DNA of 64,000 nucleotides from Thermococcus alcaliphilus (GTDB lineage Archaea > Methanobacteriota_B > Thermococci > Thermococcales > Thermococcaceae): assembly GCF_024054535.1 (NCBI RefSeq), contig NZ_JAMXLV010000020.1, forward strand, positions 248,001 through 312,000, written 5' to 3'. Position 1 is the first letter of the stretch. Every line of letters begins with the position of its first letter. The notes under the pieces were generated by a model, which searched no databases, had not been told where the DNA came from, and worked only from the letters and a program-made list of their open reading frames with translations. Both the position numbers and the translations under genes were made by a program. Shown in pieces: positions 1-64,000 of this stretch.

Positions 1-203
1 ATCACATATTTATCACCGAGAACCCTTACAACTTCTATGGCACTTTTCCTCTCGGCATATTCAGCCGCTATAAGTTCAATAAGCTTTTCAAGATAGTCGA
101 GGGATTTAATTCCAAGGGCTTTAGATAGCTCTTTAAGGCTTAAAGGTCGTCCCGCAACAAACAGGGCAGCCTCCACCAAGGCCTTATCCTCTATTAATCC
201 CAT
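1..203 (-). CDS. scpB: Segregation and condensation protein B, partial (left edge)
   Basis: The reverse strand reads MGLIEDKALVEAALFVAGRP and continues with a helical segment (LSLKELSKALGI) typical of the first winged helix of ScpB, the kleisin-associated subunit of the SMC-ScpAB chromosome condensation complex. About 67 residues are present and the frame is open to the left edge, so the C-terminal two thirds is missing. The start at 203 is preceded by GGTGAT with good spacing; an ATG at 209 (MIM...) is an alternative but overlaps that ribosome binding site. Its base composition is AT-richer than the genes that follow from 279. Family assignment is by recognition of the N-terminal motif only. 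Confidence 0.75.
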   Translation of the reverse strand, partial: MGLIEDKALVEAALFVAGRPLSLKELSKALGIKSLDYLEKLIELIAAEYAERKSAIEVVRVLGDKYV

Positions 204-278
204 AATCATCACCTAAGGACAGTTTTCGGATTAACACATTATTGTCTTTTCTGTTTTATATCGCTTTCGATCCTTCCA

Positions 279-587
279 TTACTTTTCATAGAAGATTTCA
301 TAGTGCTGGACGTACTTCTCTTTCTCCAGAAGGAACTCGTCGTCCTCGGGATAGTATTTGGCCAGCTCAGGGTTTTCACCCGCGAACTTCTTGATGGAGT
401 CCCATGAATCCCATATCGTCACGAGCAAGAAGTGAATCTCTTTCTCCTCGTCCCTCCTCGTGAAGTAGAGCTTCAAAAGTCCATCAACAGAACTGTAATC
501 TGGAACTGCCCGCTCTATCAAAAAGCGCTCGTAGGCATCTCCTTTCTCCCTCGGCACGCGCCCGTGCCATAGCCTCATGATTGCCAT
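279..587 (-). CDS. Small dimeric alpha/beta-barrel (ABM-like) protein
   Basis: A 102-residue protein starting MAIMRLWHGRVP with a GAGGTG ribosome binding site five bases before the ATG. The pattern (N-terminal strand RLWHGRVP, helix DAYERFLIERAVPDY, strand GLLKLYFTRR, strand EIHFLLVTIWDS, helix with WDSIKKFAG) matches the antibiotic biosynthesis monooxygenase (ABM) ferredoxin-like fold. Such proteins are often heme- or quinol-handling monooxygenases, but no substrate can be read from this sequence. It stands alone, with a gap before the next minus-strand gene. The function is inferred from the fold only. Confidence 0.7.
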   Translation of the reverse strand: MAIMRLWHGRVPREKGDAYERFLIERAVPDYSSVDGLLKLYFTRRDEEKEIHFLLVTIWDSWDSIKKFAGENPELAKYYPEDDEFLLEKEKYVQHYEIFYEK

Positions 588-633
588 ATTAACACCTCAT
601 TACTCTCGGAGTTTGGGTTTATAAAAAGTTATC

Positions 634-1596
634 TCACTTTTTTAGTGTCCACCATGCACTCTTAAAGAAGCTTATGAGTCCAATCAAAGCCCCAAAGAGC
701 CATAGAGCCACAATTATTAAGTACTTCAGCTCGTGGATGAAAAGCTTCAGGGTGGAGAAGGCAACTCCCGAGATAATCCAAACGAGTGAGAGCATAACCA
801 ATCCATTCAAGGAGGGAGCAACAATACGCTCAACTTCCACCCCTCTCGATTTCTTGAGCGATCTGTAGAGGAGATAGAACGTGAGAGCGTAGAGGAACCA
901 GATAAAGGCCTGAGCTCCAAGCCCCGGTATTGCTTCCCTCTTTATTCCCAGGCCAAGGACAATGTAATAGACCAAAAGGAGGGGAATAAGAACCCTTAGC
1001 TCTTTCAACGTGGGAAGGAGGTCGTCCAGGTTTTCTCCTTCATAGTGCTTTCTCCACCACCATATGAGAAGAAGGATTACGGTTAATGTTGATGCTAGAG
1101 ACAGGAAGGAGTGGAGCGGTGAGGGAGAGTTTGAGCTCTCCAGGGCCCCGAGAATGATGGCAAAGAGAAGGGGCCGCTTTAAGACGAATTCGGGAAGTAG
1201 CTTTCTCCTTGAGGTCAGCAGTTCGGCAGCTCCAACGGGGATCATGAAGGACATGAACGGGTGCCAGAAAAACACAACAACGAGAAGCTCAAGGACGCTG
1301 ATTCCTCCCACCTGAATAGGAGACTCCCAGTCCGGGTTCCAGATTATCTTGGTGATGTATGCCTCGTAAAGGCCGAAGATGATGCCCACCAAATAGAGAG
1401 TCTCAAAGCGTGGCCTGCCAAAACGGTAGACTATGGAAGCAAGAACGAGCGTGTGGAGGCCGTATAGGGGAAGGATAACGAGAACCCCCCAGGGAGAGAA
1501 GAAAGGGTAGAGCGTGGAGCCTATCGCCACCTCACCGAAGAGCGCCGAAAGGGAAGCGATGATGAACCAGAAGACGTACCTTTTTGGCAGCCTCAT
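634..1596 (-). CDS. Polytopic membrane protein, paralogue of the next upstream gene
   Basis: A 320-residue protein with about eight to nine hydrophobic segments spread over the whole length and no soluble domain. It is clearly paralogous to the product of 1593-2606: both begin with a basic patch and YxFWxI, then FGEV or FAEV, then TLYPFF or TPFPFF, and both carry a GLYEAY(ITK)-type or GLFEAY(GTK)-type motif followed by a Trp-containing loop and an FxWHPxMSF motif. The ATG overlaps the upstream stop (ATGA), so the two are translationally coupled. No family function is recognised; the conserved Glu, Lys and His-Pro positions inside membrane segments suggest transport or a membrane enzyme, which is inference. 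Confidence 0.7.
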   Translation of the reverse strand: MRLPKRYVFWFIIASLSALFGEVAIGSTLYPFFSPWGVLVILPLYGLHTLVLASIVYRFGRPRFETLYLVGIIFGLYEAYITKIIWNPDWESPIQVGGISVLELLVVVFFWHPFMSFMIPVGAAELLTSRRKLLPEFVLKRPLLFAIILGALESSNSPSPLHSFLSLASTLTVILLLIWWWRKHYEGENLDDLLPTLKELRVLIPLLLVYYIVLGLGIKREAIPGLGAQAFIWFLYALTFYLLYRSLKKSRGVEVERIVAPSLNGLVMLSLVWIISGVAFSTLKLFIHELKYLIIVALWLFGALIGLISFFKSAWWTLKK

Positions 1597-2606
1597 TTTA
1601 GCCCCTCCTCATGTGGGTTTGGGAATATTTTAAATATCCTCCTTACAGCACAGCAGAAAATGGAAATCCCAACGGCAACACCCGGAACCCAGGAGACGAC
1701 CACCAGAGGCACAGATTTTGGGAGTAAGTAGGCGACAAACGCAACCACAAATCCAAAGGACGCAAAAATTTCCCGTGGAACCTCTTGCGGAACGTTTGCC
1801 ACTTCCGAATGGGGTGATTTGACGTCAAAGTAGAGGAGGGCTCCGAAGAACGCGTACAGAACCCACACACCGGCCTGCTCTTCCAGCTGGGGTATACCCT
1901 CGGGGAACAAGTAGATACCGAGCAGAGCGTACATCAGGAGGAAGAAGGGAAAAACAACTGAAATCTCTCTTTTTGTGGGCAGAAGCTCCCGAAGGCTGAA
2001 ATTAAGGCCCTTTCTCCTCCAGAGCCAGATTGAGAGAAGGATAGGAATCCACGAGGCCGATGGAGAGAGGAGAGAGACCATTTTTGAGGGCGAATTAACG
2101 GCCTGGTTTATCGCACAGAAGAGCACGAAGAGAACAAAAATTACATACAGAATTCTCTTGTTCCCAAGATACCGTGAAATCCACCCCGGAATGCCAGTGA
2201 CCACCTCGTTGGAGGATATGAGGTAGCTTTCCGCGATGAGAATAGGAAGAGCGAATGACATCAAGGGGTGCCAGAGGAAGATGAGCAGGAGGAAGGGAAT
2301 CACCGAGATTCCGAGGAACTTTGGCTCCGCTCCCCACCCGGGGCTCCAGAGCATCTTGGTTCCGTAGGCCTCGAAGAGCCCGAAGACTTGGCCTGCAAGG
2401 AAGAGGGTGTAGAGGTCAACCTTCCGCTTTTGAAAGGCTACGTAGGCGAAAACCAACATGTTCAGGGTGTAGAAGGGGTAAGTCACAAGGAGGCCAGGGA
2501 GAGTGAAGAATGGGAAGGGCGTTGAGGCCGTCACGACCTCTGCAAAGTAAGTGGATAAAGCCCCGAGGATAAGCCAGAAAAGATACTTTCGAAACTTTTT
2601 CACCAA
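1593..2606 (-). CDS. Polytopic membrane protein, tandem paralogue
   Basis: A 337-residue protein of about nine membrane spans, sharing with 634-1596 the FAEV, TPFPFF, GLFEAY and FLWHPLMSF motifs, so the pair is a tandem duplication. The codon at 2606 is TTG and the next is GTG (2603); both are plausible starts and a GAGGG sequence lies a few bases upstream. It follows the small membrane protein at 2613-2801 with only a few bases between. It does not resemble any transporter family I can name. Both copies have intact frames, which argues that the duplication is maintained. Confidence 0.7.
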   Translation of the reverse strand: MVKKFRKYLFWLILGALSTYFAEVVTASTPFPFFTLPGLLVTYPFYTLNMLVFAYVAFQKRKVDLYTLFLAGQVFGLFEAYGTKMLWSPGWGAEPKFLGISVIPFLLLIFLWHPLMSFALPILIAESYLISSNEVVTGIPGWISRYLGNKRILYVIFVLFVLFCAINQAVNSPSKMVSLLSPSASWIPILLSIWLWRRKGLNFSLRELLPTKREISVVFPFFLLMYALLGIYLFPEGIPQLEEQAGVWVLYAFFGALLYFDVKSPHSEVANVPQEVPREIFASFGFVVAFVAYLLPKSVPLVVVSWVPGVAVGISIFCCAVRRIFKIFPNPHEEGLK

Positions 2607-2612
2607 AATCCC

Positions 2613-2801
2613 TCACAGGTAGTGACTTAGCACGAATATTACAAAGCCGATTGCGATTATCCCGAGCAGGAGGGCTATCACCGTTTCGAGCTTTGAATAA
2701 TCCCTAACTTCCCCGGCTTCGCCCTGGTATCTTTCGGTCTTCTCCTTCGCCAGCATCCCGGAGCGCTTTACCGTTATCTGATCGGGCATCACGCGAACCA
2801 T
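2613..2801 (-). CDS. Small single-span membrane protein
   Basis: From the ATG at 2801 (MVRVMPDQ...) the product is 62 residues: a charged N-terminal half (KRSGMLAKEKTERYQG) and a C-terminal hydrophobic helix (VIALLLGIIAIGFVIFVL) ending in SHYL. GGTG lies seven bases before this ATG. The frame could extend to 2882, but the extra residues are unlike the rest and lack a ribosome binding site. It is the first gene of a run with the two paralogous membrane proteins and may be a subunit of the same assembly, which is inferred from spacing only. Confidence 0.5.
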   Translation of the reverse strand: MVRVMPDQITVKRSGMLAKEKTERYQGEAGEVRDYSKLETVIALLLGIIAIGFVIFVLSHYL

Positions 2802-2902
2802 ACACAGGCACCGGTTTCGTTCTACACTTCGAAAGTATTTTAGGGTTTCGGAATTTGCTAAGGCTGATTCTTTCGCGCTCAATCAAAGCCCTTGTAAAGA
2901 AT

Positions 2903-3676
2903 TCAAACTCCAGCCTCGTCTATGAGGTAAAGCAACGCCGCCCTCTGGAAGGTCGGGATGAAGGGTATCGTCACGAGGATGCCCTTTAGGACGCCCTTCT
3001 CCTCGTATATCATAAGGGACTCCCTGGAATCGAGGATGAGAAGGGCTTTGACGGCGTAGGGACCTTCAAACATCAAGTTTATGAAGATGTCCCTGAGATC
3101 CTCCTTCCTCTGGAGCCTTCTTTGGTCAACGACCTCAACCCTCATTCCCTCAAGGTACTTCGGCCTCTTTCCTCCGAGGAGAAGGACGGTAACCTCAACC
3201 CCTCTCCCGCGGGCGTTCCTTAAAGCCCTCGCCAGCTTCCTGGAAAAGCGCCTGTCCACAAAGGCCGCCATGACCTCCCTTTGTGCCCCCTCGATGAGTT
3301 CCTCGGCCTTCCCGCGGATGTTCCACTCCCCCTGGAGGTACCACACGGGATACCACTCCTTCTCCCGCTTCCCCCCGCTCTTGAGGGAGATTATCGCCTC
3401 CTCGGCCGACTTTATGTACTCGTCCCTGAGTGCACCTATGACCTTTTCCGGCTCCACCGCGCGGAAGAAGGCCGGCTTCCCCTCACTGAGGTCAACAAAG
3501 CCCTTCCTGTGAAGCTCTTTCAGCACCTCGTAGACCTTCGGCCTTGGAACGCCGCTCTCCCTTGCCACTTCGCTTGCCTTTGAGGGGCCGAGGAGCACCA
3601 AAGCGGCGTAAACCCTCGCCTCGTAGTCCTTAAGGCCAAGACGCTTGAGATTTTCAACGAGTTTTTCGTCTATCAT
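2903..3676 (-). CDS. TrmB-family transcriptional regulator
   Basis: A 257-residue protein. Residues about 5-75 form a winged helix of the TrmB type (LGLKDYEARVYAALVLLGPS, then SGVPRPKVYEVLKELHRKGFV), followed by a PLD-like/TrmB C-terminal region with a GRGVEVTVLLLGG segment. This family in Thermococcales includes repressors of sugar transport and other operons. The ATG at 3676 has GTGAT upstream. It is transcribed in the same direction as, and just downstream of, the exporter and dikinase genes (3701-7485), so it may control them; the ligand is unknown. It is shorter than the sugar-binding TrmB at 49854 and its C-terminal domain is unlike that one. Confidence 0.8.
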   Translation of the reverse strand: MIDEKLVENLKRLGLKDYEARVYAALVLLGPSKASEVARESGVPRPKVYEVLKELHRKGFVDLSEGKPAFFRAVEPEKVIGALRDEYIKSAEEAIISLKSGGKREKEWYPVWYLQGEWNIRGKAEELIEGAQREVMAAFVDRRFSRKLARALRNARGRGVEVTVLLLGGKRPKYLEGMRVEVVDQRRLQRKEDLRDIFINLMFEGPYAVKALLILDSRESLMIYEEKGVLKGILVTIPFIPTFQRAALLYLIDEAGV

Positions 3677-3700
3677 TGAGCATCACTTTGGGCTTCCTTT

Positions 3701-5059
3701 TTATCCTTTAACAACCTCGCGAACGCTGAGGAAGAGGGAGGTGGCAAGGGCGAAGGACGACGCAACGAGCAGGAAGTTGACCTTGAACGCCATGGGGAGT
3801 GAAAGTGCTGAAAGCACGGCTCCCCCGATGGAGGGTCCAAGGGAAGAACCAACGCTCCTGAAGGTTGTAAAAAGCCCGGTGGATGCACCTAAAACCTCCC
3901 TTGGGGCTGAGAAGGTGAGGGTATTGATGACCGCCACGTTGAGGAGTGCCATTCCCGAAGCACCGGCCGCTATCAGGGCTAAAACAACACCAAGACCCAT
4001 ATGAGAGCTCAGCGCCAAAATCAGGTAGGCTATGGATGCAACGGCACCTCCAGCGATACCCATAACTTTAGCCCCAACCCTTACCACGAGCTTTCCCCCA
4101 AGGGGAGCTGAGAGCATATACGCCACTACCATCGGAATCATGAGCGAACCGGCCCTGGAGCTCTCCACCCCGTAGCCGTAGGGTTTCGGAGATTGGAAAA
4201 GGTACGTCAGGGTCAGGAATATGACCTGGAACGCCACCGCCGCCAGAAAAGCCGCAATCAGGGAGGACGAGATGTTCCTGTCCGATATTGAGAGTGGAAT
4301 GAGAGGGACCTCGCTCCTCCTCTCATGCATTATGAGGGCAACGGATGAGAGAATGAAAGTCAGGGCAGTAAGGACCGTTTTTTCACTTTTTATTCCCCAT
4401 TGTGGGCCGTTTGAGATGAGGATGAGAAGCGAAGAGGCAGAGAGTGCAAAAAGCGCCGCTCCCGGCCAGTCAAATTCTTTTTCGGCTTTACCTGCACGGC
4501 TTTCCCTGATGGTAACGGCTATCAAGAAGATCAGGATTAGGGAGAATGGAAACACACTCCAGAAAGTCACTCTCCATCCGTAGTGCTCCGCTATGAAACC
4601 GCCGAGGGGGAGCGCTATTATGAGGCCAAGGCCGTTCATCGCCGAAATCAGGCCCTGGGCAAAGGGTGCCTTTTCCCTGGGGAACTGCTCCCTAACGAGG
4701 GCGTATGCGAGTGGAGCGGTGGCCATTCCGACCCCCTGAAGGGCGCGAAAGGCTATGAAGGCGTGGAAGCTTGGGACAAAGGCGTTGAATAAAACGGCCA
4801 GGGTAAAGAAGGATAATGCGGTGATGAGGAGCTTTTTCCTGCCGTATACATCACCGAGCCTTCCGAAGACCATGGCAAAGATCGTCCCTGATAGAAAGTA
4901 AACCGCGAGTATCCACGAAGCCTCGGCGGGCGTTACTCCAAACTCCGCCTGGATGCGCGGTATGCTGGGGATGAGCATTGCCTCAGCGTAGAGGACTATG
5001 AGGGTCGTAAAAGCTAGTAGAGGTGTTGCCCTTCTCACGTAGCTCTCATCGAACTCCAT
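3701..5059 (-). CDS. MFS drug-efflux-type transporter
   Basis: A 452-residue polytopic protein with 12 to 14 hydrophobic helices. Near residue 60 it has the MFS motif A (GRLGDVYGRKKLL), and near residue 110 an antiporter-type segment (RALQGVGMATAPLAYALV). These fit the proton-coupled drug exporters of the DHA2 kind. The start ATG follows GGAGGTG and lies two bases after the stop of the dikinase gene, so the two are one operon. Co-transcription of an exporter with an RPH-type enzyme suggests small-molecule detoxification; the substrate cannot be read from sequence. Confidence 0.85.
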   Translation of the reverse strand: MEFDESYVRRATPLLAFTTLIVLYAEAMLIPSIPRIQAEFGVTPAEASWILAVYFLSGTIFAMVFGRLGDVYGRKKLLITALSFFTLAVLFNAFVPSFHAFIAFRALQGVGMATAPLAYALVREQFPREKAPFAQGLISAMNGLGLIIALPLGGFIAEHYGWRVTFWSVFPFSLILIFLIAVTIRESRAGKAEKEFDWPGAALFALSASSLLILISNGPQWGIKSEKTVLTALTFILSSVALIMHERRSEVPLIPLSISDRNISSSLIAAFLAAVAFQVIFLTLTYLFQSPKPYGYGVESSRAGSLMIPMVVAYMLSAPLGGKLVVRVGAKVMGIAGGAVASIAYLILALSSHMGLGVVLALIAAGASGMALLNVAVINTLTFSAPREVLGASTGLFTTFRSVGSSLGPSIGGAVLSALSLPMAFKVNFLLVASSFALATSLFLSVREVVKG

Positions 5060-5061
5060 AG

Positions 5062-7485
5062 CTACACCTCCGCGGGAAAGACGAGTCCCCTAGTCCCGTC
5101 AACCTTAACCCTCATCCCGTCCTTGAGAACCTTAGTTGCGTTTCCAGTGCCCATTACAGCGGGGATGCCGTATTCCCTAGCCACTATCGCCGCGTGGGAA
5201 AGAGGACCTCCGGTATCTACAACCACGGCACTCGCAAGCTTGAACAGCGGCGTCCATGCGGGTGTGGTGTAAGGCGCCACGAGTACATCGCCCTTCCTGA
5301 GCTTGTGGAACTCATGCGGGCCCCTTATGACCTTCACAGTCCCCTCAGCTATCCCCGGACTTCCCGGGATTCCCACGACCAGGGCGTTTTCGGCCACTTC
5401 CCTCGTCTCAAGAAGAAGCCTCGGGTCTATGAAGGGAACGTCCCTAAGCTCCTCCCACCGTTTCTTTCTCCTTTTAACCTTCTCCGCTATGACCTCCGGT
5501 TCTTCATCGAGCTCATCAACCGTCAGGTAAAAGACGTCCGCTGGCTCCTCCAGCGCCCCCTCCCCTACAAGAAGCTCCCCTGCCATTCTAAGGAGCTTCT
5601 TCATGACCGGGATTGATGCCATTGCGTAGAACCTCGTGTCCTCGCGGAGCTTGTGCAGAACGCGGGCGTTTTCGAGGCTCCTGACGAAGGAACCCCTGAA
5701 GGGACGTTTTCCGAGAAATGAGCTGGACAGGACTCCCTCAAGGGCTTTCTCAAACCTGCAAGGTTTCTTTTCCATCGATCCAGCCGACAACAGTCCCTTG
5801 ATTATGCCAATAACTATCTCGGGCCTCTCGCTCCACGTGCCGTGCGAGAGCATTGCGGAGCCAGCCGCTTCCCTGTGGCCGTACTTTTCGAGGAACCCGC
5901 GGAACTTCTCCAAAAACTCAGCGCCAGCGGGAATTCCCGGGAGAAGCTTGAGGATCTCTTCCGGTTCATGATTCTCAAAGAGCTCCCTCAGCTCTGGCGT
6001 TTCTCTCACGAATTCCGCCAGCCCTTCAAGCTCCCTGTTGGTCTCGATCACCTTGGTCTCAACGCAGGTAAATAAGAGCTGATGGGAATAAGAATCCCTG
6101 CGGGCGAGCTTAAGCATAAGGCGAACCTTCAGGTAGGAGAGCAGGATCCCCGGCAGGTATCTCTTCCTGAGCTCGCCGATGAGGGAAAGGTTATCGAGAA
6201 GACCTTCGATAGCCGATTTTATCTCCTCTCTGCTCGAGACTTCATCGGCAGTTGCTTTTATTTTTTCCAACCTAGAGAGGTACTCCCTAAGCAAGGGATC
6301 GCTTTCCCAGGCAGAGGGTTTGTACTTCAGCGCCAGGCGAATAGCTTTAAACGGGGCCAAGAGAATCCCTGGCCTCGGCCTCACGGAAAAGCCCGGGTTA
6401 ACCTTCACGGGAATCCCGTCCTCCACGATAAATATCTCGTCGATAGCCGGGACTCCGAGACCGAAGTACCTCGCCACCCTGCCAACGGCATTCGAGAAGA
6501 GGGCCCTTATCCACTCGAGGTCCATTGGGAGGGGCCTCTCCGGCACTATCTCGGCGAGCGTCCTTATCAAGGTTTTTGCAAGTCTTCCCATCTCCGGAAG
6601 CGGTTCTGGGAGGGTTGTTATGGGACGGGCCTGGAGGATGAAGATTTTTCCTCCTTCGATGGCCCACTCGATGTCCTGGGGCCTTCCGAAGTGCTCCTGA
6701 ATCTTGAGACCGAGGGAAGCGAGCCTCTTAAGGTCTTTTTCAGAGAGCACGAATTCTCGCCCTCTTTTCGAAATTCCCCTCATTCCGGGCCGCTTTTCGA
6801 CCACTTTCCACCCAAAGCGGGTCTTTCTGAGGACGTAGTGGTCAGGTGTTACGGTTCCGGATACGATAGCCTCACCAAGACCGGGGCTCGCGTTTATAAC
6901 GACCTCGTCTATCCTTCCCGTCACGGGATTTGCGGTGAACATGACACCGGAAACCTCGGCGTTTACCATTCTCTGGACGACGACGGCCATCTTCACGGTT
7001 TCGTGGGGTATTCCCATCTTCTCACGGTACTCTATCGCCCTATCACTCCACAGTGATGCCCAGCACCCCTTCACTGCCTTAAGAAGCTCTTCCTCCCCTT
7101 TCACGTTGAGAAAAGTCTCGTGCTGGCCTGCAAATGCTGCACCCGGAAGGTCTTCGGCAGTGGCCGAAGAGCGGACTGCAACACTCCCAAGATTCATCTC
7201 ACGGTAGGTACTCACTATCTCCTCAGCCACCTCACGGGGAATTTTGGCCCTCAAAAACGCTTCCCTTATTCTTTTCCCGTTGGGCGGGTTCTCTTTTAGA
7301 GCTTCGCGGATTATTCCATCCAGTCCGTTGATTTTGAGAAAAGCGTCGTAGGCCTTAGTCGTGACCACAAAACCCTCTGGCACTGGAAGGCCGGCTCTCA
7401 CCAACTCCCCCAGAGATGCTCCTTTCCCACCAGCCAGACCAATATCGGCCTTTTGAAGCTCGCTGAGGACTTTAACGTACTCCAT
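5062..7485 (-). CDS. PEP-synthase-family dikinase of the rifampin phosphotransferase (RPH) architecture
   Basis: An 807-residue protein. Residues 1-300 are the PPDK-type ATP-grasp domain (GGKGASLGELVRAGLPVPEG; SVAVRSSATAEDLPGAAFAGQHETF with the usual dikinase Arg/Ser motifs; DIEWAIEGGKIFILQARPIT). Residues about 310-700 are a helical region unlike PEP synthase, and the phosphohistidine domain lies at the extreme C-terminus (DTGGPLSHAAIVAREYGIPAV). In true PEP synthase the His domain is central and a PEP-binding barrel follows; that barrel is absent here. This order is that of rifampin phosphotransferase and related enzymes that transfer the beta-phosphate of ATP to a small molecule. The start is the ATG at 7485 with GGGTGA upstream, not the TTG at 7500. 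Substrate unknown. Confidence 0.85.
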   Translation of the reverse strand: MEYVKVLSELQKADIGLAGGKGASLGELVRAGLPVPEGFVVTTKAYDAFLKINGLDGIIREALKENPPNGKRIREAFLRAKIPREVAEEIVSTYREMNLGSVAVRSSATAEDLPGAAFAGQHETFLNVKGEEELLKAVKGCWASLWSDRAIEYREKMGIPHETVKMAVVVQRMVNAEVSGVMFTANPVTGRIDEVVINASPGLGEAIVSGTVTPDHYVLRKTRFGWKVVEKRPGMRGISKRGREFVLSEKDLKRLASLGLKIQEHFGRPQDIEWAIEGGKIFILQARPITTLPEPLPEMGRLAKTLIRTLAEIVPERPLPMDLEWIRALFSNAVGRVARYFGLGVPAIDEIFIVEDGIPVKVNPGFSVRPRPGILLAPFKAIRLALKYKPSAWESDPLLREYLSRLEKIKATADEVSSREEIKSAIEGLLDNLSLIGELRKRYLPGILLSYLKVRLMLKLARRDSYSHQLLFTCVETKVIETNRELEGLAEFVRETPELRELFENHEPEEILKLLPGIPAGAEFLEKFRGFLEKYGHREAAGSAMLSHGTWSERPEIVIGIIKGLLSAGSMEKKPCRFEKALEGVLSSSFLGKRPFRGSFVRSLENARVLHKLREDTRFYAMASIPVMKKLLRMAGELLVGEGALEEPADVFYLTVDELDEEPEVIAEKVKRRKKRWEELRDVPFIDPRLLLETREVAENALVVGIPGSPGIAEGTVKVIRGPHEFHKLRKGDVLVAPYTTPAWTPLFKLASAVVVDTGGPLSHAAIVAREYGIPAVMGTGNATKVLKDGMRVKVDGTRGLVFPAEV

Positions 7486-7532
7486 GGTTTCACCCTTCAA
7501 GCGGTGAGCGTTTGTTAAGATAAAAAGTTTGT

Positions 7533-7549
7533 GTAACTTAAGTAGTTAC
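7533..7549. promoter_or_regulatory. Inverted repeat in the divergent promoter region
   Basis: GTAACT and AGTTAC arms separated by five bases lie between the dikinase operon (minus) and the Fe-S protein gene (plus). An AT-rich TATA-like stretch lies on each side (about 7519-7526 read leftward; about 7556-7563 read rightward), so a bound protein could affect both promoters. A TrmB-like regulator gene is in the same minus-strand run. That this is its operator is inference. Confidence 0.4.
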
Positions 7550-7593
7550 AACATCCTTTTATCCTTTTCCCACAATTGATCTTTGGTGGTGAG

Positions 7594-8568
7594 ATGAGCC
7601 TCAAGGCCAAGCTCGCGAGGAAGTTCGTCTACGCGGTCTTCCCGGACGTGAGGAGGTACACAAGCATTAAGCCGGCCTTTGAGAATTCCCCTAACTCTCC
7701 AGAGGGTCGGCTGGTGCCCGAGGTGGTTGCGTTATACGGAAAGCCCGGAGTGCATATCCTCAAGATGGTACTCGTTCTTCCATACCTTGTGGGCACGGCT
7801 TACTACGCCCGAAAGAGCGTGACGAGCGTACGGAAGAACCCGGGAAATGGCAAAAAGACCGCCCCGCCGGAGTTCTTCGAGGAGCTTGAGAGCTATGCAA
7901 AATCACTCGGCGTTCTGAAGGTCGGCTACACGAAACTTACTCCGGAGCTGGTCTTCTCCAACAGGGCTGTGCTCTTCGAGAACGCGATAGTGCTCATAGG
8001 TGAGATGAGAAAGGGGGAGATAGCGAAGGCGCCCGGCATTAGAGCCGGAATCGAGGTGTGGAGAACCTACTACCGCTTAACCCGGGCGGCCTACAAGATA
8101 GCGGAGTTTTTAAGGGAGAGGGGCTACAACGCCCAGCCCGACCCGGCAGTTGGCGGGAGCACGAACTTTCCGCTTCTGGCCCAGAAAGCTGGTCTCGGCC
8201 ACATAGGCAAGCACGGGCTTTTGATAACCCCTGAAAACGGGCCGAGCGTGAGGATAGGGGCCGTTTACACCGATCTGGAGCTTCCCTACACCGACGAGCG
8301 CGTTTGGGAATACGAGTGGATTCCGGACTTCTGCGACCGTTGCAACGCGTGCGTTAGGGCCTGCCCTGCCCAGGCGATATACATCACGCCGAAGAGGGAA
8401 AACAGCCGGGAGGTGCACATAGACTACAAAAAGTGTGCCGTCGTCTTCTCAAGAACCCTCGGCTGCTCTGTCTGTGTAAAGGAGTGCACTTTCACGAAGG
8501 GGAGCTATGGGAAAATAAAGGGAGCCTACGAAAAGATTGCCAAAAAAGAAAAAGAGCTTGGAAAATGA
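7594..8568 (+). CDS. QueG/reductive-dehalogenase-like [4Fe-4S] protein
   Basis: A 324-residue protein from the ATG at 7594, preceded by GGTGGTGAG; a TTG at 7576 in the same frame is less likely. The C-terminal third has a CDRCNACVRACPA cluster motif, then a second group (CAVVFSRTLGCSVCVKEC) completing two 4Fe-4S sites in the arrangement used by epoxyqueuosine reductase and reductive dehalogenases. The middle region (PAVGGSTNFPLLAQKAGLGHIGKHGLL) matches the segment of QueG-like proteins that ends in GWIGK or GHIGK. The true substrate is not evident; archaea of this group lack queuosine, so a different reduction is likely (inference). Confidence 0.75.
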   Translation: MSLKAKLARKFVYAVFPDVRRYTSIKPAFENSPNSPEGRLVPEVVALYGKPGVHILKMVLVLPYLVGTAYYARKSVTSVRKNPGNGKKTAPPEFFEELESYAKSLGVLKVGYTKLTPELVFSNRAVLFENAIVLIGEMRKGEIAKAPGIRAGIEVWRTYYRLTRAAYKIAEFLRERGYNAQPDPAVGGSTNFPLLAQKAGLGHIGKHGLLITPENGPSVRIGAVYTDLELPYTDERVWEYEWIPDFCDRCNACVRACPAQAIYITPKRENSREVHIDYKKCAVVFSRTLGCSVCVKECTFTKGSYGKIKGAYEKIAKKEKELGK

Positions 8569-8588
8569 AAGGGCTTCTTCGTTTGTCG

Positions 8589-10961
8589 TCATTTCCTAGG
8601 GAACCTACTTCCCTTGTATTCTTCGTTTATCGTCATCCCCGGCCAGTCGAGGACTCCCACGCTGGCCCTGTGTATCGCTTCTCTATGGTCGAACTTACCG
8701 TCGATTCCTATGAGCTTCACAAAGGCCACCTGACTCTCCTCGCCCGTCGTCGGCTCCCTCAAGGTCAGAACCTCTATGATGAGCCTGTCGAGGGAGAAGT
8801 GGGGTATGTAGTAGGGGATGACACTCCTTCCACTTGCGTCCCTTGGCCCGCTTGAGATTATCAGAACCTGCGGCTCTTCAGCGCCCATTCTCGTAGTCTT
8901 GCCGAGCTTGATGACTATCTTTATCTCAATGGTTATTGGCCCAACTTTTGATGGCCCCAAGGGGTCGTAGGGGCCGGGTGAACCTGTGCTCTCGTTTACC
9001 ATCAGCGGGGGAACATCAATCGGGTTGTAGGGCCCGGGTGAGCCGTAGGTGTCGTTGTAGACTCCCTGGAGGAACGGACTGTAGGGCCCTGGGAACATCG
9101 GCGTGGTGTTGCCCCCTTGTCCTATCCTCATTGGATAACCCCACGGGGAGTTCTCAAACTTCCCCGAGGTTCTCTCCGGGTTGGGGAACGTTGGTGAGGG
9201 CTTGAGGAGGTCCTCTATAGTTTTACCTATGTCCACGTGGACAAAGTGTGGGCCCGCGGGGATTATCTCGTCAATCAGAGCAACTTCGGGGGTTACGGTG
9301 ACGTTTACGGCTATTACCGAGTAGTTGCCCGGTTCAAGGTAGCTCTCCTCCGGCTGGCGGTAGACGATGTACGGGGGTATTTCAGTATCCCAGGGCTTGT
9401 CTCCCTCGGGTTCCACGATGAGCATGCTCTCCGGGTCTGGGATGAGCCAGTCGTCCGGTGGGTATCCGCAGTCGCTCCTAACAGTCCCAAAGTCTATGAT
9501 GACACGGTCGTGGTCTACCTTAGGCCTTACCCTCCTGCACGTCTCGCCTTTCGCGTAGGGAATGTAGAGAACGGCCTCACCATCTAGGGGCGGGAGCTCG
9601 AAGTCCCCACCGCCCATGTCCGCCCTGTGGATGACTTCCCCCGTTCTCGGGTCGATGACTATCGCCATGTTGAAGTCCTTGGGGGCTATTGAGTACGTTC
9701 CCGGCGGAACCCCTATGGCATTACAATCAAAGCATTCCGGCCCAAAGACGCCCTGAGATGAGAGCTTTGCAACTTCCTCCTCGCTCAGTTCCGTGGGCAC
9801 CTTGTAGTCGCCGACGACGAAGAACGTGCTCTCAGTTGGGTAAGGGCACGGGTTGAAGGGCGGAGCGGGGGTGAGAATTATGTCAAAGGGAGGCTCCCCT
9901 TCCGGTATGAGGACGCACCCGTTGACTCCGTCTATGGTGTAAATGCCCCCGGCAACGAAGTCCACCTTCACCGGCTCGTTTGTGGGAAATGAAGCGACGT
10001 TATTTTTCCTCTTAATCTCACGTATAATCACCTTGCCACTGGGGGTGTTGACCTTGAACGTCGTTGGCTTATCCCTGGGGAGGACGAGCTTTGGAACTGC
10101 CCTTGCCTCAACGTCCCTCCTCCCTTCTCCAAGAATGACTCCCATATCGGCGGAGGGGACGAGTATATGGACTCCTACAACTTCTCTGTTGCCTATTATC
10201 TTCTTCGTCATCTCGGCCATCTGCCTGGCGTCGAGCTTCTGAACAGAGAGGACGTCGGGGTGAGGCTCAAAGACCGTGAACATGCCATTTTCCTTTCTGT
10301 AGTACTCGTCTATCGGCTTGCCGCTCTTAAAAGCTTCCCAGTAGCTTTTCTCCACAGCGACCGTGAGAACGAGGTTCCTCATGGCTATCGCCTGCCTGAA
10401 CCTAAGGAGCGAGGCGTTGACCAAGTACTGGAGCTTCCGCGTCTTGTTGTCCGTTCCCTCGGCAAGCTCCATTAGCGAGGCGAACTCCTCATCCGGGGTC
10501 ACTATGCCGGGGCTGTTCATCATGGTGTCCAGCCGGGCTCCGGTCTTGTTCAAAAGCTCCTTGCTGTGTTCGATATCGTTGTTGTAGAACTCTATGATGC
10601 TCACCATCTCCTCAAGCCACTTCTCGACCTCCTCCTCGGTCATGTTCCCCCAGAGCCCCTTGGAGGTTTCAGGCGGTGTTTCCGTCGGAGTCTCGGTTGG
10701 GCTCTGTGTTTCAGTTGTTGTTTCTGTTTGTGTTTCGGTCTCTGTCTTGGTTTCAGTTTCCGTTGGTGTATGGGTGTCTGTTGTAGTGGTTTCAGTTTTT
10801 GTTTCTGTCTCAGTTTTTGTCTCGGTTTCGGTTTTTGTTACCGTCTCCTCGGGTCTGCTGACAGTTTCCGTACTAACACTTTGGTTTATACATCCAGAGA
10901 TGAAAGCTCCAAGCAGCACTACACTCAAAAGCAGGGCAAAGCCTGCAAACCTACCTTTCAT
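8589..10961 (-). CDS. Large surface lipoprotein with Thr/Glu-rich stalk
   Basis: A 790-residue protein starting MKGRFAGF (ATG at 10961, GGTG five bases upstream). Residues 1-22 are a signal peptide with a lipobox ending ISGC, so the mature protein is probably lipid-anchored outside the cell. Residues about 28-95 are a low-complexity stalk of Thr-Glu/Lys-Thr-Glu repeats. The rest is a large ectodomain of unknown family, rich in Pro and Gly, with several Cys (for example the FGPECFDCNAIGV region) and repeated GPY motifs late in the sequence (FPGPYSPF, SPGPYNPI, SPGPYDPL). It converges on the Fe-S gene. No catalytic domain is recognised. Confidence 0.75.
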   Translation of the reverse strand: MKGRFAGFALLLSVVLLGAFISGCINQSVSTETVSRPEETVTKTETETKTETETKTETTTTDTHTPTETETKTETETQTETTTETQSPTETPTETPPETSKGLWGNMTEEEVEKWLEEMVSIIEFYNNDIEHSKELLNKTGARLDTMMNSPGIVTPDEEFASLMELAEGTDNKTRKLQYLVNASLLRFRQAIAMRNLVLTVAVEKSYWEAFKSGKPIDEYYRKENGMFTVFEPHPDVLSVQKLDARQMAEMTKKIIGNREVVGVHILVPSADMGVILGEGRRDVEARAVPKLVLPRDKPTTFKVNTPSGKVIIREIKRKNNVASFPTNEPVKVDFVAGGIYTIDGVNGCVLIPEGEPPFDIILTPAPPFNPCPYPTESTFFVVGDYKVPTELSEEEVAKLSSQGVFGPECFDCNAIGVPPGTYSIAPKDFNMAIVIDPRTGEVIHRADMGGGDFELPPLDGEAVLYIPYAKGETCRRVRPKVDHDRVIIDFGTVRSDCGYPPDDWLIPDPESMLIVEPEGDKPWDTEIPPYIVYRQPEESYLEPGNYSVIAVNVTVTPEVALIDEIIPAGPHFVHVDIGKTIEDLLKPSPTFPNPERTSGKFENSPWGYPMRIGQGGNTTPMFPGPYSPFLQGVYNDTYGSPGPYNPIDVPPLMVNESTGSPGPYDPLGPSKVGPITIEIKIVIKLGKTTRMGAEEPQVLIISSGPRDASGRSVIPYYIPHFSLDRLIIEVLTLREPTTGEESQVAFVKLIGIDGKFDHREAIHRASVGVLDWPGMTINEEYKGSRFPRK

Positions 10962-11037
10962 TTTTTCACCATCTTTTTCACACGGCGACAAAAACGTCAA
11001 AAAACCATGTGATTATAGTCAATGGTAAGTTGTCAAA

Positions 11038-11046
11038 CTATAAAAT
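11038..11046 (-). promoter_or_regulatory. TATA box for the lipoprotein gene
   Basis: Read on the minus strand, ATTTTATAG lies about 77 bases before the start at 10961, in an AT-rich stretch that breaks from the GC-rich coding region, consistent with an archaeal promoter and a 5' leader of about 50 bases. Assignment is by sequence and position only. Confidence 0.4.
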
Positions 11047-11103
11047 ACTTTCGTTTAAAAACGGAACTAAATGTAAAAAGAAAGGTTTAACATAGCAACC
11101 ATT

Positions 11104-11895
11104 TCAAAATACCGAATTCAGCCTTCCCCCATCAACCGGAATCATGGCGCCGTTTATGTAGCTCCCAAGGTCGCTGGCTAAGAAAGCCACGAGGTAGCCT
11201 ATCTCTTCAGGTTCTCCAAGCCTTCCAAGGGGTATCGGCTTCGCGTACTCTTGGAGAGCTTCCTCAACGGTCTTGCCTTCTCTTTTAGCTCTGTCCTTTG
11301 CGAGCTGTATCATCCTGTCAGTTCTTATGATGCCGGGCATTATGCCGTTGACGGTTATGCCTTTAGGCCCAAGCTCTTTAGCCAAGGTTCTCACGAGGCC
11401 TGCCATCGAAATCCTTACGACATTGCTGAGGGCTATGTTAGGTATCGGTTCCTTTATCGCACCACTTGTAGAATAGATTATCCTTCCAAAGCCTTTCTTT
11501 TCCATAGCTGGAACCAAAGCCTTCGTTAGGTATATCGGAGGGTATAGCAAAAGATCAACAGCTCTTTCCCAGTCCTCCATGTCCATCTCCATGAAGTAGC
11601 CCGGCTTAGGCCCGCCGGTGGAGAAGAAGAATATGTCCGGCTCACCAATGCTTCCGAGCTCTTTTACGGTTCTCTCAAGATCTTCCCTCTTTGTGAGGTC
11701 TGCAACGATGTAGCTAACCTCAACGTCGTTCTCGGCCTTGATCTTCTCCTTCGCCCTCTTCAGGTTCTCCTCACTCCGCGAGAGGAGTATTACATCAGCC
11801 CCAGCCTTTGCTAGAACCCTTGCAACGCCAAAGCCTATCCCCTTGCTTGAGGCCGTAGTAAACGCTAATCTTCCAGAAAGGTCTATGCTCAACAT
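11104..11895 (-). CDS. Short-chain dehydrogenase/reductase-like protein lacking the Tyr/Lys pair
   Basis: A 263-residue protein starting MLSIDLSG (ATG at 11895 with GGTGATG just upstream; the longer frame to 11922 begins with TTG). The nucleotide-binding motif is TASSKGIGFG near residue 18, and the C-terminal LGRLGEPEEIGYLVAFLASD and YINGAMIPVDGG segments are typical of 3-oxoacyl-ACP-reductase-like SDRs. The catalytic YxxxK is replaced: where YSASK is expected the sequence reads LSNVVR. This matches the divergent BKR-like SDR subgroup with an imperfect tetrad. Substrate unknown. Confidence 0.8.
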   Translation of the reverse strand: MLSIDLSGRLAFTTASSKGIGFGVARVLAKAGADVILLSRSEENLKRAKEKIKAENDVEVSYIVADLTKREDLERTVKELGSIGEPDIFFFSTGGPKPGYFMEMDMEDWERAVDLLLYPPIYLTKALVPAMEKKGFGRIIYSTSGAIKEPIPNIALSNVVRISMAGLVRTLAKELGPKGITVNGIMPGIIRTDRMIQLAKDRAKREGKTVEEALQEYAKPIPLGRLGEPEEIGYLVAFLASDLGSYINGAMIPVDGGRLNSVF

Positions 11896-11937
11896 TGACA
11901 TCACCATAAAACATAGGTTCAAAGGAGGATAAAAATG

Positions 11938-12759
11938 TTAGTGGACAAATTTGACCTCTTTTCCTACGTATAAAGGTTCTACTTTACTTCCAAAAGCAGA
12001 CATAAAGCTGCAAATTCCATCAAATCCTGTGCAGTGTCCTGGATAAAGTTTTTCAACCCCAAGGGTGCTAATGCCTTTAATTGCATCTTCCAAAATATTC
12101 CTCTTGGCTCCAGTTAGATGGAACCCACCCACCAGAGCAAAAATCGGCTTATTCATGAGTTTTATTGAGTGCCTCACTATGTTCAAAATTCCACTATGGC
12201 CACAGCCAGTTATAACGACCATTTTGCCTCCAAGCTCAACGAGCAGTGACATGTCGTCTTTTAGAGGGTCTTTTATCAGCTTTCTCCCATCCACTATATA
12301 GCCAACTGATCTATCCCAAGTCGTTCTCTCTATCTCACCGCTTGTGTATATCCCATTAAAAATCTTAACTGGTTTTTCCTTTAGTATAAAGTTGGCTCCG
12401 AGTTTTTCTAGATGCTCCTGTGAAAATGAAATTCCAATTTCCCTGCGCTTGGGCTTTAGAGCCACCCTTCTTAAAAATATATCGGGGTGAGCATAAACCA
12501 CTATGGAGTCTTTTCTCGCCTCTAAAAACTTTTCAAGTCCCCCAGTATGGTCGTAGTGACCGTGAGTAATGAATACTGCATCAATCTCGTTGGGGGATAT
12601 ATTGAGCGCTTCCATATTGTGAAGCAAAATCGTGCCATCCGTACCTGCATCCACCAAAATCTTCCTCCCATTGTGCTCCACAAAAAGAGAAAAGCCATGG
12701 GCCCCGAGAAGGCCCTTTTTAAACCCTGCATGATTTTCAAATAGCACTACCATCCTCAT
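11938..12759 (-). CDS. Metallo-beta-lactamase-fold enzyme (dihydropterin-RFAP synthase-like)
   Basis: A 273-residue protein from the ATG at 12759 (GAGGG six bases upstream). The zinc motif THGHYDHTGGL lies near residue 65, with further ligands in TGCGHSG (near 187) and a PGHCTG segment near 242. The GAHGFSLFVEHNGRKILVDAGTDG start and the GFHLTGA segment match the family represented by Methanocaldococcus MJ0301, which joins a dihydropterin to beta-RFA-P in methanopterin synthesis. It starts two bases after the stop of the gene at 12762-13670, so they are co-transcribed. Two other genes of a methanopterin-like route occur at 52381 and 53407. The exact reaction here is inferred. Confidence 0.7.
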   Translation of the reverse strand: MRMVVLFENHAGFKKGLLGAHGFSLFVEHNGRKILVDAGTDGTILLHNMEALNISPNEIDAVFITHGHYDHTGGLEKFLEARKDSIVVYAHPDIFLRRVALKPKRREIGISFSQEHLEKLGANFILKEKPVKIFNGIYTSGEIERTTWDRSVGYIVDGRKLIKDPLKDDMSLLVELGGKMVVITGCGHSGILNIVRHSIKLMNKPIFALVGGFHLTGAKRNILEDAIKGISTLGVEKLYPGHCTGFDGICSFMSAFGSKVEPLYVGKEVKFVH

Positions 12760-12761
12760 CT

Positions 12762-13670
12762 TCATCCCTCAAAGGGAAGCTTGCCAAACTCCACTTCCAG
12801 TGTTTGGGTTGTCCTCCATACAAATGCTCCTTCTCCTTTGAGAACATGCTTTCTCATATCTCCTTGAGGCACTCCGTTAGCTTCGTAAATCATGCTCTGC
12901 AGGTCTGGATCGTTGTAAAGAACCAGCGTTGGTCCCGGTATGTTAAGGAGATTTTCCGCAACGTATCTGGAGCCTAATACTGTAACCCTCCCCCTCATGG
13001 GTTGAGTCAATAGAGGAATGGCTGCACTTCCGGGAGTTGTGTAGAAAAGAACCGCCGCATCATCGATTCCTATTAAAGTGCTCCTTCTATCTTTAACAGC
13101 CGCCGCAAGGATTAGAAACGCCATTCCCACGGTACTTATGCTGTAGGTTTTTCCAAAGTCAACCAAAATGCTCTTGCCGAGCTCGGGAACTTCTCCCTCA
13201 AAAAAGGTCTCATCGAGGGAAGTGTAGACTTCTCTTATAACCTCCCCGTACTGTTCCTTTGACTTGGCTACATCTGCTACACTTTTAACTTTGCTCCCAA
13301 GAACGTCAGCATAGAGTTTATCGGTAAGAGAGCGATCCAATCCGTATATGGTCTGAATTATCGTTGATGCTGTGTAAAAGTCCTTCAAGAGGCCTTTTTT
13401 AACCATCTTTATGGGGTCAAGGCCTGTAGGCTTGTTGTCCTCTATTTCTATTATAGTGTCGAATTTCTCCTTAGGATACTTTCCCCTTGTATCAAAGAAA
13501 ATCAGCCCGTATTCTTTTTCGAGAAATTGATCTCCAATGTAATCTATAACTCTCGTGGGGTCATCATCGATGCCAAAAACCTTTAGAGTTCTGCCGTGGT
13601 AAACCGGATCGTAGTATATCTCCTTCTCTTCGTATTCCAAAATCTTTACAGCAAGTTTGCTGTACTTCAT
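12762..13670 (-). CDS. Conserved archaeal protein of unknown function
   Basis: A 302-residue soluble protein starting MKYSKLAVKIL, with GGTG six bases before the ATG at 13670; codons up to 13682 are probably not used. The predicted pattern is mixed alpha/beta, with a segment resembling a P-loop-less ATPase/recombinase-like core (YGLIFFDTRGKYP, then LGKSILVDFGKTYSISTVGMAFLILAAAV). There is no signal peptide or membrane span. It forms an operon with the MBL-fold enzyme. I do not recognise the family. Confidence 0.65.
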   Translation of the reverse strand: MKYSKLAVKILEYEEKEIYYDPVYHGRTLKVFGIDDDPTRVIDYIGDQFLEKEYGLIFFDTRGKYPKEKFDTIIEIEDNKPTGLDPIKMVKKGLLKDFYTASTIIQTIYGLDRSLTDKLYADVLGSKVKSVADVAKSKEQYGEVIREVYTSLDETFFEGEVPELGKSILVDFGKTYSISTVGMAFLILAAAVKDRRSTLIGIDDAAVLFYTTPGSAAIPLLTQPMRGRVTVLGSRYVAENLLNIPGPTLVLYNDPDLQSMIYEANGVPQGDMRKHVLKGEGAFVWRTTQTLEVEFGKLPFEG

Positions 13671-13732
13671 AGAGTTCACCAAAAAGAATAGGGGGAATAA
13701 GTATAAACGGCTTTCCCTTAGAAGTTAAAGGA

Positions 13733-14191
13733 TTACCATCCCCCTTGTCTTCTGCCTCCAAAGCCTCCTCCTTTTCTCATTCCGCCGCTACCTCTTCCAC
13801 GACCCATTCCTCTGCCCATGCCTGGGCCTATTCCTCCTTCTGGCCCAAAGACTGCCGTAGTAAGCTCTCCCCTGAGGAAGGCCTCAACGGCTTCTCTAAC
13901 TGTCATAGTGGCTGGAGCCGAGATCATCCTTATGCCTGCAGCCTGGAGCACTCCAGAGGAGTTGGGACCGAACTGACCGGCGATGACAACATCTGCACCC
14001 TGGTCTATAACGAACTGCGTTGCTGTAACTCCTGCTCCCCTAGGCTGTGAGTAACCCGGGTTTGGAACGACCTGAACGTTGGCTATTTGGTTGTTCTCAA
14101 CGTCCACGATCGTGAACGTCGGCGTCCTTCCAAAAGCAGTGTTCACCCTATCCTCAAGACCTCCAGTAACGGTTGACACAATTATCCTCAT
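13733..14191 (-). CDS. NifX/dinitrogenase-cofactor-family protein with Gly/Arg-rich tail
   Basis: A 152-residue protein starting MRIIVSTVTGGL; GGAGGTGAT precedes the ATG at 14191. Residues 1-110 are the NifX/NafY/orange-protein fold (TAFGRTPTFTIVDVENN, then FVIDQGADVVIAGQFGPN and VLQAAGIRM), which binds iron-sulfur or molybdenum-containing clusters in known members. The last 35 residues are a Met-Gly-Arg repeat tail (MGRGMGRGRGSGG), a feature of this family in anaerobic archaea. Its promoter holds shared element A (14212-14247). It is one of three NifX-like genes here, beside MinD/ferredoxin ATPases. The cluster bound is unknown. Confidence 0.85.
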   Translation of the reverse strand: MRIIVSTVTGGLEDRVNTAFGRTPTFTIVDVENNQIANVQVVPNPGYSQPRGAGVTATQFVIDQGADVVIAGQFGPNSSGVLQAAGIRMISAPATMTVREAVEAFLRGELTTAVFGPEGGIGPGMGRGMGRGRGSGGMRKGGGFGGRRQGGW

Positions 14192-14211
14192 CTCCATCAC
14201 CTCCACGTGAA

Positions 14212-14247
14212 TTAGGGTAACCTAAGTTAAAAATCTTGTGCATATGC
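14212..14247. promoter_or_regulatory. Shared regulatory element A
   Basis: TTAGG-GTAA-CCTAA (14212-14225) and TTGTGCATATGC (14236-14247) flank an AT-rich TATA-like stretch (AAGTTAAAAATC). Reading leftward toward the NifX-like gene at 14191, the order is GCATATGC, TATA, TTAGG/CCTAA dyad, ribosome binding site. The same order occurs at 15956-15996 read rightward and 17403-17443 read rightward. The dyad therefore sits about where transcription would begin, as expected of a repressor site (inference). Confidence 0.65.
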
Positions 14248-14313
14248 TCATTACACAAGTCTGTTTCAAAATGCTTAAAAATATCTTATCGATGTTACCC
14301 ATGGGGTGAGCAA

Positions 14314-14451
14314 GTGCTCAAAATTGAGAACCTTCACGTTTCGGTTGAGAGAAGGGCGATTCTCAATGATGTGAAAGTCATCGAGTTCTTTCAGCGGGTT
14401 TTAGTGGAGATAGGGAAGATAATCCAGCTAGCAGTAAGTGGAAGTATGTAA
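14314..14451 (+). pseudogene. Truncated SufC-like ATPase start (remnant)
   Basis: A GTG start at 14314 with GGGGTGAG just upstream opens a frame reading VLKIENLHVSVERRAILNDV, which is the N-terminal strand pair of SufC-type ABC ATPases (MLKxENLHVSVEGxxIL). The Walker A motif that should follow about 15 residues later is absent; the frame continues with an unrelated EFFQRVLVEIGKII segment and stops after 45 residues. This is best read as the leftover start of an iron-sulfur assembly ATPase gene after a deletion. It lies between the NifX-like gene and the methyltransferase. Confidence 0.55.
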
Positions 14452-14470
14452 GCTCCTTCTGGTGTTTTTT

Positions 14471-15082
14471 ATGTACCGTGAAAAGTACGATAGGATAGCA
14501 GGCTTTTATGAGCTCCTAGAAAAGCCACTGGACAGGGTCTTCAATCCTCTCCGTGAGAGGGCCATCTCCTTTGCCAAGGGAAGAACGCTCGAGATCGGGA
14601 TCGGTACTGGAAAGACCCTTCATTATTATCCTCAGGGTGTTGAGCTTTATGCCGTTGACGGCTCGGAGAAAATGCTTGAAATGGCCAAGAGGAGGGCAGA
14701 AGAACTCGGAATAGAAGTGAAGCTCATAGTTGCTGAAGCAGAGCGTCTTCCATTTCCCGATAACTACTTTGACACAGTAGTCTCTTCCTTCGTCTTCTGC
14801 ACCGTTCCTAACCCTGATAAGGCAATGGATGAGATAAAACGAGTACTCAAACCCGGTGGAAGGGTTATCTTTCTCGAACACACGAAGAGCGAGAGCAGGA
14901 TAGTGAACTACCTCTTCCTTTTCCCGATGAAACTTATCTTGAAGCCGCTCCTCGACGACAACCCGCTGAGAGAGACCCACAAACTTGTTAGGAAGTATTT
15001 CAAAGTGGAAAAAGAGGAGAGGTACTACAAGGGCATTGTCAGGCTTATAGTAGCCCGAAATAACGCCTCCTTGGACTTATAA
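14471..15082 (+). CDS. Class I SAM-dependent methyltransferase (UbiE-like)
   Basis: A 203-residue protein starting MYREKYDRIAGFYE; GGTG lies six bases before the ATG at 14471. Motif I is LEIGIGTGKTLHYYP near residue 41, motif II/III LYAVDGSEKMLEMAKRRAEE, and motif IV LPFPDNYFDTVVSSFVFCTV with PNPDKAMDEIKRVLKPGGRV after it. The C-terminus (YKGIVRLIVARN) is typical of small Methyltransf_11 enzymes. Substrate unknown. Its 3' end overlaps the convergent gene at 15045-15290 by 38 bases. Confidence 0.85.
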   Translation: MYREKYDRIAGFYELLEKPLDRVFNPLRERAISFAKGRTLEIGIGTGKTLHYYPQGVELYAVDGSEKMLEMAKRRAEELGIEVKLIVAEAERLPFPDNYFDTVVSSFVFCTVPNPDKAMDEIKRVLKPGGRVIFLEHTKSESRIVNYLFLFPMKLILKPLLDDNPLRETHKLVRKYFKVEKEERYYKGIVRLIVARNNASLDL

Positions 15083-15290
15083 AGCCCCGGATAATATAAA
15101 CTAGCACGAGGGCTATAACATAGGTCGAGGCTACAAGAAAGAGTTTGAAGAGCAGGTAGAGCATCAAGAGCAGGAATATTAGGTCTATTATCCTGTAAAG
15201 GCCAAAGCGGCCGAGAAAATTTCCATAATAATATGAATGGGCAACAAATTGTCTACCTTGCGCCATGCCCCTTCTGTAACCGCGTGGCAT
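15045..15290 (-). CDS. Small membrane protein with basic MPRG start
   Basis: An 81-residue protein starting MPRGYRRGMAQG (ATG at 15290, GAGGTG six bases upstream). Residues about 33-68 contain two adjacent hydrophobic helices with the end RGFISPRRRYF. The MPRG-x-RRG start resembles that of the DUF134 protein at 21294-21656 and of other small proteins found with NifX-like genes. It lies 43 bases downstream of the NifX-like gene (15334-15936) and is probably in the same transcript. Function unknown. Confidence 0.6.
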   Translation of the reverse strand: MPRGYRRGMAQGRQFVAHSYYYGNFLGRFGLYRIIDLIFLLLMLYLLFKLFLVASTYVIALVLVYIIRGFISPRRRYFGLL

Positions 15291-15333
15291 TTTCAGCACC
15301 TCAAAAAGCTAAAAAAGGTAAAAGGAAGTTGCT

Positions 15334-15936
15334 TTACCACCAGCCGTAATACCAGCGGAGGGCTCTCCTGCTGGGCATTCCCGTCCACGGGCAGTAGCCG
15401 AGCCTTGCTCCCCAGCCTCTTCCGCCTCTACCCCATCCTCTGCCAAAACCGCGTCCTCTTCCCCAGCCTCTACCCCATCCATAGCCGAAGCCGTAGGCTG
15501 GGTAGGCGGGATACACTGGGGCAGCTGGTGCCACTGGTGTTGCTGGGGTCACTGGAGTAACTGGAGCAACCGGAGCCTGTGGAGCCGGTGCTGTGAACTG
15601 GCTTGCTCTACCGCTCACAACGCTCTTTATGGCATCCTCAACAGGGGTTCCAGGGGCGACCTGGTAGAGTTTAATGCCTGCTGCCTGTATCGCGCCGAAT
15701 GCATTCGGGCCGACTTGCGGGGCGATTATAGCTTCAACGCCCTCGTTGATGAGGGTCTGCACTGCCATTGGGCCGGCACCTCCACCAACCATTGCAGCGC
15801 TGTTCTGGATGACCTTCTCGCTGACTATGTTGCCATTTTCATCAACATCCGCTATGTAGAATGCTGGTGCTCTTGCGAAGACCGGAGCAACTGTATCTTC
15901 CCTACCTCCACCATTTGTTGGAACAGCAATCCTCAT
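15334..15936 (-). CDS. NifX-family protein with Pro/Ala linker and Gly/Arg/Trp-rich tail
   Basis: A 200-residue protein starting MRIAVPTNGGGRED; GGTGGTG precedes the ATG at 15936. Residues 1-110 are the NifX/orange-protein fold (VAPVFARAPAFYIADVDENG, NEGVEAIIAPQVGPNAFGAIQAAG). A Pro-Ala-Thr-Val repeat linker follows (about 120-145), then a tail rich in Gly, Arg, Trp and Tyr (GYGWGRGWGRGRGFGR) ending YCPWTGMPSRRALRWYYGWW. The tail contains the only Cys. Its divergent promoter with the gene at 16041 carries element B. The metal cluster and partner are unknown; MinD/ferredoxin proteins nearby are likely partners (inference). Confidence 0.85.
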   Translation of the reverse strand: MRIAVPTNGGGREDTVAPVFARAPAFYIADVDENGNIVSEKVIQNSAAMVGGGAGPMAVQTLINEGVEAIIAPQVGPNAFGAIQAAGIKLYQVAPGTPVEDAIKSVVSGRASQFTAPAPQAPVAPVTPVTPATPVAPAAPVYPAYPAYGFGYGWGRGWGRGRGFGRGWGRGGRGWGARLGYCPWTGMPSRRALRWYYGWW

Positions 15937-15955
15937 ATCCACCACCTCTATTATT

Positions 15956-15996
15956 TTGTGCATATGCACAACATTTAAACTTTTCGGTTTCCCTAA
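15956..15996. promoter_or_regulatory. Shared regulatory element B (perfect 16-bp palindrome plus dyad)
   Basis: TTGTGCATATGCACAA (15956-15971) is a perfect palindrome. It is followed by a TATA-like CATTTAAAC and then TTCGG-TTTC-CCTAA (15983-15996), one base off the TTAGG-N4-CCTAA form. It lies between the divergent NifX-like genes at 15936 (minus) and 16041 (plus). A second TATA (TCTTATAAAC, about 15998-16007) sits just downstream on the plus side. The layout matches elements A and C. Confidence 0.65.
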
Positions 15997-16040
15997 CTCT
16001 TATAAACCAGTTTCACGGAACAACCCTCTGGGGATATTAC

Positions 16041-16457
16041 ATGGAAAAGAGATGCCTCAAGGTCGCGTTCGGAATGGAAGATGATGAACACCTCATCGAT
16101 GCCCATTATGGAGACTCAGAGTTCTTCGCGATCTACAAAATCTGCGAAGACGGGAGCGTAAAGCTCCTCGAAAAGAGACACAACAAAGCTAAAGACTTTG
16201 AAGAGGAACACGATGAAGGACACGGTGACCCAAGGAAGTTTAAAGCCGTTGTGAGCCAGCTCCTCGACGTTGATATCTTAGCTGCATTTAGAATGGGACC
16301 AAACTTCCTCCGGATCCGTGACAAAACCAACAAGGTGGCTTTCTTCACGAAGACGAGAGACCTGAAACTAGCACTCCGAAGAGTCATAGAGAACTTCGAT
16401 GACCTCTGGGAACAGGTGCAGGTGAAAAAAGCTGAAAAACCACCAATAGAGGAGTAA
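16041..16457 (+). CDS. NifX-like protein, third copy
   Basis: A 138-residue protein from the ATG at 16041 (MEKRCLKVAFGMEDDE). It keeps the NifX pattern: DAHYGDSEFFAIYKI near residue 18, FKAVVSQLLDVDILAAFRMGPN near 75, and a C-terminal helix. It differs from the other two in carrying a charged His/Glu/Asp-rich insertion (EEEHDEGHGD) and no Gly/Arg tail. The upstream frame is open to 15861, but those codons overlap the divergent promoter. It is divergent from 15334-15936 under element B. Confidence 0.75.
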   Translation: MEKRCLKVAFGMEDDEHLIDAHYGDSEFFAIYKICEDGSVKLLEKRHNKAKDFEEEHDEGHGDPRKFKAVVSQLLDVDILAAFRMGPNFLRIRDKTNKVAFFTKTRDLKLALRRVIENFDDLWEQVQVKKAEKPPIEE

Positions 16458-16459
16458 AG

Positions 16460-16573
16460 ATGAATCTACCTCTGCCCTTAACGAGAACGCTCCAACCCTT
16501 TAGTCGAGATGTTGTCGTTAGTCTTATGGTCAAGAGTTCAAAAGAATCCCTAAATCCTTTTTGGGAGGGCTAG
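16460..16573 (+). CDS. Possible 37-residue small protein
   Basis: An ATG at 16460, three bases after the NifX-like stop, has GGAG at ideal distance and opens 37 codons (MNLPLPLTRTLQPFSRDVVV...WEG) before TAG. The good ribosome binding site and coupling favour translation; the absence of any recognised family and the short length weigh against it. It could be a degraded gene start. Confidence 0.25.
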   Translation: MNLPLPLTRTLQPFSRDVVVSLMVKSSKESLNPFWEG

Positions 16574-16613
16574 AGTTAAAGTCTCAATCACCAATTTTTA
16601 TAGGAGGGGTAAG

Positions 16614-17126
16614 ATGAAAGAGGTTAATAACAATTTGGCTTTGGAAGAAGTATGCTACCACCCGATTGGGATCATCCGCAGCCCCTTCAGGGAGCCAAAA
16701 GATGTCCCCATACAGGCCTCCGCTGCAAGGGGAATTAGAGGAACCGTTGAGATATTTCCCGAGTTCGAGGAAGGATTAAAGGACATCGAAGGGTTCTCTC
16801 ATTTGATTTTGGTCTACCACTTTCACAGGGCGAGGTTTAGAAGTCTCCTTGTGAGACCATACATGGACGAGAACTACCACGGCGTATTCGCCACGAGAGC
16901 ACCTGCGCGTCCAAATCCCATCGGCATCTCGATAGTAAGGCTCGTTAAAAGGCGCGGGAACGTTCTCATAGTTGAGGATGTTGATATCCTCGATGGAACT
17001 CCTCTCTTGGATATAAAGCCCTACGTACCCGATTTCGACCACAGGGACGGTGTGAAAACCGGCTGGCTCGAAGAAAACGTCCACAAACTCCCAAAGGCAA
17101 AAGATGATGGGAGGTTCGCGAAATAA
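16614..17126 (+). CDS. trmO: TsaA-like/TrmO tRNA m6t6A37 methyltransferase family
   Basis: A 170-residue protein; GGAGGGG lies upstream of the ATG at 16614. The sequence has the TsaA (VirR/YaeB) barrel signature: YHPIGIIRSPFREPKDVPIQ at residue 16, GFSHLILVYHFHRA near 62, and the conserved ATRAPARPNPIGISIVRL near 95, followed by DGTPLLDIKPYVPDFD. In bacteria TrmO methylates t6A at position 37 of certain tRNAs; archaeal members are less studied and could act on another methyl acceptor. Family certain, exact substrate inferred. Confidence 0.85.
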   Translation: MKEVNNNLALEEVCYHPIGIIRSPFREPKDVPIQASAARGIRGTVEIFPEFEEGLKDIEGFSHLILVYHFHRARFRSLLVRPYMDENYHGVFATRAPARPNPIGISIVRLVKRRGNVLIVEDVDILDGTPLLDIKPYVPDFDHRDGVKTGWLEENVHKLPKAKDDGRFAK

Positions 17127-17127
17127 C

Positions 17128-17350
17128 TACAGAACCTCCACTACGTACTTCCAATTTCCTTCCTCAAATCCCCTAAGGAAGTTAAGCGTGAGGTCGAGAA
17201 ATTTTCCCGTTCCAACGTTTATCTCCGCTCCCTTTCCCTTTTTAGGCAGAAGTCTTTTGATAGCCTCAAGCTCGGAGAGGTATGCCTGCTTCTTTCAAAC
17301 TAGTCCTTGTACCTGTAGCGGTGTTTTTCGAAGAACTCAATCTTCGGCAT
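17128..17350 (-). pseudogene. Degraded SAM-methyltransferase gene
   Basis: On the minus strand, MPKIEFFEKHRYRYKD begins at 17350 and meets a TAG. In another frame the sequence resumes as AYLSELEAIKRLLPKKGKG, then AEINVGTGKF (a motif I of a class I methyltransferase) and jumps at once to a C-terminal piece, FLRGFEEGNWKYVVEVL, followed by a stop. The start, motif I and C-terminus belong to a protein of normal size about three times longer, so at least one frameshift and one large internal deletion have occurred. It lies next to element C. Confidence 0.7.
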
Positions 17351-17402
17351 AACTAACTCCTAATTAATGCTTTATCACACAACTGAGGAATGGGGAGTGA
17401 AC

Positions 17403-17443
17403 GAGCATATGCACAAAACTTTTAAGGTTTTAGGTTTCCCTAA
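17403..17443. promoter_or_regulatory. Shared regulatory element C
   Basis: GAGCATATGCACAAAA (17403-17418), TATA-like CTTTTAAGG, then TTAGG-TTTC-CCTAA (17430-17443) lie directly before the GGAGGTGAGGTG ribosome binding site of the first MinD/ferredoxin gene (17460). The order and spacing match elements A and B; dyad centres are 25, 26 and 28 bases from the GCATATGC centre in A, B and C. Confidence 0.65.
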
Positions 17444-17459
17444 CTGTGGAGGTGAGGTG

Positions 17460-18320
17460 ATGCAGATAGCAGTGAGCGGAGGTAAAGGCGGAACAGGAAA
17501 ATCAACTGTAGCCATTAACCTTGCAATAGCCTTACGGGAGTATTTCGACTTAGCCTTGGCGGATTTGGACGTCGAAGCACCAAACGATCATATTCTCCTT
17601 GGAGTTGAGCTGCAGAACGAGGAACCCGTTCATATGTTCATGCCGCGCTTTGATTATTCGAAGTGCATAAAATGCAGAAAATGTGCGGAAGTTTGTGAAG
17701 AAAACGCAATAATCACAATGAGGGATGGAACACCGTTCTTAATGCCCACTCTATGTTCTGGGTGCAGGGCTTGTGAGATAGTCTGCCCAGTTACGGGAGC
17801 AATATTGGGAGGAGAGAAGCTTATGGGACATACCTACCTCACCGAGACACCTTATGGGTCTCCTTTAGTTACCGGAAAACTGCTCGAAGGAGAAGAGCGG
17901 GCAATGCCTATTGTAACCGCAGCAAAAAAGAGGGCGAAAACCCTTAACAAAGAGCTTTTGCTAGTGGACACTGCCGCCGGTACAAGCAACACTGTTTCCA
18001 AGGCATTGGAAGATTCAAAGCTTCTCATAGCAGTTACAGAGCCTACTCCACTTGGCCTTCATGATTTGACTCTTATCCTCGAGCTCGCCAAATTAATGGG
18101 CATAGAGGCATGGGTTGTTGTCAATAGGGCTGATATTGGAGAGAAAAAGAGAGTAGAAGAGATAGTGCAGAAATACAACGCCGAGATAATTGGGGAAATC
18201 CCATACAGCGAAGCTATTATCCAGAGTTATGTTAAAGGAGAACCTATAATCCTAACCGATAAAAAGGAAGCGAAAATCTTCAAAGGCCTTGCCGAAAGGG
18301 TAGCCAGTTATTTGGGGTGA
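17460..18320 (+). CDS. MinD-superfamily P-loop ATPase with inserted ferredoxin domain (first of pair)
   Basis: A 286-residue protein starting MQIAVSGGKGGTGKST, with GGAGGTGAGGTG abutting the ATG. The deviant Walker A (GGKGGTGKST) is at residue 7. Residues about 62-115 hold an inserted 2x[4Fe-4S] ferredoxin (CIKCRKCAEVCEENA, CSGCRACEIVCPVTGA). The ATPase continues with LLVDTAAGTSNTVSKAL and a PYSEAI segment. This architecture (COG1149) is that of the Orp MinD-type proteins of the orange-protein complex in Desulfovibrio and of other anaerobes. It overlaps by a few bases the spacer of the next gene and is translationally coupled to it. Confidence 0.9.
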   Translation: MQIAVSGGKGGTGKSTVAINLAIALREYFDLALADLDVEAPNDHILLGVELQNEEPVHMFMPRFDYSKCIKCRKCAEVCEENAIITMRDGTPFLMPTLCSGCRACEIVCPVTGAILGGEKLMGHTYLTETPYGSPLVTGKLLEGEERAMPIVTAAKKRAKTLNKELLLVDTAAGTSNTVSKALEDSKLLIAVTEPTPLGLHDLTLILELAKLMGIEAWVVVNRADIGEKKRVEEIVQKYNAEIIGEIPYSEAIIQSYVKGEPIILTDKKEAKIFKGLAERVASYLG

Positions 18321-18325
18321 TTGAA

Positions 18326-19213
18326 ATGCAGATCGCGATAGCGAGTGGAAAAGGTGGCGTAGGAAAATCGAGCGTAGCTGCTTCACTCATATACCTCCTC
18401 AAAGATGAGTATTCCCTAATAGCAGTTGATGCTGATGCCGACGCCCCAAACCTCGACCTGCTCTTTGGGGTTGAAAGGTGGGAAGAGGAAAAAGAGCTCA
18501 TAGGTGCAAAAGTGGCAAGGATAAACACCAGCACCTGCATAAGGTGCGGTATATGCGCTGAAAGATGTCCCTATGACTGCATAAAGATTGTTGATGGAAA
18601 TTACGTGGTTAATGAACTAACTTGTGAGGGTTGTGGAGTTTGCAAGCTCGTATGTCCTGTGGAAGGGGTAATCACTTTAGAGGAAGTCCGTTCAGGCATA
18701 GTTAGGAAAACAACAACCAAATACGGCTTCCCACTAATTTCAGCCCAGCTCGATGTGGGAAGACCAAACAGTGGAAAGCTCGTTACGGAGGAAAAAGAGT
18801 GGGCTAAACGGATCATGAAGGAGAAAGGAATAGAGCACATGATAGTTGATTCGGCAGCCGGAATAGGATGCCAAGTGATAGCAAGCCTTGGAGGGGCGGA
18901 TGTAGCGATTCTTGTGGCAGAACCAACTCCCGCTTCGCTAAGTGACGTGAAAAGGGTTTACAAGGTTGTCCAGCACTTCAGAGAGCCAGCATACCTTATA
19001 ATAAACAAAGCTGATCTGAATCCGGGCTTTAAGGGACTTTATGAATTCGCCGAGGAGGAGGGCATACCAATAATTGGTGAGATACCATACGATAGGGCAC
19101 TCCCAAAAAGCATGGTAATGCTTAAGCCGGTAGTTGAAGTATTTCCGGATTCAAAAGCCTCTATAGTGCTCAAAGAAATAGCGGAAGTCGTTAAAGAGGA
19201 GATTTTAAAGTAG
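18326..19213 (+). CDS. MinD-superfamily P-loop ATPase with inserted ferredoxin domain (second of pair)
   Basis: A 295-residue protein starting MQIAIASGKGGVGKSSV; GGGGTGAT lies four bases before the ATG at 18326. It is a paralogue of the preceding gene with the same plan: Walker A at residue 8, ferredoxin insert (CIRCGICAERCPYDCI, CEGCGVCKLVCPVEGV), then VDSAAGIGCQVIASLGGADV and a GEIPYDRALPK end. Paired copies suggest a heterodimer, as for Orp MinD proteins. The 3' end overlaps the convergent radical-SAM gene by nine bases. Confidence 0.9.
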   Translation: MQIAIASGKGGVGKSSVAASLIYLLKDEYSLIAVDADADAPNLDLLFGVERWEEEKELIGAKVARINTSTCIRCGICAERCPYDCIKIVDGNYVVNELTCEGCGVCKLVCPVEGVITLEEVRSGIVRKTTTKYGFPLISAQLDVGRPNSGKLVTEEKEWAKRIMKEKGIEHMIVDSAAGIGCQVIASLGGADVAILVAEPTPASLSDVKRVYKVVQHFREPAYLIINKADLNPGFKGLYEFAEEEGIPIIGEIPYDRALPKSMVMLKPVVEVFPDSKASIVLKEIAEVVKEEILK

Positions 19214-20158
19214 CTCCCTGCTCTTTAATTTTCTCATATAGAATCTCTTTCCTCCGTATTCCAGTTCTATGAGCTTTCCTTCTGCAATGAGCTTCTCCAC
19301 AACATCCCATTCAGCGTTGGCTTTTTTCAAGAGCTCTTTTAGGGCATCTTCGCGCATTGGATGAACTGCAGCAATGCTGAGTATATCCTCTTCCACATTT
19401 CCGGTGAAGGCAAAGGCATTCCCCTCGTACCCTATAAGATACTCAACCTTTTCTTCCCCAATTGCCTCTGCAAATGTCTGGAAAGCCAGGTTAATAACTT
19501 CTTCCCTAGCTGGCTTCACCCATTTTTCCCACGGCGGCCTTGTAGGAACTGCTATGTAGGCTATATCCGGATTTAACTTCCTTAAAAACTTGGCAATTTT
19601 CTTAAACTCGTCCCCATAATTTATCCCATCTATAAGCATTGTCTCAGTCACGAGCTTGCCCTTGAACTCTTTTCTGAACTCTAGCATCCCCTCAAGAATT
19701 TTATCGAGTTTCAAGCTCTTATGTGGGCGATCTACTTTTCTCCACAAATCCTCAGTCACCGCATCGAGCTTTAGGGAAACAAAATCGAGCTTTAGGAGAT
19801 CTTCTCTAACATCCTCCCTCCAGATGAGAGAGGAGTTCGTCAGAATTGCCAGCGGAATATTGAGAGACTTCAGCATCTCTATTTCCTTTCCCAAGTTTGC
19901 ATCGAGAGTAGGTTCGCCATCGGGTACAAACGTAAGGTAATCTATGTGCTCTCCCTTTTCTTTAGCTTCCTCCACCTTTCTTTTAACCTCTTCAAAGACA
20001 AGCCCAGGTGGATAGAAAGACCTTCTCTCAATTTCCATTCTCAAGGTTCTCCCAATCTGGCAGTAAACGCATGCATAAGAGCAGACTTTATCTGGGATAT
20101 TGTTTATTCCCAGGCTTTTGCCCAACCGTCTTGAGGGCACGGGGCCAAAGGCAATCAT
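19205..20158 (-). CDS. Radical SAM protein (COG0731-type Fe-S oxidoreductase)
   Basis: A 317-residue protein starting MIAFGPVPSRRLGKSLG, with GGTGA upstream. The radical-SAM cysteines are CSYACVYCQ near residue 27, followed by DYLTFVPDGEPTLDANLG (a GGEP-like motif, here DGEP) and a LVTETMLIDGINY strand. The GPVPSRRLG start is diagnostic of this archaeal/bacterial family found with NifX/MinD genes. The C-terminal 60 residues form a winged-helix-like segment (KKANAEWDVVEKLIAEGKLIEL). The reaction is not known. Its promoter carries the dyad at 20172-20185. Confidence 0.85.
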   Translation of the reverse strand: MIAFGPVPSRRLGKSLGINNIPDKVCSYACVYCQIGRTLRMEIERRSFYPPGLVFEEVKRKVEEAKEKGEHIDYLTFVPDGEPTLDANLGKEIEMLKSLNIPLAILTNSSLIWREDVREDLLKLDFVSLKLDAVTEDLWRKVDRPHKSLKLDKILEGMLEFRKEFKGKLVTETMLIDGINYGDEFKKIAKFLRKLNPDIAYIAVPTRPPWEKWVKPAREEVINLAFQTFAEAIGEEKVEYLIGYEGNAFAFTGNVEEDILSIAAVHPMREDALKELLKKANAEWDVVEKLIAEGKLIELEYGGKRFYMRKLKSRELL

Positions 20159-20171
20159 AGACTCACCAGTG

Positions 20172-20185
20172 TTAGGTTAGCCTAA
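20172..20185. promoter_or_regulatory. Shared dyad D (TTAGG-N4-CCTAA)
   Basis: TTAGG-TTAG-CCTAA lies between the divergent radical-SAM genes. Read leftward, a TATA-like CTTTAAACG (about 20188-20196) precedes the dyad, which is then followed by the GGTGA of the gene starting at 20158: the same TATA-dyad-RBS order as in A and C. The GCATATGC partner is absent here. Confidence 0.6.
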
Positions 20186-20240
20186 GGGCGTTTAAAGATT
20201 TTGGAAACCTTGATTAAGATGAAGCCCCAAGAGATTATTG

Positions 20241-21335
20241 ATGAGATGCAAAATATGTGGATATAAATCTGAGGAAATTAGCGAATCAATTGGGGTCTGC
20301 GTTAACTGCTTGCGAGAAAATCCGGAAGAAGCGCTAAAAATATCAAGGGAATCCCACCGGAAATGGCGTAGGCTCATAGGTTTGCCTCCAGAAGTGCCGA
20401 GAGAAGGCATTCAATGCCTGCTTTGCGTGAACGAATGCAAAATTCCGGAGGGAAGTTCCGGCTACTGCGGGGTAATGTGGAACAGGAAAGGAAAGTTAGT
20501 CCCCATAACTGGAAGCTTTGATAAGGCATATCTTCATTGGTATCTCGATCCTCATCCAACAAACTGTGTCGCAAGACCAGTTTGTCCAGAAAAAGAACAT
20601 AGAGGATTTTACAACCTAGCAGTCTTCTTCGCCGGATGCAACTTAGATTGTCTTTTCTGCCAGAACATAGAGCATAAATACATGATAAAAAACGGGAGCG
20701 TAGATCCCTTTGAAGGGGTTGTCATAAGCTCAAAGGAGCTAGTAGATATAGCAATGAGAAGTAGAGTATCATGTGTGTGCTACTTTGGCGGCGATCCTAC
20801 TCCACACAGCCCCTATGCAATAAAAACTTCAAGAGAAATTCTCAAACGAGCCGAGAAAGTTGGAGCAATAAAAAGAATTTGCTGGGAAACGAATGGGCTT
20901 GAAAATCCTAAGATAATTCGAGAGATGGCAAGAATAAGCCTTGAAAGTGGGGGAATAGTCAAGATTGACTGGAAAGCCTATACACCTAGTGTTTACGAGG
21001 CCTTAACTGGAATTAACGGGGAGAAAGCCCTTCAGAGAGTAAAGGAGAACATAAGGATTATAGTCTCAATGGACGAGAGAAAGGAGCCTCCCCTTTTAGT
21101 AGTTAGTACTCTTGTTGTGCCCCATTACATAGATGGGAAAGAGGTCGGTGGAATAGCGAGGTACCTTGCCCAGCTGAATCCGGATATACCATACGTTCTC
21201 TTAGCATTTGCACCGCAGCATCTAATGCACGACGTGCCAACTACCAGTAAGAAACAAATGGAAAGGGTTTACACAATCGCCAGAAAAGAAGGACTAAAAC
21301 GAGTCTTCATCGGTAACCTCTGGCTCCTGAGATGA
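20241..21335 (+). CDS. Radical SAM protein, PflA/AmmeMemo-like
   Basis: A 364-residue protein starting MRCKICGYKSEE (ATG at 20241; the preceding TTG is an alternative). An N-terminal zinc ribbon (CKICG..CVNC) and a second group (CLLCVNECKIPEG) precede the radical-SAM site CNLDCLFCQ near residue 137. Further motifs are CVCYFGGDPTPHSPYAI and KRICWETNG. This is the pyruvate-formate-lyase-activase-like family. There is no clear ribosome binding site, and a TATA lies about 45 bases upstream, so the leader is short. It may activate a glycyl-radical or other partner; none is encoded nearby. It overlaps the convergent DUF134 gene by 42 bases. Confidence 0.85.
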   Translation: MRCKICGYKSEEISESIGVCVNCLRENPEEALKISRESHRKWRRLIGLPPEVPREGIQCLLCVNECKIPEGSSGYCGVMWNRKGKLVPITGSFDKAYLHWYLDPHPTNCVARPVCPEKEHRGFYNLAVFFAGCNLDCLFCQNIEHKYMIKNGSVDPFEGVVISSKELVDIAMRSRVSCVCYFGGDPTPHSPYAIKTSREILKRAEKVGAIKRICWETNGLENPKIIREMARISLESGGIVKIDWKAYTPSVYEALTGINGEKALQRVKENIRIIVSMDERKEPPLLVVSTLVVPHYIDGKEVGGIARYLAQLNPDIPYVLLAFAPQHLMHDVPTTSKKQMERVYTIARKEGLKRVFIGNLWLLR

Positions 21336-21656
21336 TCTGGGGATTTCATTTCCCTGGGCAAGGATTATTAGCTCTCTCCCCTCAACAAGCATTTGGGCCA
21401 CCTTTTTTCTTGCAGAGCTTAGAGCCCTCCACACAGTGCCCCTTGAGACACCCATTCTCTGCCCGGCTTCCTCTTGAGTTAACCCCTCATAATCCACCAG
21501 CCTTAACGCCTCAAACTCCTCGTAGGTCATGAAAATCGGAGGCTGCGGAGGGCCAAAAGGGGGCTTAGCTGGGTAGAAATGCCTAACCTCAGGTATGAAA
21601 CCAATAAATCGCATTTTTCGTCTTCTACCTCTTCTCCATCCCATCCCGCGTGGCAT
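21294..21656 (-). CDS. DUF134-family DNA-binding protein
   Basis: A 120-residue protein starting MPRGMGWRRGRRRKMRFIGF. After a basic tail it has the DUF134 (COG1342) core: PIFMTYEEFEALRLVDYEGL, then a sigma-like helix-turn-helix LTQEEAGQRMGVSRGTVWRALSSARKKVA at residues about 58-88. Members occur with NifX-like and MinD/ferredoxin genes in anaerobes. It is the only DNA-binding protein in this cluster and therefore the best candidate for the protein that binds elements A-D (inference). Its own upstream region has only loose similarity to the element. Confidence 0.85.
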   Translation of the reverse strand: MPRGMGWRRGRRRKMRFIGFIPEVRHFYPAKPPFGPPQPPIFMTYEEFEALRLVDYEGLTQEEAGQRMGVSRGTVWRALSSARKKVAQMLVEGRELIILAQGNEIPRSSQEPEVTDEDSF

Positions 21657-21709
21657 TTTAACACCTAAACTACAGTTTGAGTTTCCCCTTTTTAGGTTTT
21701 GTGCGGCGG

Positions 21710-21721
21710 CGTATTTATAAA
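21710..21721 (+). promoter_or_regulatory. TATA box of hef
   Basis: TATTTATAAACC lies about 25-30 bases before the hef ATG at 21745. No ribosome binding site stands before that ATG, so the transcript is probably leaderless or nearly so. Confidence 0.5.
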
Positions 21722-21744
21722 CCTCCTTGCCAAAATATAGATTA

Positions 21745-24060
21745 ATGTATCTGCGGAAAGACCTTATCCAGCCGAGGGTTTATCAAGAAGTAATCTACGC
21801 GAAGTGCAAAGACAAAAACAGCCTAGTTGTTCTGCCGACCGGATTAGGGAAAACTCTAATAGCTCAGATGATAGCTGACTATCGCTTATCTAAATACGGC
21901 GGGAAAGTTCTGATGCTCGCACCAACAAAACCCCTAGCCCTCCAACATAGAGAAAGCTTTCTGAAGCTTTTTGACCTTCCGGAGGAGAAGATAAACACAT
22001 TAACTGGCGAGATCCAACCTGAGAGAAGAGAGGAAATATGGAAAAAAAGTATTATTATTACCGCTACTCCCCAAACGATAGAAAACGACCTTGTTGTTGG
22101 GAGGATAAGCCTTGAAGACGTTGTTCTGCTCGTCTTTGATGAAGCCCATAGGGCGGTGGGGAACTATGCTTATGTTTACATAGCCAAAGAATACATGAAA
22201 CAAGCAAAACATCCCCTCATTTTGGGTCTTACGGCTTCTCCTGGAAGCGATGAGGCAAAGATTAAGGAGATTGTCAAGAACCTCTTCATAGAGCACATTG
22301 AGGTTAGAACCGAGAACTCTCCCGATGTTAAACCTTACGTCCAAGGGATAAAGTTTGAATGGGTTAGGGTAGAGCTGCCGGGGATCTACAAGGAAGTTAG
22401 AAAAATTCTAAGAGAAATGCTCAGAGATTCGTTGAAGCCTTTGGCTGAGGCAGGTCTTATCGAGAGCGCTTCTCCAGATGTTCCGAAAAAAGAAATCCTC
22501 AAAGCGGGACAGATAATAAACGCCGAGATGGCAAAAGGCAACTATGATGTAGGAAAACTCATGTTTTACCAAGCAAAAGCCCTGAAGCTCCACCATGCAA
22601 TAGAACTTCTCGAAACCCAAGGATTATCCGCCTTGAGGGCTTACCTCAAGAAGCTCTATGAAGAGGCCAAGAGGGGAAAGACAAAGTCAACAAAGGAGCT
22701 AATGCAGGATCAAAAGATGAAAAAGGCAATAGCCCTTCTTGTCCAAGCAAAAGAATTGGGAATCGACCATCCAAAGTTAGACAAGATGAAAGAGCTGATT
22801 AAAGAGCAATTGAGCAAGAAACCCGCCTCAAAGATAATCGTCTTCACAAACTACAGGGAAACTGCAAAAAAGATCGTAAAAGAGCTCCTTCAAGAGCAAA
22901 TAAGGAGCATGCGTTTTGTGGGACAGGCAAATAAAGAAAACGACAGGGGCTTAAGCCAAAAGAAGCAAAAGCAAATTTTAGATCTTTTCTCCCAGGGAGA
23001 ATTCAACGTTCTCGTTGCCACAAGTGTTGGCGAAGAAGGTCTGGATGTTCCCGAAGTGGATTTGGTTATCTTTTACGAACCTGTGCCTTCTGCCATAAGA
23101 AGTATCCAGAGAAGGGGAAGAACGGGAAGACACAGGCCGGGCAGGGTTGTTATATTAATGGCGAAGGGCACGAGGGACGAAGCTTACTACTGGAGTTCCC
23201 GCCATAAGGAGAAGCAGATGATCTCTCTCTTAAAGAAGGTGGAGGATATGGTTAAAAAAGAAAAACAAGCCTCCCTCTTAGGTTTTGTAAAGCCGAAAGA
23301 GAAGGAGGAAAAAGCTGAGGAAGTTGTCGAAAAGAGGGAAGAGCCAGAGAAAGATGTGTATGAAAAGCTCCCCATAAAGCCAATTTTTGTGAAAAAGCCA
23401 AAAGGAATTGTAGTTTATGTTGATTCACGCGAGCTCAAGAGCCAGGTTCCAAAAATACTAAAGGAACTAGGTGCTCATTTGGAAGTTAGAACCCTCGACG
23501 TTGGAGATTACATAGTGAGTGAAGACGTGGCTATAGAGAGAAAAGCCGCTAATGATTTTATCCAGTCAATAATAGATGGTAGGCTTTTTGATCAGGCAAA
23601 GCGTTTAAAAGAGGCCTATTCCAGACCGGTCATTATTATCGAAGGAGAGCTCTACGGAATTAGGAACGTGCACCCAAATGCCATTAGAGGTGCCTTAGCT
23701 GCTTTAACTGTAGACTGGGAGATCCCAGTTCTTTTCGCTAAAGATTCGAGTGAAGTTGCCAACTACATTTACCTCATCGCCAAGCGTGAACAGGAGGAGA
23801 GAAAGAAGGAAGTAGCCGTTAGAAGTGAGAAGAAGGCCTTAACATTAGCTGAAAGGCAGAGGCTAATCGTTGAAGGGCTCCCCTATGTATCGGCAACCTT
23901 AGCGAGAAGACTCCTCAGGCATTTCGGGAGCGTGGAGAGGGTTTTCACGGCAAAAGAGAGCGAGTTAATGCAGGTGGATGGAATTGGAGAAAAAATAGCC
24001 AGAGAGATAAGAAAAGTCATAACTGCCCCATATGAAGAGGAGGAAGAGAAAAATATATAA
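21745..24060 (+). CDS. hef: Hef helicase/nuclease (XPF/FANCM family)
   Basis: A 771-residue protein. Residues about 1-480 are an SF2 helicase: LPTGLGKTLIAQMIADYRLSK (Walker A near 33), VFDEAHRAVG (DEAH near 133), LTASPGSD and, late, IFYEPVPSAIRSIQRRGRTGRHRPG (motif VI). A charged linker follows. The ERCC4/XPF nuclease is near residue 560 (VYVDSREL, GDYIVSEDVAIERKAANDF with the ERK-x3-D site). The C-terminus has a double helix-hairpin-helix (GLPYVSATLARRLLRHFGS, VDGIGEKIAREI). Hef unwinds and cuts stalled forks in Euryarchaeota. The frame is continuous, with no intein. The start is ATG 21745; TTG 21727 is unlikely. Confidence 0.95.
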   Translation: MYLRKDLIQPRVYQEVIYAKCKDKNSLVVLPTGLGKTLIAQMIADYRLSKYGGKVLMLAPTKPLALQHRESFLKLFDLPEEKINTLTGEIQPERREEIWKKSIIITATPQTIENDLVVGRISLEDVVLLVFDEAHRAVGNYAYVYIAKEYMKQAKHPLILGLTASPGSDEAKIKEIVKNLFIEHIEVRTENSPDVKPYVQGIKFEWVRVELPGIYKEVRKILREMLRDSLKPLAEAGLIESASPDVPKKEILKAGQIINAEMAKGNYDVGKLMFYQAKALKLHHAIELLETQGLSALRAYLKKLYEEAKRGKTKSTKELMQDQKMKKAIALLVQAKELGIDHPKLDKMKELIKEQLSKKPASKIIVFTNYRETAKKIVKELLQEQIRSMRFVGQANKENDRGLSQKKQKQILDLFSQGEFNVLVATSVGEEGLDVPEVDLVIFYEPVPSAIRSIQRRGRTGRHRPGRVVILMAKGTRDEAYYWSSRHKEKQMISLLKKVEDMVKKEKQASLLGFVKPKEKEEKAEEVVEKREEPEKDVYEKLPIKPIFVKKPKGIVVYVDSRELKSQVPKILKELGAHLEVRTLDVGDYIVSEDVAIERKAANDFIQSIIDGRLFDQAKRLKEAYSRPVIIIEGELYGIRNVHPNAIRGALAALTVDWEIPVLFAKDSSEVANYIYLIAKREQEERKKEVAVRSEKKALTLAERQRLIVEGLPYVSATLARRLLRHFGSVERVFTAKESELMQVDGIGEKIAREIRKVITAPYEEEEEKNI

Positions 24061-24112
24061 GATTTTCAAAATTATCTAAACCAATAGAAAAATCACAAAC
24101 GGGGGTGCCGCT

Positions 24113-24715
24113 GTGCACAACTTTCTTTCTATACTGGAAAAACTAAAATTTGGTGAAACTGTTTTAGTGGAGTACTCTTCAAAAGCTCCGATTTATCTGC
24201 TCTTCCACGAACTTATAAAGTGGAGCAGGGAGAATAACTACCCGGTTCTTGTAGATGACTTCTTGGACACGCTCCACATGTATAAATCTCAGATGGAGAT
24301 TGCTGGAATAGATACTTCCCTTCTCAACGACCTTAATGTAATAAAGATTGGAGGGGCTATAAACATAGGGAAAGTCCTAGGAAGAGTCCCAATAACTGAG
24401 AGCACGGTTTTGGAAAGAGAATACGATAAAATCTTTGAAAAACTGCCCGAAGAGAAAGTGATAAACCTCGTGCTGGGTTTTGATAAGCTTTTCATTCTCC
24501 ACAGCGAGAGAAAAGATTTCATACCCAGTATATACGGAGTGCTGAAATATCTCGGAAACAAAAAGAGGATTGCCTTCTACTTCATCAACGCAGATTTGAT
24601 AAAATCAGCGGTTCCGGAAATTTTACCTATTATGGAGGAGATTTCAACAGCAGTTGTTTCAATCGAGGAGAAGGATGGCTTCAGGATAAACCTTCTTAAG
24701 CCACTCAACATTTAA
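24113..24715 (+). CDS. DUF257 protein
   Basis: A 200-residue protein with a GTG start at 24113 and GGGGGTG five bases upstream. It has the RecA-like/KaiC-like fold without a Walker A motif that marks the DUF257 family, known almost only from Thermococcales (LVEYSSKAPIYLLFHELI, DDFLDTLHMYKSQME, NVIKIGGAINIGKVLGRV). These often occur in many copies per genome. Function unknown. The structured RNA candidate follows directly. Confidence 0.8.
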   Translation: MHNFLSILEKLKFGETVLVEYSSKAPIYLLFHELIKWSRENNYPVLVDDFLDTLHMYKSQMEIAGIDTSLLNDLNVIKIGGAINIGKVLGRVPITESTVLEREYDKIFEKLPEEKVINLVLGFDKLFILHSERKDFIPSIYGVLKYLGNKKRIAFYFINADLIKSAVPEILPIMEEISTAVVSIEEKDGFRINLLKPLNI

Positions 24716-24718
24716 AGT

Positions 24719-24787
24719 GTGCCCCGGAGGAGCGAAGGGGAATCACAGCTCGCCACTCGCTCATCCCCCGCGGTTTCTCCGGGGCAT
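24719..24787 (+). ncRNA. Candidate GC-rich structured RNA (H/ACA-like?) or terminator hairpin
   Basis: TGCCCCGGAG (from about 24720) pairs perfectly with CTCCGGGGCA (to about 24787), closing a 69-base unit of roughly 65% G+C in AT-rich surroundings. Inside, GGGGA pairs with TCCCC, leaving unpaired tracts of about seven bases on each side (GAGCGAA and CGCGGTTT) that resemble the pocket of an H/ACA guide RNA, and ATA follows the outer stem by three bases, where an archaeal ANA box would be. An alternative pairing of GAGCGA with TCGCTC exists. Strand could be either. It could instead be a terminator of the DUF257 gene. Confidence 0.5.
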
Positions 24788-24873
24788 TGATAGTTAGATG
24801 AAAACATCAAAAATTTTCTCATAACCGAGAGGAATAAACTCCCAAAAGCTTCATACCTCTGGCTCATGAAAAA

Positions 24874-24884
24874 GGTTATATAGG
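24874..24884 (+). promoter_or_regulatory. TATA box for the 79-residue protein gene
   Basis: GGTTATATAGG lies 32 bases before the start at 24916, at normal archaeal promoter distance. Confidence 0.4.
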
Positions 24885-24915
24885 GTTTCTTTTCTAAAAT
24901 AAAATGGTGACAGCT

Positions 24916-25155
24916 ATGAAAATTGTTGAACTGGACATAAAATTGCCTTATGAGAAAAGGGGAAAAATTTTGAGTAAAATTTTAAATGAGGTTAGGGGAA
25001 AGATTAAGGACATATACTTCTTGCCCCCCACAAGCAAAGGTATTAGTGAAATAAGAATGGAAGTTGCAGAAGAGAACGTTCAAAAGCTCCTTGAGGACAT
25101 CAAAAAGATAGTAAGAGACGGAAAAATCAGCTTTAAAGTGTTGAGTGAAGCCTAA
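24916..25155 (+). CDS. Small conserved protein of unknown function
   Basis: A 79-residue protein starting MKIVELDIKLPYEKRGKIL; GGTG lies six bases before the ATG at 24916. Strand-helix-strand-strand-helix-strand order (VELDIKL, KRGKILSKILNEV, KIKDIYFLP, SEIRMEVAEEN, VQKLLEDIKKIV, KISFKVLS) suggests a ferredoxin-like or ACT-like fold. No membrane span. It overlaps by four bases the stop of the convergent peptidase gene. Confidence 0.65.
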   Translation: MKIVELDIKLPYEKRGKILSKILNEVRGKIKDIYFLPPTSKGISEIRMEVAEENVQKLLEDIKKIVRDGKISFKVLSEA

Positions 25156-25994
25156 CGCCTAAGTATTGATGTGACTCCAGTGGCAGCAAACACCAGTAGC
25201 TGAAATGCCTTGTATGCCTCGATAATGTTCTTTGCTTCAAACTCTACCGTTTTTCCATCTATCCTTCTTGCCCCCGGTAGAAGTTCTCCTACATCCGCCA
25301 TGCCGCTGTTGTTGTAAGTGAGCCTCACCCTAACGGGATAGTCAAGTTTTAGAGGTTTTGCTTCCCCGTTTTTGTATTTTTCAACAGCTCTGAAGACGGC
25401 GTTCTCGAGGTCTTTCTTAATTTTCTTCATGCTCGGGCTTATGGCGGAATACCTTGAGAATGCCTCCTTAAATACCACTCTCTCAGCCCATGGTGTGAAT
25501 TTCTCCACATCCTCCTCGAGGAGTTTTTTGTCTCCTCCAACAAGGATCACTGGAATGTTGAAATGTCCTACAGCAAAGCCATTCAAGAGGAATTCACTAA
25601 CCTCAATGCCATTTAGCTCAAGCTTTCCAACGTTTGCACCGCTGTAGGTGTGGTCAAAGATACCATATGCCGTTCCAGCCTTTGCGTGATATCCCAAAAA
25701 TAAAGCTACATCACATTCTTCAGCTCCAGCAACCATAGCCATTGGCCTTGGGTAACCTCTGACGAGGTAAACGTATTCGGGGAGCTCCTCGGGAAGAAGG
25801 TTTACCATTGGGCCGTGGCTGTCAGCTATTATCACCTCTTCAAAACCGGCTCTGTGAAGGGCATCTGCAGCGGTTAAAGTTATCTCCGTGGCTATTTTCC
25901 GAGCTTCGTTGTATAGAGCGCCTTTTTCCACCAAGTGCTGAGGACTGACTATAAAGGGCATCCCTTCTAAATCAACAGAGATAAAAGCGCGCAT
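25152..25994 (-). CDS. M55-family D-aminopeptidase (DppA-like)
   Basis: A 280-residue protein starting MRAFISVDLEGMPFIV (ATG at 25994, GGTGAT upstream). The zinc ligands of M55 peptidases are visible: the DLEG motif at residue 8, ADSHGPMVNL near 60, LFLGYHAKAGTAYGIFDHTYSG near 100 and the SEFLLNGFAVGHFNIPVILVGGD segment. Bacillus DppA is a dodecameric D-aminopeptidase. Cytosolic; no signal peptide. Peptide scavenging is likely, given the peptide-fermenting lifestyle of the group (inference). Confidence 0.88.
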   Translation of the reverse strand: MRAFISVDLEGMPFIVSPQHLVEKGALYNEARKIATEITLTAADALHRAGFEEVIIADSHGPMVNLLPEELPEYVYLVRGYPRPMAMVAGAEECDVALFLGYHAKAGTAYGIFDHTYSGANVGKLELNGIEVSEFLLNGFAVGHFNIPVILVGGDKKLLEEDVEKFTPWAERVVFKEAFSRYSAISPSMKKIKKDLENAVFRAVEKYKNGEAKPLKLDYPVRVRLTYNNSGMADVGELLPGARRIDGKTVEFEAKNIIEAYKAFQLLVFAATGVTSILRR

Positions 25995-26119
25995 TTGGAT
26001 CACCGATTAAATATCTCAGTGGCACACATTTAAATAAATTTGGGAAACAAGACACCCTCAGAAACAAAAACGATAACCAATAAATATAATGAGCACAATC
26101 AATTAAACAGGAGAATTAA

Positions 26120-26266
26120 ATGGGCGCGATAGTTGAATTTCTAAAGATAGTTATGGGAATTGTTGTGTGGTTAGTTACCGTAATAGTGATTATATGGTTT
26201 CTAGAAGGATTCTGGAAAGGCCTCTCAGAGCTTGTTGGAGATTTCTTGGGAACCTCAAAAAAGTGA
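26120..26266 (+). CDS. Small single-span membrane protein
   Basis: A 48-residue protein (MGAIVEFLKIVMGIVVWLVT...GTSKK) with GGAG seven bases before the ATG and a TATA-like AATAAATATAATG about 40 bases upstream. One long hydrophobic helix (about 8-30) is followed by an amphipathic tail. It converges on the GGGP synthase gene. Function unknown. Confidence 0.5.
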   Translation: MGAIVEFLKIVMGIVVWLVTVIVIIWFLEGFWKGLSELVGDFLGTSKK

Positions 26267-26295
26267 AGTTAGGAACAAAGGTTCACCAGTCAAAC

Positions 26296-27063
26296 TCAAG
26301 GCTTGACTTCTTTGACCCCTTTTATTATTCTTTCCAGCCTTTTCCTAGCTTTCTCTAAAGATCCCGCTTTCTCTATCGCTGTGCCAGTAACGATTATGTC
26401 CGCACCGCTCTGGGCAACCTCTTTTGCATCTTCGTAGCTCCTTATGCCGCCTCCAACTATTAGGGGAACATCAATTGCGGCTTTAACAACTTTAATCATA
26501 TCATTCGGTACATGTTCTGGAGCACCGCTTCCCGCTTCAAGGTAAACAAGCCTCATCCCCATGTACTGCCCAGCTAGAGCGTAAGCGGCGGCTATTTTTG
26601 GCTTGTGCCTTGGAATCGGCTTAGCATCACTTACCCATCCAACTGTTTCACCCGGCTCTACTACCAGATAGGCCATCGGTATTGGCTCAATTCCATAGCG
26701 TTTTACCGTAAAAGCTCCAAGCGCCTGGGCACCAGTAATAAAAAATGGATTTCGTGAATTAAGGAGGCTCATAAAGAATATTGCATCCGCATATTTGCTT
26801 ACCCCTCCATGTGAACCCGGAAAGAGTATCACAGGTAAGCTGGAACTCTCTTTTATCGACTTAACGACCTCATCAAGAATTTCTCCCTCTGCCCCTGTGG
26901 AACCACCAACCATTATTGCATCCACACCGAGTTCCTCACTCATTTTGGCAAGCTTTCCTGCAGTTTCGGGAGAAACATCATCGGGATCTAAGAGAACAAA
27001 GTGGAGTTTTTCTTTTTCGAGCTTCTCGTGAATGTAAGATTCAACCTTTCCTATCCTCAGCAT
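26296..27063 (-). CDS. Geranylgeranylglyceryl phosphate synthase
   Basis: A 255-residue TIM-barrel protein. Family motifs are HFVLLDPDDVSPE at residue 21, AIMVGGSTGAEGEILD near 49, PVILFPGSHGGVSKYADAIFFMSLLNS near 77, YLEAGSGAPEHVPNDM near 174 and VGGGIRSYEDAKEVA-x-GAD with VTGTA near 203-226. It makes the first ether bond of archaeal membrane lipids from sn-glycerol-1-phosphate and GGPP. Its start overlaps the end of the DUF123 gene by 23 bases, so the two are co-transcribed. Length is normal for the family. Confidence 0.95.
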   Translation of the reverse strand: MLRIGKVESYIHEKLEKEKLHFVLLDPDDVSPETAGKLAKMSEELGVDAIMVGGSTGAEGEILDEVVKSIKESSSLPVILFPGSHGGVSKYADAIFFMSLLNSRNPFFITGAQALGAFTVKRYGIEPIPMAYLVVEPGETVGWVSDAKPIPRHKPKIAAAYALAGQYMGMRLVYLEAGSGAPEHVPNDMIKVVKAAIDVPLIVGGGIRSYEDAKEVAQSGADIIVTGTAIEKAGSLEKARKRLERIIKGVKEVKP

Positions 27064-27502
27064 TCTCTTCCCTCCACTTCATAATTTCTTCGGGACTTTT
27101 AACTCTTTTCCACCTAAGGTTTCTTGAGTTTAAGATGTTACATATTGTTCCATCTGGAGGAGTTGCGGAGAAGTATAAATTTGTTTTTACTTTAACATCA
27201 CTCGCCCCAAAACCTTCAACCCCTTGAAAAACTTTTCCCACGATACGGGAAAGTTCCTCCTCAATTCTTTCCTCGCTGGGTATTAGATAAGCGCTCAAAA
27301 GCTGTGCTCTTTGGAGAAGAAAGTCAATATGCCAGTGAAGATGTTTTTTCTTTCTGAAATGTCTTGCAACCCTTTTTTCGAGGGAGTTCATTGCAGAGCC
27401 AACGTAAATGTAATACCCTTTCTTCAAACGAAACTCTCGGGCTTTTGTTCTTATGTTTGCGTCTCTTTCCAAATAGATTACAAGAAGATAGGAGCCCTTC
27501 AT
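27041..27502 (-). CDS. DUF123 (GIY-YIG-like) protein
   Basis: A 153-residue protein starting MKGSYLLVIYLERDANI. The motif KKGYYIYVGSAMNSLEKRVARHF near residue 28 and KKHLHWHIDFLL near 55 define DUF123 (PF01986), a GIY-YIG-related family sometimes fused to endonuclease III; it is likely a nuclease-related fold. CNILNSRN near the end is also typical. The start at 27502 lies about 25 bases after a TATA (ATATATAAG read on the minus strand), so the transcript is nearly leaderless. The longer frame to 27691 runs through the divergent promoter and is rejected. Confidence 0.8.
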   Translation of the reverse strand: MKGSYLLVIYLERDANIRTKAREFRLKKGYYIYVGSAMNSLEKRVARHFRKKKHLHWHIDFLLQRAQLLSAYLIPSEERIEEELSRIVGKVFQGVEGFGASDVKVKTNLYFSATPPDGTICNILNSRNLRWKRVKSPEEIMKWREENAEDRKG

Positions 27503-27516
27503 GTTTAGAACTCTGC

Positions 27517-27566
27517 AAAAGAATATATAAGGGCTTTGCAAGGGCAAGGCAACAAAGTATATAAAG
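27517..27566. promoter_or_regulatory. Back-to-back TATA boxes, divergent promoters
   Basis: CTTATATATT read on the minus strand (about 27519-27528) serves the DUF123/GGGP synthase operon, and AAGTATATAAAG on the plus strand (about 27555-27566) serves the gene at 27605. Only 102 bases separate the two starts. Confidence 0.5.
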
Positions 27567-27604
27567 CAGACCAGCGGAGTAAAGTTTGAAGAGAGGTGCC
27601 TAGT

Positions 27605-27985
27605 ATGGTGGACAAAAAGAAAAAGCGCCCCATTGATGAATTTCCTTGGCAGGAATATGATAAGGAAGAATTTGAAGAAAAATATCCCCACTTAGCTAAA
27701 GAACTTGAAGAAGAGCCTGGTCTTGTTATCGAAGGTTACAGAGTGGAAGAGGAAGAAGAGGAAGAATTGATGGATTTTTCCGGGTACAATCCGACGGTTA
27801 TTGACTTCATAAGAAGATGCGAGACCGATGAGGAGGCTTTGGAAATTATCAACTGGATGGAGGAGCACGGCGAGATAACTCCTGAATTAGCCAAAGAACT
27901 CAGGATAAAGCTTGTGAAAGAAGGGGTAAGAAGCTTTGGAAGCAAAAAAGAGTGGGGATGGTACGAAAGGCATAGAAAACGTTAG
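27605..27985 (+). CDS. DUF2095 protein
   Basis: A 126-residue acidic protein starting [24 protein letters not shown] lies six bases before the ATG. The [21 protein letters not shown] start and [24 protein letters not shown] segment followed by a [13 protein letters not shown] tail match the archaeal DUF2095 family. Soluble, unknown function. The final four bases overlap the convergent AMP phosphorylase stop. Confidence 0.75.
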
Positions 27986-29493
27986 ATATTTCCAATTCTC
28001 TGGAGCACCATGCCCTCTATTCTTATCGGCTCCATTCTCCTTGCTTGAATTATTGCTTGGTCGAGTCTAACTTCGCTCTCCGCGTGTATTGTAAAGAGAG
28101 GATCCCCTTCCCTAACTTTTTCTCCAACTTTGACATGGAGCAGAATTCCGGCACCTTTGTCTTCCGGAGCTCCAGCGGCTCTTGCTATTGTCGTTATTGC
28201 TTTGTTGTCGATCTTTGTTACATATCCAGAGGTTTGAGCTACGAAGGTGTAAGTTTTGTCGCCTATTGGGATATCCTCTGGCTTTATATTTGGATCTCCC
28301 CCCTGCTCGGCTATTATCTCCTTTAGCTTTTCGTAAGCTTTTCCACTTTCGAGGATTTCTTTCGCCATCTTCTTGCCCATTCCTGCCGGTGCTACTCCAC
28401 CCATCTCAAGCAGAATCCCCGCTAAGCCCGTGGCCTTCTCCACCAGACTCCCCGGGCCTTTGCCTGTCATTATGGTCTCTAAAGCCTCTTTAGCCTCAAG
28501 CGCAGGGCCAACTGTGTGTCCTATTGGCTGGCCCCCATAAGTAATCGCTGTTTCCACATATTGACCGAGTCTCTTTCCTAGCTCTATGAAGTCTTTTGCC
28601 AAAGACCTTGCCTCCTCTATGGTCTCAACCTTCACTCCCTCTCCCGTTGGTATGTCTATGAGAACGTATTGAGAACCCATGGCGTACTTCTTCGACATTA
28701 TGCTCGCAAGCATAAGCCCCCTAGGATCAATGCTTAATGCCCTTTCGGCTTTAATTGTCAGGTCATCAGCGGGGGCCAAGTTAAGGGCTCCACCCCACAC
28801 CAAACAGGCACCAATTTTTTCCACGATCCTCTTTATTTCGTCCAATGAGAAAGTCACTGGAGCAAGAACTTCTACCACATCAGCAGTTCCAGCGGCACTT
28901 GTTATTGCCCTTGAAGAGGTTTTTGGAATTGTTAAGCCGGCTGCGGCAACTATCGGCACTACAAGCACGTTTGTCTTGTTTCCGGGAACTCCACCTATGC
29001 TGTGGACATCCATAATCGGCTTTCTATCTATATCCAACATATCTCCAGTCTCTGCCATTGCCATTGTAAGCCACGCAATCTCATCCATATCAAGCCCGTT
29101 TATCTCAAGAGAAGTTACAAAAGAACTTATTTCTATGTCCCGAAGTTTTCTATCGACGATGTCTTTAACAATTGCCTCTATTTCAACCTTCTTAAGCTTT
29201 TGACCATTCATCTTTTTCTTAACATATCTCACGCTTTCTGGAGTTCCTGCAGGAACTACGTTTACCATTTCTCCTTCAGAAAAGGAATAAGCACGCATTA
29301 TGTCCTTTGTAACCCCTATCTCCCCCGGCTGAACCATGTTGCTTATAACCACATCTCCGTATATTGTTCTTTTTGCGGTTTCTATTTTAATTAGGTCCTC
29401 TGGATGAAGCTTTGCTTTCTTAGCGTCTTCCTCGTTGATTACTACCATAAATCTCCCGGTCTCTACATCCAAAATCTTCACTTTCGCCCTCAT
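27982..29493 (-). CDS. deoA: AMP phosphorylase
   Basis: A 503-residue protein of the archaeal AMP phosphorylase type: an extra N-terminal double-psi-barrel-like domain (residues about 1-85) precedes the thymidine-phosphorylase core ([20 protein letters not shown] near 160; [22 protein letters not shown] near 190; [13 protein letters not shown] near 232; [19 protein letters not shown] near 275). It converts AMP and phosphate to adenine and ribose-1,5-bisphosphate, feeding R15P isomerase and form III RuBisCO, both elsewhere. Start ATG with GGGTGA upstream. Length is standard. Confidence 0.95.
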
Positions 29494-29588
29494 GTTTTCA
29501 CCCTCCTAAATGAGTGGGGATGTAACAATATTATCCGAGAATACTTAAGCTTTTCTTAAGGACAAAAAGAATTTAAGGGACAGAGAAC

Positions 29589-29831
29589 TCATAAGTTCCG
29601 TATTTCTTCTTCCAAGGATTCCTCAAGGGCCCTCTCCCATTCCTCAACATCAAACTCAACTAATTCTGACTCCAGCTCTTCTTTTAGATGGGTAACCCTT
29701 CTCTTCAAGGTATTCCTTGTTTCCGTATCATACCCAACATAGTATGGGGATCTTCTCTCCGCTATGTATAGTATCGCCAGTATTATATTTGTATCCAGGA
29801 GGATAATGACCAGAAAAGTAAGTGGGCTCAT
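29589..29831 (-). CDS. Small membrane-anchored coiled protein coupled to minD
   Basis: An 80-residue protein: one N-terminal hydrophobic helix (LTFLVIILLDTNIILAILYIA), then a basic patch and an acidic amphipathic helix (LKEELESELVEFDVEEWERALEESLEEEI). Its ATG overlaps the minD stop by four bases (ATGA), so it is translationally coupled and may act as a membrane partner of that ATPase (inference from coupling). Confidence 0.65.
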   Translation of the reverse strand: MSPLTFLVIILLDTNIILAILYIAERRSPYYVGYDTETRNTLKRRVTHLKEELESELVEFDVEEWERALEESLEEEIRNL

Positions 29832-30610
29832 CTTCTCCCCCCTCCAAACAGGGCTTTGAAAACCCTCTTTATTGGGCTTTCTGGTTCCGGGGGCTTGTAT
29901 TTAACTCCCGCGAGCTTTGCGGCGAGCTGCTTATAGGCTATTGCCGCCGGCGACATTGGATTTTTGATAACTAGGGGAATTCCATAAGCACTTGCCCTCT
30001 TCACTTCTGGGTCTTCAGGTATTACTGCAAGTACTGGGACTTCTAAGATGGCTTCAATGTCCTCTCTACTTAGTTCTGTTTTTTCATTTGTTACTCTGTT
30101 CAATACAGTCCCCAACGGAAGGGTTCCAAGCTTTTCTGCCACAAGTTTCGTTTTAAGGGAGTCTGTGATCGCAGAAATCTCTGGGTTTGTTACCAAAATA
30201 AGTTCCTTTCCTATGAGCAGAGCAGTGATTGAGGTCATCTCCAGACCAGCAGGGGCATCGATTAAAACAAAATCCGCCATTGATGAGATCTCCCTTATGA
30301 GCTCTTTCAATCTCTCTGGATTCTTTACCTTCTTTATTTTTTCAAGGCTTAGTCCGCCTGGGATTACCTTAACACCTGCTGGGCCTTCGTAGATGGCATC
30401 CCTGAGCTCTGCTTCTCCCGAGAGAACATCGTGGAGGGTTATTGGAATATCCTCCATACCGAGGATTAAGCTCAGATTTGCCATTGTAATATCTGCATCA
30501 ATTACTATAACCTCCTTTCCAAACTGTGCCAAAGCGACACCAACATTTGCTAGTGTTGTGGTTTTACCTGTGCCACCTTTTCCAGAGGCAAAAACAATAG
30601 ACCTTCCCAA
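29828..30610 (-). CDS. minD: MinD/ParA-type ATPase
   Basis: A 260-residue protein with Walker A SGKGGTGKTTTLANVGVALA at residue 9, switch VIDADITMANLSLILGM near 38, FVLIDAPAGLEMTSITALL near 117 and a PEDPEVKRASAYGIPLV segment. It is a canonical archaeal MinD without the ferredoxin insert of the 17460/18326 pair. The start is TTG at 30610, chosen because GGAGG lies seven bases upstream and no in-frame ATG is available. The C-terminal IKRVFKALFGGGRR helix could bind membrane, as in bacterial MinD. Confidence 0.88.
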   Translation of the reverse strand: MGRSIVFASGKGGTGKTTTLANVGVALAQFGKEVIVIDADITMANLSLILGMEDIPITLHDVLSGEAELRDAIYEGPAGVKVIPGGLSLEKIKKVKNPERLKELIREISSMADFVLIDAPAGLEMTSITALLIGKELILVTNPEISAITDSLKTKLVAEKLGTLPLGTVLNRVTNEKTELSREDIEAILEVPVLAVIPEDPEVKRASAYGIPLVIKNPMSPAAIAYKQLAAKLAGVKYKPPEPESPIKRVFKALFGGGRR

Positions 30611-30754
30611 TTTAATCCCTCCATCTCTTTAAATCCAATGTACGAAATTTGTAATCAATGCATCTAACTTATATGTTGATGTCTAACTTTTTATAGTTAA
30701 CTCAATTAATCCTTAAAAAAGAATTAAAGGGCAGTAAAAAACGTAAAGAAAAGG

Positions 30755-31552
30755 CTACTCCTTTTCTTCCTCTAACTTTTTCTTTGCGACTTCAGCTGTA
30801 TCAGAAAGGCTCCTGAATAGCTTCAACATCTCCATCGGGAGTGTTAGAACTATAACATTGCTCTTGTCTCCTGCTACGTCACTTATTGTTTGCAAGGTTC
30901 TAAGCTGGAGTGCCATTGGGTGCTCAGAGATAATTTCTGCAGCTTCTCTGAGCTTCTCGGCAGCCTGTCTTTCTGCCTCAGCAAGTGTAATTCTTGCTCT
31001 CCTTTCTCTTTCTGCCTCTGCTTGTCTTGCCATTGCCCTTTGCATTCCAGCCGGAAGTTCAACGTCTTTTATCTCTACGGCCGTAACTTTTATTCCCCAT
31101 GGGTCAGTGGCTTCATCAATTATCCTTTGCAGTTCTCTGTTGAGCTTTTCCCTTTCGCTAAGAAGTTCATCCAAGTGCGCTTGACCAATTACACTTCTCA
31201 GAGTTGTTTGAGAAATTTGGGATGTTGCCATGATAAAGTTCTTAACCTGGGTAACGGCTTTTACCGGGTCGACGACTCTAAAGTAAACAACGGCATTAAC
31301 CCTAACAGGCACGTTGTCCTTTGTTATTGTTTCTTGAACTGGAACGTCTAAAACCTGGGTTCTCAAATCAACTATAACAGCCTTTTCGAATATTGGGATT
31401 ATGAAGAACAATCCTGGTCCTCTGGCTCCAACAACCCTACCAAGCCTGAAGATCACTGCCCTCTCGTATTCTTTCACTATCTTTATAGCCGAGGCTAAAA
31501 ACACCAAAATAAAAACTAAAATAATAACATACACAACCCACTCAAAGGCCAT
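30755..31552 (-). CDS. Stomatin/SPFH-domain membrane protein
   Basis: A 265-residue protein with an N-terminal membrane helix (VVYVIILVFILVFLASAIKIV) and the SPFH domain: EYERAVIFRLGRVVGARGPGLFFIIP near 28, RTQVLDVPVQETITKDNVPV near 62, TLRSVIGQAHLDELLSERE near 115, and WGIKVTAVEIKDVELP near 150, then a coiled helix (RQAEAERERRARITLAEAERQ). It is the partner of the adjacent NfeD-type protease, which in Pyrococcus horikoshii cleaves the stomatin C-terminus. The gene lies one base after the protease stop. Confidence 0.95.
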   Translation of the reverse strand: MAFEWVVYVIILVFILVFLASAIKIVKEYERAVIFRLGRVVGARGPGLFFIIPIFEKAVIVDLRTQVLDVPVQETITKDNVPVRVNAVVYFRVVDPVKAVTQVKNFIMATSQISQTTLRSVIGQAHLDELLSEREKLNRELQRIIDEATDPWGIKVTAVEIKDVELPAGMQRAMARQAEAERERRARITLAEAERQAAEKLREAAEIISEHPMALQLRTLQTISDVAGDKSNVIVLTLPMEMLKLFRSLSDTAEVAKKKLEEEKE

Positions 31553-31553
31553 T

Positions 31554-32909
31554 CTACTTCACCTCATTAGTATTTTCTTTTTCATGCTTTTTTTCTTTTT
31601 CCCTAACCACGATAAGTTTGAGCCCATCCATCCCAACAACCTTAACTTTTTCTCCAACATTTATTGTTTCACCATCCCTGCTTCTTGCCCTCCAAAGCTC
31701 TCCTCTGACTCTTATCATCCCTTCTGGAGCTAAAGGTTCCACTACCTCTCCTGAAAGGCCTATCATCTCTTCCTTCCCTGTTTGTGCTTTTCTTCTATGA
31801 GCCCTTATCACTGCAGCCATTCCAAAGGCAAAGAACAAAGCAAGCAGTGCACCGATTGTTATTATTATCAATCTAATCTGGGAATAAACTTCTCTTGAAA
31901 CCAGATAGTCCACTCCCCCACCCCCGCTGAAGAGCATTATGCTACCCAAAACAAACGTTATAAAGCCAGCAACGGTAAAGAGGCCAAAAGTAGGTGTTAG
32001 GGCTTCTGCTATGAAGAATATCACTGCAAGGATTATCAACAGCAATCCTGCACTCCTGTAGCCGAAGTATCCAAGCCCTATTATGGCTAGGACAATCATT
32101 ATTGCTCCAGCCGTTTCTGGAACGTGCCACCCTGGACTCAGGAAGCCTAAAACAAGAGCCCATATGCCGAGTGTTAAGAGAACGTAAGCAACTGCTGGAT
32201 CGGTGATGTATGTTATTACTCTATCCTTTAAACTCGGTTCTAGATATCTAACTTCAGCTCCTTTAAGATCTAAAGTTACGTATTCTCCCCTTACGGGAAC
32301 TTTAGTTTTCATGCCATCTGCTTTTTCCAAGAGGTCATTTACATCGTTTGCAATAACCTCAATAACTCCGTACTTTAGGGCTTCTTCGGGATCTATGGCC
32401 AAATCCTCCGTTATGAACTTTTCTGCCATTGTTTCATTTCTTCCACTGGCCTTTGCCAAGCTTTTTATGTAGGAGATGTAGAAGTTAACGACCTTTGGGG
32501 GAGCCTCTATAATGCTTCCATTTTGAGAATAACCTAAAATAGGCCTGCATGCACCGATACTTGTTCCGGGTGCCATGGCTATTAAATGTGAACCCAAGGC
32601 AATATATGTTCCAGCGGAGGCCGCCATAGCTCCAGGTGGATAAACGTAGGTTATAACGGGAACATCGGCGGATTTTATTCTCTCGATTATGTTTTGCATC
32701 GCATCCGCTCTACCGCCGGGAGTGTCAAGAAGGATTATTATTGCATTTGCATTTGCCTTCTCTGCCTCGCTTATGTACCTGTCGAACTGATCGTATGTGT
32801 AGGGAGTTATCTCACCTTTTATTTGAGCAACATAAACGGTTTTTGCTTCAGCTAGCGCTGGGCCCAAGAATATGAGCAGAAACAGAGAGATAAGAATGAT
32901 TTTTCTCAT
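31554..32909 (-). CDS. NfeD-type membrane serine protease (1510-N type)
   Basis: A 451-residue protein from ATG 32909 (GGTGGTGG upstream). A signal peptide (about 1-20) precedes a ClpP-like domain: ANAIIILLDTPGGRADAMQNI near 57 and PPGAMAASAGTYIALGSHLIAMAPG, in which the Ser of AASAG is the nucleophile by analogy with P. horikoshii PH1510; the general-base Lys is in the region of residues 130-140 (IKSLAKASGR). Five or six membrane helices (about 240-380) follow, and the C-terminal soluble NfeD OB-fold (LSGEVVEPLAPEGMIRVRGELWRA). Operon with stomatin. Confidence 0.93.
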   Translation of the reverse strand: MRKIILISLFLLIFLGPALAEAKTVYVAQIKGEITPYTYDQFDRYISEAEKANANAIIILLDTPGGRADAMQNIIERIKSADVPVITYVYPPGAMAASAGTYIALGSHLIAMAPGTSIGACRPILGYSQNGSIIEAPPKVVNFYISYIKSLAKASGRNETMAEKFITEDLAIDPEEALKYGVIEVIANDVNDLLEKADGMKTKVPVRGEYVTLDLKGAEVRYLEPSLKDRVITYITDPAVAYVLLTLGIWALVLGFLSPGWHVPETAGAIMIVLAIIGLGYFGYRSAGLLLIILAVIFFIAEALTPTFGLFTVAGFITFVLGSIMLFSGGGGVDYLVSREVYSQIRLIIITIGALLALFFAFGMAAVIRAHRRKAQTGKEEMIGLSGEVVEPLAPEGMIRVRGELWRARSRDGETINVGEKVKVVGMDGLKLIVVREKEKKHEKENTNEVK

Positions 32910-33002
32910 AACCACCACCTTGTGTAAATATAGTTCTTCAACTTAATTAAGTTTTCTCAAGAAAAGTTAATAAGAATGGAACCCAAAATCATATGAGGGG
33001 GC

Positions 33003-33290
33003 ATGAAAGAGGAGATAAGAAAGTTCAAACTATCCAAAGGAGAGGAGAAAATCAAGGCTGCTTGGAGTTTAATTAGAAAGGTAGCCAAATACTCCCACAC
33101 AGAACCTTACTGGGATTTCTTAAGAGAAAACTTTGGAATAAGGGAGAAAGACGTTAAGGAAATCATGCGTTTTCTGGAAGAAGTAGGAGAACTTGAAATT
33201 CACCGTTCAGTGGATGGAAAGAGGCTCTACGTATCAACGCTAAAGGATATAAAGGAAAACCCTGTTAAGCTGGACAGATGGTTAAAGTGA
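33003..33290 (+). CDS. Small helical protein, possible winged helix
   Basis: A 95-residue soluble protein starting MKEEIRKFKLSKGEE; GGGGGC precedes the ATG. Helices (IKAAWSLIRKVAKYS; WDFLRENFGI; EKDVKEIMRFLEEVGE) followed by a beta wing (LEIHRSVDGKRLYVS) suggest a winged-helix fold. It overlaps the start of the glycosylase gene by 13 bases and is first in a four-gene run of overlapping genes to 34797. Family not recognised. Confidence 0.6.
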   Translation: MKEEIRKFKLSKGEEKIKAAWSLIRKVAKYSHTEPYWDFLRENFGIREKDVKEIMRFLEEVGELEIHRSVDGKRLYVSTLKDIKENPVKLDRWLK

Positions 33291-34138
33291 TCGACCTCAA
33301 GAAGGTAGCCCATGAGATGATAAAAAACGGCACCTGGAAGTTTGAGAATGGAGTCTTCAAACAAGCGCTAGAGAATGGTATAGTGGGTTTTGACGGAGAA
33401 AACTTCTATTTTCCAGAATATTTTTCACAAAAAGAGCGAAAAGATGCCAAAAAGAAGCTTGAATTCATTCTTGGCTTGGATATTGATCTTGAGAACTTTT
33501 ATTCAGAGATAGAAGATTCAAAGTTTTCGTTCTTAATTGAGGAGTTTTATGGATTAACCATACCAAGGGCACCGAGCAAATATCAAGCCCTCGTGGAGGT
33601 AATAGCCCAGCAGCAGGTGAGCTTTGAATTTGCCATGAGAACAATTAACAACCTTGTGAAGCTCGTGGGGAGAAAAATCGGGGGTCTCTACCTCTTCCCA
33701 AAGCCAGAGGACATCTTAAACCTAAGTGGCAAAGAGCTCAAAGAGACTAAGCTTGGATATAGGGCAGCTTACATAAAATCCCTTACAGAAGAGTACGTTA
33801 AGGGAAACTTAAGCTTGGGTCTTGAGAAGCTCAGCGAGGAAGAGGCGATAAAATACCTCACAAAATTCAGGGGCATTGGAAAATGGAGTGCCGAGCTTTT
33901 CTTGGCCTATGGTCTTGGGAAGAACACATATCCAGCGGGAGATTTGGGGCTGAGAAGAGGAATAGCAAAGATATTTAATCTGAACCCCAGGGAGGTAAAA
34001 GAGAGAGATGTTAGAGAAATCATCGAGCCGTATGGAAAATGGAAGTCCCTGCTTGCCTTTTATATTCTCTGCTATGACAGGAAGACCGAGATGATGAAAA
34101 ATGCCAATAGAAATAAAGGTAGAAGGAAAAAGATTTAG
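33278..34138 (+). CDS. AlkA-like DNA glycosylase (HhH-GPD)
   Basis: A 286-residue protein with an N-terminal strand-rich domain like AlkA and a HhH-GPD core: YQALVEVIAQQQVSFEFAMRTINNLV near 107, the hairpin LTKFRGIGKWSAELFLAYGLG near 193 and catalytic Asp in YPAGDLGLRRGI near 222. The family removes alkylated bases in base-excision repair. The C-terminal tail is basic (NANRNKGRRKKI). It lacks the Fe-S cysteine loop. It overlaps the next gene by 38 bases. Confidence 0.85.
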   Translation: MVKVIDLKKVAHEMIKNGTWKFENGVFKQALENGIVGFDGENFYFPEYFSQKERKDAKKKLEFILGLDIDLENFYSEIEDSKFSFLIEEFYGLTIPRAPSKYQALVEVIAQQQVSFEFAMRTINNLVKLVGRKIGGLYLFPKPEDILNLSGKELKETKLGYRAAYIKSLTEEYVKGNLSLGLEKLSEEEAIKYLTKFRGIGKWSAELFLAYGLGKNTYPAGDLGLRRGIAKIFNLNPREVKERDVREIIEPYGKWKSLLAFYILCYDRKTEMMKNANRNKGRRKKI

Positions 34139-34424
34139 AAAACTAAAAGAACTGGACATCCTGGAACTGATAGAAAAGAGCCTCACCAAAGCTGAGAAAA
34201 CTCTGCAGGCTGAGAGAGAGGCATTTCTCCTTGAGAAAAAAGCAAAGCTTGAAGAAAAGCTGAGGGAAATCGAGGATGAATTGGAAGACCTTAAGGCTTT
34301 CTATGAAAAGGCTTTGAAAGATAAAGAGCTGATGACAAGCGTTAGAGAAAAGCTGAGAAAGGAAAATGAAGAGCTCAAAAAAGAGCTGGAGGAGAGGAGG
34401 CGTGAAATTAATAATAAGACCTAA
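34101..34424 (+). CDS. Coiled-coil protein
   Basis: A 107-residue protein: a short N-terminal strand (IEIKVEGKRFRKL), a helix, and then a long charged coiled coil from about residue 30 to the end, rich in Glu, Lys, Arg and Leu at heptad positions. GAGATGAT lies just upstream of the ATG. It overlaps both neighbours. Possibly a partner for the next protein, which also carries coils (inference). Confidence 0.6.
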   Translation: MPIEIKVEGKRFRKLKELDILELIEKSLTKAEKTLQAEREAFLLEKKAKLEEKLREIEDELEDLKAFYEKALKDKELMTSVREKLRKENEELKKELEERRREINNKT

Positions 34425-34797
34425 ACGGGGGTTTGGAAGAATTGAAGTTGATCTCCCCGATGAACTCGCAGAGAAGATAAAAACGCTCAGCAAGCGCTAT
34501 GCTGTGAGTGAGAAAAAAGTCCTCGAGATAATACTCTCTGGAAGCTTTAAAGAGCCAAAAGGAGATGTCAAAAAACTAGAAAATGAAGTCAGGGAGCTTG
34601 AGAAAAAAGTGGGTGGACTTGAGAAGGAGTGGGCACCGTTAAGGTACAAAGCTTATGGAGTCAGTGAAGACAACAAGATTTTGGCTATTGAGCTTAACGC
34701 CCTTCTCGCAGAAAACTCCCAGTTAAAGCGCTTTTTAAGAAAGAAGGTAGAAAGAAACCTAGAGCTGAGAAAGCTCATTCAGTACTACCTCCGCTGA
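34402..34797 (+). CDS. Ribbon-helix-helix/coiled-coil protein
   Basis: From the GTG at 34402 (GGAG seven bases upstream) the product has 131 residues, VKLIIRPKRGFGRIEVDLPDELAEK; an ATG at 34366 would add 12 unconserved residues. The strand IEVDLPDEL followed by helices (AEKIKTLSKRYAVSEKKVLEIIL) resembles a ribbon-helix-helix DNA-binding fold, then a coiled coil (LENEVRELEKKVGGLE) and a C-terminal basic helix. It overlaps the convergent helicase gene by 23 bases. Function unknown. Confidence 0.6.
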   Translation: MKLIIRPKRGFGRIEVDLPDELAEKIKTLSKRYAVSEKKVLEIILSGSFKEPKGDVKKLENEVRELEKKVGGLEKEWAPLRYKAYGVSEDNKILAIELNALLAENSQLKRFLRKKVERNLELRKLIQYYLR

Positions 34798-37462
34798 GGA
34801 GTTTTTCCCAAACCCTTATGGCCTGCCATTTGTCAAGGAACTCGTTAAAAGTGCCGCACTTTGGCGAATAAACACACAACGGACAGCCGTCTTTGCACTC
34901 ACACTTCTTCATTTGTTCAAGACTCTTCTCCATGAGCTTTTCGGCGTTTTTATAGAGGATCTCTGCCAATCCAAAGCCACCTTCGTTTCCATCGTATATG
35001 AACACTATAGGCTTGCCCACAAAGGGAGGATTTGGAAAACTTTCATAACTGTATCCACCGAGCTCCCTGCTGTCCACATATGTGAAAATTGGGGCGATTT
35101 TAATCATGTTGTGCTCTATTGCATGAAGTCCGCTTCCGATTCCATCTTTACTGTCCACCATTTTCTTTACTGCAAAAGCAAGCTCTTCATCTTCAATCTT
35201 CGAATTCTTTAGGCTCTCTTTGATGTAGTTTCTTAGGTAGTGACTCGTTGCGCCCAAAAGTTCGGGGAAAAGAGACTTCCTATCCAAGCGCTCGTAAAGA
35301 CTAAAGGCAATATCTTCATAGCCCTTTTCCACAGCAATCCTAAAGAACTCTCTAAACTCCTCGTTTGCAATCTCCCTAATGCTCTCGGGAAATACAAGCC
35401 ATATTCCATCCGTTTCAAACTCCCACATTAAAGGCTCATCAAACTCAACCTTCGCAAACTTCTCCCAGTTAAGAATGCTCCACTCCTCATCAACCTCAGC
35501 ACTCTCTTTGAGCTCCAGCATTGGAGAGTAAAGCTCCCCTTTCAAAATTCCCTCTTCCTTGAGCTTCAACAGTTCTTGAAGATACTGAGGCGTATCTTTT
35601 CCTTTGACTGCAAATCCCCAATAGTGGTGCCTAACCCTCAGCCGGCCGATATAAATCTCTACTCCTTTGTACTCCTTTTTGTCATAGATTTTAAGAACCT
35701 CTACTTCTTCTCTCTTTGACGGGAACGTATCAACTTCCCAGAACTTGTTGAGTGGATAGGCGAAGATAAAGTGAAACTTTCCAAGACTGAGCTTGTCCCT
35801 TGTGATGTACAGCTCTCCCCTCGAGAAATACGCCATTCCCGGCAAGAGCGACCTGTAGTATTCAGGCTTATCTACTTCCTCTATTACATACCCCTTAAGC
35901 TTGAGCCAGTTTATAAATCGGATTAAGTCCCTTGCACTGGACTTTTCCAAAAGTTTGTACCTTATCCATGGTTCATCGAGCAGGAGGAAATAGCTCTCAT
36001 CACTTGCCGTTCTTATAGAGGAGTAGTTAAAAGCTGGCCTCAGGATGCGGATTTCCCTTTTACCCGTAATCGGATTATCGTAGAGCTTTGCTTTTTTCTC
36101 ATCCACGAGCTCCATGGCAAGCTCCTTCTCGAACTCGTTCAGTTCGTCCCAATCAAGAATCTTGAGCTCACTCAAGAGGTAGTGGAGATGCTTTTTCACA
36201 ACGAGTCGGTTTTTGAGGTTTATGGGCATGTACTCGATTATCCCTTTCTCAAGTTTTTCTACCAGCTCCTCAACGTGCTCCTTATAGTAATAGTCTAGGC
36301 CGTTTTTTCTTAAGATGATTGCATTTATGGCTTCCCTTTCCCGTTTTCTTCCTGCTCTTCCGAAGCGCTGGATAAGGGAGAACAGCCCATCAGGTGGTAT
36401 TCCATAGTTTACAACGGCATCTAGGTCGCCTATATCAATTCCAAGCTCCAGAGCGTTTGTCGTCAAAAGCACGAGAAGTTTTCCCTCCTTAAAGTCCCTC
36501 TCGATTTCCCAGCGGATATTCTTTGGAAGGGTGCCCTTGTAAGTAGTGGTTTTGTAAACCGCTGGAGACGTCAAAAGAAACCTCATGAGCTTTTCAGTCC
36601 CTTTTCTTGAATCAAAGAAAACAAGGGTTTTAATGCCTTCCTCAGCCAGCTTTTCGACGATTGCCCTTAAAAGCTGCATCTCATTAAGCCTTCTTGGTTC
36701 GAACATCACGAGGTATCGTTTTGGAAAGGGGTTTGCAGGCTTTGTGATAGCTTCAAAGGGCTTTCCAAAAAAGGTTTCCGCAAACTCTTTTGGATTCCTA
36801 AGTGTTGCTGAGAGGGCTATTATTTGTGGTCTCCTCCCGTATCTCTCCAGCGCCTTGAGAAGCCTTTTAAAAACGTAAGCAGCGTTAGTTCCAAAAACAC
36901 CTCTGTAAATATGAAGTTCATCAACTACGAGGTACCTCACATTCCTTAAAAGCCACTCGTAATCTTTTCTGTTCCTTAGAATGTTATAGTGCAGCATATC
37001 CGGAGTCGTGAAAACAACCCTCGGCTTTTCTTTAATGAGTTTTCTCCTCTCGCTCCACTCAACATCGCCCGTTAGAATTCTTGCACTAACCATCTTTCCT
37101 GTAAGCTGGAAAAAGTGGAAGTTCTCAATGCTGAACTTTTCGTATTGGTTGTTTATTAATGCCCTCGTTGGATAAACGAGCAGATACGTGTCTTGAGGAT
37201 TTGAAAGATAATTGTCAAATATAGCCAGTCTGAAAATTTCGCTTTTGCCGGAGGCGGTTGGGGTTGTCACCACTATGTTCTCTCCAGAATAGAGGGCTTT
37301 CAAGGCATCAACCTGATGCTTATAGAGCTTAAAGCCCATTTCTTCAACTAGCTTGTTCACTTCAGGGTTTTTAAACTCAAAAGAGCCGTATTTACCCCAC
37401 TTAGGCTTAAACTCTTTAAGGGCTACAATCTCACTTTTTAATCCCTCAAAGATGCTCAGCAT
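34775..37462 (-). CDS. MrfA/Hrq1-like DEAH-family helicase with C-terminal zinc cluster
   Basis: An 895-residue SF2 helicase. Walker A is VVTTPTASGKSEIFRLA near 61; DELH box in LVVDELHIYRGVFG near 177; motif III in IIALSATLRNPKEFAETFFGKP; motif VI in SLIQRFGRAGRKRE near 363. The C-terminal region has DUF1998 features: GIGSGLHAIEHNMIKIAP near 745 and a cysteine group CECKDGCPLCVYSPKCG near 860, which binds zinc in MrfA and Hrq1. Bacterial MrfA acts in mitomycin-lesion repair. Genome context here includes an AlkA-like glycosylase. Start ATG 37462. No frameshift. Confidence 0.9.
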   Translation of the reverse strand: MLSIFEGLKSEIVALKEFKPKWGKYGSFEFKNPEVNKLVEEMGFKLYKHQVDALKALYSGENIVVTTPTASGKSEIFRLAIFDNYLSNPQDTYLLVYPTRALINNQYEKFSIENFHFFQLTGKMVSARILTGDVEWSERRKLIKEKPRVVFTTPDMLHYNILRNRKDYEWLLRNVRYLVVDELHIYRGVFGTNAAYVFKRLLKALERYGRRPQIIALSATLRNPKEFAETFFGKPFEAITKPANPFPKRYLVMFEPRRLNEMQLLRAIVEKLAEEGIKTLVFFDSRKGTEKLMRFLLTSPAVYKTTTYKGTLPKNIRWEIERDFKEGKLLVLLTTNALELGIDIGDLDAVVNYGIPPDGLFSLIQRFGRAGRKREREAINAIILRKNGLDYYYKEHVEELVEKLEKGIIEYMPINLKNRLVVKKHLHYLLSELKILDWDELNEFEKELAMELVDEKKAKLYDNPITGKREIRILRPAFNYSSIRTASDESYFLLLDEPWIRYKLLEKSSARDLIRFINWLKLKGYVIEEVDKPEYYRSLLPGMAYFSRGELYITRDKLSLGKFHFIFAYPLNKFWEVDTFPSKREEVEVLKIYDKKEYKGVEIYIGRLRVRHHYWGFAVKGKDTPQYLQELLKLKEEGILKGELYSPMLELKESAEVDEEWSILNWEKFAKVEFDEPLMWEFETDGIWLVFPESIREIANEEFREFFRIAVEKGYEDIAFSLYERLDRKSLFPELLGATSHYLRNYIKESLKNSKIEDEELAFAVKKMVDSKDGIGSGLHAIEHNMIKIAPIFTYVDSRELGGYSYESFPNPPFVGKPIVFIYDGNEGGFGLAEILYKNAEKLMEKSLEQMKKCECKDGCPLCVYSPKCGTFNEFLDKWQAIRVWEKLLSGGSTE

Positions 37463-37591
37463 GACAAGAATAATTTTGCTTTTTGGTTAAAGTACTTTTT
37501 GCCGAGATTGAAAAACTTGAGATATCTAGAATCAAAACTGTCACCACTAAGTGATATTTAAAATTTAAAAACAAAAAAGGATCTGCTGTTG

Positions 37592-38782
37592 TTAACCCCA
37601 CTCCAAGAATATTTCGTAATAGTTTCTGCTACTCTTGTCTAGATATGCATAGTAAAGAACATCATGGCTTCCCCAATTATTAATTTTGACTTCATAATGT
37701 GGCCTGTAGTTGGATTTACTCTCTCTGTATGTTTCAACGTTCCCTGTAAAGCACACTTGTACTCCTTCACCACCGCATACTGAAAGAGAAGTACTGAAGT
37801 AAACCCCTCCATTGTCTGTTGGTGCGTCAAAGCTTATAGCGAACTCATTTGCACCCTCCCATTTATATCTTGTCTCTCTCTCAAGGTTTGAGGGTATTCC
37901 TCCGCTGTAAGAGCCCGTAACTGTAGAGTGAAAGTTTTTTATTCTCACAGGGATTAAGGACCAAATGTCCCTGCACCACAGGGAGGTGCATATTTCGTTT
38001 TCAGTTATCTGGTAAAGAACATCAGAAGTCACCAGCCTAACATCACCATTGGAAGCAGTGTAAGTTATCCACACGTCTTTGTCTTGAACCAAGGTGGGGC
38101 CATTACTCAACCAACCGTTTGGATCCGGCGTTCCACCCCATGTTTCCTGAGAAAAGCTCTCGTAGGTTACTGCATCGTTTCTTTCAATGACCCACTTAAC
38201 ATCTACTCCTGGAATACTTCTTATTATGGCTGTTTTTATTCCATTCATCCTGACCGTGCCATGGTCTGTGACCGAAGCAGTCTGAACGTAATTTCCTTTT
38301 TTGGCAGGTTCATAATGAAGGGGAATCTCTGCAGAGATTCTTGCCAAGGGTTTTTTAGGCTCGAAACTTATCACTCGTGCACCCCAATAATTTTCATCTG
38401 CAACTATTACTAAGAGAGAAACTGGTCTGAACCTCGTCTTAAGGACGCTCTCACTTTTTCCATTCTCTTGCACATTCTCCACATATGTATCAATGGGTAT
38501 TCTCTCTATTTTTACAGTTGGTGAGAGAAGAGGACCTGAGTACAAAGTCCTTGGATGCTCTTTGCTATAGTCCTGAACTATTACAACCGGATTATGGAGA
38601 CTTTTATTAACTTTTATCTCAATGCTTGCAAGCCCTACAGGCTTTCCTTGAAGCCAGTCTAAGTATACGCTGTAAAGAACATCAGAGTTCTCTGGAGAGA
38701 CTCCCTGAGCTATAGGAATCCCTACAAACACCACCAAAACAATAACTAATGCAGTTACTACAACCTTGCTCTTCCTTTCCAT
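37592..38782 (-). CDS. Secreted protein of unknown function
   Basis: A 396-residue protein with a signal peptide (VVVTALVIVLVVFVGIPIAQG, cleavage about residue 27) and no other membrane span. The mature part is beta-rich, with Trp and Tyr clusters (WLQGKPVGLASIEIKVNK; YVENVQENGK; SLWCRDIWSLIPVRI) and four Cys, likely two disulfides (one pair at CTSLWC, the other at VCGGEGVQVCF). GGAGGAGG precedes the ATG. Perhaps a surface or extracellular binding protein; family not recognised. Confidence 0.65.
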   Translation of the reverse strand: MERKSKVVVTALVIVLVVFVGIPIAQGVSPENSDVLYSVYLDWLQGKPVGLASIEIKVNKSLHNPVVIVQDYSKEHPRTLYSGPLLSPTVKIERIPIDTYVENVQENGKSESVLKTRFRPVSLLVIVADENYWGARVISFEPKKPLARISAEIPLHYEPAKKGNYVQTASVTDHGTVRMNGIKTAIIRSIPGVDVKWVIERNDAVTYESFSQETWGGTPDPNGWLSNGPTLVQDKDVWITYTASNGDVRLVTSDVLYQITENEICTSLWCRDIWSLIPVRIKNFHSTVTGSYSGGIPSNLERETRYKWEGANEFAISFDAPTDNGGVYFSTSLSVCGGEGVQVCFTGNVETYRESKSNYRPHYEVKINNWGSHDVLYYAYLDKSSRNYYEIFLEWG

Positions 38783-39186
38783 CTACTCCTCCTCCAGATG
38801 AGATATTGCGATAATATTATATCTAAAAGTAGTATAAAAACATTTTGACATAGTTAAACCATACTAACGATCTCAGATGATTAATATTAAAAATAATGGT
38901 GGTTGATAGGTCAACATAATTTAAATACTAAAAATCCTTAAATCCTTCCTTAATAGCTATATCACAATAGCCTTCTTTGGAAGTTCACTGCCAGGTATTT
39001 CACGTATTCTCTCTGAACTTCAGGTTTCCTCTCATTTTTCCAAAACCTTCTCAAACCCTCAAAGCCAAACATCACTACATCACACTACAGGGAAATACTG
39101 GTCAAAAATGGCCAACTCCAGCAAATAGAGGCCAATTCTTCAACAACTTTTTAAAGGCATTCCAGAAATGGTAACCGGTGAGGCTT
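38783..39186. other. Intergenic stretch before ABCE1
   Basis: AT-rich, about 400 bases, no supported gene. On the minus strand, 38962-39072 can be read as a 36-codon frame with coding-like charge pattern (FGFEGLRRFWKNERK), without ribosome binding site; it may be debris of an older gene. The promoter of ABCE1 should lie near its right end, where an AACTTTTTAAAGG stretch (about 39139-39151) resembles a TATA. Confidence 0.4.
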
Positions 39187-40962
39187 ATGAGGATCGCGGT
39201 CATCGATTACGACAAGTGTAATCCCGACAAGTGCGGTCATTTCCTGTGTGAGAGGGTATGTCCAGTAAATAGAATGGGTGGAGAAGCTATAATCATCGAC
39301 GAAGACAACTATAAGCCCATTATTCAAGAGGCAAGCTGTACTGGGTGTGGGATATGCGTCCACAAATGTCCCTTCAATGCTATAACGATAGTTAACCTCC
39401 CAGAGGAGCTGGAAGAAGGGTGTGTACACAGATACGGAGTTAACGGCTTTGCCCTCTACAGATTACCAGTGCTCAAGGAAGGCATGGTAGTTGGTATCTT
39501 GGGCCCAAACGGTACCGGTAAGACCACTGCTGTTAGAATACTCTCTGGAGAAATTATCCCTAACCTCTGCGGTTCCAACGACAGCTGGGACAATGTCATA
39601 AGGATGTTCAGGGGAAATGAGCTCCAGAACTACTTTGAAAAGCTCAAAGAGGGCAACATAAAGAAGGTAGTTAAACCCCAGTACGTTGACTTAATCCCCA
39701 AGGTCGTTAAAGGGAAGGTAAGAGACCTCCTTCAGAAAGCAGATGAAAAGGGTATTCTGGAGAAGCTCGTCGAGGAGCTTGAGCTTTCAAATATCCTAGA
39801 CAGGGAAATTCAACATTTGAGCGGTGGTGAATTGCAAAGGGTTGCGATAGCGGCAGCCATGGCAAGGGATGCAGATTTCTACTTCTTTGACGAGCCGTCT
39901 TCATATCTTGACATAAGGCAGAGGCTTAAAGTTGCAAGAGCAATTAGAAAACTTGCAGAAGAAGGGAAATCCGTTATGGTCGTTGAGCACGATTTAGCGG
40001 TTCTTGACTATTTGAGCGACATCATTCACATAGTCTATGGTAAGCCCGGAGCATATGGTATCTTTTCAATGCCCAAAGGAACCAGAGTCGGTATAAACGC
40101 CTTCTTGGAGGGCTATCTCCCCGAGGAAAACGTAAGGTTCAGGCCTTACCAAATAAGGTTCACAAAGCTCAGCGAGAGGCACAGTCAAGCTGGAGATATT
40201 CTTGTAGAGTATCCAAGACTAGTTAAAGACTATGGAAGCTTTAGGCTCGAAGCAGAGGGGGGAGAGCTGTACAAGGGAGAAGTTGTGAGCATAGTGGGGC
40301 CTAACGGTATAGGTAAGACAACTTTCGTAAAAATGCTGGCTGGAGTTGAAGAACCAACGGAAGGGAAAGTAGAATGGGAGCTCAAAGTGAGTTACAAGCC
40401 CCAGTATATAAAAGCCGACTACGAAGGGACAGTTTATGAGCTCTTAAGTAAAATCGATGCTACAAAGCTCATGAGCAACTTCTACAAAACCGAGCTTCTC
40501 AATCCTCTGGGAATTCCAGAGCTCTACGATAGAACCGTAAACGACCTAAGTGGTGGTGAATTGCAAAGGGTAGCAATAGCTGCCTGCCTGTTAAGGGATG
40601 CCGATTTATACCTTCTCGACGAGCCCTCCGCTTATCTCGACGTCGAGCAGAGGTTGGCGGTTTCAAGGGCTATAAGGCATTTAATGGAAAAGAACGAGAA
40701 AACCGCACTTGTAGTTGAGCACGATGTGCTGATGATAGATTACATAAGCGACCGCATAATGGTATTTGAAGGCGAGCCAGGCAAACACGGTAGGGCTCTA
40801 CCTCCAATGGGTATGAGAGAAGGAATGAACAGGTTTTTAGCAAACGTGGGCATAACCTTCAGGAGAGACCCAGACACTGGAAGGCCGAGGGCAAATAAAG
40901 AGGGAAGCGTCAAGGACAGAGAACAGAAGGAGATAGGGGAGTACTACTACGTGAGTGAATAG
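39187..40962 (+). CDS. ABCE1/Rli1 ribosome-recycling ATPase
   Basis: A 591-residue protein starting MRIAVIDYDKCNPDKCGHFLC (ATG at 39187 with GGTGAGG upstream; an in-frame GTG at 39178 is less likely). Two [4Fe-4S] sites in the first 75 residues (CNPDKCGHFLCERVCPVNR; CTGCGICVHKCPFNA) precede two ATPase domains: GPNGTGKTT near 103 with LSGGELQRVAIAAAMARDAD, and GPNGIGKTT near 375 with LSGGELQRVAIAACLLRDAD. It splits post-termination ribosomes. Full length and standard. Confidence 0.97.
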   Translation: MRIAVIDYDKCNPDKCGHFLCERVCPVNRMGGEAIIIDEDNYKPIIQEASCTGCGICVHKCPFNAITIVNLPEELEEGCVHRYGVNGFALYRLPVLKEGMVVGILGPNGTGKTTAVRILSGEIIPNLCGSNDSWDNVIRMFRGNELQNYFEKLKEGNIKKVVKPQYVDLIPKVVKGKVRDLLQKADEKGILEKLVEELELSNILDREIQHLSGGELQRVAIAAAMARDADFYFFDEPSSYLDIRQRLKVARAIRKLAEEGKSVMVVEHDLAVLDYLSDIIHIVYGKPGAYGIFSMPKGTRVGINAFLEGYLPEENVRFRPYQIRFTKLSERHSQAGDILVEYPRLVKDYGSFRLEAEGGELYKGEVVSIVGPNGIGKTTFVKMLAGVEEPTEGKVEWELKVSYKPQYIKADYEGTVYELLSKIDATKLMSNFYKTELLNPLGIPELYDRTVNDLSGGELQRVAIAACLLRDADLYLLDEPSAYLDVEQRLAVSRAIRHLMEKNEKTALVVEHDVLMIDYISDRIMVFEGEPGKHGRALPPMGMREGMNRFLANVGITFRRDPDTGRPRANKEGSVKDREQKEIGEYYYVSE

Positions 40963-41445
40963 CCGAAGATTCTTTGTATCACGTTTAGCTTTTCCTTTTT
41001 TGGATTTTCTTTCTTCTGGTGGGTCAGTTTTGATGTTAAGGCTCTAAGGTTGCTCTGGAAGTCTTTAGTAACCATAAGTTACTATCAAACAAAGAGTTAT
41101 GGTATTTTGAGGTTTTTGTAACGAAATTTTTTCGGAATTTTGAGCGGAGGCTTATCAGGACTTCTTTGATATTCTCTCCTCGTGGAAATTTAACCTTCTT
41201 GGATTTAATGCTTTTTTATGGACTTGTTTTTGGTTTAGGCTTTTGTTTTGTCTCTGGAAGTCTCATGAACATTTTCGTGCATGCGGGAAAAGAAGTAAGT
41301 TCAGACGAGTGAGTGCTTCGAAATCTTTCCTGAAGGCTCGAATCCGAGCTTTTTGAGGGGAGTTTTATTGACCCTTTGAGGAAAAGCTTATAAATTTCAA
41401 GCTCTCTAATTACTTTGTAAGGGATTTAAAGGAAAATTCGCCCCT
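40963..41445 (+). promoter_or_regulatory. CRISPR leader
   Basis: A 483-base AT-rich region without a supported gene between ABCE1 and the array. GCTTATAAATTT (about 41386-41397) with a purine-rich GAGGAAAA before it is a TATA/BRE, predicting transcription from about 41420, just before the first repeat at 41446. An inverted repeat, ACCATAA/TTATGGT (41071-41077 and 41097-41103), lies further upstream. The leader is on this side because the degenerate repeats are at the other end. Confidence 0.7.
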
Positions 41446-44426
41446 GTTCCAATAAGACTTTAGAAGAATTGAAAGAACTGCTCAAAGTCACTTTTGAAGT
41501 CAAATCGTCCACTACGAGTTCCAATAAGACTTTAGAAGAATTGAAAGGATTGTATGTTGATTCAACAGGTAGTTGTTCAACAGGTAGGTTCCAATAAGAC
41601 TTTAGAAGAATTGAAAGCGGCAAAGAGGAGGTGCGTGGGGTAAGCGTTAAACCGCGTTCCAATAAGACTTTAGAAGAATTGAAAGTATGCAGGCATGAGA
41701 AATACATTTAAAGTATCTATATATATTATAAATGTTCCAATAAGACTTTAGAAGAATTGAAAGTCAAACTCATAATAAATAACCTTCCTGTCAATGTATG
41801 TTCCAATAAGACTTTAGAAGAATTGAAAGTAATGTTTTTCAACGTCACATCCCCTTGTTCTGCCGGCGTTCCAATAAGACTTTAGAAGAATTGAAAGACA
41901 TTATCATTTATTAAGTATGAGTAGAACGCATCAAGTTCCAATAAGACTTTAGAAGAATTGAAAGTTAACAGCGGGTCGAGCGCCCGGTGCACTATCTCGA
42001 GTTCCAATAAGACTTTAGAAGAATTGAAAGTCAAGGTTCGCTATGGTAGGATACTCAGGAGCAGGGTTTGAAGTTCCAATAAGACTTTAGAAGAATTGAA
42101 AGCTAACACCTTGGCGAAATGCGGGCTTGTGTGGTAGGCCCCGTTCCAATAAGACTTTAGAAGAATTGAAAGTTAGCGCTGTCGTGAGCATTTTTATCGT
42201 TGCGTTTGAGTTCCAATAAGACTTTAGAAGAATTGAAAGTTTTCACTTTGGTGCTCATCATATATAAAGTTTACTGTGTTCCAATAAGACTTTAGAAGAA
42301 TTGAAAGCTCGATTTGGCTTTGATGATGAGAATGAAGGTTGAAAAGAGTTCCAATAAGACTTTAGAAGAATTGAAAGCACGCTCTCATCACTCGCAGATA
42401 CGATTAGCGTTTTCCTGTTCCAATAAGACTTTAGAAGAATTGAAAGTTTGATAGGAAGAAGGGTACTAACGCCGCACCGGCCACAGTTCCAATAAGACTT
42501 TAGAAGAATTGAAAGTGAACGGGCGGTGGCAGTGTACTTTGGGCTCAATACAGTTCCAATAAGACTTTAGAAGAATTGAAAGAAGCCTGAACTCATCAAT
42601 GAGAGTTGCTGCATTGTTCGGTTCCAATAAGACTTTAGAAGAATTGAAAGTGCTTCCTTTGGGCCCACCTTGCGCTGTTTATTTCCCTGTTCCAATAAGA
42701 CTTTAGAAGAATTGAAAGCCGTAAGCTTTTTGTGTTCTCACAATGAAATACCAATTGTTCCAATAAGACTTTAGAAGAATTGAAAGCGCATGATTGTTCA
42801 AGCTCGGTGAATCGGGCACCTCTGTTCCAATAAGACTTTAGAAGAATTGAAAGTCATCAACGTTTACGATGCAAACTCAAGCACGCTCATCCCGGTTCCA
42901 ATAAGACTTTAGAAGAATTGAAAGGCTGAAGAGGAAGATCATCGAGCTGATGCCGCCTGCGCGTTCCAATAAGACTTTAGAAGAATTGAAAGTCGGTTCT
43001 CAGCCTGCGTTTTACGGACTCCTGAGCCCTCAGGTTCCAATAAGACTTTAGAAGAATTGAAAGAACGCCACATGCTCACCTCCTTCACTCTAATGATATG
43101 TCAGGTTCCAATAAGACTTTAGAAGAATTGAAAGTGTTCAAACAATTCTCTTACTTTTTTAGCCAGTTCCAGTTCCAATAAGACTTTAGAAGAATTGAAA
43201 GGATGACTTCTTTCGCTTCCAGCACCCGCGCCTTGTGCTCGTTCCAATAAGACTTTAGAAGAATTGAAAGCGATTGTGCTCGTATTCTGCAACTCTCAAA
43301 GCGTGTCTCAAGTTCCAATAAGACTTTAGAAGAATTGAAAGTCGAGAAACTAAAGGAGCGCTACGGGCTCGATGATTGGGCCGTTCCAATAAGACTTTAG
43401 AAGAATTGAAAGTATGGTCTGAAGGAGTGTCCTAACAGTCTTATCGAGAGTTCCAATAAGACTTTAGAAGAATTGAAAGCGATGCGGACATGAACACGCT
43501 GAATACGACTTCCCTGTTCCAATAAGACTTTAGAAGAATTGAAAGGAACTCCTCTTTAGCCCGGTTGTACTCCACCCATAAGTTCCAATAAGACTTTAGA
43601 AGAATTGAAAGTGATCAGCTCTGGAACCACCTTTCCCAAGAAGTGCCTTCGTTCCAATAAGACTTTAGAAGAATTGAAAGGCCGCAGACCACGCACCTGC
43701 CCTTTCTGTCGCCCGGCGTGTTCCAATAAGACTTTAGAAGAATTGAAAGAGCGCTATGGATTTTTAACTCATGTTAAACATTATTTAGGTTCCAATAAGA
43801 CTTTAGAAGAATTGAAAGCATATTTTCATTATCACTTCTTGCAGAAGTGAGAGCAGGTTCCAATAAGACTTTAGAAGAATTGAAAGTACTGGCTTGAATC
43901 CCTGCACGCCCTCGACAGTCACGGTTCCAATAAGACTTTAGAAGAATTGAAAGAATTCGACAAGTTCGGTAGTGAGAACGTTGACAAGTTCCGTTCCAAT
44001 AAGACTTTAGAAGAATTGAAAGTACCAATCAAACCGACCAGCGCACCCGTGAGAATGTCTTGTTCCAATAAGACTTTAGAAGAATTGAAAGCGATCTCCT
44101 TGACGAATGAGACGGCCTTTTGATCTCTGTTCCAATAAGACTTTAGAAGAATTGAAAGTCGACAGTTAAGTTTGCTATTAATGTTCCCGTTTCCATGTTC
44201 CAATAAGACTTTAGAAGAATTGAAAGGAAAATATTCTCAATGCTCTCGATCACAGTTAAAAACATTCCAATAAGACTTTAGAAGAATTGAAAGCGCTCCT
44301 TATAGGGTATATATCGAAGGTTTCAACAATGGTTCCAATAAGACTTTAAAAGAATTGAAAGTCGGTGAGTTTTGGAGCGGAAGAATACGGCTTAGTCGAG
44401 TTCCAATAAGACTTTAAAAGAATTGA
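41446..44426 (+). CRISPR. CRISPR array, 44 repeats
   Basis: I counted 44 copies of a 30-base repeat beginning GTTCCAATAAG and ending AATTGAAAG, with 43 spacers of 36 to 48 bases, mostly 37-41. The last 8 bases (ATTGAAAG) are the Cas6-type 5' tag known from Pyrococcus. Copies 1-41 appear identical. Copy 42 (44264) has A for the first G, copy 43 (44332) has AAAAG for GAAG in the centre, and copy 44 (44400) has the same change and is cut after 27 bases. That fixes the distal, old end at the right. The spacer after copy 4 is unusually long, 48 bases, and AT-rich. No cas gene is in the window, so effector proteins act from elsewhere. Confidence 0.98.
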
Positions 44427-44655
44427 GCGTGAGCCTTTCTCCCCTGTTTCTACTCTTATTGTAGAAGACATGGCTTCTTCTCCATAATGGTTATGTTAAA
44501 TTGTCTGTTAACTTGAGAGCTCATTTGCAAAAACATCACAAAGAGAATCAGGAATTGGAAAAATCGAAGAGCTAACATTAATGTATACCCTAGCATTATA
44601 TGTACACATATGTTCAGAAAAGCTTATATATGAAGTTGGTTGTTAATTTACTGAA
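44427..44655 (+). promoter_or_regulatory. Upstream region and TATA of the sugar operon
   Basis: No gene between the array and the operon. CTTATATAT (44623-44631) is the TATA, predicting transcription from about 44655. Further upstream is an inverted repeat ATATGT-AC-ACATAT (about 44599-44612) that could bind a second regulator. Nothing else recognised. Confidence 0.5.
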
Positions 44656-44671
44656 AGTACTATATACTACT
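44656..44671. promoter_or_regulatory. Probable TrmB operator of the mal-type operon
   Basis: AGTACTATATACTACT is a near-palindrome (AGTA-n-TATATA-n-TACT) placed about 25-40 bases after the TATA, over the expected transcription start. TrmB in Thermococcus litoralis binds a palindrome at the same place in its trehalose/maltose operon to repress transcription when no sugar is bound. The regulator at 49854 is in the same operon. Binding here is inferred. Confidence 0.5.
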
Positions 44672-44693
44672 ACAAGTACATGAGGTGCTAAAC

Positions 44694-46043
44694 ATGAGAA
44701 AATTAGTGTTTGCCGTGTTGCTCCTTGGAATTTTGGGTTTTAGTGTAATAGCAAGTGGGTGCATTGGGGGTGGCAAAACAACTAGCACAGCAACACAAAC
44801 ACAGTCTTCAAGCCAAGAAGAACAGAAGATTATTGAACTCGAATTCTGGCATGGGATTGAAGCCCCAGAAAATCAAAAGGTTCTCGAAGAACTAGTCAAC
44901 AAATTTATGGAGAAACACCCAAACATTAGGATAAAGATTGTCAACTATGGAGCCCAAGATAAGGCTGTTCCAAAGATTATGGCTGCTGTACAAGCAGGCA
45001 CTCCTCCAGATCTTGTATGGTTGAACCCAGCCCAGACTGGCTTTTTTGCAGAAGCAGGAGTTTTAGCTCCTGTTGAGGATTTCATAAAGAACGACCCGTC
45101 ATTTAACAAGGATGACATATACGAGGGGCTCTGGGAGCTTGGAACATACAAAGGAAAGATATATACGGCCCCCTTTGATACAAACAACTTGGCGATTTAT
45201 TATAACAAAGAGCTCTTCAGAGAAGCAGGTCTCGACCCCGAGGCTTACATGGGTAAAGCCTTAACTTGGGAGGAATTTAGAGAACTTGCAAGAAAACTCA
45301 CAAAGGACAAAGATGGAGACGGTGAAATAGATCAGTACGGCTTTATGGTTCCTTTTGGTAGATATGAGTGGACAGTCTGGACTTGGGAGGTTTTCTTATG
45401 GTCAGCAGGTGGAGAATTACTTGATGAAAATGGAAAACCTGCATTTGCAAGTGATGCTGGAGTTAAGGCACTTCAATACTGGGTCGATCTTGTTTACAAA
45501 GACAAAGTTGCTAAGCTTAGCGAACCCAATGCAGGTTACAAGCTAGATGACTTCTTTGCCGGAAGGGTTGCAATGACAATAAACGGACCTTGGAATTTCC
45601 CAGTCCTTAAAGAGCAAAATTGGCTCGACAAGGTAGGAGTTATGCTAATGCCCTACGACAAAAGAATTGCAACAAACATTGGTGGTGAGAACCTTTTCAT
45701 CTTTAAAACTACACCTGAGAGAGAAAAAGCCGCTTGGGAATTTGCAAAATACATTATGAGTCCTGAATTCCAGGTCACATGGGCTTTAAAAACTGGGTAC
45801 CTTCCAGTTTGTAAGAGCGCTGCAGAGGATCCAGAATACAAGAAATTCCTTGAGGAGAATCCCTTCATTAAGATTTATGTAGAAAACTTACAGTACGGAA
45901 AAGCTAGACCACCAGTTCCACAGTACCCAGATATGTCTGCCGCAATCGGTGAAGCAATTGAAGCAGCGCTACTTCAGAAAAAAGATCCCGCCCAAGCATT
46001 AAAAGAAGCACAGGAAAAAATAATGTCGTTATTTAGTTCTTGA
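44694..46043 (+). CDS. malE: Maltose/trehalose-type ABC transporter, binding lipoprotein
   Basis: A 449-residue protein; GAGGTG lies six bases before ATG 44694. Signal peptide with lipobox ending IASGC (Cys about residue 23), then a Thr/Ser/Gln-rich linker (GGGKTTSTATQTQSS). The mature domain has the family-1 binding-protein pattern: EFWHGIEAPENQKVLEELVNKFMEKHPNIRIKIV, DLVWLNPAQTGFFAEAGVLAPV, YYNKELFREAGLDP and WEEFRELARKLTKD. Length and segments agree with the trehalose/maltose-binding protein of T. litoralis, so the closest guess is that ligand; another disaccharide is possible given the operon's glycosyltransferase. Confidence 0.88.
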   Translation: MRKLVFAVLLLGILGFSVIASGCIGGGKTTSTATQTQSSSQEEQKIIELEFWHGIEAPENQKVLEELVNKFMEKHPNIRIKIVNYGAQDKAVPKIMAAVQAGTPPDLVWLNPAQTGFFAEAGVLAPVEDFIKNDPSFNKDDIYEGLWELGTYKGKIYTAPFDTNNLAIYYNKELFREAGLDPEAYMGKALTWEEFRELARKLTKDKDGDGEIDQYGFMVPFGRYEWTVWTWEVFLWSAGGELLDENGKPAFASDAGVKALQYWVDLVYKDKVAKLSEPNAGYKLDDFFAGRVAMTINGPWNFPVLKEQNWLDKVGVMLMPYDKRIATNIGGENLFIFKTTPEREKAAWEFAKYIMSPEFQVTWALKTGYLPVCKSAAEDPEYKKFLEENPFIKIYVENLQYGKARPPVPQYPDMSAAIGEAIEAALLQKKDPAQALKEAQEKIMSLFSS

Positions 46044-46076
46044 TACTTCTCTTCTAATTTTTTTGGAGGGAGAAAA

Positions 46077-46952
46077 ATGGCAATCCGGGAATTCAAACAA
46101 CAACTTGAAGCCTACATGTTTTTAAGCCCGGCACTTATAATCATGTTATCGTTTCTTGCTTATCCTGTAGTCTATTTAGTGTATATCAGTTTTTTTGACT
46201 GGAGAGGGCTAGGAGGTAAGGAATTCGTTTTTCTGGAGAATTATAAAAATATCTTGACAAATCCTGAATTTTGGAATGTATTTAAGAATACTCTGGTTTA
46301 TTTGGCGGGAGTTGTCCCAACCACAATGGTAATATCCCTCTTTCTTGCTGTTTTCTTAAACTCAAAAATAAGAATGAGGAGCATATACAGAACATCAATA
46401 TTCTCTCCAACTGCAATATCTTTTGTTGCTACAGGGATAATTTGGGTTTGGATGTTTAATACAGATTATGGTCTCGTTAATAGAGTTCTGGAGTATTTTG
46501 GAATTTCAAGTATAGACTGGCTTAGAAGTACACGGTGGGCTATGGTTGCCGTCATAATAGCGACGGTATGGGCAAGGGTTGGATATTTCATGGTCATTTA
46601 TTTGGCAGGGCTTCAAACAATTCCCGAAGATTACTATGAAGCTGCCAGCATAGATGGTGCAAACTCACTTCAGAGGTTCATTAAAATAACACTGCCTCTG
46701 CTAAAGCCAACTCATGTGCTCGTTCTTGTTATGCTAACGATTTTCTCTTTCAGAGATTTCGACCAGATATATGCTATGACTGGAGGAGGCCCCATGATGT
46801 CAACTACAACGCTTGCGTATTACATATACGTGCTAAGCTTTGAGCGCTTTAGATTTTCCCAAGGAGCGACTGTGGCAGTGATACTCCTAATTCTTGTCCT
46901 CTTTGTTCAGTATCTCCAGAGAAAGGCGTTTGGGGAGGAGGCAATATATTGA
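46077..46952 (+). CDS. malF: ABC sugar permease MalF-like
   Basis: A 291-residue permease with six hydrophobic segments; GGAGGG precedes the ATG. The EAA loop that meets the ATPase is EDYYEAASIDGANSLQRF followed by the ITLPLLKP segment (about 185-212). The short periplasmic P2 region of archaeal MalF is present and there is no large insert as in E. coli. Partner of malG and malK in this operon. Confidence 0.92.
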   Translation: MAIREFKQQLEAYMFLSPALIIMLSFLAYPVVYLVYISFFDWRGLGGKEFVFLENYKNILTNPEFWNVFKNTLVYLAGVVPTTMVISLFLAVFLNSKIRMRSIYRTSIFSPTAISFVATGIIWVWMFNTDYGLVNRVLEYFGISSIDWLRSTRWAMVAVIIATVWARVGYFMVIYLAGLQTIPEDYYEAASIDGANSLQRFIKITLPLLKPTHVLVLVMLTIFSFRDFDQIYAMTGGGPMMSTTTLAYYIYVLSFERFRFSQGATVAVILLILVLFVQYLQRKAFGEEAIY

Positions 46953-46962
46953 GGTGGGGGAT

Positions 46963-47772
46963 ATGAAGTGGAAAAATATTGTAATTCACGGGATTATTTT
47001 GGTCGTGGTTATAATAGTCTTAATCCCAATCATATGGACATTTTTCACATCACTCAAAGACCCGATAGAGATCGCTCAAGGGGGGCTATTGCCCAAAGTA
47101 TGGCACTGGGAAAATTATAAGCTGGCATGGGCCCAAGGTGAGTTTCCAAGAAAGTTCCTAAACAGTTTAATAGTAGCTTTCACAGTAACGCTGGGTCAGG
47201 TTATAACATCGGCAATGGCCGGATATGCCCTTGCCAGAATGGAATTCAAAGGCAAAGACCTGATATTCAGTATTGCAATAGCAACAATGCTTCTTTCAGA
47301 GCAGATAATTATTGTACCCTTGTACCTAATATTGGCAAAATTAGGATGGATCGACAGTTACAGGGGACTTGCAATTCCATGGTTTTTTAATGGATTTGGT
47401 GTGTTCTTATTCAGGCAGTTCTTTTTAACAATTCCAAGGGACATAGAAGAAGCTGCTATAGTAGATGGAGCTTCGAGATTTAGGATACTTTGGCAGATAA
47501 TGCTTCCGCTAGCAACTCCTGCAGTGTTAACGCTTTCAATGTTCACGTTTATAGCAGAATGGAATTCTCTTTTCAAATGGCTAATCTTAACAAAATCTCC
47601 GGAGATAAGAAACGTACAGCTAGGCCTTATTATCTTCCAAGAGCAATTTATAGCCCAGTATCATCTCTTAACTGCCGCAACAATACTTGTATCACTTCCC
47701 TCGATACTACTGTTCCTCATCGGCCAGAGGTACTACATCAAGGGTATTGCTACAACAGGAGTTAAGGGGTGA
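46963..47772 (+). CDS. malG: ABC sugar permease MalG-like
   Basis: A 269-residue permease starting MKWKNIVIHG (ATG 46963, GAGGTG six bases upstream; the frame is open further upstream but overlaps malF). Six spans; EAA loop DIEEAAIVDGASRFRILWQI near 160-180. The malF-malG gap is ten bases. Closely matches T. litoralis-type MalG in pattern and size. Confidence 0.92.
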   Translation: MKWKNIVIHGIILVVVIIVLIPIIWTFFTSLKDPIEIAQGGLLPKVWHWENYKLAWAQGEFPRKFLNSLIVAFTVTLGQVITSAMAGYALARMEFKGKDLIFSIAIATMLLSEQIIIVPLYLILAKLGWIDSYRGLAIPWFFNGFGVFLFRQFFLTIPRDIEEAAIVDGASRFRILWQIMLPLATPAVLTLSMFTFIAEWNSLFKWLILTKSPEIRNVQLGLIIFQEQFIAQYHLLTAATILVSLPSILLFLIGQRYYIKGIATTGVKG

Positions 47773-47778
47773 TTAATG

Positions 47779-48981
47779 ATGAAGGTTGCCATGATAACTC
47801 CCCATGGTGACCCGCTCGGAAAGCTCGGCGAACCCGACACGGGCGGGCAATGTGTTTACGTCAAGGAGCTCAGCAAACACCTCGGAAAGCTCGGAGTTAA
47901 AGTGGACATATTCACGAGGCAGAGGGGCGGAAGAAAGGGGATAGAGCACATAAACGAGAACGTTAGGGTCATCAGGATAGAGTGCGGGCCCGAGGGATTC
48001 ATCCCCAAGGAAAAGCTCATGCCGTACCTCCCGGAGTTCACGGACAGGGTCTCGGAGTACTTCGAGAGGGAAGCCTATGACGTCATTCACACCCACTACT
48101 GGGACGGCGGCTTCGTTGGGATGGAGCTCAAGAAGCGCCACGGGGCCAAAATGGTGCACACCTCCCACTCGCTCGGGATACTAAAGGCGAAGGCCTTAGG
48201 AGACTTCGAGCCCTATAAGGAGAGGATAGAGCTCGAAAAGAAGATCTACGAGACGAGCGACGCTATAGTAGCAACGACCGAGATTGAAAAGAACGACATA
48301 GCAACCCTCTACGAGATACCAAGAGAAAAAATCCACGTGATTCCCATAGGCGTGGACACAGCATTTTACAGGCCGATGGGAGAGAAGGGAGAGCTGAAGA
48401 GGGAACTCGGCCTCCCGGACGTCCCTCTGGTGTTTGCACTAGCGAGGCTCGACCCGAGGAAGGGGCTCGACCTCCTCATAAAGAGCGTCCCGTACATAAG
48501 GGAATACTACTCGGGGGACTTCCTCGTGCTCATAAGCACAGGCACCGGGGCGAAGGAAGAGGAGAAGGAGATGAACAAGCTCTTGAACCTCATCGAGAGC
48601 CTCGGGGTGAAGGAGCACGTCAAGATAATCCCCGCCATAGAGCCCATTACCATGGTTCCTAGGTACTACTCCGCGGCGGACGTCTTCGTATTGCCCTCCC
48701 CCTACGAGCCCTTCGGGATAGTCATGCTCGAGGCAATGGCATGCAAGGCCCCCATAGTCGCCACCAAGTTCGGCGGCCCGGCGGAGGTTCTCCAGGACGG
48801 ATACGACGGCTTTCTCGTTGACCCGAAGGACTCAAGGGAGATGGGGAAGAAAATAGCACTACTTCTTGAGGATAATGAATTACGGAAAATCTTCGCAGAA
48901 AGGGCTTACCAAAAAGTCAGAGAAAAGTACTCGTGGAAGGTTGTTGCTAAAGAAATGCGCAGTCTCTATCAAAAGCTGTGA
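47779..48981 (+). CDS. GT4 glycosyltransferase, sucrose-phosphate-synthase-like
   Basis: A 400-residue protein from the second ATG (47779; GGGGTGAT five bases before). N-terminal motif GEPDTGGQCVYVKELSKHLG and HTHYWDGGFVGMELKK...HTSHSLGILKAKALG are those of the sucrose-phosphate synthase / mannosylfructose-phosphate synthase branch of GT4; the donor site EPFGIVMLEAMACKAPIVATKFGG near 310 is intact. It occupies the place of treT, but its start is unlike TreT. Likely it joins a nucleotide sugar to a sugar or sugar phosphate (inference). Bases 47779 to about 48840 are strikingly GC-rich and C-ending in codon use; the last 140 bases switch abruptly to AT-rich, as in neighbours. Confidence 0.85.
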   Translation: MKVAMITPHGDPLGKLGEPDTGGQCVYVKELSKHLGKLGVKVDIFTRQRGGRKGIEHINENVRVIRIECGPEGFIPKEKLMPYLPEFTDRVSEYFEREAYDVIHTHYWDGGFVGMELKKRHGAKMVHTSHSLGILKAKALGDFEPYKERIELEKKIYETSDAIVATTEIEKNDIATLYEIPREKIHVIPIGVDTAFYRPMGEKGELKRELGLPDVPLVFALARLDPRKGLDLLIKSVPYIREYYSGDFLVLISTGTGAKEEEKEMNKLLNLIESLGVKEHVKIIPAIEPITMVPRYYSAADVFVLPSPYEPFGIVMLEAMACKAPIVATKFGGPAEVLQDGYDGFLVDPKDSREMGKKIALLLEDNELRKIFAERAYQKVREKYSWKVVAKEMRSLYQKL

Positions 48982-48991
48982 GGTGAAAGAG

Positions 48992-49852
48992 ATGCTCGAT
49001 GTACTTTCAATTGGAGAAGTATTGGTTGACCTGAAAATTATAGACAGTAAGCTTAGCATGCACACTGGTGGTTCTTGCCTCAATGTTGCTTTTTATGCTA
49101 GTCAGGCAGGGGCTCGTTCTTCCTTTATAGGTACCATAGGCAACGACTTCTTGGGAGATTATATAATAAGGGAACTCAACGAGCTTGAGTTTAAGCCCAT
49201 GCTTTCAGTCGTCGACAGCAATACAACTTTGGTACTAATAAAGACCGAGAAAGAAAGTCCTATCCCAGTAATCTACAGAGATGCTGATAGGTTTATAACA
49301 AAAGAACAGGTAGAAAAGAACTGGAAAGACGCGAAGATTGTGCATACTTCTGCTTTTGCCCTCTCCCTTTTTCCTTCTAAAGAAGTGATTTTAGAAGTCT
49401 TAAAAGAAGCCAAGGAAAATGGGGCCCTAATCTCCATTGATCCCAACTATAGAAGGGAGATCTGGAAAAGATGGGGAGCTGATGAAAAAGCTCTGCTTGA
49501 AGCAATTTCGCTTGCGGACTTTGTTAAGCCTTCTCTTGATGATGCAAAGGAGCTCTTTGGAACCAAGGATCCAATAGATGTCTTACAAAATTTTAAGAAG
49601 CTCGGAGCAAATAATGTTATCCTCAGTATGGGCTCTAAGGGAGTCTTGGCTCTAACGGAGGATGGAAAATTTATTCAAATACCCGCCAAGAAAGTTAAGT
49701 TAGTCGATCCTACTGGTGCGGGTGATTCTCTCCTGGGAACAGTGTTGGCAAAGCTTTCACAAGGATATGACATGGAAGAAGCTATATGGTTTGGAGTAGA
49801 AGTTGCTTCGGAGGTAGTTAGTAGAGAAGGAACATTGGTAAAGGTGAGGTAA
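48992..49852 (+). CDS. PfkB-family sugar kinase
   Basis: A 286-residue protein starting MLDVLSIGEVLVDLKI (ATG 48992, GAGGTG six bases upstream). PfkB signatures: GGSCLNVAFYASQAGARSSFIGTIGNDFLGD at residue 28 and DPTGAGDSLLGTVLAKLSQG near 241, in which the Asp of GAGD is catalytic. It is close to fructokinases/ribokinases in layout and slightly short. It may phosphorylate the acceptor sugar or a product of the GT4 enzyme (inference from the operon). Ten bases after the GT4 stop. Confidence 0.85.
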   Translation: MLDVLSIGEVLVDLKIIDSKLSMHTGGSCLNVAFYASQAGARSSFIGTIGNDFLGDYIIRELNELEFKPMLSVVDSNTTLVLIKTEKESPIPVIYRDADRFITKEQVEKNWKDAKIVHTSAFALSLFPSKEVILEVLKEAKENGALISIDPNYRREIWKRWGADEKALLEAISLADFVKPSLDDAKELFGTKDPIDVLQNFKKLGANNVILSMGSKGVLALTEDGKFIQIPAKKVKLVDPTGAGDSLLGTVLAKLSQGYDMEEAIWFGVEVASEVVSREGTLVKVR

Positions 49853-49853
49853 T

Positions 49854-50867
49854 GTGGAAAGTCTGTTAGAAAAGTTAAAGAGGTTTGGATTCACAAAGTA
49901 CGAAGCTTTAACATATATTACTCTCTTGGCTAATGGCCCTCTTACTGCTAGAGGAATATCTCAGTTGGCTCAAATACCCTACAATAGAACCTACGATGTT
50001 TTGACATCTCTTAAGGAAAGGGGATTTGTTGAGGAACTGGAAGGTAAGACAAGAACATTTGTTGCAGTTGAGCCCGAAATAGCTTTTCACCGCTACAGTA
50101 AGTCGCTAAGGGAGCTGATTGACGAAATTAAAAAGTTTGCCGAAGATATGAAGGTAGAGAGGAAAAAGTATGCAATATGGAGATTTTCTTCTCCAGAAGA
50201 GGCCATATTAAGCCTAAAAAACATGATGCAAGACACAAAGTTTGAATTCACATTATTAGCACCTTCTGATTTCATTTCAGGAATTAAAGACGAATTGGAG
50301 GTACTTTTAAACAGAGGAATTACTGTCTCAATATACACTAACGAAGAAGTTAGCATACCTACCAATGGAAACTTATTTGTTAGGAGAACTAACAAAACTG
50401 GACATATTATTGCTATGAATGATATCAGGGAGGTTTTAGTTTCCCCCAGCCTCGTTTTTAACGTTGGTGAGGAACTCCCCTCGGGATTCAAATCAAACTT
50501 TCCTGAGATAATTTTCTCGTATTATATCTACCTCAGGGACATTTTTGAAGAATCCACTCTTATTTCCTCCGTTTTGAAAAGAAACAAAGAGATAAAATTT
50601 GCGATATATTTTCATGCCCTCCAGACTATTGAGCAATTGTTCACTGAGGGAGTTGAATTTGATGCTGAAGTTTACACTACCTCAGGGGAGACACTCAAAG
50701 GAAAGGTGCTTGATTTTACTAGCACCAAAATAATAAACAATTTACTCTTAGACACAGGAAAAAGAAAAGTTCTTGTCGGAGGGCCATTTTCGATACTTGA
50801 GGACTATGAAGAGGTAGGAATTATCCTTTACCCAAAGAACGTTCAAACGAGTAAAGAGAGGAGGTGA
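49854..50867 (+). CDS. trmB: TrmB sugar-responsive transcriptional regulator
   Basis: A 337-residue protein with a GTG start at 49854. Residues 1-80 are the TrmB winged helix (FTKYEALTYITLLANGPLTARGISQLAQIPYNRTYDVLTSLKERGFV), a coiled dimer helix follows (LRELIDEIKKFAEDMKVE), and the C-terminal 180 residues form the sugar-binding domain (SYYIYLRDIFEEST, EVYTTSGETLKGKVLDFTST). Length equals that of T. litoralis TrmB (338). It probably represses this operon and is relieved by transported sugar. Starts one base after the kinase stop and ends four before malK. Confidence 0.9.
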   Translation: MESLLEKLKRFGFTKYEALTYITLLANGPLTARGISQLAQIPYNRTYDVLTSLKERGFVEELEGKTRTFVAVEPEIAFHRYSKSLRELIDEIKKFAEDMKVERKKYAIWRFSSPEEAILSLKNMMQDTKFEFTLLAPSDFISGIKDELEVLLNRGITVSIYTNEEVSIPTNGNLFVRRTNKTGHIIAMNDIREVLVSPSLVFNVGEELPSGFKSNFPEIIFSYYIYLRDIFEESTLISSVLKRNKEIKFAIYFHALQTIEQLFTEGVEFDAEVYTTSGETLKGKVLDFTSTKIINNLLLDTGKRKVLVGGPFSILEDYEEVGIILYPKNVQTSKERR

Positions 50868-50871
50868 TTTT

Positions 50872-51990
<1,119 letters not shown>

Positions 51991-52070
51991 CTTGGTCTGA
52001 CTTTCTCAATTGAGTTTTTCTTTTTATTGTGCTTCTTGTGAAAAGGACAGAAATTATAAGTTCGCATGAG

Positions 52071-52394
52071 TTAGCGCTTGTTAACTTCTTTCTTTTTCAG
52101 TCTCTTAATCCTCTTCCTAAGCCAATCGTAGCTTATATCAACCCCATCCGCCTTCATGATCTTCCATAGGCTTTTGATAGGCAAGTCTGGGCACTTTTTG
52201 AAGTAGCGCTTGAGTGTCGCATCACTCAGCTTTGGAGCTCTCTCTTTCTGCTTCCTAGCCTCCCTGTCCTCCATATTCCTCCCGAGCCTGTCAATGGCAA
52301 AAACAATAACCGCGTCCATGGGGTTACTTTTGATGAAGCAAAGTAGGGCTTGAAAGACCCACCTCAAAAACAAAATTGCACTACTTCTGGGCAA
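52071..52394 (-). pseudogene. Serine recombinase (resolvase-like) remnant
   Basis: The reverse strand includes SNPMDAVIVFAIDRLGRNMED, the conserved IDRLGRN helix of serine recombinases, in a frame of only 107 codons. The N-terminal catalytic Ser region is absent, and after NMED the sequence runs into a basic C-terminal segment (KQKERAPKLSDATLKRYFKKC, then WLRKRIKRLKKKEV) without the middle of the domain. Start codon uncertain. It is best read as a deleted IS607/integrative-element recombinase left beside the sugar operon. It overlaps the end of the beta-RFAP synthase gene by 14 bases. Confidence 0.7.
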
Positions 52395-53352
52395 CTTTGT
52401 TAATGAGCCTCAAGATGTAAGTGTTCTCTTCAACGGTTGTTGCTCCCCTGTTTCTTGGGATGCCTAAGTCGATAGTAGCTCTAATCCCATGCTCCTTGAG
52501 AAAATCATGAGCCTTTGCTTTTATATTCCCATATTCACTCCTTTTTATCAGTCCATAGACCGTTGGTCCCCAGGAGCTTTGTCCATAGCCGTATGTGTTC
52601 TCATTCAGGAACTCCATGATGAGCTTAACGTCCTCCCTGAACTCTCCACCTTGATACTCTTCAAAATGCTTCCCAACCAGTTTTTGAATTTCACTCAGAT
52701 ACTTTCCAAACTCTTCGATGTTTCTCTCCTTTAACGCCGGCAACAGTCCCAAAAGAACTCTGTGGGAGATTTTCTCCGCTATGCTGCTTTCTCCTTTCAC
52801 GCTCTGCATTATTGGTTTTTCCTCCTCCTCGTCAAAGCCCCTCTTTGCTTCCGGGATTATTAAGAGAAATCCCCACTCCTCTGGAAACTCCTCCCTGATA
52901 ATTAAAGGTGAAATTTTGCCTTTAACACCACCGTCTATCACAAACCCACCGTACTTAAAAGCGTAAATTCCAGCACCAGAGTTTTTTCCCCTGCCAAGAA
53001 GATGAGCCAGATCCTCGATTTCAATCCTAAGGGAGTTAAGCCTTGCTATTCCCAATCCTACAGCAAGCGTTAGCTGAGTAGTGGAGCCTAAGCCGACGTG
53101 CCTTGGGATGGCTTTCTCAACCTCAATGAGGTAGTTAAATCCCGTTGTAAATTTCTGATTCATTCTATCAACAGCATGGCGTATTGTTTTAGTGTCCTCT
53201 TCACTTGCCCTTATTTCAAGCTTATCATGGGGCATTACCCTTATTCTGTACCCTCCCTCAAGGGCAACTCCAAGTGATCCAAATCTCCTCCCCAATGATC
53301 CGGAAGGATCTATCAAACCCAAGTGTAGCCTCTTCGGTGTCTCGATTAACAT
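52381..53352 (-). CDS. Beta-ribofuranosylaminobenzene 5'-phosphate synthase (beta-RFAP synthase)
   Basis: A 323-residue GHMP-superfamily protein starting MLIETPKRLHLGLIDPSG; GGGGTGAG before the ATG. The family motif is IPRHVGLGSTTQLTLAVGLGIARL near 83, and RGKNSGAGIYAFKYGGFVIDGG near 122. The enzyme condenses 4-aminobenzoate or a hydroxybenzoate with PRPP in methanopterin synthesis. Thermococcales keep it though they are not methanogens. Divergent to the DHPS homologue. Confidence 0.9.
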   Translation of the reverse strand: MLIETPKRLHLGLIDPSGSLGRRFGSLGVALEGGYRIRVMPHDKLEIRASEEDTKTIRHAVDRMNQKFTTGFNYLIEVEKAIPRHVGLGSTTQLTLAVGLGIARLNSLRIEIEDLAHLLGRGKNSGAGIYAFKYGGFVIDGGVKGKISPLIIREEFPEEWGFLLIIPEAKRGFDEEEEKPIMQSVKGESSIAEKISHRVLLGLLPALKERNIEEFGKYLSEIQKLVGKHFEEYQGGEFREDVKLIMEFLNENTYGYGQSSWGPTVYGLIKRSEYGNIKAKAHDFLKEHGIRATIDLGIPRNRGATTVEENTYILRLINKVAQK

Positions 53353-53406
53353 TTTCTCACCCCAAATTTTTATAGTGTGGGCATTAAAACACTTTTCGGT
53401 GAGAGC

Positions 53407-54231
53407 ATGAAGTTTGCAGGGGTAAGTTTAGATGAGCCAAAAATTATGGGAGTTATTAACGTTTCCCCAGAAAGCTTCTATAAGGGAAGCGTTAGGCAAA
53501 ATGAGGAGGAGCTGATAGAAACTGCAGTTCAAATGGTGAAGGAAGGGGCCTCTTTTATAGACATCGGGGCGAAGTCCACAGCACCGTACTTAGAAACCCA
53601 GATACCCGTAGAAGAAGAGATTAGAAGGGCAGTCTGGGCGATAAGCACCATCAGGGAGCATGTTAAAGTTCCAATAAGCATAGATACAACTAATGCAAAG
53701 GTTGCCGAGGAAGCTATCAAGGTGGGAGCGGACATCATAAACGACGTTACCGGTCTTAAAGGAGACTCAAGGATGGCAGAAGTTGCCAAGGAGTACGATG
53801 TTCCGGTGATAGTTTGTGCCCATAAAGAAGTAAAGAACTTCACAGATCCAGTTCATGAAGTCATTGATGCCCTCGAAGAGAGCCTCCAGATTGCATATAA
53901 AAACGGCATTGAAAAAGAGAGAATAGCAATTGACCCGGCAATTGGATTTCTAAGGCCTAAATATCCTCCATGGTATGAGTGGGATGCTAAGATTATCGCA
54001 AACCTGAACCTGCTAAAAGTCTTTGGGCTTCCCATCCTGGTTGGAGTATCGAGGAAGTCGTTTATAGGAGCCATAACCGGAAGAAAAGACCCGCTGGAAA
54101 GATTAGCCGGAAGTTTAAGTGCAACAGCGATAGCAGTATGGAATGGTGTTAACATTGTAAGAACCCACGACGTTAAAGAGACCCTCGATGCCGTAAAGAT
54201 GGCGAACTTCATAAAAAAGTTTAGAGAGTGA
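53407..54231 (+). CDS. Dihydropteroate synthase homologue
   Basis: A 274-residue TIM-barrel protein from ATG 53407 (GGTGA upstream). DHPS motifs: IMGVINVSPESFYKGS at residue 12, GASFIDIGAKSTAPYL near 45, ISIDTTNAKVAEEAIKVGADIINDVTGL near 92 and LVGVSRKSFIGAITG near 216. It forms a divergent pair with beta-RFAP synthase, sharing a 54-base promoter gap, so both probably serve a modified pterin pathway (inference). It overlaps the convergent amidotransferase gene by 11 bases. Confidence 0.88.
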   Translation: MKFAGVSLDEPKIMGVINVSPESFYKGSVRQNEEELIETAVQMVKEGASFIDIGAKSTAPYLETQIPVEEEIRRAVWAISTIREHVKVPISIDTTNAKVAEEAIKVGADIINDVTGLKGDSRMAEVAKEYDVPVIVCAHKEVKNFTDPVHEVIDALEESLQIAYKNGIEKERIAIDPAIGFLRPKYPPWYEWDAKIIANLNLLKVFGLPILVGVSRKSFIGAITGRKDPLERLAGSLSATAIAVWNGVNIVRTHDVKETLDAVKMANFIKKFRE

Positions 54232-55015
54232 GCTCCCTCACCTCGAACTTTTCCTCCTTTAAGTCTATGGTTGTGTAAAATGCCCTTCCGTTTGGAATTT
54301 CTTCAAAGGGAAGGGACGAATAGAGCTCAAAGGTTGAAGATACAATGGCAAAGAGACCTTTTTCTTCAACTTTTAAAAGGCGTGAATATCTCCTGTACAG
54401 CGGGTCTTTCTCTCTCTTCTCCACCATGTAGGCAGTTACAAACCCCCTAACCTCATCCGGAGTTATTAAAAGGGTGCCCGTGTTGAGCGTGGTCTTAACT
54501 ACGGGAAGGGCAGCTTTAAATGCGCTAAGAACCTCACTTTCCTCAAATGAGGACAATTTGCTCAAAAGATATAGGCCAAATACATAGCTGTCGGAAGCGT
54601 CTTTAAGTTCTTCTTCCCTAAGCCCCGCCATTTTTATAAGTTCATCCTTTTTTAGGTCGCCGTTGTGATAAAACCAAAATGCAAAGCCCTTTGGAGACGA
54701 ATAAGAAAACGGTTGAGCATTGAATAGGTTGACACTTCCTTGGCTTGCAGCTCTCGTGTGGGCCAATAAAACTCCAAAACCTTTTAAGGAGTCTAAAAGC
54801 TTTTCAACTCCTTCTTTATCCTCAAAAATGGGTTTGATCGTTTTGTAATGTTCGGCTTTGTCTTTGGACATCCAGAAGAATCCCCATCCATCTTTATGGG
54901 AGGGACTCTTACCTAATGCTACTTTATAAAGGTCATTTTCAGAGGATTTTACCAGCGCATCTACAAGGTCTTTCATCGCTTCTCCATTTCCAACTGCAAA
55001 CAGCACCCTGCACAT
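54221..55015 (-). CDS. Class II glutamine amidotransferase
   Basis: A 264-residue protein starting MCRVLFAVGNG, with GGTG six bases upstream; Cys2 becomes the N-terminal nucleophile. GATase_4/YafJ-type motifs: DGWGFFWMSKD near 45, VLLAHTRAASQGSVNLFNAQPF near 88 with the conserved His and Asn, and WFYHNGDL near 118. The synthetase partner is unknown; no synthase domain is fused. Confidence 0.85.
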   Translation of the reverse strand: MCRVLFAVGNGEAMKDLVDALVKSSENDLYKVALGKSPSHKDGWGFFWMSKDKAEHYKTIKPIFEDKEGVEKLLDSLKGFGVLLAHTRAASQGSVNLFNAQPFSYSSPKGFAFWFYHNGDLKKDELIKMAGLREEELKDASDSYVFGLYLLSKLSSFEESEVLSAFKAALPVVKTTLNTGTLLITPDEVRGFVTAYMVEKREKDPLYRRYSRLLKVEEKGLFAIVSSTFELYSSLPFEEIPNGRAFYTTIDLKEEKFEVRELTL

Positions 55016-55070
55016 TTTATCCACCAAACTTTTTTAGGCAATACTGTTTAAAAAGATTGGAGGAGTAGAA

Positions 55071-55802
55071 ATGATGCTGAAGCTGTTAAAAGAGAGGGCA
55101 ATGGAAGCGATTGAAGAGGAATTCAAGCTGGTGGACTTTTCTTTTGCTTTACCATACACTTACGTTGTTATTGAAGGGGAAAAGGGAAAATCTATAGGGT
55201 TGGCTATGACTCTCCCAGAGGAGATTGGTGAATATAAAAATACCTTCACAGAGCCAAGCTTGGAGGAGTTTATAGAAAAGGCAGACAGCCTTAACATAAT
55301 AGAAAGAACCCTTGGACTTGCGGCGATCAACGCTGTTTCTCAGTACTACTTAGAGGTGGTGGATGAAGAAAAAGATGCTATAGAGCTAATAGAAGAGGAA
55401 AAAGTTGCCGTTATAGGAAATATGCCTCCAATCGTAAAGGCGTTAAAAGATAAGAACAAAAAGGTGTTCGTGTTCGAGAGAAACCCCAAACTCTGGGACA
55501 GAGAGACCCTAAGCGATGCCCTTGAGTACGTTCTTCTCCCAGAAATGGAAGCTGTAATTGTGAGTGGCTCCGCCTTGTTAAACTGCACCCTTGATATGAT
55601 ACTTGAGAGGAGTAAAAGGGCAAAGAAAATCATACTCACCGGGGCAACAGCCCAAGCATTGCCGGAGTTCTTCAAGGGGACCGGAGTTACTCATCTTGCC
55701 TCTGCAAAGGTCATTGATGTTGAGAAAGCCCTTATAAACCTAAAGCTCGGAAGTTTTAGGGGATTTGGAAAGCAGAGCAAGAAATACGTTATTGAAGTCT
55801 GA
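55071..55802 (+). CDS. DUF364 protein
   Basis: A 243-residue protein with DUF4213 and DUF364 parts: GLAAINAVSQYY near 83, VAVIGNMPPIVKALKDKNKKVFVFERNP near 112 (Rossmann-like), and VSGSALLNCTLDMIL with ILTGATAQALPEFFKGTGVTHLA near 165-205. Such proteins are predicted to chelate heavy metals, but their activity is unproven. GGAG precedes the ATG. Operon with the next gene. Confidence 0.8.
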   Translation: MMLKLLKERAMEAIEEEFKLVDFSFALPYTYVVIEGEKGKSIGLAMTLPEEIGEYKNTFTEPSLEEFIEKADSLNIIERTLGLAAINAVSQYYLEVVDEEKDAIELIEEEKVAVIGNMPPIVKALKDKNKKVFVFERNPKLWDRETLSDALEYVLLPEMEAVIVSGSALLNCTLDMILERSKRAKKIILTGATAQALPEFFKGTGVTHLASAKVIDVEKALINLKLGSFRGFGKQSKKYVIEV

Positions 55803-55814
55803 CAGGTGTGAGAG

Positions 55815-56687
55815 ATGCTTGAAATCCAGAGGGCTGTAATAAGCGTTCTCAAAAAGGTTCGAGAACACAGGTTGCTCTATGAAAGGAACGAAGAGGCGGT
55901 AAAGCAGCATCTTATAGGGGAGATATTCAAAGCCTTAGGATGGAACTGGGAGAACCCAAAAGAGGTAAGACCCGAAGAGAGAACGGAAGAGGGAAGGGCT
56001 GACTATGCTCTCGTCATCAATGACAGAGTGATAGCATATTTGGAGGCCAAAAATTTAAGCGTGAACGTTTTGAGAAGTGAAAAACCCCTAAGACAGCTCG
56101 CCAAATACTGCTTTTCTCATGGAGTTAAATACGGTATCTTGACAAACGGCATACAGTGGAAAGTGGTGAAGTCCTTCGAAGAAAACTCCACTCTTGGGGA
56201 TAGGGTTCTTATGAAGATAGACCTCTTTAACGAGCCTCTTGAGAAAAGCTCCTTGAAACTCAGCTTCCTCTCAAAAGAAAGGATATCCTCGCTGGAAGAA
56301 CATGCCAACTACCTAAAGGCTTTTTACTGGGGTTTTGAGATGCTCAGGGCGAAAGGATACTCAAAAGATTCCCTCATTTCATACCTGCAGAGCACGATAA
56401 GGCCAAGCTTTTTCCTTCTGGAGCATCTGAACGGTGATGAAACTCCCCAAGCCCTCTACGTATACGACAATGGATGGAAAGTTGTTCCCCTAATCGAGAA
56501 GAGCATGAAAGGGGTTCTGCTTTCCCTGTTGCTATATTTAGCGGAGAAAGCAGAGAAAAAAGAAAAAACCGAATTGCTCGAAGCGTATAGGCACTTGAGG
56601 GGAGTTCCTTTGGATAGGGAGAAAATAATGTTTCTCCTTAAAGGCTTAGAAAAAGAGAAGGGCGTTAAGGTGGGAATTGAAATCTAA
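55815..56687 (+). CDS. HsdR_N-type PD-(D/E)XK nuclease-like protein
   Basis: A 290-residue protein starting MLEIQRAVISVLKKV. The nuclease core is GRADYALVINDRVIAYLEAKNL near 57 (Asp, then Glu-x-Lys), matching the N-terminal domain of type I restriction HsdR; NEEAVKQHLIGEIFKALGW near 26 is the leading helix. No helicase or methylase is next to it, so it stands alone, a common state in archaea. GGTG upstream, twelve bases after DUF364. Confidence 0.8.
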   Translation: MLEIQRAVISVLKKVREHRLLYERNEEAVKQHLIGEIFKALGWNWENPKEVRPEERTEEGRADYALVINDRVIAYLEAKNLSVNVLRSEKPLRQLAKYCFSHGVKYGILTNGIQWKVVKSFEENSTLGDRVLMKIDLFNEPLEKSSLKLSFLSKERISSLEEHANYLKAFYWGFEMLRAKGYSKDSLISYLQSTIRPSFFLLEHLNGDETPQALYVYDNGWKVVPLIEKSMKGVLLSLLLYLAEKAEKKEKTELLEAYRHLRGVPLDREKIMFLLKGLEKEKGVKVGIEI

Positions 56688-57931
56688 GGATCTTCAAAGA
56701 GCCACAATACAGCATTGGGGAATCTCCTTGCCCAGTAGTATTCGTTGTGTATGGCACCTTTTTCTTCAATTACCATTAAGTTAACTCCTTCCCTGTATCC
56801 TTTTTCCTTGAGAATTTCGACGAGCTTTTTGTTTGTCTCTATGTAGGCTTCGGGGTCTTTTCCTTCCAATGTACCCCAGTCGATGTAGATCTTCTCTGGC
56901 CCGGCTGTGGAGTTTTTAACAAACTCATAGATCTCGGGGTTAAACCAAAAGGCAGAGCTCATAGCGCCAACGTACTTAAAAACCTCTGGATACTTGAAGC
57001 CGGCATATATTGAGATGAGTCCTCCTAAGGAAGACCCCATTATTCCGGTTTCGTTTGGCAAAGTTCTGTATTTAGAGTCTATGTAAGGCTTCAATGTTTC
57101 GACAATAAAGCGTACATAGGCATCACCTTCTCCGCCTCTGCCATACCCAGAGTTCACCCAAGGAGAGTATTCATCAATTCTTTTGTCTCCACCATTGTCT
57201 ATTCCAACAACAATTATTGCAAACCCCTTCTCTTTAAAGAGCCTCTCCAGAGTCTCATCTACTTGCCATTCTCCCGCAAATGAAGTTGCTTGGTCAAAGA
57301 GGTTTTGTCCATCATGCATATATAGAACCGGATATCTTCTATTGCTCTGATTGTAGTCCGGTGGGAGGTAAACCCATATCCTCCTTTCTCTGTTGCCAAG
57401 CTGGGGAATTTTCATTTTGAAGGTTATGACGTTCCCCACTATTGTATGGGTTCCCACACCAGTCTCTTCCACATAGTCCCGCCAGTGGTAGACTTTAAAT
57501 TCGTACGTACCTTCTTTTTCAATCACGAGAACTCTATTGGGGATTTCTTCTCCATTTTTGCCCTTTTCTACTGTTTCCCAAGAGCCCCTTGTGAACTTGA
57601 ACTCAATTTTCCTTCCCCTCTGAAAGCTTAAGGTAATCTCCCACTTACCATCTACCCTTTTCTTGAGCCTATAATCTTCATCTCCCGGATTCCAACCGTT
57701 GAAATCCCCGGCTATGTAAATAGTGTCACCCTCTGGAGTATATTCTGGAACTTCCACCACAAAAGTTACCGAAATTTCGGAATTCTCAGAGGTAGGAGAA
57801 GTTTGGGTGATAGCAGTGCTTGTTGAGGTTTCAGTATAGAATGGAGTCTCTGCACTAGGAACTTCTCGTCCTTTTTCTATACACCCCGCAAAAAACACCA
57901 AGCCCATTATGATCAGTGCTATCCTTTTCAT
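56684..57931 (-). CDS. Secreted esterase with N-terminal glycogen-binding-like domain
   Basis: A 415-residue lipoprotein (MKRIALIIMGLVFFAGCIEKG; Cys about 17). Residues about 50-145 are a CBM48-like beta-sandwich (TIYIAGDFNGWNPGDEDYRL; EIPNRVLVIE). The C-terminal half is an esterase-D/CE1-like hydrolase with RRYPVLYMHDGQNLFD, the nucleophile elbow GIMGSSLGGLISIYAGF (GxSxG near 300) and a His in KGAIHNEYYW. It may act on glycosides at the cell surface. The start at 57931 is chosen over GTG 57940. Confidence 0.88.
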   Translation of the reverse strand: MKRIALIIMGLVFFAGCIEKGREVPSAETPFYTETSTSTAITQTSPTSENSEISVTFVVEVPEYTPEGDTIYIAGDFNGWNPGDEDYRLKKRVDGKWEITLSFQRGRKIEFKFTRGSWETVEKGKNGEEIPNRVLVIEKEGTYEFKVYHWRDYVEETGVGTHTIVGNVITFKMKIPQLGNRERRIWVYLPPDYNQSNRRYPVLYMHDGQNLFDQATSFAGEWQVDETLERLFKEKGFAIIVVGIDNGGDKRIDEYSPWVNSGYGRGGEGDAYVRFIVETLKPYIDSKYRTLPNETGIMGSSLGGLISIYAGFKYPEVFKYVGAMSSAFWFNPEIYEFVKNSTAGPEKIYIDWGTLEGKDPEAYIETNKKLVEILKEKGYREGVNLMVIEEKGAIHNEYYWARRFPNAVLWLFEDP

Positions 57932-57949
57932 TGCAACCACGAAGGTGTC

Positions 57950-58135
57950 TTATTTGTCTAAGACTATTTTAAATTTGCTGGACACTCTTGGGAATAAAAC
58001 CCGGTTCTCCTTCCTTTGTAAGAGAATCCCCATACTTTCAAGGTACTCCTCCCTATTAGGAAAACTCTCCCTCTCAGAGAGTGCAGGCATAATCTTCAAA
58101 GCTTTCGACAAAAGAACAGCCTTATAGGAGCTCAT
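57950..58135 (-). CDS. Possible 61-residue small protein
   Basis: From the ATG at 58135, MSSYKAVLLSKALKIMPALSE...KIVLDK. A TATA (58159-58170, ATAATTT read leftward) lies about 25 bases upstream, so the message could be leaderless. The composition is coding-like. It is not recognised and could be a fragment; the same TATA could serve the divergent epimerase gene. Confidence 0.35.
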   Translation of the reverse strand: MSSYKAVLLSKALKIMPALSERESFPNREEYLESMGILLQRKENRVLFPRVSSKFKIVLDK

Positions 58136-58203
58136 CAATCCAAGGAAAATGCTTCTCCAAAAATTATAAATTCCCCAAGAAGAACTCAAAATGAGGGAGG
58201 GCA

Positions 58204-59124
58204 ATGATAAAGAACAAGCTAATTGTGGTCACTGGAGGGGCAGGGTTCATAGGCTCCCACATAGCTGAAGAGCTCAGCAAAGAGAACGAGGTGATAGTGA
58301 TAGACAACCTCTATTCAGGCAAAGCCGAGAACGTCCCTTCAAATGCAAAGTTCATTCAGGCTGATATAAGGGACTACCAAAGCATAGCCGAGCTAATTTC
58401 TCAAGCGGATTACGTTTTTCATGAAGCTGCTTTGGTTAGCGTTGTTGAGAGTGTAGAGAAGCCAATTCTCACGGAGGAGATAAACGTTCTCGGCACTTTA
58501 AACATCCTAAAAGCCCTGAGTGAGGGGCATGGAAAATTGATCTTTGCTTCCTCCGCGGCTGTTTATGGAGACAACCAGAACCTTCCCCTCAAAGAGAGCG
58601 AAACTCCCAAGCCTCAATCTCCCTACGGTGTGACAAAGGTAGCTGGGGAATACTACTGCAGGGTCTTTTACGAGCTTTATGGGGTTCCAACTGTAAGTTT
58701 GAGGTACTTCAACGTTTTTGGAGAAAGGCAAGGTTACAATCAATATGCGGGTGTAATAAGCATCTTCATAAACAGAGCTCTTAAAGGGGAACCCCTAATA
58801 ATATACGGTGACGGAAAGCAAACGAGGGACTTCATTTACGTTAAAGATGTTGTAAAGGCAAATATCCTTGTAGCTAAGAGCAGTAAAGCAAACGGAAAGG
58901 TCTTCAACGTTGCGAGGGGAGAGAGAACAACAATCCTTGAACTTGCGCTCAAGATCATCGACACCACAAATTCTCCGAGCTCAATCATCTTTGACAAACC
59001 AAGACCCGGGGATATAAGGCACAGCCAGGCAGATATAACTGAAATAAAGAAGCTCGGCTTTGAGCCGGAGTATTCACTTGAAGAGGGACTATTGAGGACA
59101 ATCGAGTGGTATAAGCACAGGTGA
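58204..59124 (+). CDS. NAD-dependent epimerase, GalE-like
   Basis: A 306-residue short-chain epimerase: VTGGAGFIGSHIAEELS at residue 8, YVFHEAALVSVVESVEKP near 70, ASSAAVYG near 112 and catalytic SPYGVTKVAGEYY near 138 (YxxxK). Late motif DFIYVKDVVKANI near 215. It likely interconverts UDP-sugars, of which glucose/galactose is the usual case. GAGGGAGGGC before the ATG. Confidence 0.88.
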   Translation: MIKNKLIVVTGGAGFIGSHIAEELSKENEVIVIDNLYSGKAENVPSNAKFIQADIRDYQSIAELISQADYVFHEAALVSVVESVEKPILTEEINVLGTLNILKALSEGHGKLIFASSAAVYGDNQNLPLKESETPKPQSPYGVTKVAGEYYCRVFYELYGVPTVSLRYFNVFGERQGYNQYAGVISIFINRALKGEPLIIYGDGKQTRDFIYVKDVVKANILVAKSSKANGKVFNVARGERTTILELALKIIDTTNSPSSIIFDKPRPGDIRHSQADITEIKKLGFEPEYSLEEGLLRTIEWYKHR

Positions 59125-59129
59125 ATGGT

Positions 59130-60065
59130 GTGCGGTTGCTCATCCTTAAAGGGAACACCAGAATTTTTTGGCTTATGCTAATAATCGGATTGACAATTAG
59201 TATCCCAACACTTGTTGCAATTCTTATCATTAATCCCCCTCTCAGAGTAAAAGTTGGGGTAAGTGCTTTCATTGGCCTGTGGTTTGGGCTTACTCTTTTT
59301 GCATTCTACCGAACAAAGAGAAGCCTCAAAAAAGTTGAAGAGTTAGAAAGGCTTATTTCCGTTATTGGAGATGAGATTGGGTTTTCCACTCCCGTACAAG
59401 CTGAGGTTGGATACTTCTATGCGAGCGGCTATTGGAGCTCAAGTGGAAAAAGCAGAAGCTACCACGTTTTTAGAAGCTTCGTGAAGGAATCGAAAACCAC
59501 TTTAAGTTCCTTAAAGCTTGAAAACAAGCCTTTCCTTCTTGCAATTGCCCAGGATGGGGAAGGCGAAGTTCGTCTTCCAGGGGTTAGGATTTTGAATGAG
59601 ACACTCCAGGGAGCCCTCATACTGTATGCAAAGCCTTCCTACAAATTCAGCTTCCCAGCTGAAAGCTTCAGTGTTTCCCATGAAGAAGACTTTGCCGAGG
59701 TCAGAATAGAAGAGACAGAAAACGGATTTAGGGTTTCGGTAAGCGCAAACCTCTCAAAGGCAAAAAGAGCTAAAGTGGAGCTAATTTCAAGAGGAAAAAG
59801 AACCGTTAAAGAGCTCATCGGCGATACAGAAAACATTGGAGTTTTTGAAAAAGAATTTCTAAACGAGCCTTTGATGATAGTGGGGCACTATGACCAGATA
59901 AGCCCTTTGGAAATCTTAAAGGCTGGGAAATTTGGGAGAATAATATCTGGACATGGAAAGTTCATCCTCAGGTTAGCGCTGGATGTTCCCTTTAGGCCAG
60001 ATATAAAAGAAGAAATTGAGTTTGAGGTTATCCCAAAGGAAGAGACTACTTCTTGGGGACTTTGA
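59130..60065 (+). CDS. Membrane-anchored protein of unknown function
   Basis: About 311 residues from GTG 59130 (AGGTG six bases upstream); GTG 59121 is an alternative overlapping the epimerase stop. Two N-terminal membrane helices ([23 protein letters not shown] and [19 protein letters not shown]) are followed by a soluble domain rich in beta strands (residues about 80-310, including the [20 protein letters not shown] loop). Convergent on prefoldin with 20 overlapping bases. Family not recognised. Confidence 0.6.
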
Positions 60066-60489
60066 AGCTCATCGCCTGCTTTTGCTGTAGCTGCTGGGCT
60101 TTTTGAGCTAATTCTTGAAGCTTGTGTTCCAGCTGGTGTAATGCTTCTTGGGTCTTTGCAATGGCACTTTCGTACTCCTTGATCCTCTCTTCAAGATATA
60201 CTATTGCATCATCAATGCTCTTCTCGATTGCATATCCGGAACCAACGCTAACTATAGCATTGTTTTTGTCTTCTATCCTTCCCTTTAAGAACGAACCAGC
60301 CCCTATTGGAACGAGAATCTCAGGCTTCTCTTCTTCAACATTTTTTAGCCCTTCAAGGGTCTCTTTTACGGCCTGGAACTCATTCTTACCAAGGGTTAAG
60401 AGCTCAAGGTTTTGGGCCAAAAGCTGTGCCTGGGCTTGTAAAAGCTGATACTCATAAGCCAATCTCTCAAGCTGTTCTCTGTTTTCCAT
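60046..60489 (-). CDS. pfdA: Prefoldin subunit alpha
   Basis: A 147-residue protein from ATG 60489 (GGTGAT four bases before). Two long coils at the ends ([15 protein letters not shown] and [21 protein letters not shown]) flank the hairpin core [36 protein letters not shown]. This is the standard archaeal prefoldin alpha, partner of prefoldin beta in protein folding. Last gene of the L39e operon. Confidence 0.93.
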
Positions 60490-60551
60490 TTCCATCACCA
60501 AAAAAGAGTAACTGGAGAAGTTTTTAAGAATGTTGGTTAAAAAATAAAGTG

Positions 60552-60788
60552 TCAAGCAAGCTCTAAGCTGAGTCTTCTAACTATTGGGTTTTCGGCCTCT
60601 TCTGGCTTTATCTCTTCAACGCTCTCTATGTATATCTTTGATCTCTTAACACGGTGCTTGCTTCCAATCTCTGAAAGGACAAGTTCCTTAATGTCTTCTG
60701 GCTTTAAAGCCCTGTACTCCTTGGTGAACTTGAACTTCCTTCCGTTCTTTTCAAAGACTCCCCTAACTCTGAACACCTTAACCTCCAT
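60552..60788 (-). CDS. rplX: Ribosomal protein LX (L18a/L20a)
   Basis: A 78-residue protein starting [13 protein letters not shown], with [37 protein letters not shown] typical of archaeal large-subunit protein LX. Six bases after aIF6 on the same transcript. Confidence 0.93.
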
Positions 60789-60794
60789 TACCCA

Positions 60795-61481
60795 TCACCC
60801 CAAAAAGCCTAATGCTTCTTCAATCTTAACTATCTCAGGACCAGTTGTGAGGTGCCCAACTACAACACCAAAGGAATTTGCAATCATGCATGAACCCACA
60901 AAGGGAACACCCATATTGGCAGTTCCCACATAAAAATCAACTTTGAAGAGGTCTTCAAGCCACTCAAGTTCTTCATCAGTTGCTTCGGGGTGAACAAGAC
61001 CGCCTTTATTCGTAACAACCCCGACACTTCCAACTGCATGGTAGTTGGCTATTATCCCCCTCTCAACTTCGACACCAAAGATATCCTCAAACTGCTTCGC
61101 TTCTTCCCTTGTAAACTTTGAGCTTATCAAAGCAGCTTTATCGTTCACAAGTATAAGGTTTCCAAAGGCGGTGAGCTTGCTTAAAACGGGTTCGACCCTA
61201 ACATCCAGACCGTTCTCTTCTAGGGAAGTTTTAATTTTCTCAAGCTCGGAGTCCCAGATGTAGTAGGGAACCACTACAGCACTTGAATTTGCAGCGGCGA
61301 ATATTCCAACTATTCTTGACTTCATTATGCTCGTTTCAATAACAGGAACCTTTAGAACTTCCCTGAGGACGTTAAGCTTCTTCTCCTGAAGCCCTTCTCT
61401 AACTAGGGCAAACTTATCAGTGGCTAAGCCAAACACCCCAAGATATGGCGAGTTTTCAAAGTCCAGTCTTTCAATGTGCAT
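60795..61481 (-). CDS. eif6: Translation initiation factor aIF6
   Basis: A 228-residue protein starting MHIERLDFENSPYLGVFG (ATG 61481, GAGGTG upstream). Fivefold pseudo-symmetric repeats of the eIF6 fold: AANSSAVVVPYYIWD, GNLILVNDKAALISSKF, YHAVGSVGVVTNKGGLVHPEA, MGVPFVGSCMIANSFGVVVG. It prevents joining of ribosomal subunits and binds the large subunit. Confidence 0.96.
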   Translation of the reverse strand: MHIERLDFENSPYLGVFGLATDKFALVREGLQEKKLNVLREVLKVPVIETSIMKSRIVGIFAAANSSAVVVPYYIWDSELEKIKTSLEENGLDVRVEPVLSKLTAFGNLILVNDKAALISSKFTREEAKQFEDIFGVEVERGIIANYHAVGSVGVVTNKGGLVHPEATDEELEWLEDLFKVDFYVGTANMGVPFVGSCMIANSFGVVVGHLTTGPEIVKIEEALGFLG

Positions 61482-61522
61482 TTCCACACCTCGGTTTTCC
61501 CCTCATTGGAAAAAATTAGGAA

Positions 61523-61783
61523 TCAAGCAAGGTGGACTTCAGCCACCTTAACGCCTTCCTTCTCTTCGATGGTTACCTTGACACGGAGCTTGCTTGGTGG
61601 CTTCTCGATGCCTCTCTCCCAGATCTTTTCGTTAACATCTGTGCCTATTATGACCTCATCTGCCTTTGTGTGTCTGGCTATGAACTCTCTAACAAAGCGA
61701 GCGGCTCTTGGTGCTCTTTTCCATCTTGGGACGATTTTCTTGACCTTTCTAATAGGAACAACGTAAATTCTCTCTTCCGCCAT
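61523..61783 (-). CDS. rpl31e: Ribosomal protein L31e
   Basis: An 86-residue protein starting [51 protein letters not shown] is diagnostic of L31e. Six bases after L39e. Confidence 0.96.
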
Positions 61784-61789
61784 CTCACA

Positions 61790-61945
61790 TCACTCCTTAA
61801 GCTTGGTTCTCCTCCAGTATCTCCTCTTGGGGTGAGTCAAAACCTTCCTGTTGGTTTTCACAATAACCCAAACAGGTACTCTCCTATTTTGCTTAGCTGC
61901 CTTTGCCAAGCGGAGCTTCTTTGCCAACGGTTTGTTTCTTGCCAT
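61790..61945 (-). CDS. rpl39e: Ribosomal protein L39e
   Basis: A 51-residue basic protein starting [17 protein letters not shown], ending [17 protein letters not shown]; size and sequence are those of L39e. GGAGGGG lies six bases before ATG 61945. First gene of the L39e-L31e-aIF6-LX-prefoldin operon; AT-rich TATA-like AAATTTAAATAAGG (minus strand, about 62006-62019) lies upstream. Confidence 0.96.
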
Positions 61946-62092
61946 TCTTAACCCCTCCTTAAGTTGTGAACGTGAAAAGCCCAACTAATGCCCGATTAGT
62001 AAAGCCTTATTTAAATTTTTGCTTTCACTCACATTCAAAGATTAGGGGTTAAAAAGCTTTTCATTCGAATAGGCAAGAAAAAGAAGAAAAGG

Positions 62093-63256
62093 TCACCCTA
62101 TCTGGAAGGCTGTACTCCTAAGCTCTCCCCTCTCAAAGCGGTGTGGGTCATACCACTCCCAGTCAAGTGGCACGTGAGTTTTTCCTTTAACAATCAGCTC
62201 TGCCATTGCTTCTCCCACTCCTGGAGCCATCATGAAGCCGTGTCCGCTGAAACCAGCTGCAATGTAGAATCCATCTATGGAGTTAACCTTTCCTATAGCT
62301 GGATTACTGTCCGGAGTTTTTGCATAGTGTCCTGCCCACTGCCTCAACACGTGAACGTATTTTAACGCTGGGATTATTCTCGTTGCCCATTTGAGCACTT
62401 CCCTCAAGAAGTCATACGTTGGAGTTACATCGTATGTTGGGCCATGCTCTAGTCCAGTTCCACAAATTACTCCACCATCTTCCCCATCTTGAATTACGTA
62501 GGAGTCGTTCCATGCTGGTGGACATACAAGCGGTTCAATCTGCCCTTCTTTAAGTGGTTCCGTTTTGACAAGCTGGTGCTTATAGGGCTTTATCGGGATG
62601 AACTCCCTATCCAGTCCAGCCATCTCGTTTATTATCGGCGCCCAAGCGTTTGCAGCGTTAACAACAATGTCAGCTTTTATAGTCCCCATGTTTGTTTTCA
62701 CTCCTTTGATCTCGTTGTTTTCCACGATAATGTCAGTTACCTCGGTATATTCATAAATCTCAGCCCCGAGCTCTTTGGCTTTCCTTGCAAAGGCAAAGAC
62801 CGTTTTGAAGGGATTCGCCTTCCCATCGGTTGGATTCCACTGCCCAGCCAAGAATTCATCTGCATTTAAAAGAGGGACTATTTCTTTCGCTTCTTCTGGG
62901 GTTATAAGCCTTGTTGGAACGCCAAACTTGTTGTGAAGCTTTATGTTTTGTTTAAACGCTTCAACTTCCTCTTCAGTTGTTGCGAGGAAGAGATATCCAG
63001 TCTGCTTGAAGTTTACGTCATATTCAAGCTCTTCGCTGAGCTTTTTCCACTTTTCAACGCTGTATCTCATGAGCTTTATGTTTGCCTCATCGGTAAACTG
63101 CTGCCTGATTCCAGTTGCGCACCTAAACGTTGAGCCATTTCCGAGGTAGCCCTTCTCAAGGAGAACAACATCAACACCAAGCTTTGCTAGGTGGTAGGCT
63201 ATAGAAGTCCCTGTGCTTCCTCCGCCTATGACAACTACCTCCGCTTTACTCTTCAT
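62093..63256 (-). CDS. pdhB: FAD-dependent proline dehydrogenase beta-type subunit
   Basis: A 387-residue DAO-family flavoprotein: dinucleotide motif VVIGGGSTGTSIAYHLAKLGVDVVLLEKG at residue 8, FRCATGIRQQFTDEANIKLMRYSVEKW near 44, and C-terminal GFSGHGFMMAPGVGEAMAELI near 338. The operon (4Fe-4S protein, BFD-like 2Fe-2S protein, this flavoprotein) is that of the dye-linked L-proline dehydrogenase of Thermococcus. The substrate could also be another amino acid. Confidence 0.85.
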   Translation of the reverse strand: MKSKAEVVVIGGGSTGTSIAYHLAKLGVDVVLLEKGYLGNGSTFRCATGIRQQFTDEANIKLMRYSVEKWKKLSEELEYDVNFKQTGYLFLATTEEEVEAFKQNIKLHNKFGVPTRLITPEEAKEIVPLLNADEFLAGQWNPTDGKANPFKTVFAFARKAKELGAEIYEYTEVTDIIVENNEIKGVKTNMGTIKADIVVNAANAWAPIINEMAGLDREFIPIKPYKHQLVKTEPLKEGQIEPLVCPPAWNDSYVIQDGEDGGVICGTGLEHGPTYDVTPTYDFLREVLKWATRIIPALKYVHVLRQWAGHYAKTPDSNPAIGKVNSIDGFYIAAGFSGHGFMMAPGVGEAMAELIVKGKTHVPLDWEWYDPHRFERGELRSTAFQIG

Positions 63257-63527
63257 TCATATCACCCACCAGAACTCCCGCCGGAACTGGTCTAATTGGA
63301 ATCCTAGTTGCGGGGAGCTTTATCTCATCCGGACTCTTTCCGGTTTTTCTTGCTATTATGCTGATCACCATTGGAAGACACGTTCTTCCCTGACAAGGCC
63401 CCATACCAATTCTCAAAAGACGTTTTATCATCTCTATGTCTGTAACCCCCTGCTCAATTAGCGCCTCAATTTCTTCAACGGTTACTTCATTACATCTGCA
63501 TATTATCCTCTCACCCTTTTCACTCAT
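63246..63527 (-). CDS. BFD-like [2Fe-2S] protein of the proline dehydrogenase operon
   Basis: A 93-residue protein starting MSEKGERIICRCNEVT. The four cysteines CRC..CQGRTC in IICRCNEVTVEEIEALI and RIGMGPCQGRTCLPMV match the BFD-like [2Fe-2S] fold. It overlaps the upstream ferredoxin stop by four bases and the flavoprotein start by 11. It passes electrons within the dehydrogenase complex (inferred from homologues). Confidence 0.85.
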   Translation of the reverse strand: MSEKGERIICRCNEVTVEEIEALIEQGVTDIEMIKRLLRIGMGPCQGRTCLPMVISIIARKTGKSPDEIKLPATRIPIRPVPAGVLVGDMNEE

Positions 63528-64000
63528 TCTCTCACCACCTTAACAGCCCTAACATCCCAAGCCAGCTCTATGGGCATCTCAACGGTTATAATTGGTGTAT
63601 CCCCCTTGCTTTTCTCCCTCGGAATTACTGTGACCACTTTGCCTTCTCCTACTTCCTCTCCGACTCTGTTGAGAAGAACCACTTTTTCGCCCACCTTTGG
63701 AACTGGGAGAATCTCGTGAGGCATTGTTACCCTTGCTTTGTCTCCAATGTAGTGCACCATGAAAAACGCCAGTCCCGGGCAAATCTGCACGCACAGAGAA
63801 CAGCCGATGCACTTTTCATAATCAACGATTGGAACGGCATTTGGATGTTCCATGAGAACCGCATTGGTCGGGCATATCTCTTTACACGGTGTACACGGAA
63901 TTTCTTGAGGGCACTCGGGAACGGCTACAGGTCTTTGTCTCAATCTCTCTTCGCTTGGCAAACCAACGTACTTTTTCAGCTCTTCAACGCTTAGATAGCC
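63524..64000 (-). CDS. 4Fe-4S ferredoxin-type subunit, partial (right edge)
   Basis: The frame is open through the right edge: GYLSVEELKKYVGLPSEERL precedes the first in-window TTG at 63961, which is an internal Leu. At least 158 residues are present. Two clusters are encoded: CPQEIPCTPCKEICP and, nearby, CIGCSLCVQICP. The rest is a small domain (VPKVGEKVVLLNRVGEEVGEGKV). In Thermococcus proline dehydrogenase operons a 4Fe-4S protein lies with the alpha subunit upstream, so the alpha gene or the rest of this one should be beyond the edge. Confidence 0.8.
   Translation of the reverse strand, partial: GYLSVEELKKYVGLPSEERLRQRPVAVPECPQEIPCTPCKEICPTNAVLMEHPNAVPIVDYEKCIGCSLCVQICPGLAFFMVHYIGDKARVTMPHEILPVPKVGEKVVLLNRVGEEVGEGKVVTVIPREKSKGDTPIITVEMPIELAWDVRAVKVVRE

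Follow-up and report, generated by a model that had tools for sequence, protein, structure and literature searches.

What controls a cluster of NifX-like, MinD and radical-SAM genes whose promoters share two kinds of site, a TTAGG-N4-CCTAA dyad and a palindrome centred on GCATATGC? The original prediction was a single regulon under an apparently undescribed operator, with the DUF134 protein encoded nearby as its likely regulator. Our analysis of the 64-kb stretch of DNA that contains the cluster (the window) and of related genomes points instead to two overlapping regulons with separate operators. DtxR would act on the dyad and DUF134 on the palindrome, and the two would jointly control genes of iron-sulfur storage and assembly, a reading to which we assign a probability of about 80%. 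The DtxR dyad is already known; the new part is the GCATATGC palindrome.

The predicted gene content agrees with the profile searches: three Nitro_FeMo-Co proteins, two MinD/Fer4 ATPases, radical-SAM proteins (two) and one DUF134 protein (Table 1). Pattern searches of the window also reproduced the three exact dyads and the one with a single mismatch, as well as exact GCATATGC at 14240, 15960 and 17405, with centres 25, 26 and 28 bp from those of the neighbouring dyads. The order GCATATGC, TATA, dyad at sites A, B (rightward) and C, and the order TATA, dyad, start at site D, were likewise recovered from the window sequence.

Table 1. Genes and candidate operators of the cluster, in window coordinates.
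Feature	Position	Strand	Remarks
NifXA, 152 aa, Nitro_FeMo-Co	13733..14191	-	PF02579 E=1.3e-21; pI 11.0, Gly/Arg-rich tail, no Cys; IssA-like
Dyad A, predicted DtxR-type operator	14212..14225	-	exact; between TATA and NifXA start codon
Palindrome GAGCATATGCAC, DUF134-type candidate operator	14238..14249	-	just 5' of NifXA BRE/TATA
NifXB, 201 aa, Nitro_FeMo-Co	15334..15939	-	PF02579 E=1.6e-20; pI 9.7, Gly/Arg/Trp-rich tail, one Cys; IssA-like
Perfect palindrome GTGCATATGCAC	15958..15969	.	3' of TATA for leftward NifXB, 5' of TATA for rightward NifXC
Dyad B, TTCGGTTTCCCTAA	15983..15996	.	one mismatch; overlaps NifXB BRE (CCGAAA); 44 bp before NifXC start
NifXC, 138 aa, acidic	16041..16457	+	PF02579 E=2.6e-12; without Gly/Arg tail
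Palindrome GAGCATATGCAC	17403..17414	+	5' of MinD1 BRE/TATA; aligned footprint in relatives
Dyad C	17430..17443	+	exact; between TATA and MinD1 start
MinD1, MinD/ParA ATPase with 4Fe-4S insert	17460..18320	+	profile match
MinD2, second MinD/4Fe-4S ATPase	18329..19213	+	profile match; operon with MinD1
Radical-SAM protein 1	19205..20158	-	PF04055
Dyad D, TTAGGCTAACCTAA on - strand	20172..20185	-	exact; between TATA and radical-SAM 1 start
Radical-SAM protein 2, AmmeMemoRadiSam-like	20247..21335	+	profile search, below cut-off
DUF134 protein, sigma region-4-like HTH	21294..21656	-	PF02001 E=4.4e-26, 91.7 bits vs cut-off 27

The cluster had been called ORP-like, which holds for the gene content, since the ORP complex of Desulfovibrio also combines NifX-like proteins with MinD-type ATPases in anaerobes (PMC3897727, PMC6345978). 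It differs in that the ORP operons are controlled by sigma54/DVU2106 (PMC3897727, PMC6345978), and the MrpORP fusion was not found among the cluster proteins (best NF041136 score 53 vs cut-off 450). In tail, pI and Cys, NifXA and NifXB are closer to IssA than to ORP. IssA/SipA, the thioferrate storage protein of P. furiosus, has an N-terminal Nitro_FeMo-Co domain and a basic Gly/Arg/Trp-rich tail (PMC5524996), as have NifXA and NifXB; its single tail Cys is matched by NifXB, while NifXA lacks Cys and NifXC lacks the tail. Set beside the published features of IssA rather than its sequence, NifXA and NifXB appear to be IssA-like.

With up to one mismatch allowed there are four dyads in 64 kb against 2.8 in shuffles, so that their count alone is unremarkable. 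The three GCATATGC in the window compare with 0.34 expected (0/100 shuffles reach three), and the probability that three dyads each have a GCATATGC no more than 40 bp away is about 6e-9. The source genome was covered by pattern searches and chosen stretches; genome-wide it has 14 exact dyads against 1 match to the reversed pattern, and 27 GCATATGC against 6. In Thermococcales relatives the sites are shared, positioned in promoters and conserved before orthologous genes rather than scattered at random, and both elements persist with their spacing as the flanking DNA diverges. With at most one mismatch the dyad lies upstream of NifXA in 42/45 orthologues; it precedes NifXC in 20/20, MinD1 in 32/34 and radical-SAM 1 in 16/17, and at the NifXB promoters of relatives the one-mismatch form TTAGGN4CCGAA is itself conserved. 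The reversed pattern, used as the control for these counts, gave almost no matches. MinD2 orthologues have no dyad upstream (0/32), and radical-SAM 2 has one only where it is divergent from radical-SAM 1.

The dyad is not an undescribed element. It is exact in 30/30 feoA promoters tested in Thermococcales and occurs, at no more than one mismatch, in 29/29 dtxR promoters; in the source genome it stands directly 5' of dtxR (C22:24929-24942), and further targets there are FeoAB, ZnuA, ZIP, GTP cyclohydrolase folE2 and peroxiredoxins. In a second genus it is again found at feoA, ZnuA, ZIP, folE2 and radical-SAM1. A DtxR orthologue is present in 61/61 Thermococcales genomes, in single copy in most, and that of the source genome has the DNA-binding (PF01325) and metal/dimer (PF02742) domains above cut-off. 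In the Thermococcales promoters tested, the dyad was not found upstream of DUF134, TrmO or KaiC-labelled neighbour genes, and DUF134 was rejected as its binder. As here, DtxR/IdeR operators have TTAGG...CCTAA before feoAB, dtxR and metal transporters, and the regulator is conserved in every genome here. What differs is the additional occurrence of the dyad before NifX/IssA-like, MinD and radical-SAM genes, which may already be contained in the archaeal DtxR-family regulons that Leyn and Rodionov reportedly described in 2015. The DtxR sites of C. diphtheriae, such as tox, begin with TTAGG and end with CCTAA (PMC524172), the tox operator spanning 19 bp and the dyad here 14 bp. The dyad is the predicted single-dimer form of the tox-type operator and would be Fe(II)-responsive.

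The second element is in full a 12-bp palindrome, GTGCATATGCAC, perfect at one of the three window sites and replaced by GAGCATATGCAC at the other two. It is kept at nearly all NifXB promoters of relatives; that of NifXA is kept as GAGC[AT]TATGCA(C)AA in Thermococcus relatives and is degenerate in Pyrococcus. GTGCATATGCAC has 0-3 copies per Thermococcales genome and is present in 58/61 genomes, the reversed pattern in none. Nearly all of 52 such sites stand before NifX/IssA-like, MinD, cation-efflux or Feo genes (about 18 NifX-D, 14 cation efflux, 12 NifXB, 3 Feo2, 2 MinD1 and 1 Mrp). No palindrome was found in the radical-SAM 1 promoter, and the gene is assigned to the predicted DtxR regulon only.

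The protein encoded in the window clearly belongs to the DUF134/UPF0251 family (PF02001; NF003257 'hypothetical protein'). Its recognition helix SRGTVWR comprises residues 71-77, the AlphaFold model has a helix at 72-92, and the Foldseek matches are sigma region 4 domains; a sequence search found no solved DUF134 structure. The databases and papers searched for DUF134/UPF0251/COG1342 and for the literal 12-mer described no operator or regulon. DUF134 is present in 61/61 Thermococcales genomes, and its co-occurrence with the palindrome is therefore uninformative. Its gene is found no more than 20 kb from NifXA in 45/61 genomes; the other 16 include most Pyrococcus-type ones. The Thermococcales DUF134 promoters that were read showed no clear or conserved palindrome, so that autoregulation is not conserved in this order, where the sites stand at NifX, MinD and efflux genes instead.

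The association of palindrome and DUF134 emerges in three phyla outside the Thermococcales. Among 87 non-redundant DUF134 upstream regions from Desulfobacterota, GCATATGC is the most frequent of the 256 palindromic 8-mers, occurring in 23 as against 8 for the runner-up and a shuffle mean of 0.44 (max 3). A score of at least 15/20 to TTATGAGCATATGCTCATAA is reached by 49/87, with a null of 0.24%. These sites lie inside DUF134's own promoters, frequently in the spacer that separates -35 from -10 or on top of -10. About 30 of the 87 regions, with nearly the whole SRPTVTR group among them, have no clear site. Neighbouring genes include NifX and MinD, often downstream of the site, and some Desulfobacterota encode DUF134 as a fusion with a NifX-like domain. 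The GCATATGC core also precedes four DUF134 genes in Lentisphaerota, and a related site, a tandem TTATGCACA, precedes one in Bathyarchaeota. The latter was the only convincing case among 26 non-Thermococcales archaeal loci scanned for palindromes, and comparable sites were not found at crenarchaeal loci with NifX/MinD.

The operator variant appears to track the type of DUF134 recognition helix, but largely by clade. SR[QPA]TFGR goes with GAGC, SQPTFHR with GAAT (8/8), SR[PS]TFSR with GAAC (3/3), SRQTFGN with TTGGC/TTAGC (8/8, two phyla) and SRGTVWR with TATGCAC (two archaeal groups); GAGCATATGCTC and GAATATATATTC are candidate cognate sites of the Desulfobacterota SR[QPA]TFGR and SQPTFHR proteins, respectively. 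The association is strong in a shuffle test that ignores relatedness, and the independent contrasts, 2 (supported) to 6 in number, are concordant where differing and too few for significance.

The prediction of DUF134 as regulator thus stands in part: it very probably regulates the cluster, with the palindrome found upstream of DUF134 genes in bacteria as the link, and not through the dyad. That DUF134 binds the dyad within one regulon, GCATATGC being an accessory promoter element, would account for the pairing of both elements at three window promoters and for the proximity of DUF134 to the cluster in many genomes. We give it almost no credence, as every feoA or dtxR promoter tested, and metal transporters too, have the dyad while DUF134 does not, and as DUF134 genes of distant bacteria carry the palindrome. 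DtxR might also read the dyad as a manganese- or zinc-responsive regulator, since the source-genome protein scores best against MntR models (yet under their cut-offs) and against MntR structures, and ZnuA and ZIP are among the targets. This is unlikely, feoA being the most constant target; moreover, P. furiosus DtxR is said, from work by Zhu et al. in J Bacteriol in 2013, to bind the feoAB and ftr1 promoters and to respond to iron. That work is cited in PMC12827226.

The palindrome, for its part, adjoins the BRE at NifXA, NifX-D and MinD1 and could be read as an element of the core promoter or an extension of the BRE. Such a feature is very improbable for a strict palindrome that is rare in each genome, lies 3' of TATA in the promoters of NifXB and cation-efflux genes, and recurs in bacterial sigma70-type promoters. 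Less improbable, though still doubtful, is a different conserved regulator with DUF134 merely one of its targets: the presence of an operator 5' of a gene is no proof that its product binds there, and Thermococcales DUF134 genes, without a palindrome of their own, are linked to it by neighbourhood only. Against this, DUF134 is the common HTH protein beside sites in Desulfobacterota, Lentisphaerota, Bathyarchaeota and many Thermococcales, its helix follows the operator variant, with the same helix and variant in different phyla, and the site in its own promoter is as expected of a self-repressor. We hold it probable, with slightly less confidence than in the two regulons of the window, that DUF134 proteins are cross-domain transcription factors controlling NifX/MinD iron-sulfur genes of anaerobes by way of a palindrome centred on GCATATGC and a helix-to-operator code, that the fused NifX serves as sensor in some bacteria, and that DUF134 with DtxR supplies the missing control of IssA-like genes in Thermococcales. 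If true, a family still called 'hypothetical' or 'DUF' in Bacteria and Archaea would acquire a function, an operator and a set of targets.

For the binders, their dimeric binding, the direction of control and the signal, we infer the following. The dyad stands between the TATA box and the start codon or, at NifXB, overlaps the BRE. From there iron-loaded DtxR would keep the IssA-like NifX, MinD/4Fe-4S and radical-SAM genes from being transcribed, along with feoAB, metal transporters and dtxR, and would release them once free Fe(II) is no longer sensed. A DUF134 dimer would bind GTGCATATGCAC through its SRGTVWR helix. From just 5' of BRE/TATA (NifXA, NifX-D, MinD1) it could activate. Repression is expected at NifXB, cation efflux, Feo2 and Mrp, where the palindrome lies 3' of TATA, and at the bacterial DUF134 gene itself, where it lies over the -10. 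The fusions to NifX-like domains in some Desulfobacterota make iron-sulfur or iron-sulfide status its likely signal.

IssA is the most highly upregulated of the iron and Fe-S genes in the sulfide response of P. furiosus, and sulfide induces it only if iron is sufficient (PMC5524996), an iron requirement that simple DtxR repression does not predict. This dual requirement would be naturally accounted for by a pair of sensors at one promoter, with DtxR responding to free Fe(II) and DUF134 possibly to Fe-S status, and the control of IssA, with its need for sulfide plus iron, becomes a directly testable question. The same dual-sensor arrangement would fit the observation that IssA homologues of M. 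voltae rise jointly with FeoB and DtxR (PMC8516115).

The dyad TTAGG-N4-CCTAA of the window is predicted from sequence to be a DtxR operator, a known iron operator, with a probability of about 0.93. In the 1.89 Mb genome from which the window, a piece of contig C20, was taken, exact dyads precede feoA-feoB, the genes of a ZnuA-type binding protein and a ZIP transporter, folE2, two peroxiredoxin genes and others, and a one-mismatch dyad lies 6-19 bases 5' of the only strong DtxR gene. Among Thermococcales relatives the dyad was exact at feoA (30/30) and carried one conserved mismatch at dtxR (29/29). P. furiosus DtxR reportedly binds at feoAB and ftr1 (Zhu et al. 2013), and Leyn and Rodionov are said to have reconstructed archaeal DtxR regulons in 2015. 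Genomes held 3-15 exact dyads, exceeding the reversed control or, in one genome, equalling it, and in a second genus the dyad recurred at feoA, ZnuA, ZIP, folE2 and radical-SAM1, and also at an Mrp/NBP35-type gene. Its half-sites are shared with the DtxR sites of C. diphtheriae (PMC524172). In many feoA promoters (L208-L212, L221-L230) the BRE is overlain by another, weaker dyad (TTAGGCTCACCAAA), which lies roughly 50 bp upstream.

Within the window, pattern matching found every site of the original prediction at its given coordinates. The number of dyads at one mismatch in 64 kb is unremarkable by itself; three dyads with GCATATGC within 40 bp have a P of about 6e-9, and it is promoter position, coupling to GCATATGC and conservation that make the dyads remarkable. 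Upstream of MinD1 in 18 other Thermococcales the flanks have diverged, yet the order [GC]NTATGCACAAA, TATA, TTAGG/TTCGG N4 CCTAA is kept, with near-fixed spacing of palindrome, TATA and dyad. The two-part motif was expected to precede NifX, MinD, radical-SAM and DUF134 genes in relatives; its dyad was present at NifXC (20/20), NifXA (42/45), NifXB (31/38), MinD1 (32/34) and radical-SAM1 (16/17), and in these Thermococcales no dyad was found upstream of DUF134, TrmO, the operon-internal MinD2 or the further window gene tabulated below.

The cluster shares NifX and two MinD ATPases with the ORP system, whose complex contains MrpORP (PMC6345978), a protein absent from the window cluster; ORP operons of Desulfovibrio are regulated by sigma54/DVU2106 (PMC3897727). 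The domain and Gly/Arg/Trp tail of IssA are found in NifXA (pI 11.0) and NifXB (pI 9.7, with one Cys, in the tail) but not in NifXC. In M. voltae, a member of another order, two IssA homologues increase along with FeoB and DtxR (PMC8516115), the pattern expected if all were under DtxR control. Induction of P. furiosus IssA by sulfide only when iron is sufficient (PMC5524996) is unexplained by DtxR repression alone, and we infer that a second sensor, or a lowering of free Fe(II) by sulfide, is needed.

The original prediction read dyad and palindrome as one apparently undescribed operator of a single regulon; the shared regulatory sites stand, whereas the dyad is assigned to the known iron operator and the palindrome, GTGCATATGCAC, is probably a new operator, that of DUF134. 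The palindrome defines a second regulon, separate from that of the dyad, and is absent from the radical-SAM1 and feoA promoters examined in Thermococcales. Of 61 Thermococcales genomes, 58 contained exact GTGCATATGCAC, with 0-3 copies per genome, and the reversed control gave zero matches. The 52 sites read precede NifX-D, a further NifX-like gene (about 18), cation-efflux (CDF) genes (14) and NifXB (12), with three near a second Feo operon, two at MinD1, one at an Mrp-type gene and the remainder single cases. The palindrome abuts the BRE on its upstream side at NifXA, NifX-D and MinD1, and lies just 3' of TATA at NifXB, Mrp, Feo2 and CDF (L282, L283, L299, L302, L304-L307, L309, L312, L315; PF01545 confirmed for L302); the CDF sites suggest that metal efflux belongs to the palindrome regulon. 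The NifX-D promoter carries the sole other exact GTGCATATGCAC of the window's own genome, and translations nearby read as SufB/SufC-like. Another NifX-like gene, adjoining a cation-efflux gene, lies a few kb from this NifX-D.

Locations of features in the window and in other loci
Feature	Location	Remark
Gene cluster	window, 13.7-21.7 kb	3 Nitro_FeMo-Co (NifX-like), 2 MinD/4Fe-4S ATPases, 2 radical-SAM, 1 DUF134
Further window gene	window, 12762-13682	
Recognition helix of window DUF134	residues 71-77	at start of predicted helix 72-92; sigma region-4 fold
NifX-D	L266:3701-4111 (G000:C16)	own genome
Exact dyad	L014, G000:C24:18265-18278	just 5' of type III RuBisCO-like protein gene, by sequence reading
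GTGCATATGCAC	L297, G021:C1:896328	before very short Arg/Gly-rich frame (MPRGWGRGRRWFGRG), near MinD genes; Pyrococcus-type genome

That DUF134 binds the palindrome is a likely prediction from sequence. Its mode, activator or repressor according to position, is an evenly balanced proposal, and Fe-S or iron-sulfide status is put forward tentatively as the signal. Helix type tracks operator variant (MI 1.187 against 0.932 for the best of 5000 shuffles, which ignore relatedness), the best cases being SRQTFGN, paired with TTGGC/TTAGC in two phyla, and SRGTVWR, which accompanies TATGCAC in two archaeal groups. Because the match amounts to 2-6 independent contrasts on the tree, it is support for direct binding but not proof of it; the tree program flags the grouping of the window and Bathyarchaeota DUF134 as a possible long-branch join.

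In distant loci, reached through MinD1, GCATATGC lies directly before DUF134. Four Lentisphaerota DUF134 promoters carry TTAGCATATGCCAATAA or TGGCATATGCCAATAA at -10, and a Bathyarchaeota promoter has two copies of TTATGCACA, the second set against the TATA box in Thermococcales-like fashion. No recognisable operator was found in the promoters of the SRPTVTR helix subgroup (L335, L337, L338, L345-L348, L351, L353, L357, L367). In Desulfobacterota, the phylum containing a Desulfarculaceae genome, DUF134 is present in 108 of 297 genomes, and in 87 non-redundant upstream regions GCATATGC was the most frequent of all 256 palindromic 8-mers with 23 occurrences (shuffles: mean 0.44, maximum 3), followed by ATATATAT with 8. 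A score of at least 15/20 to TTATGAGCATATGCTCATAA was reached by 49 of the 87 (null 0.24%), and TTGACA-N3-TTATGAGCATATGCTTATAAT is a frequent arrangement. The genes behind DUF134 in the Desulfobacterota loci read are often NifX-like and MinD-like, and three loci (L352, with Pfam confirmation, L355 and L359) encode DUF134-Nitro_FeMo-Co fusions with operator GAATATATATTC and helix SQPTFHR, and MinD genes come after them.
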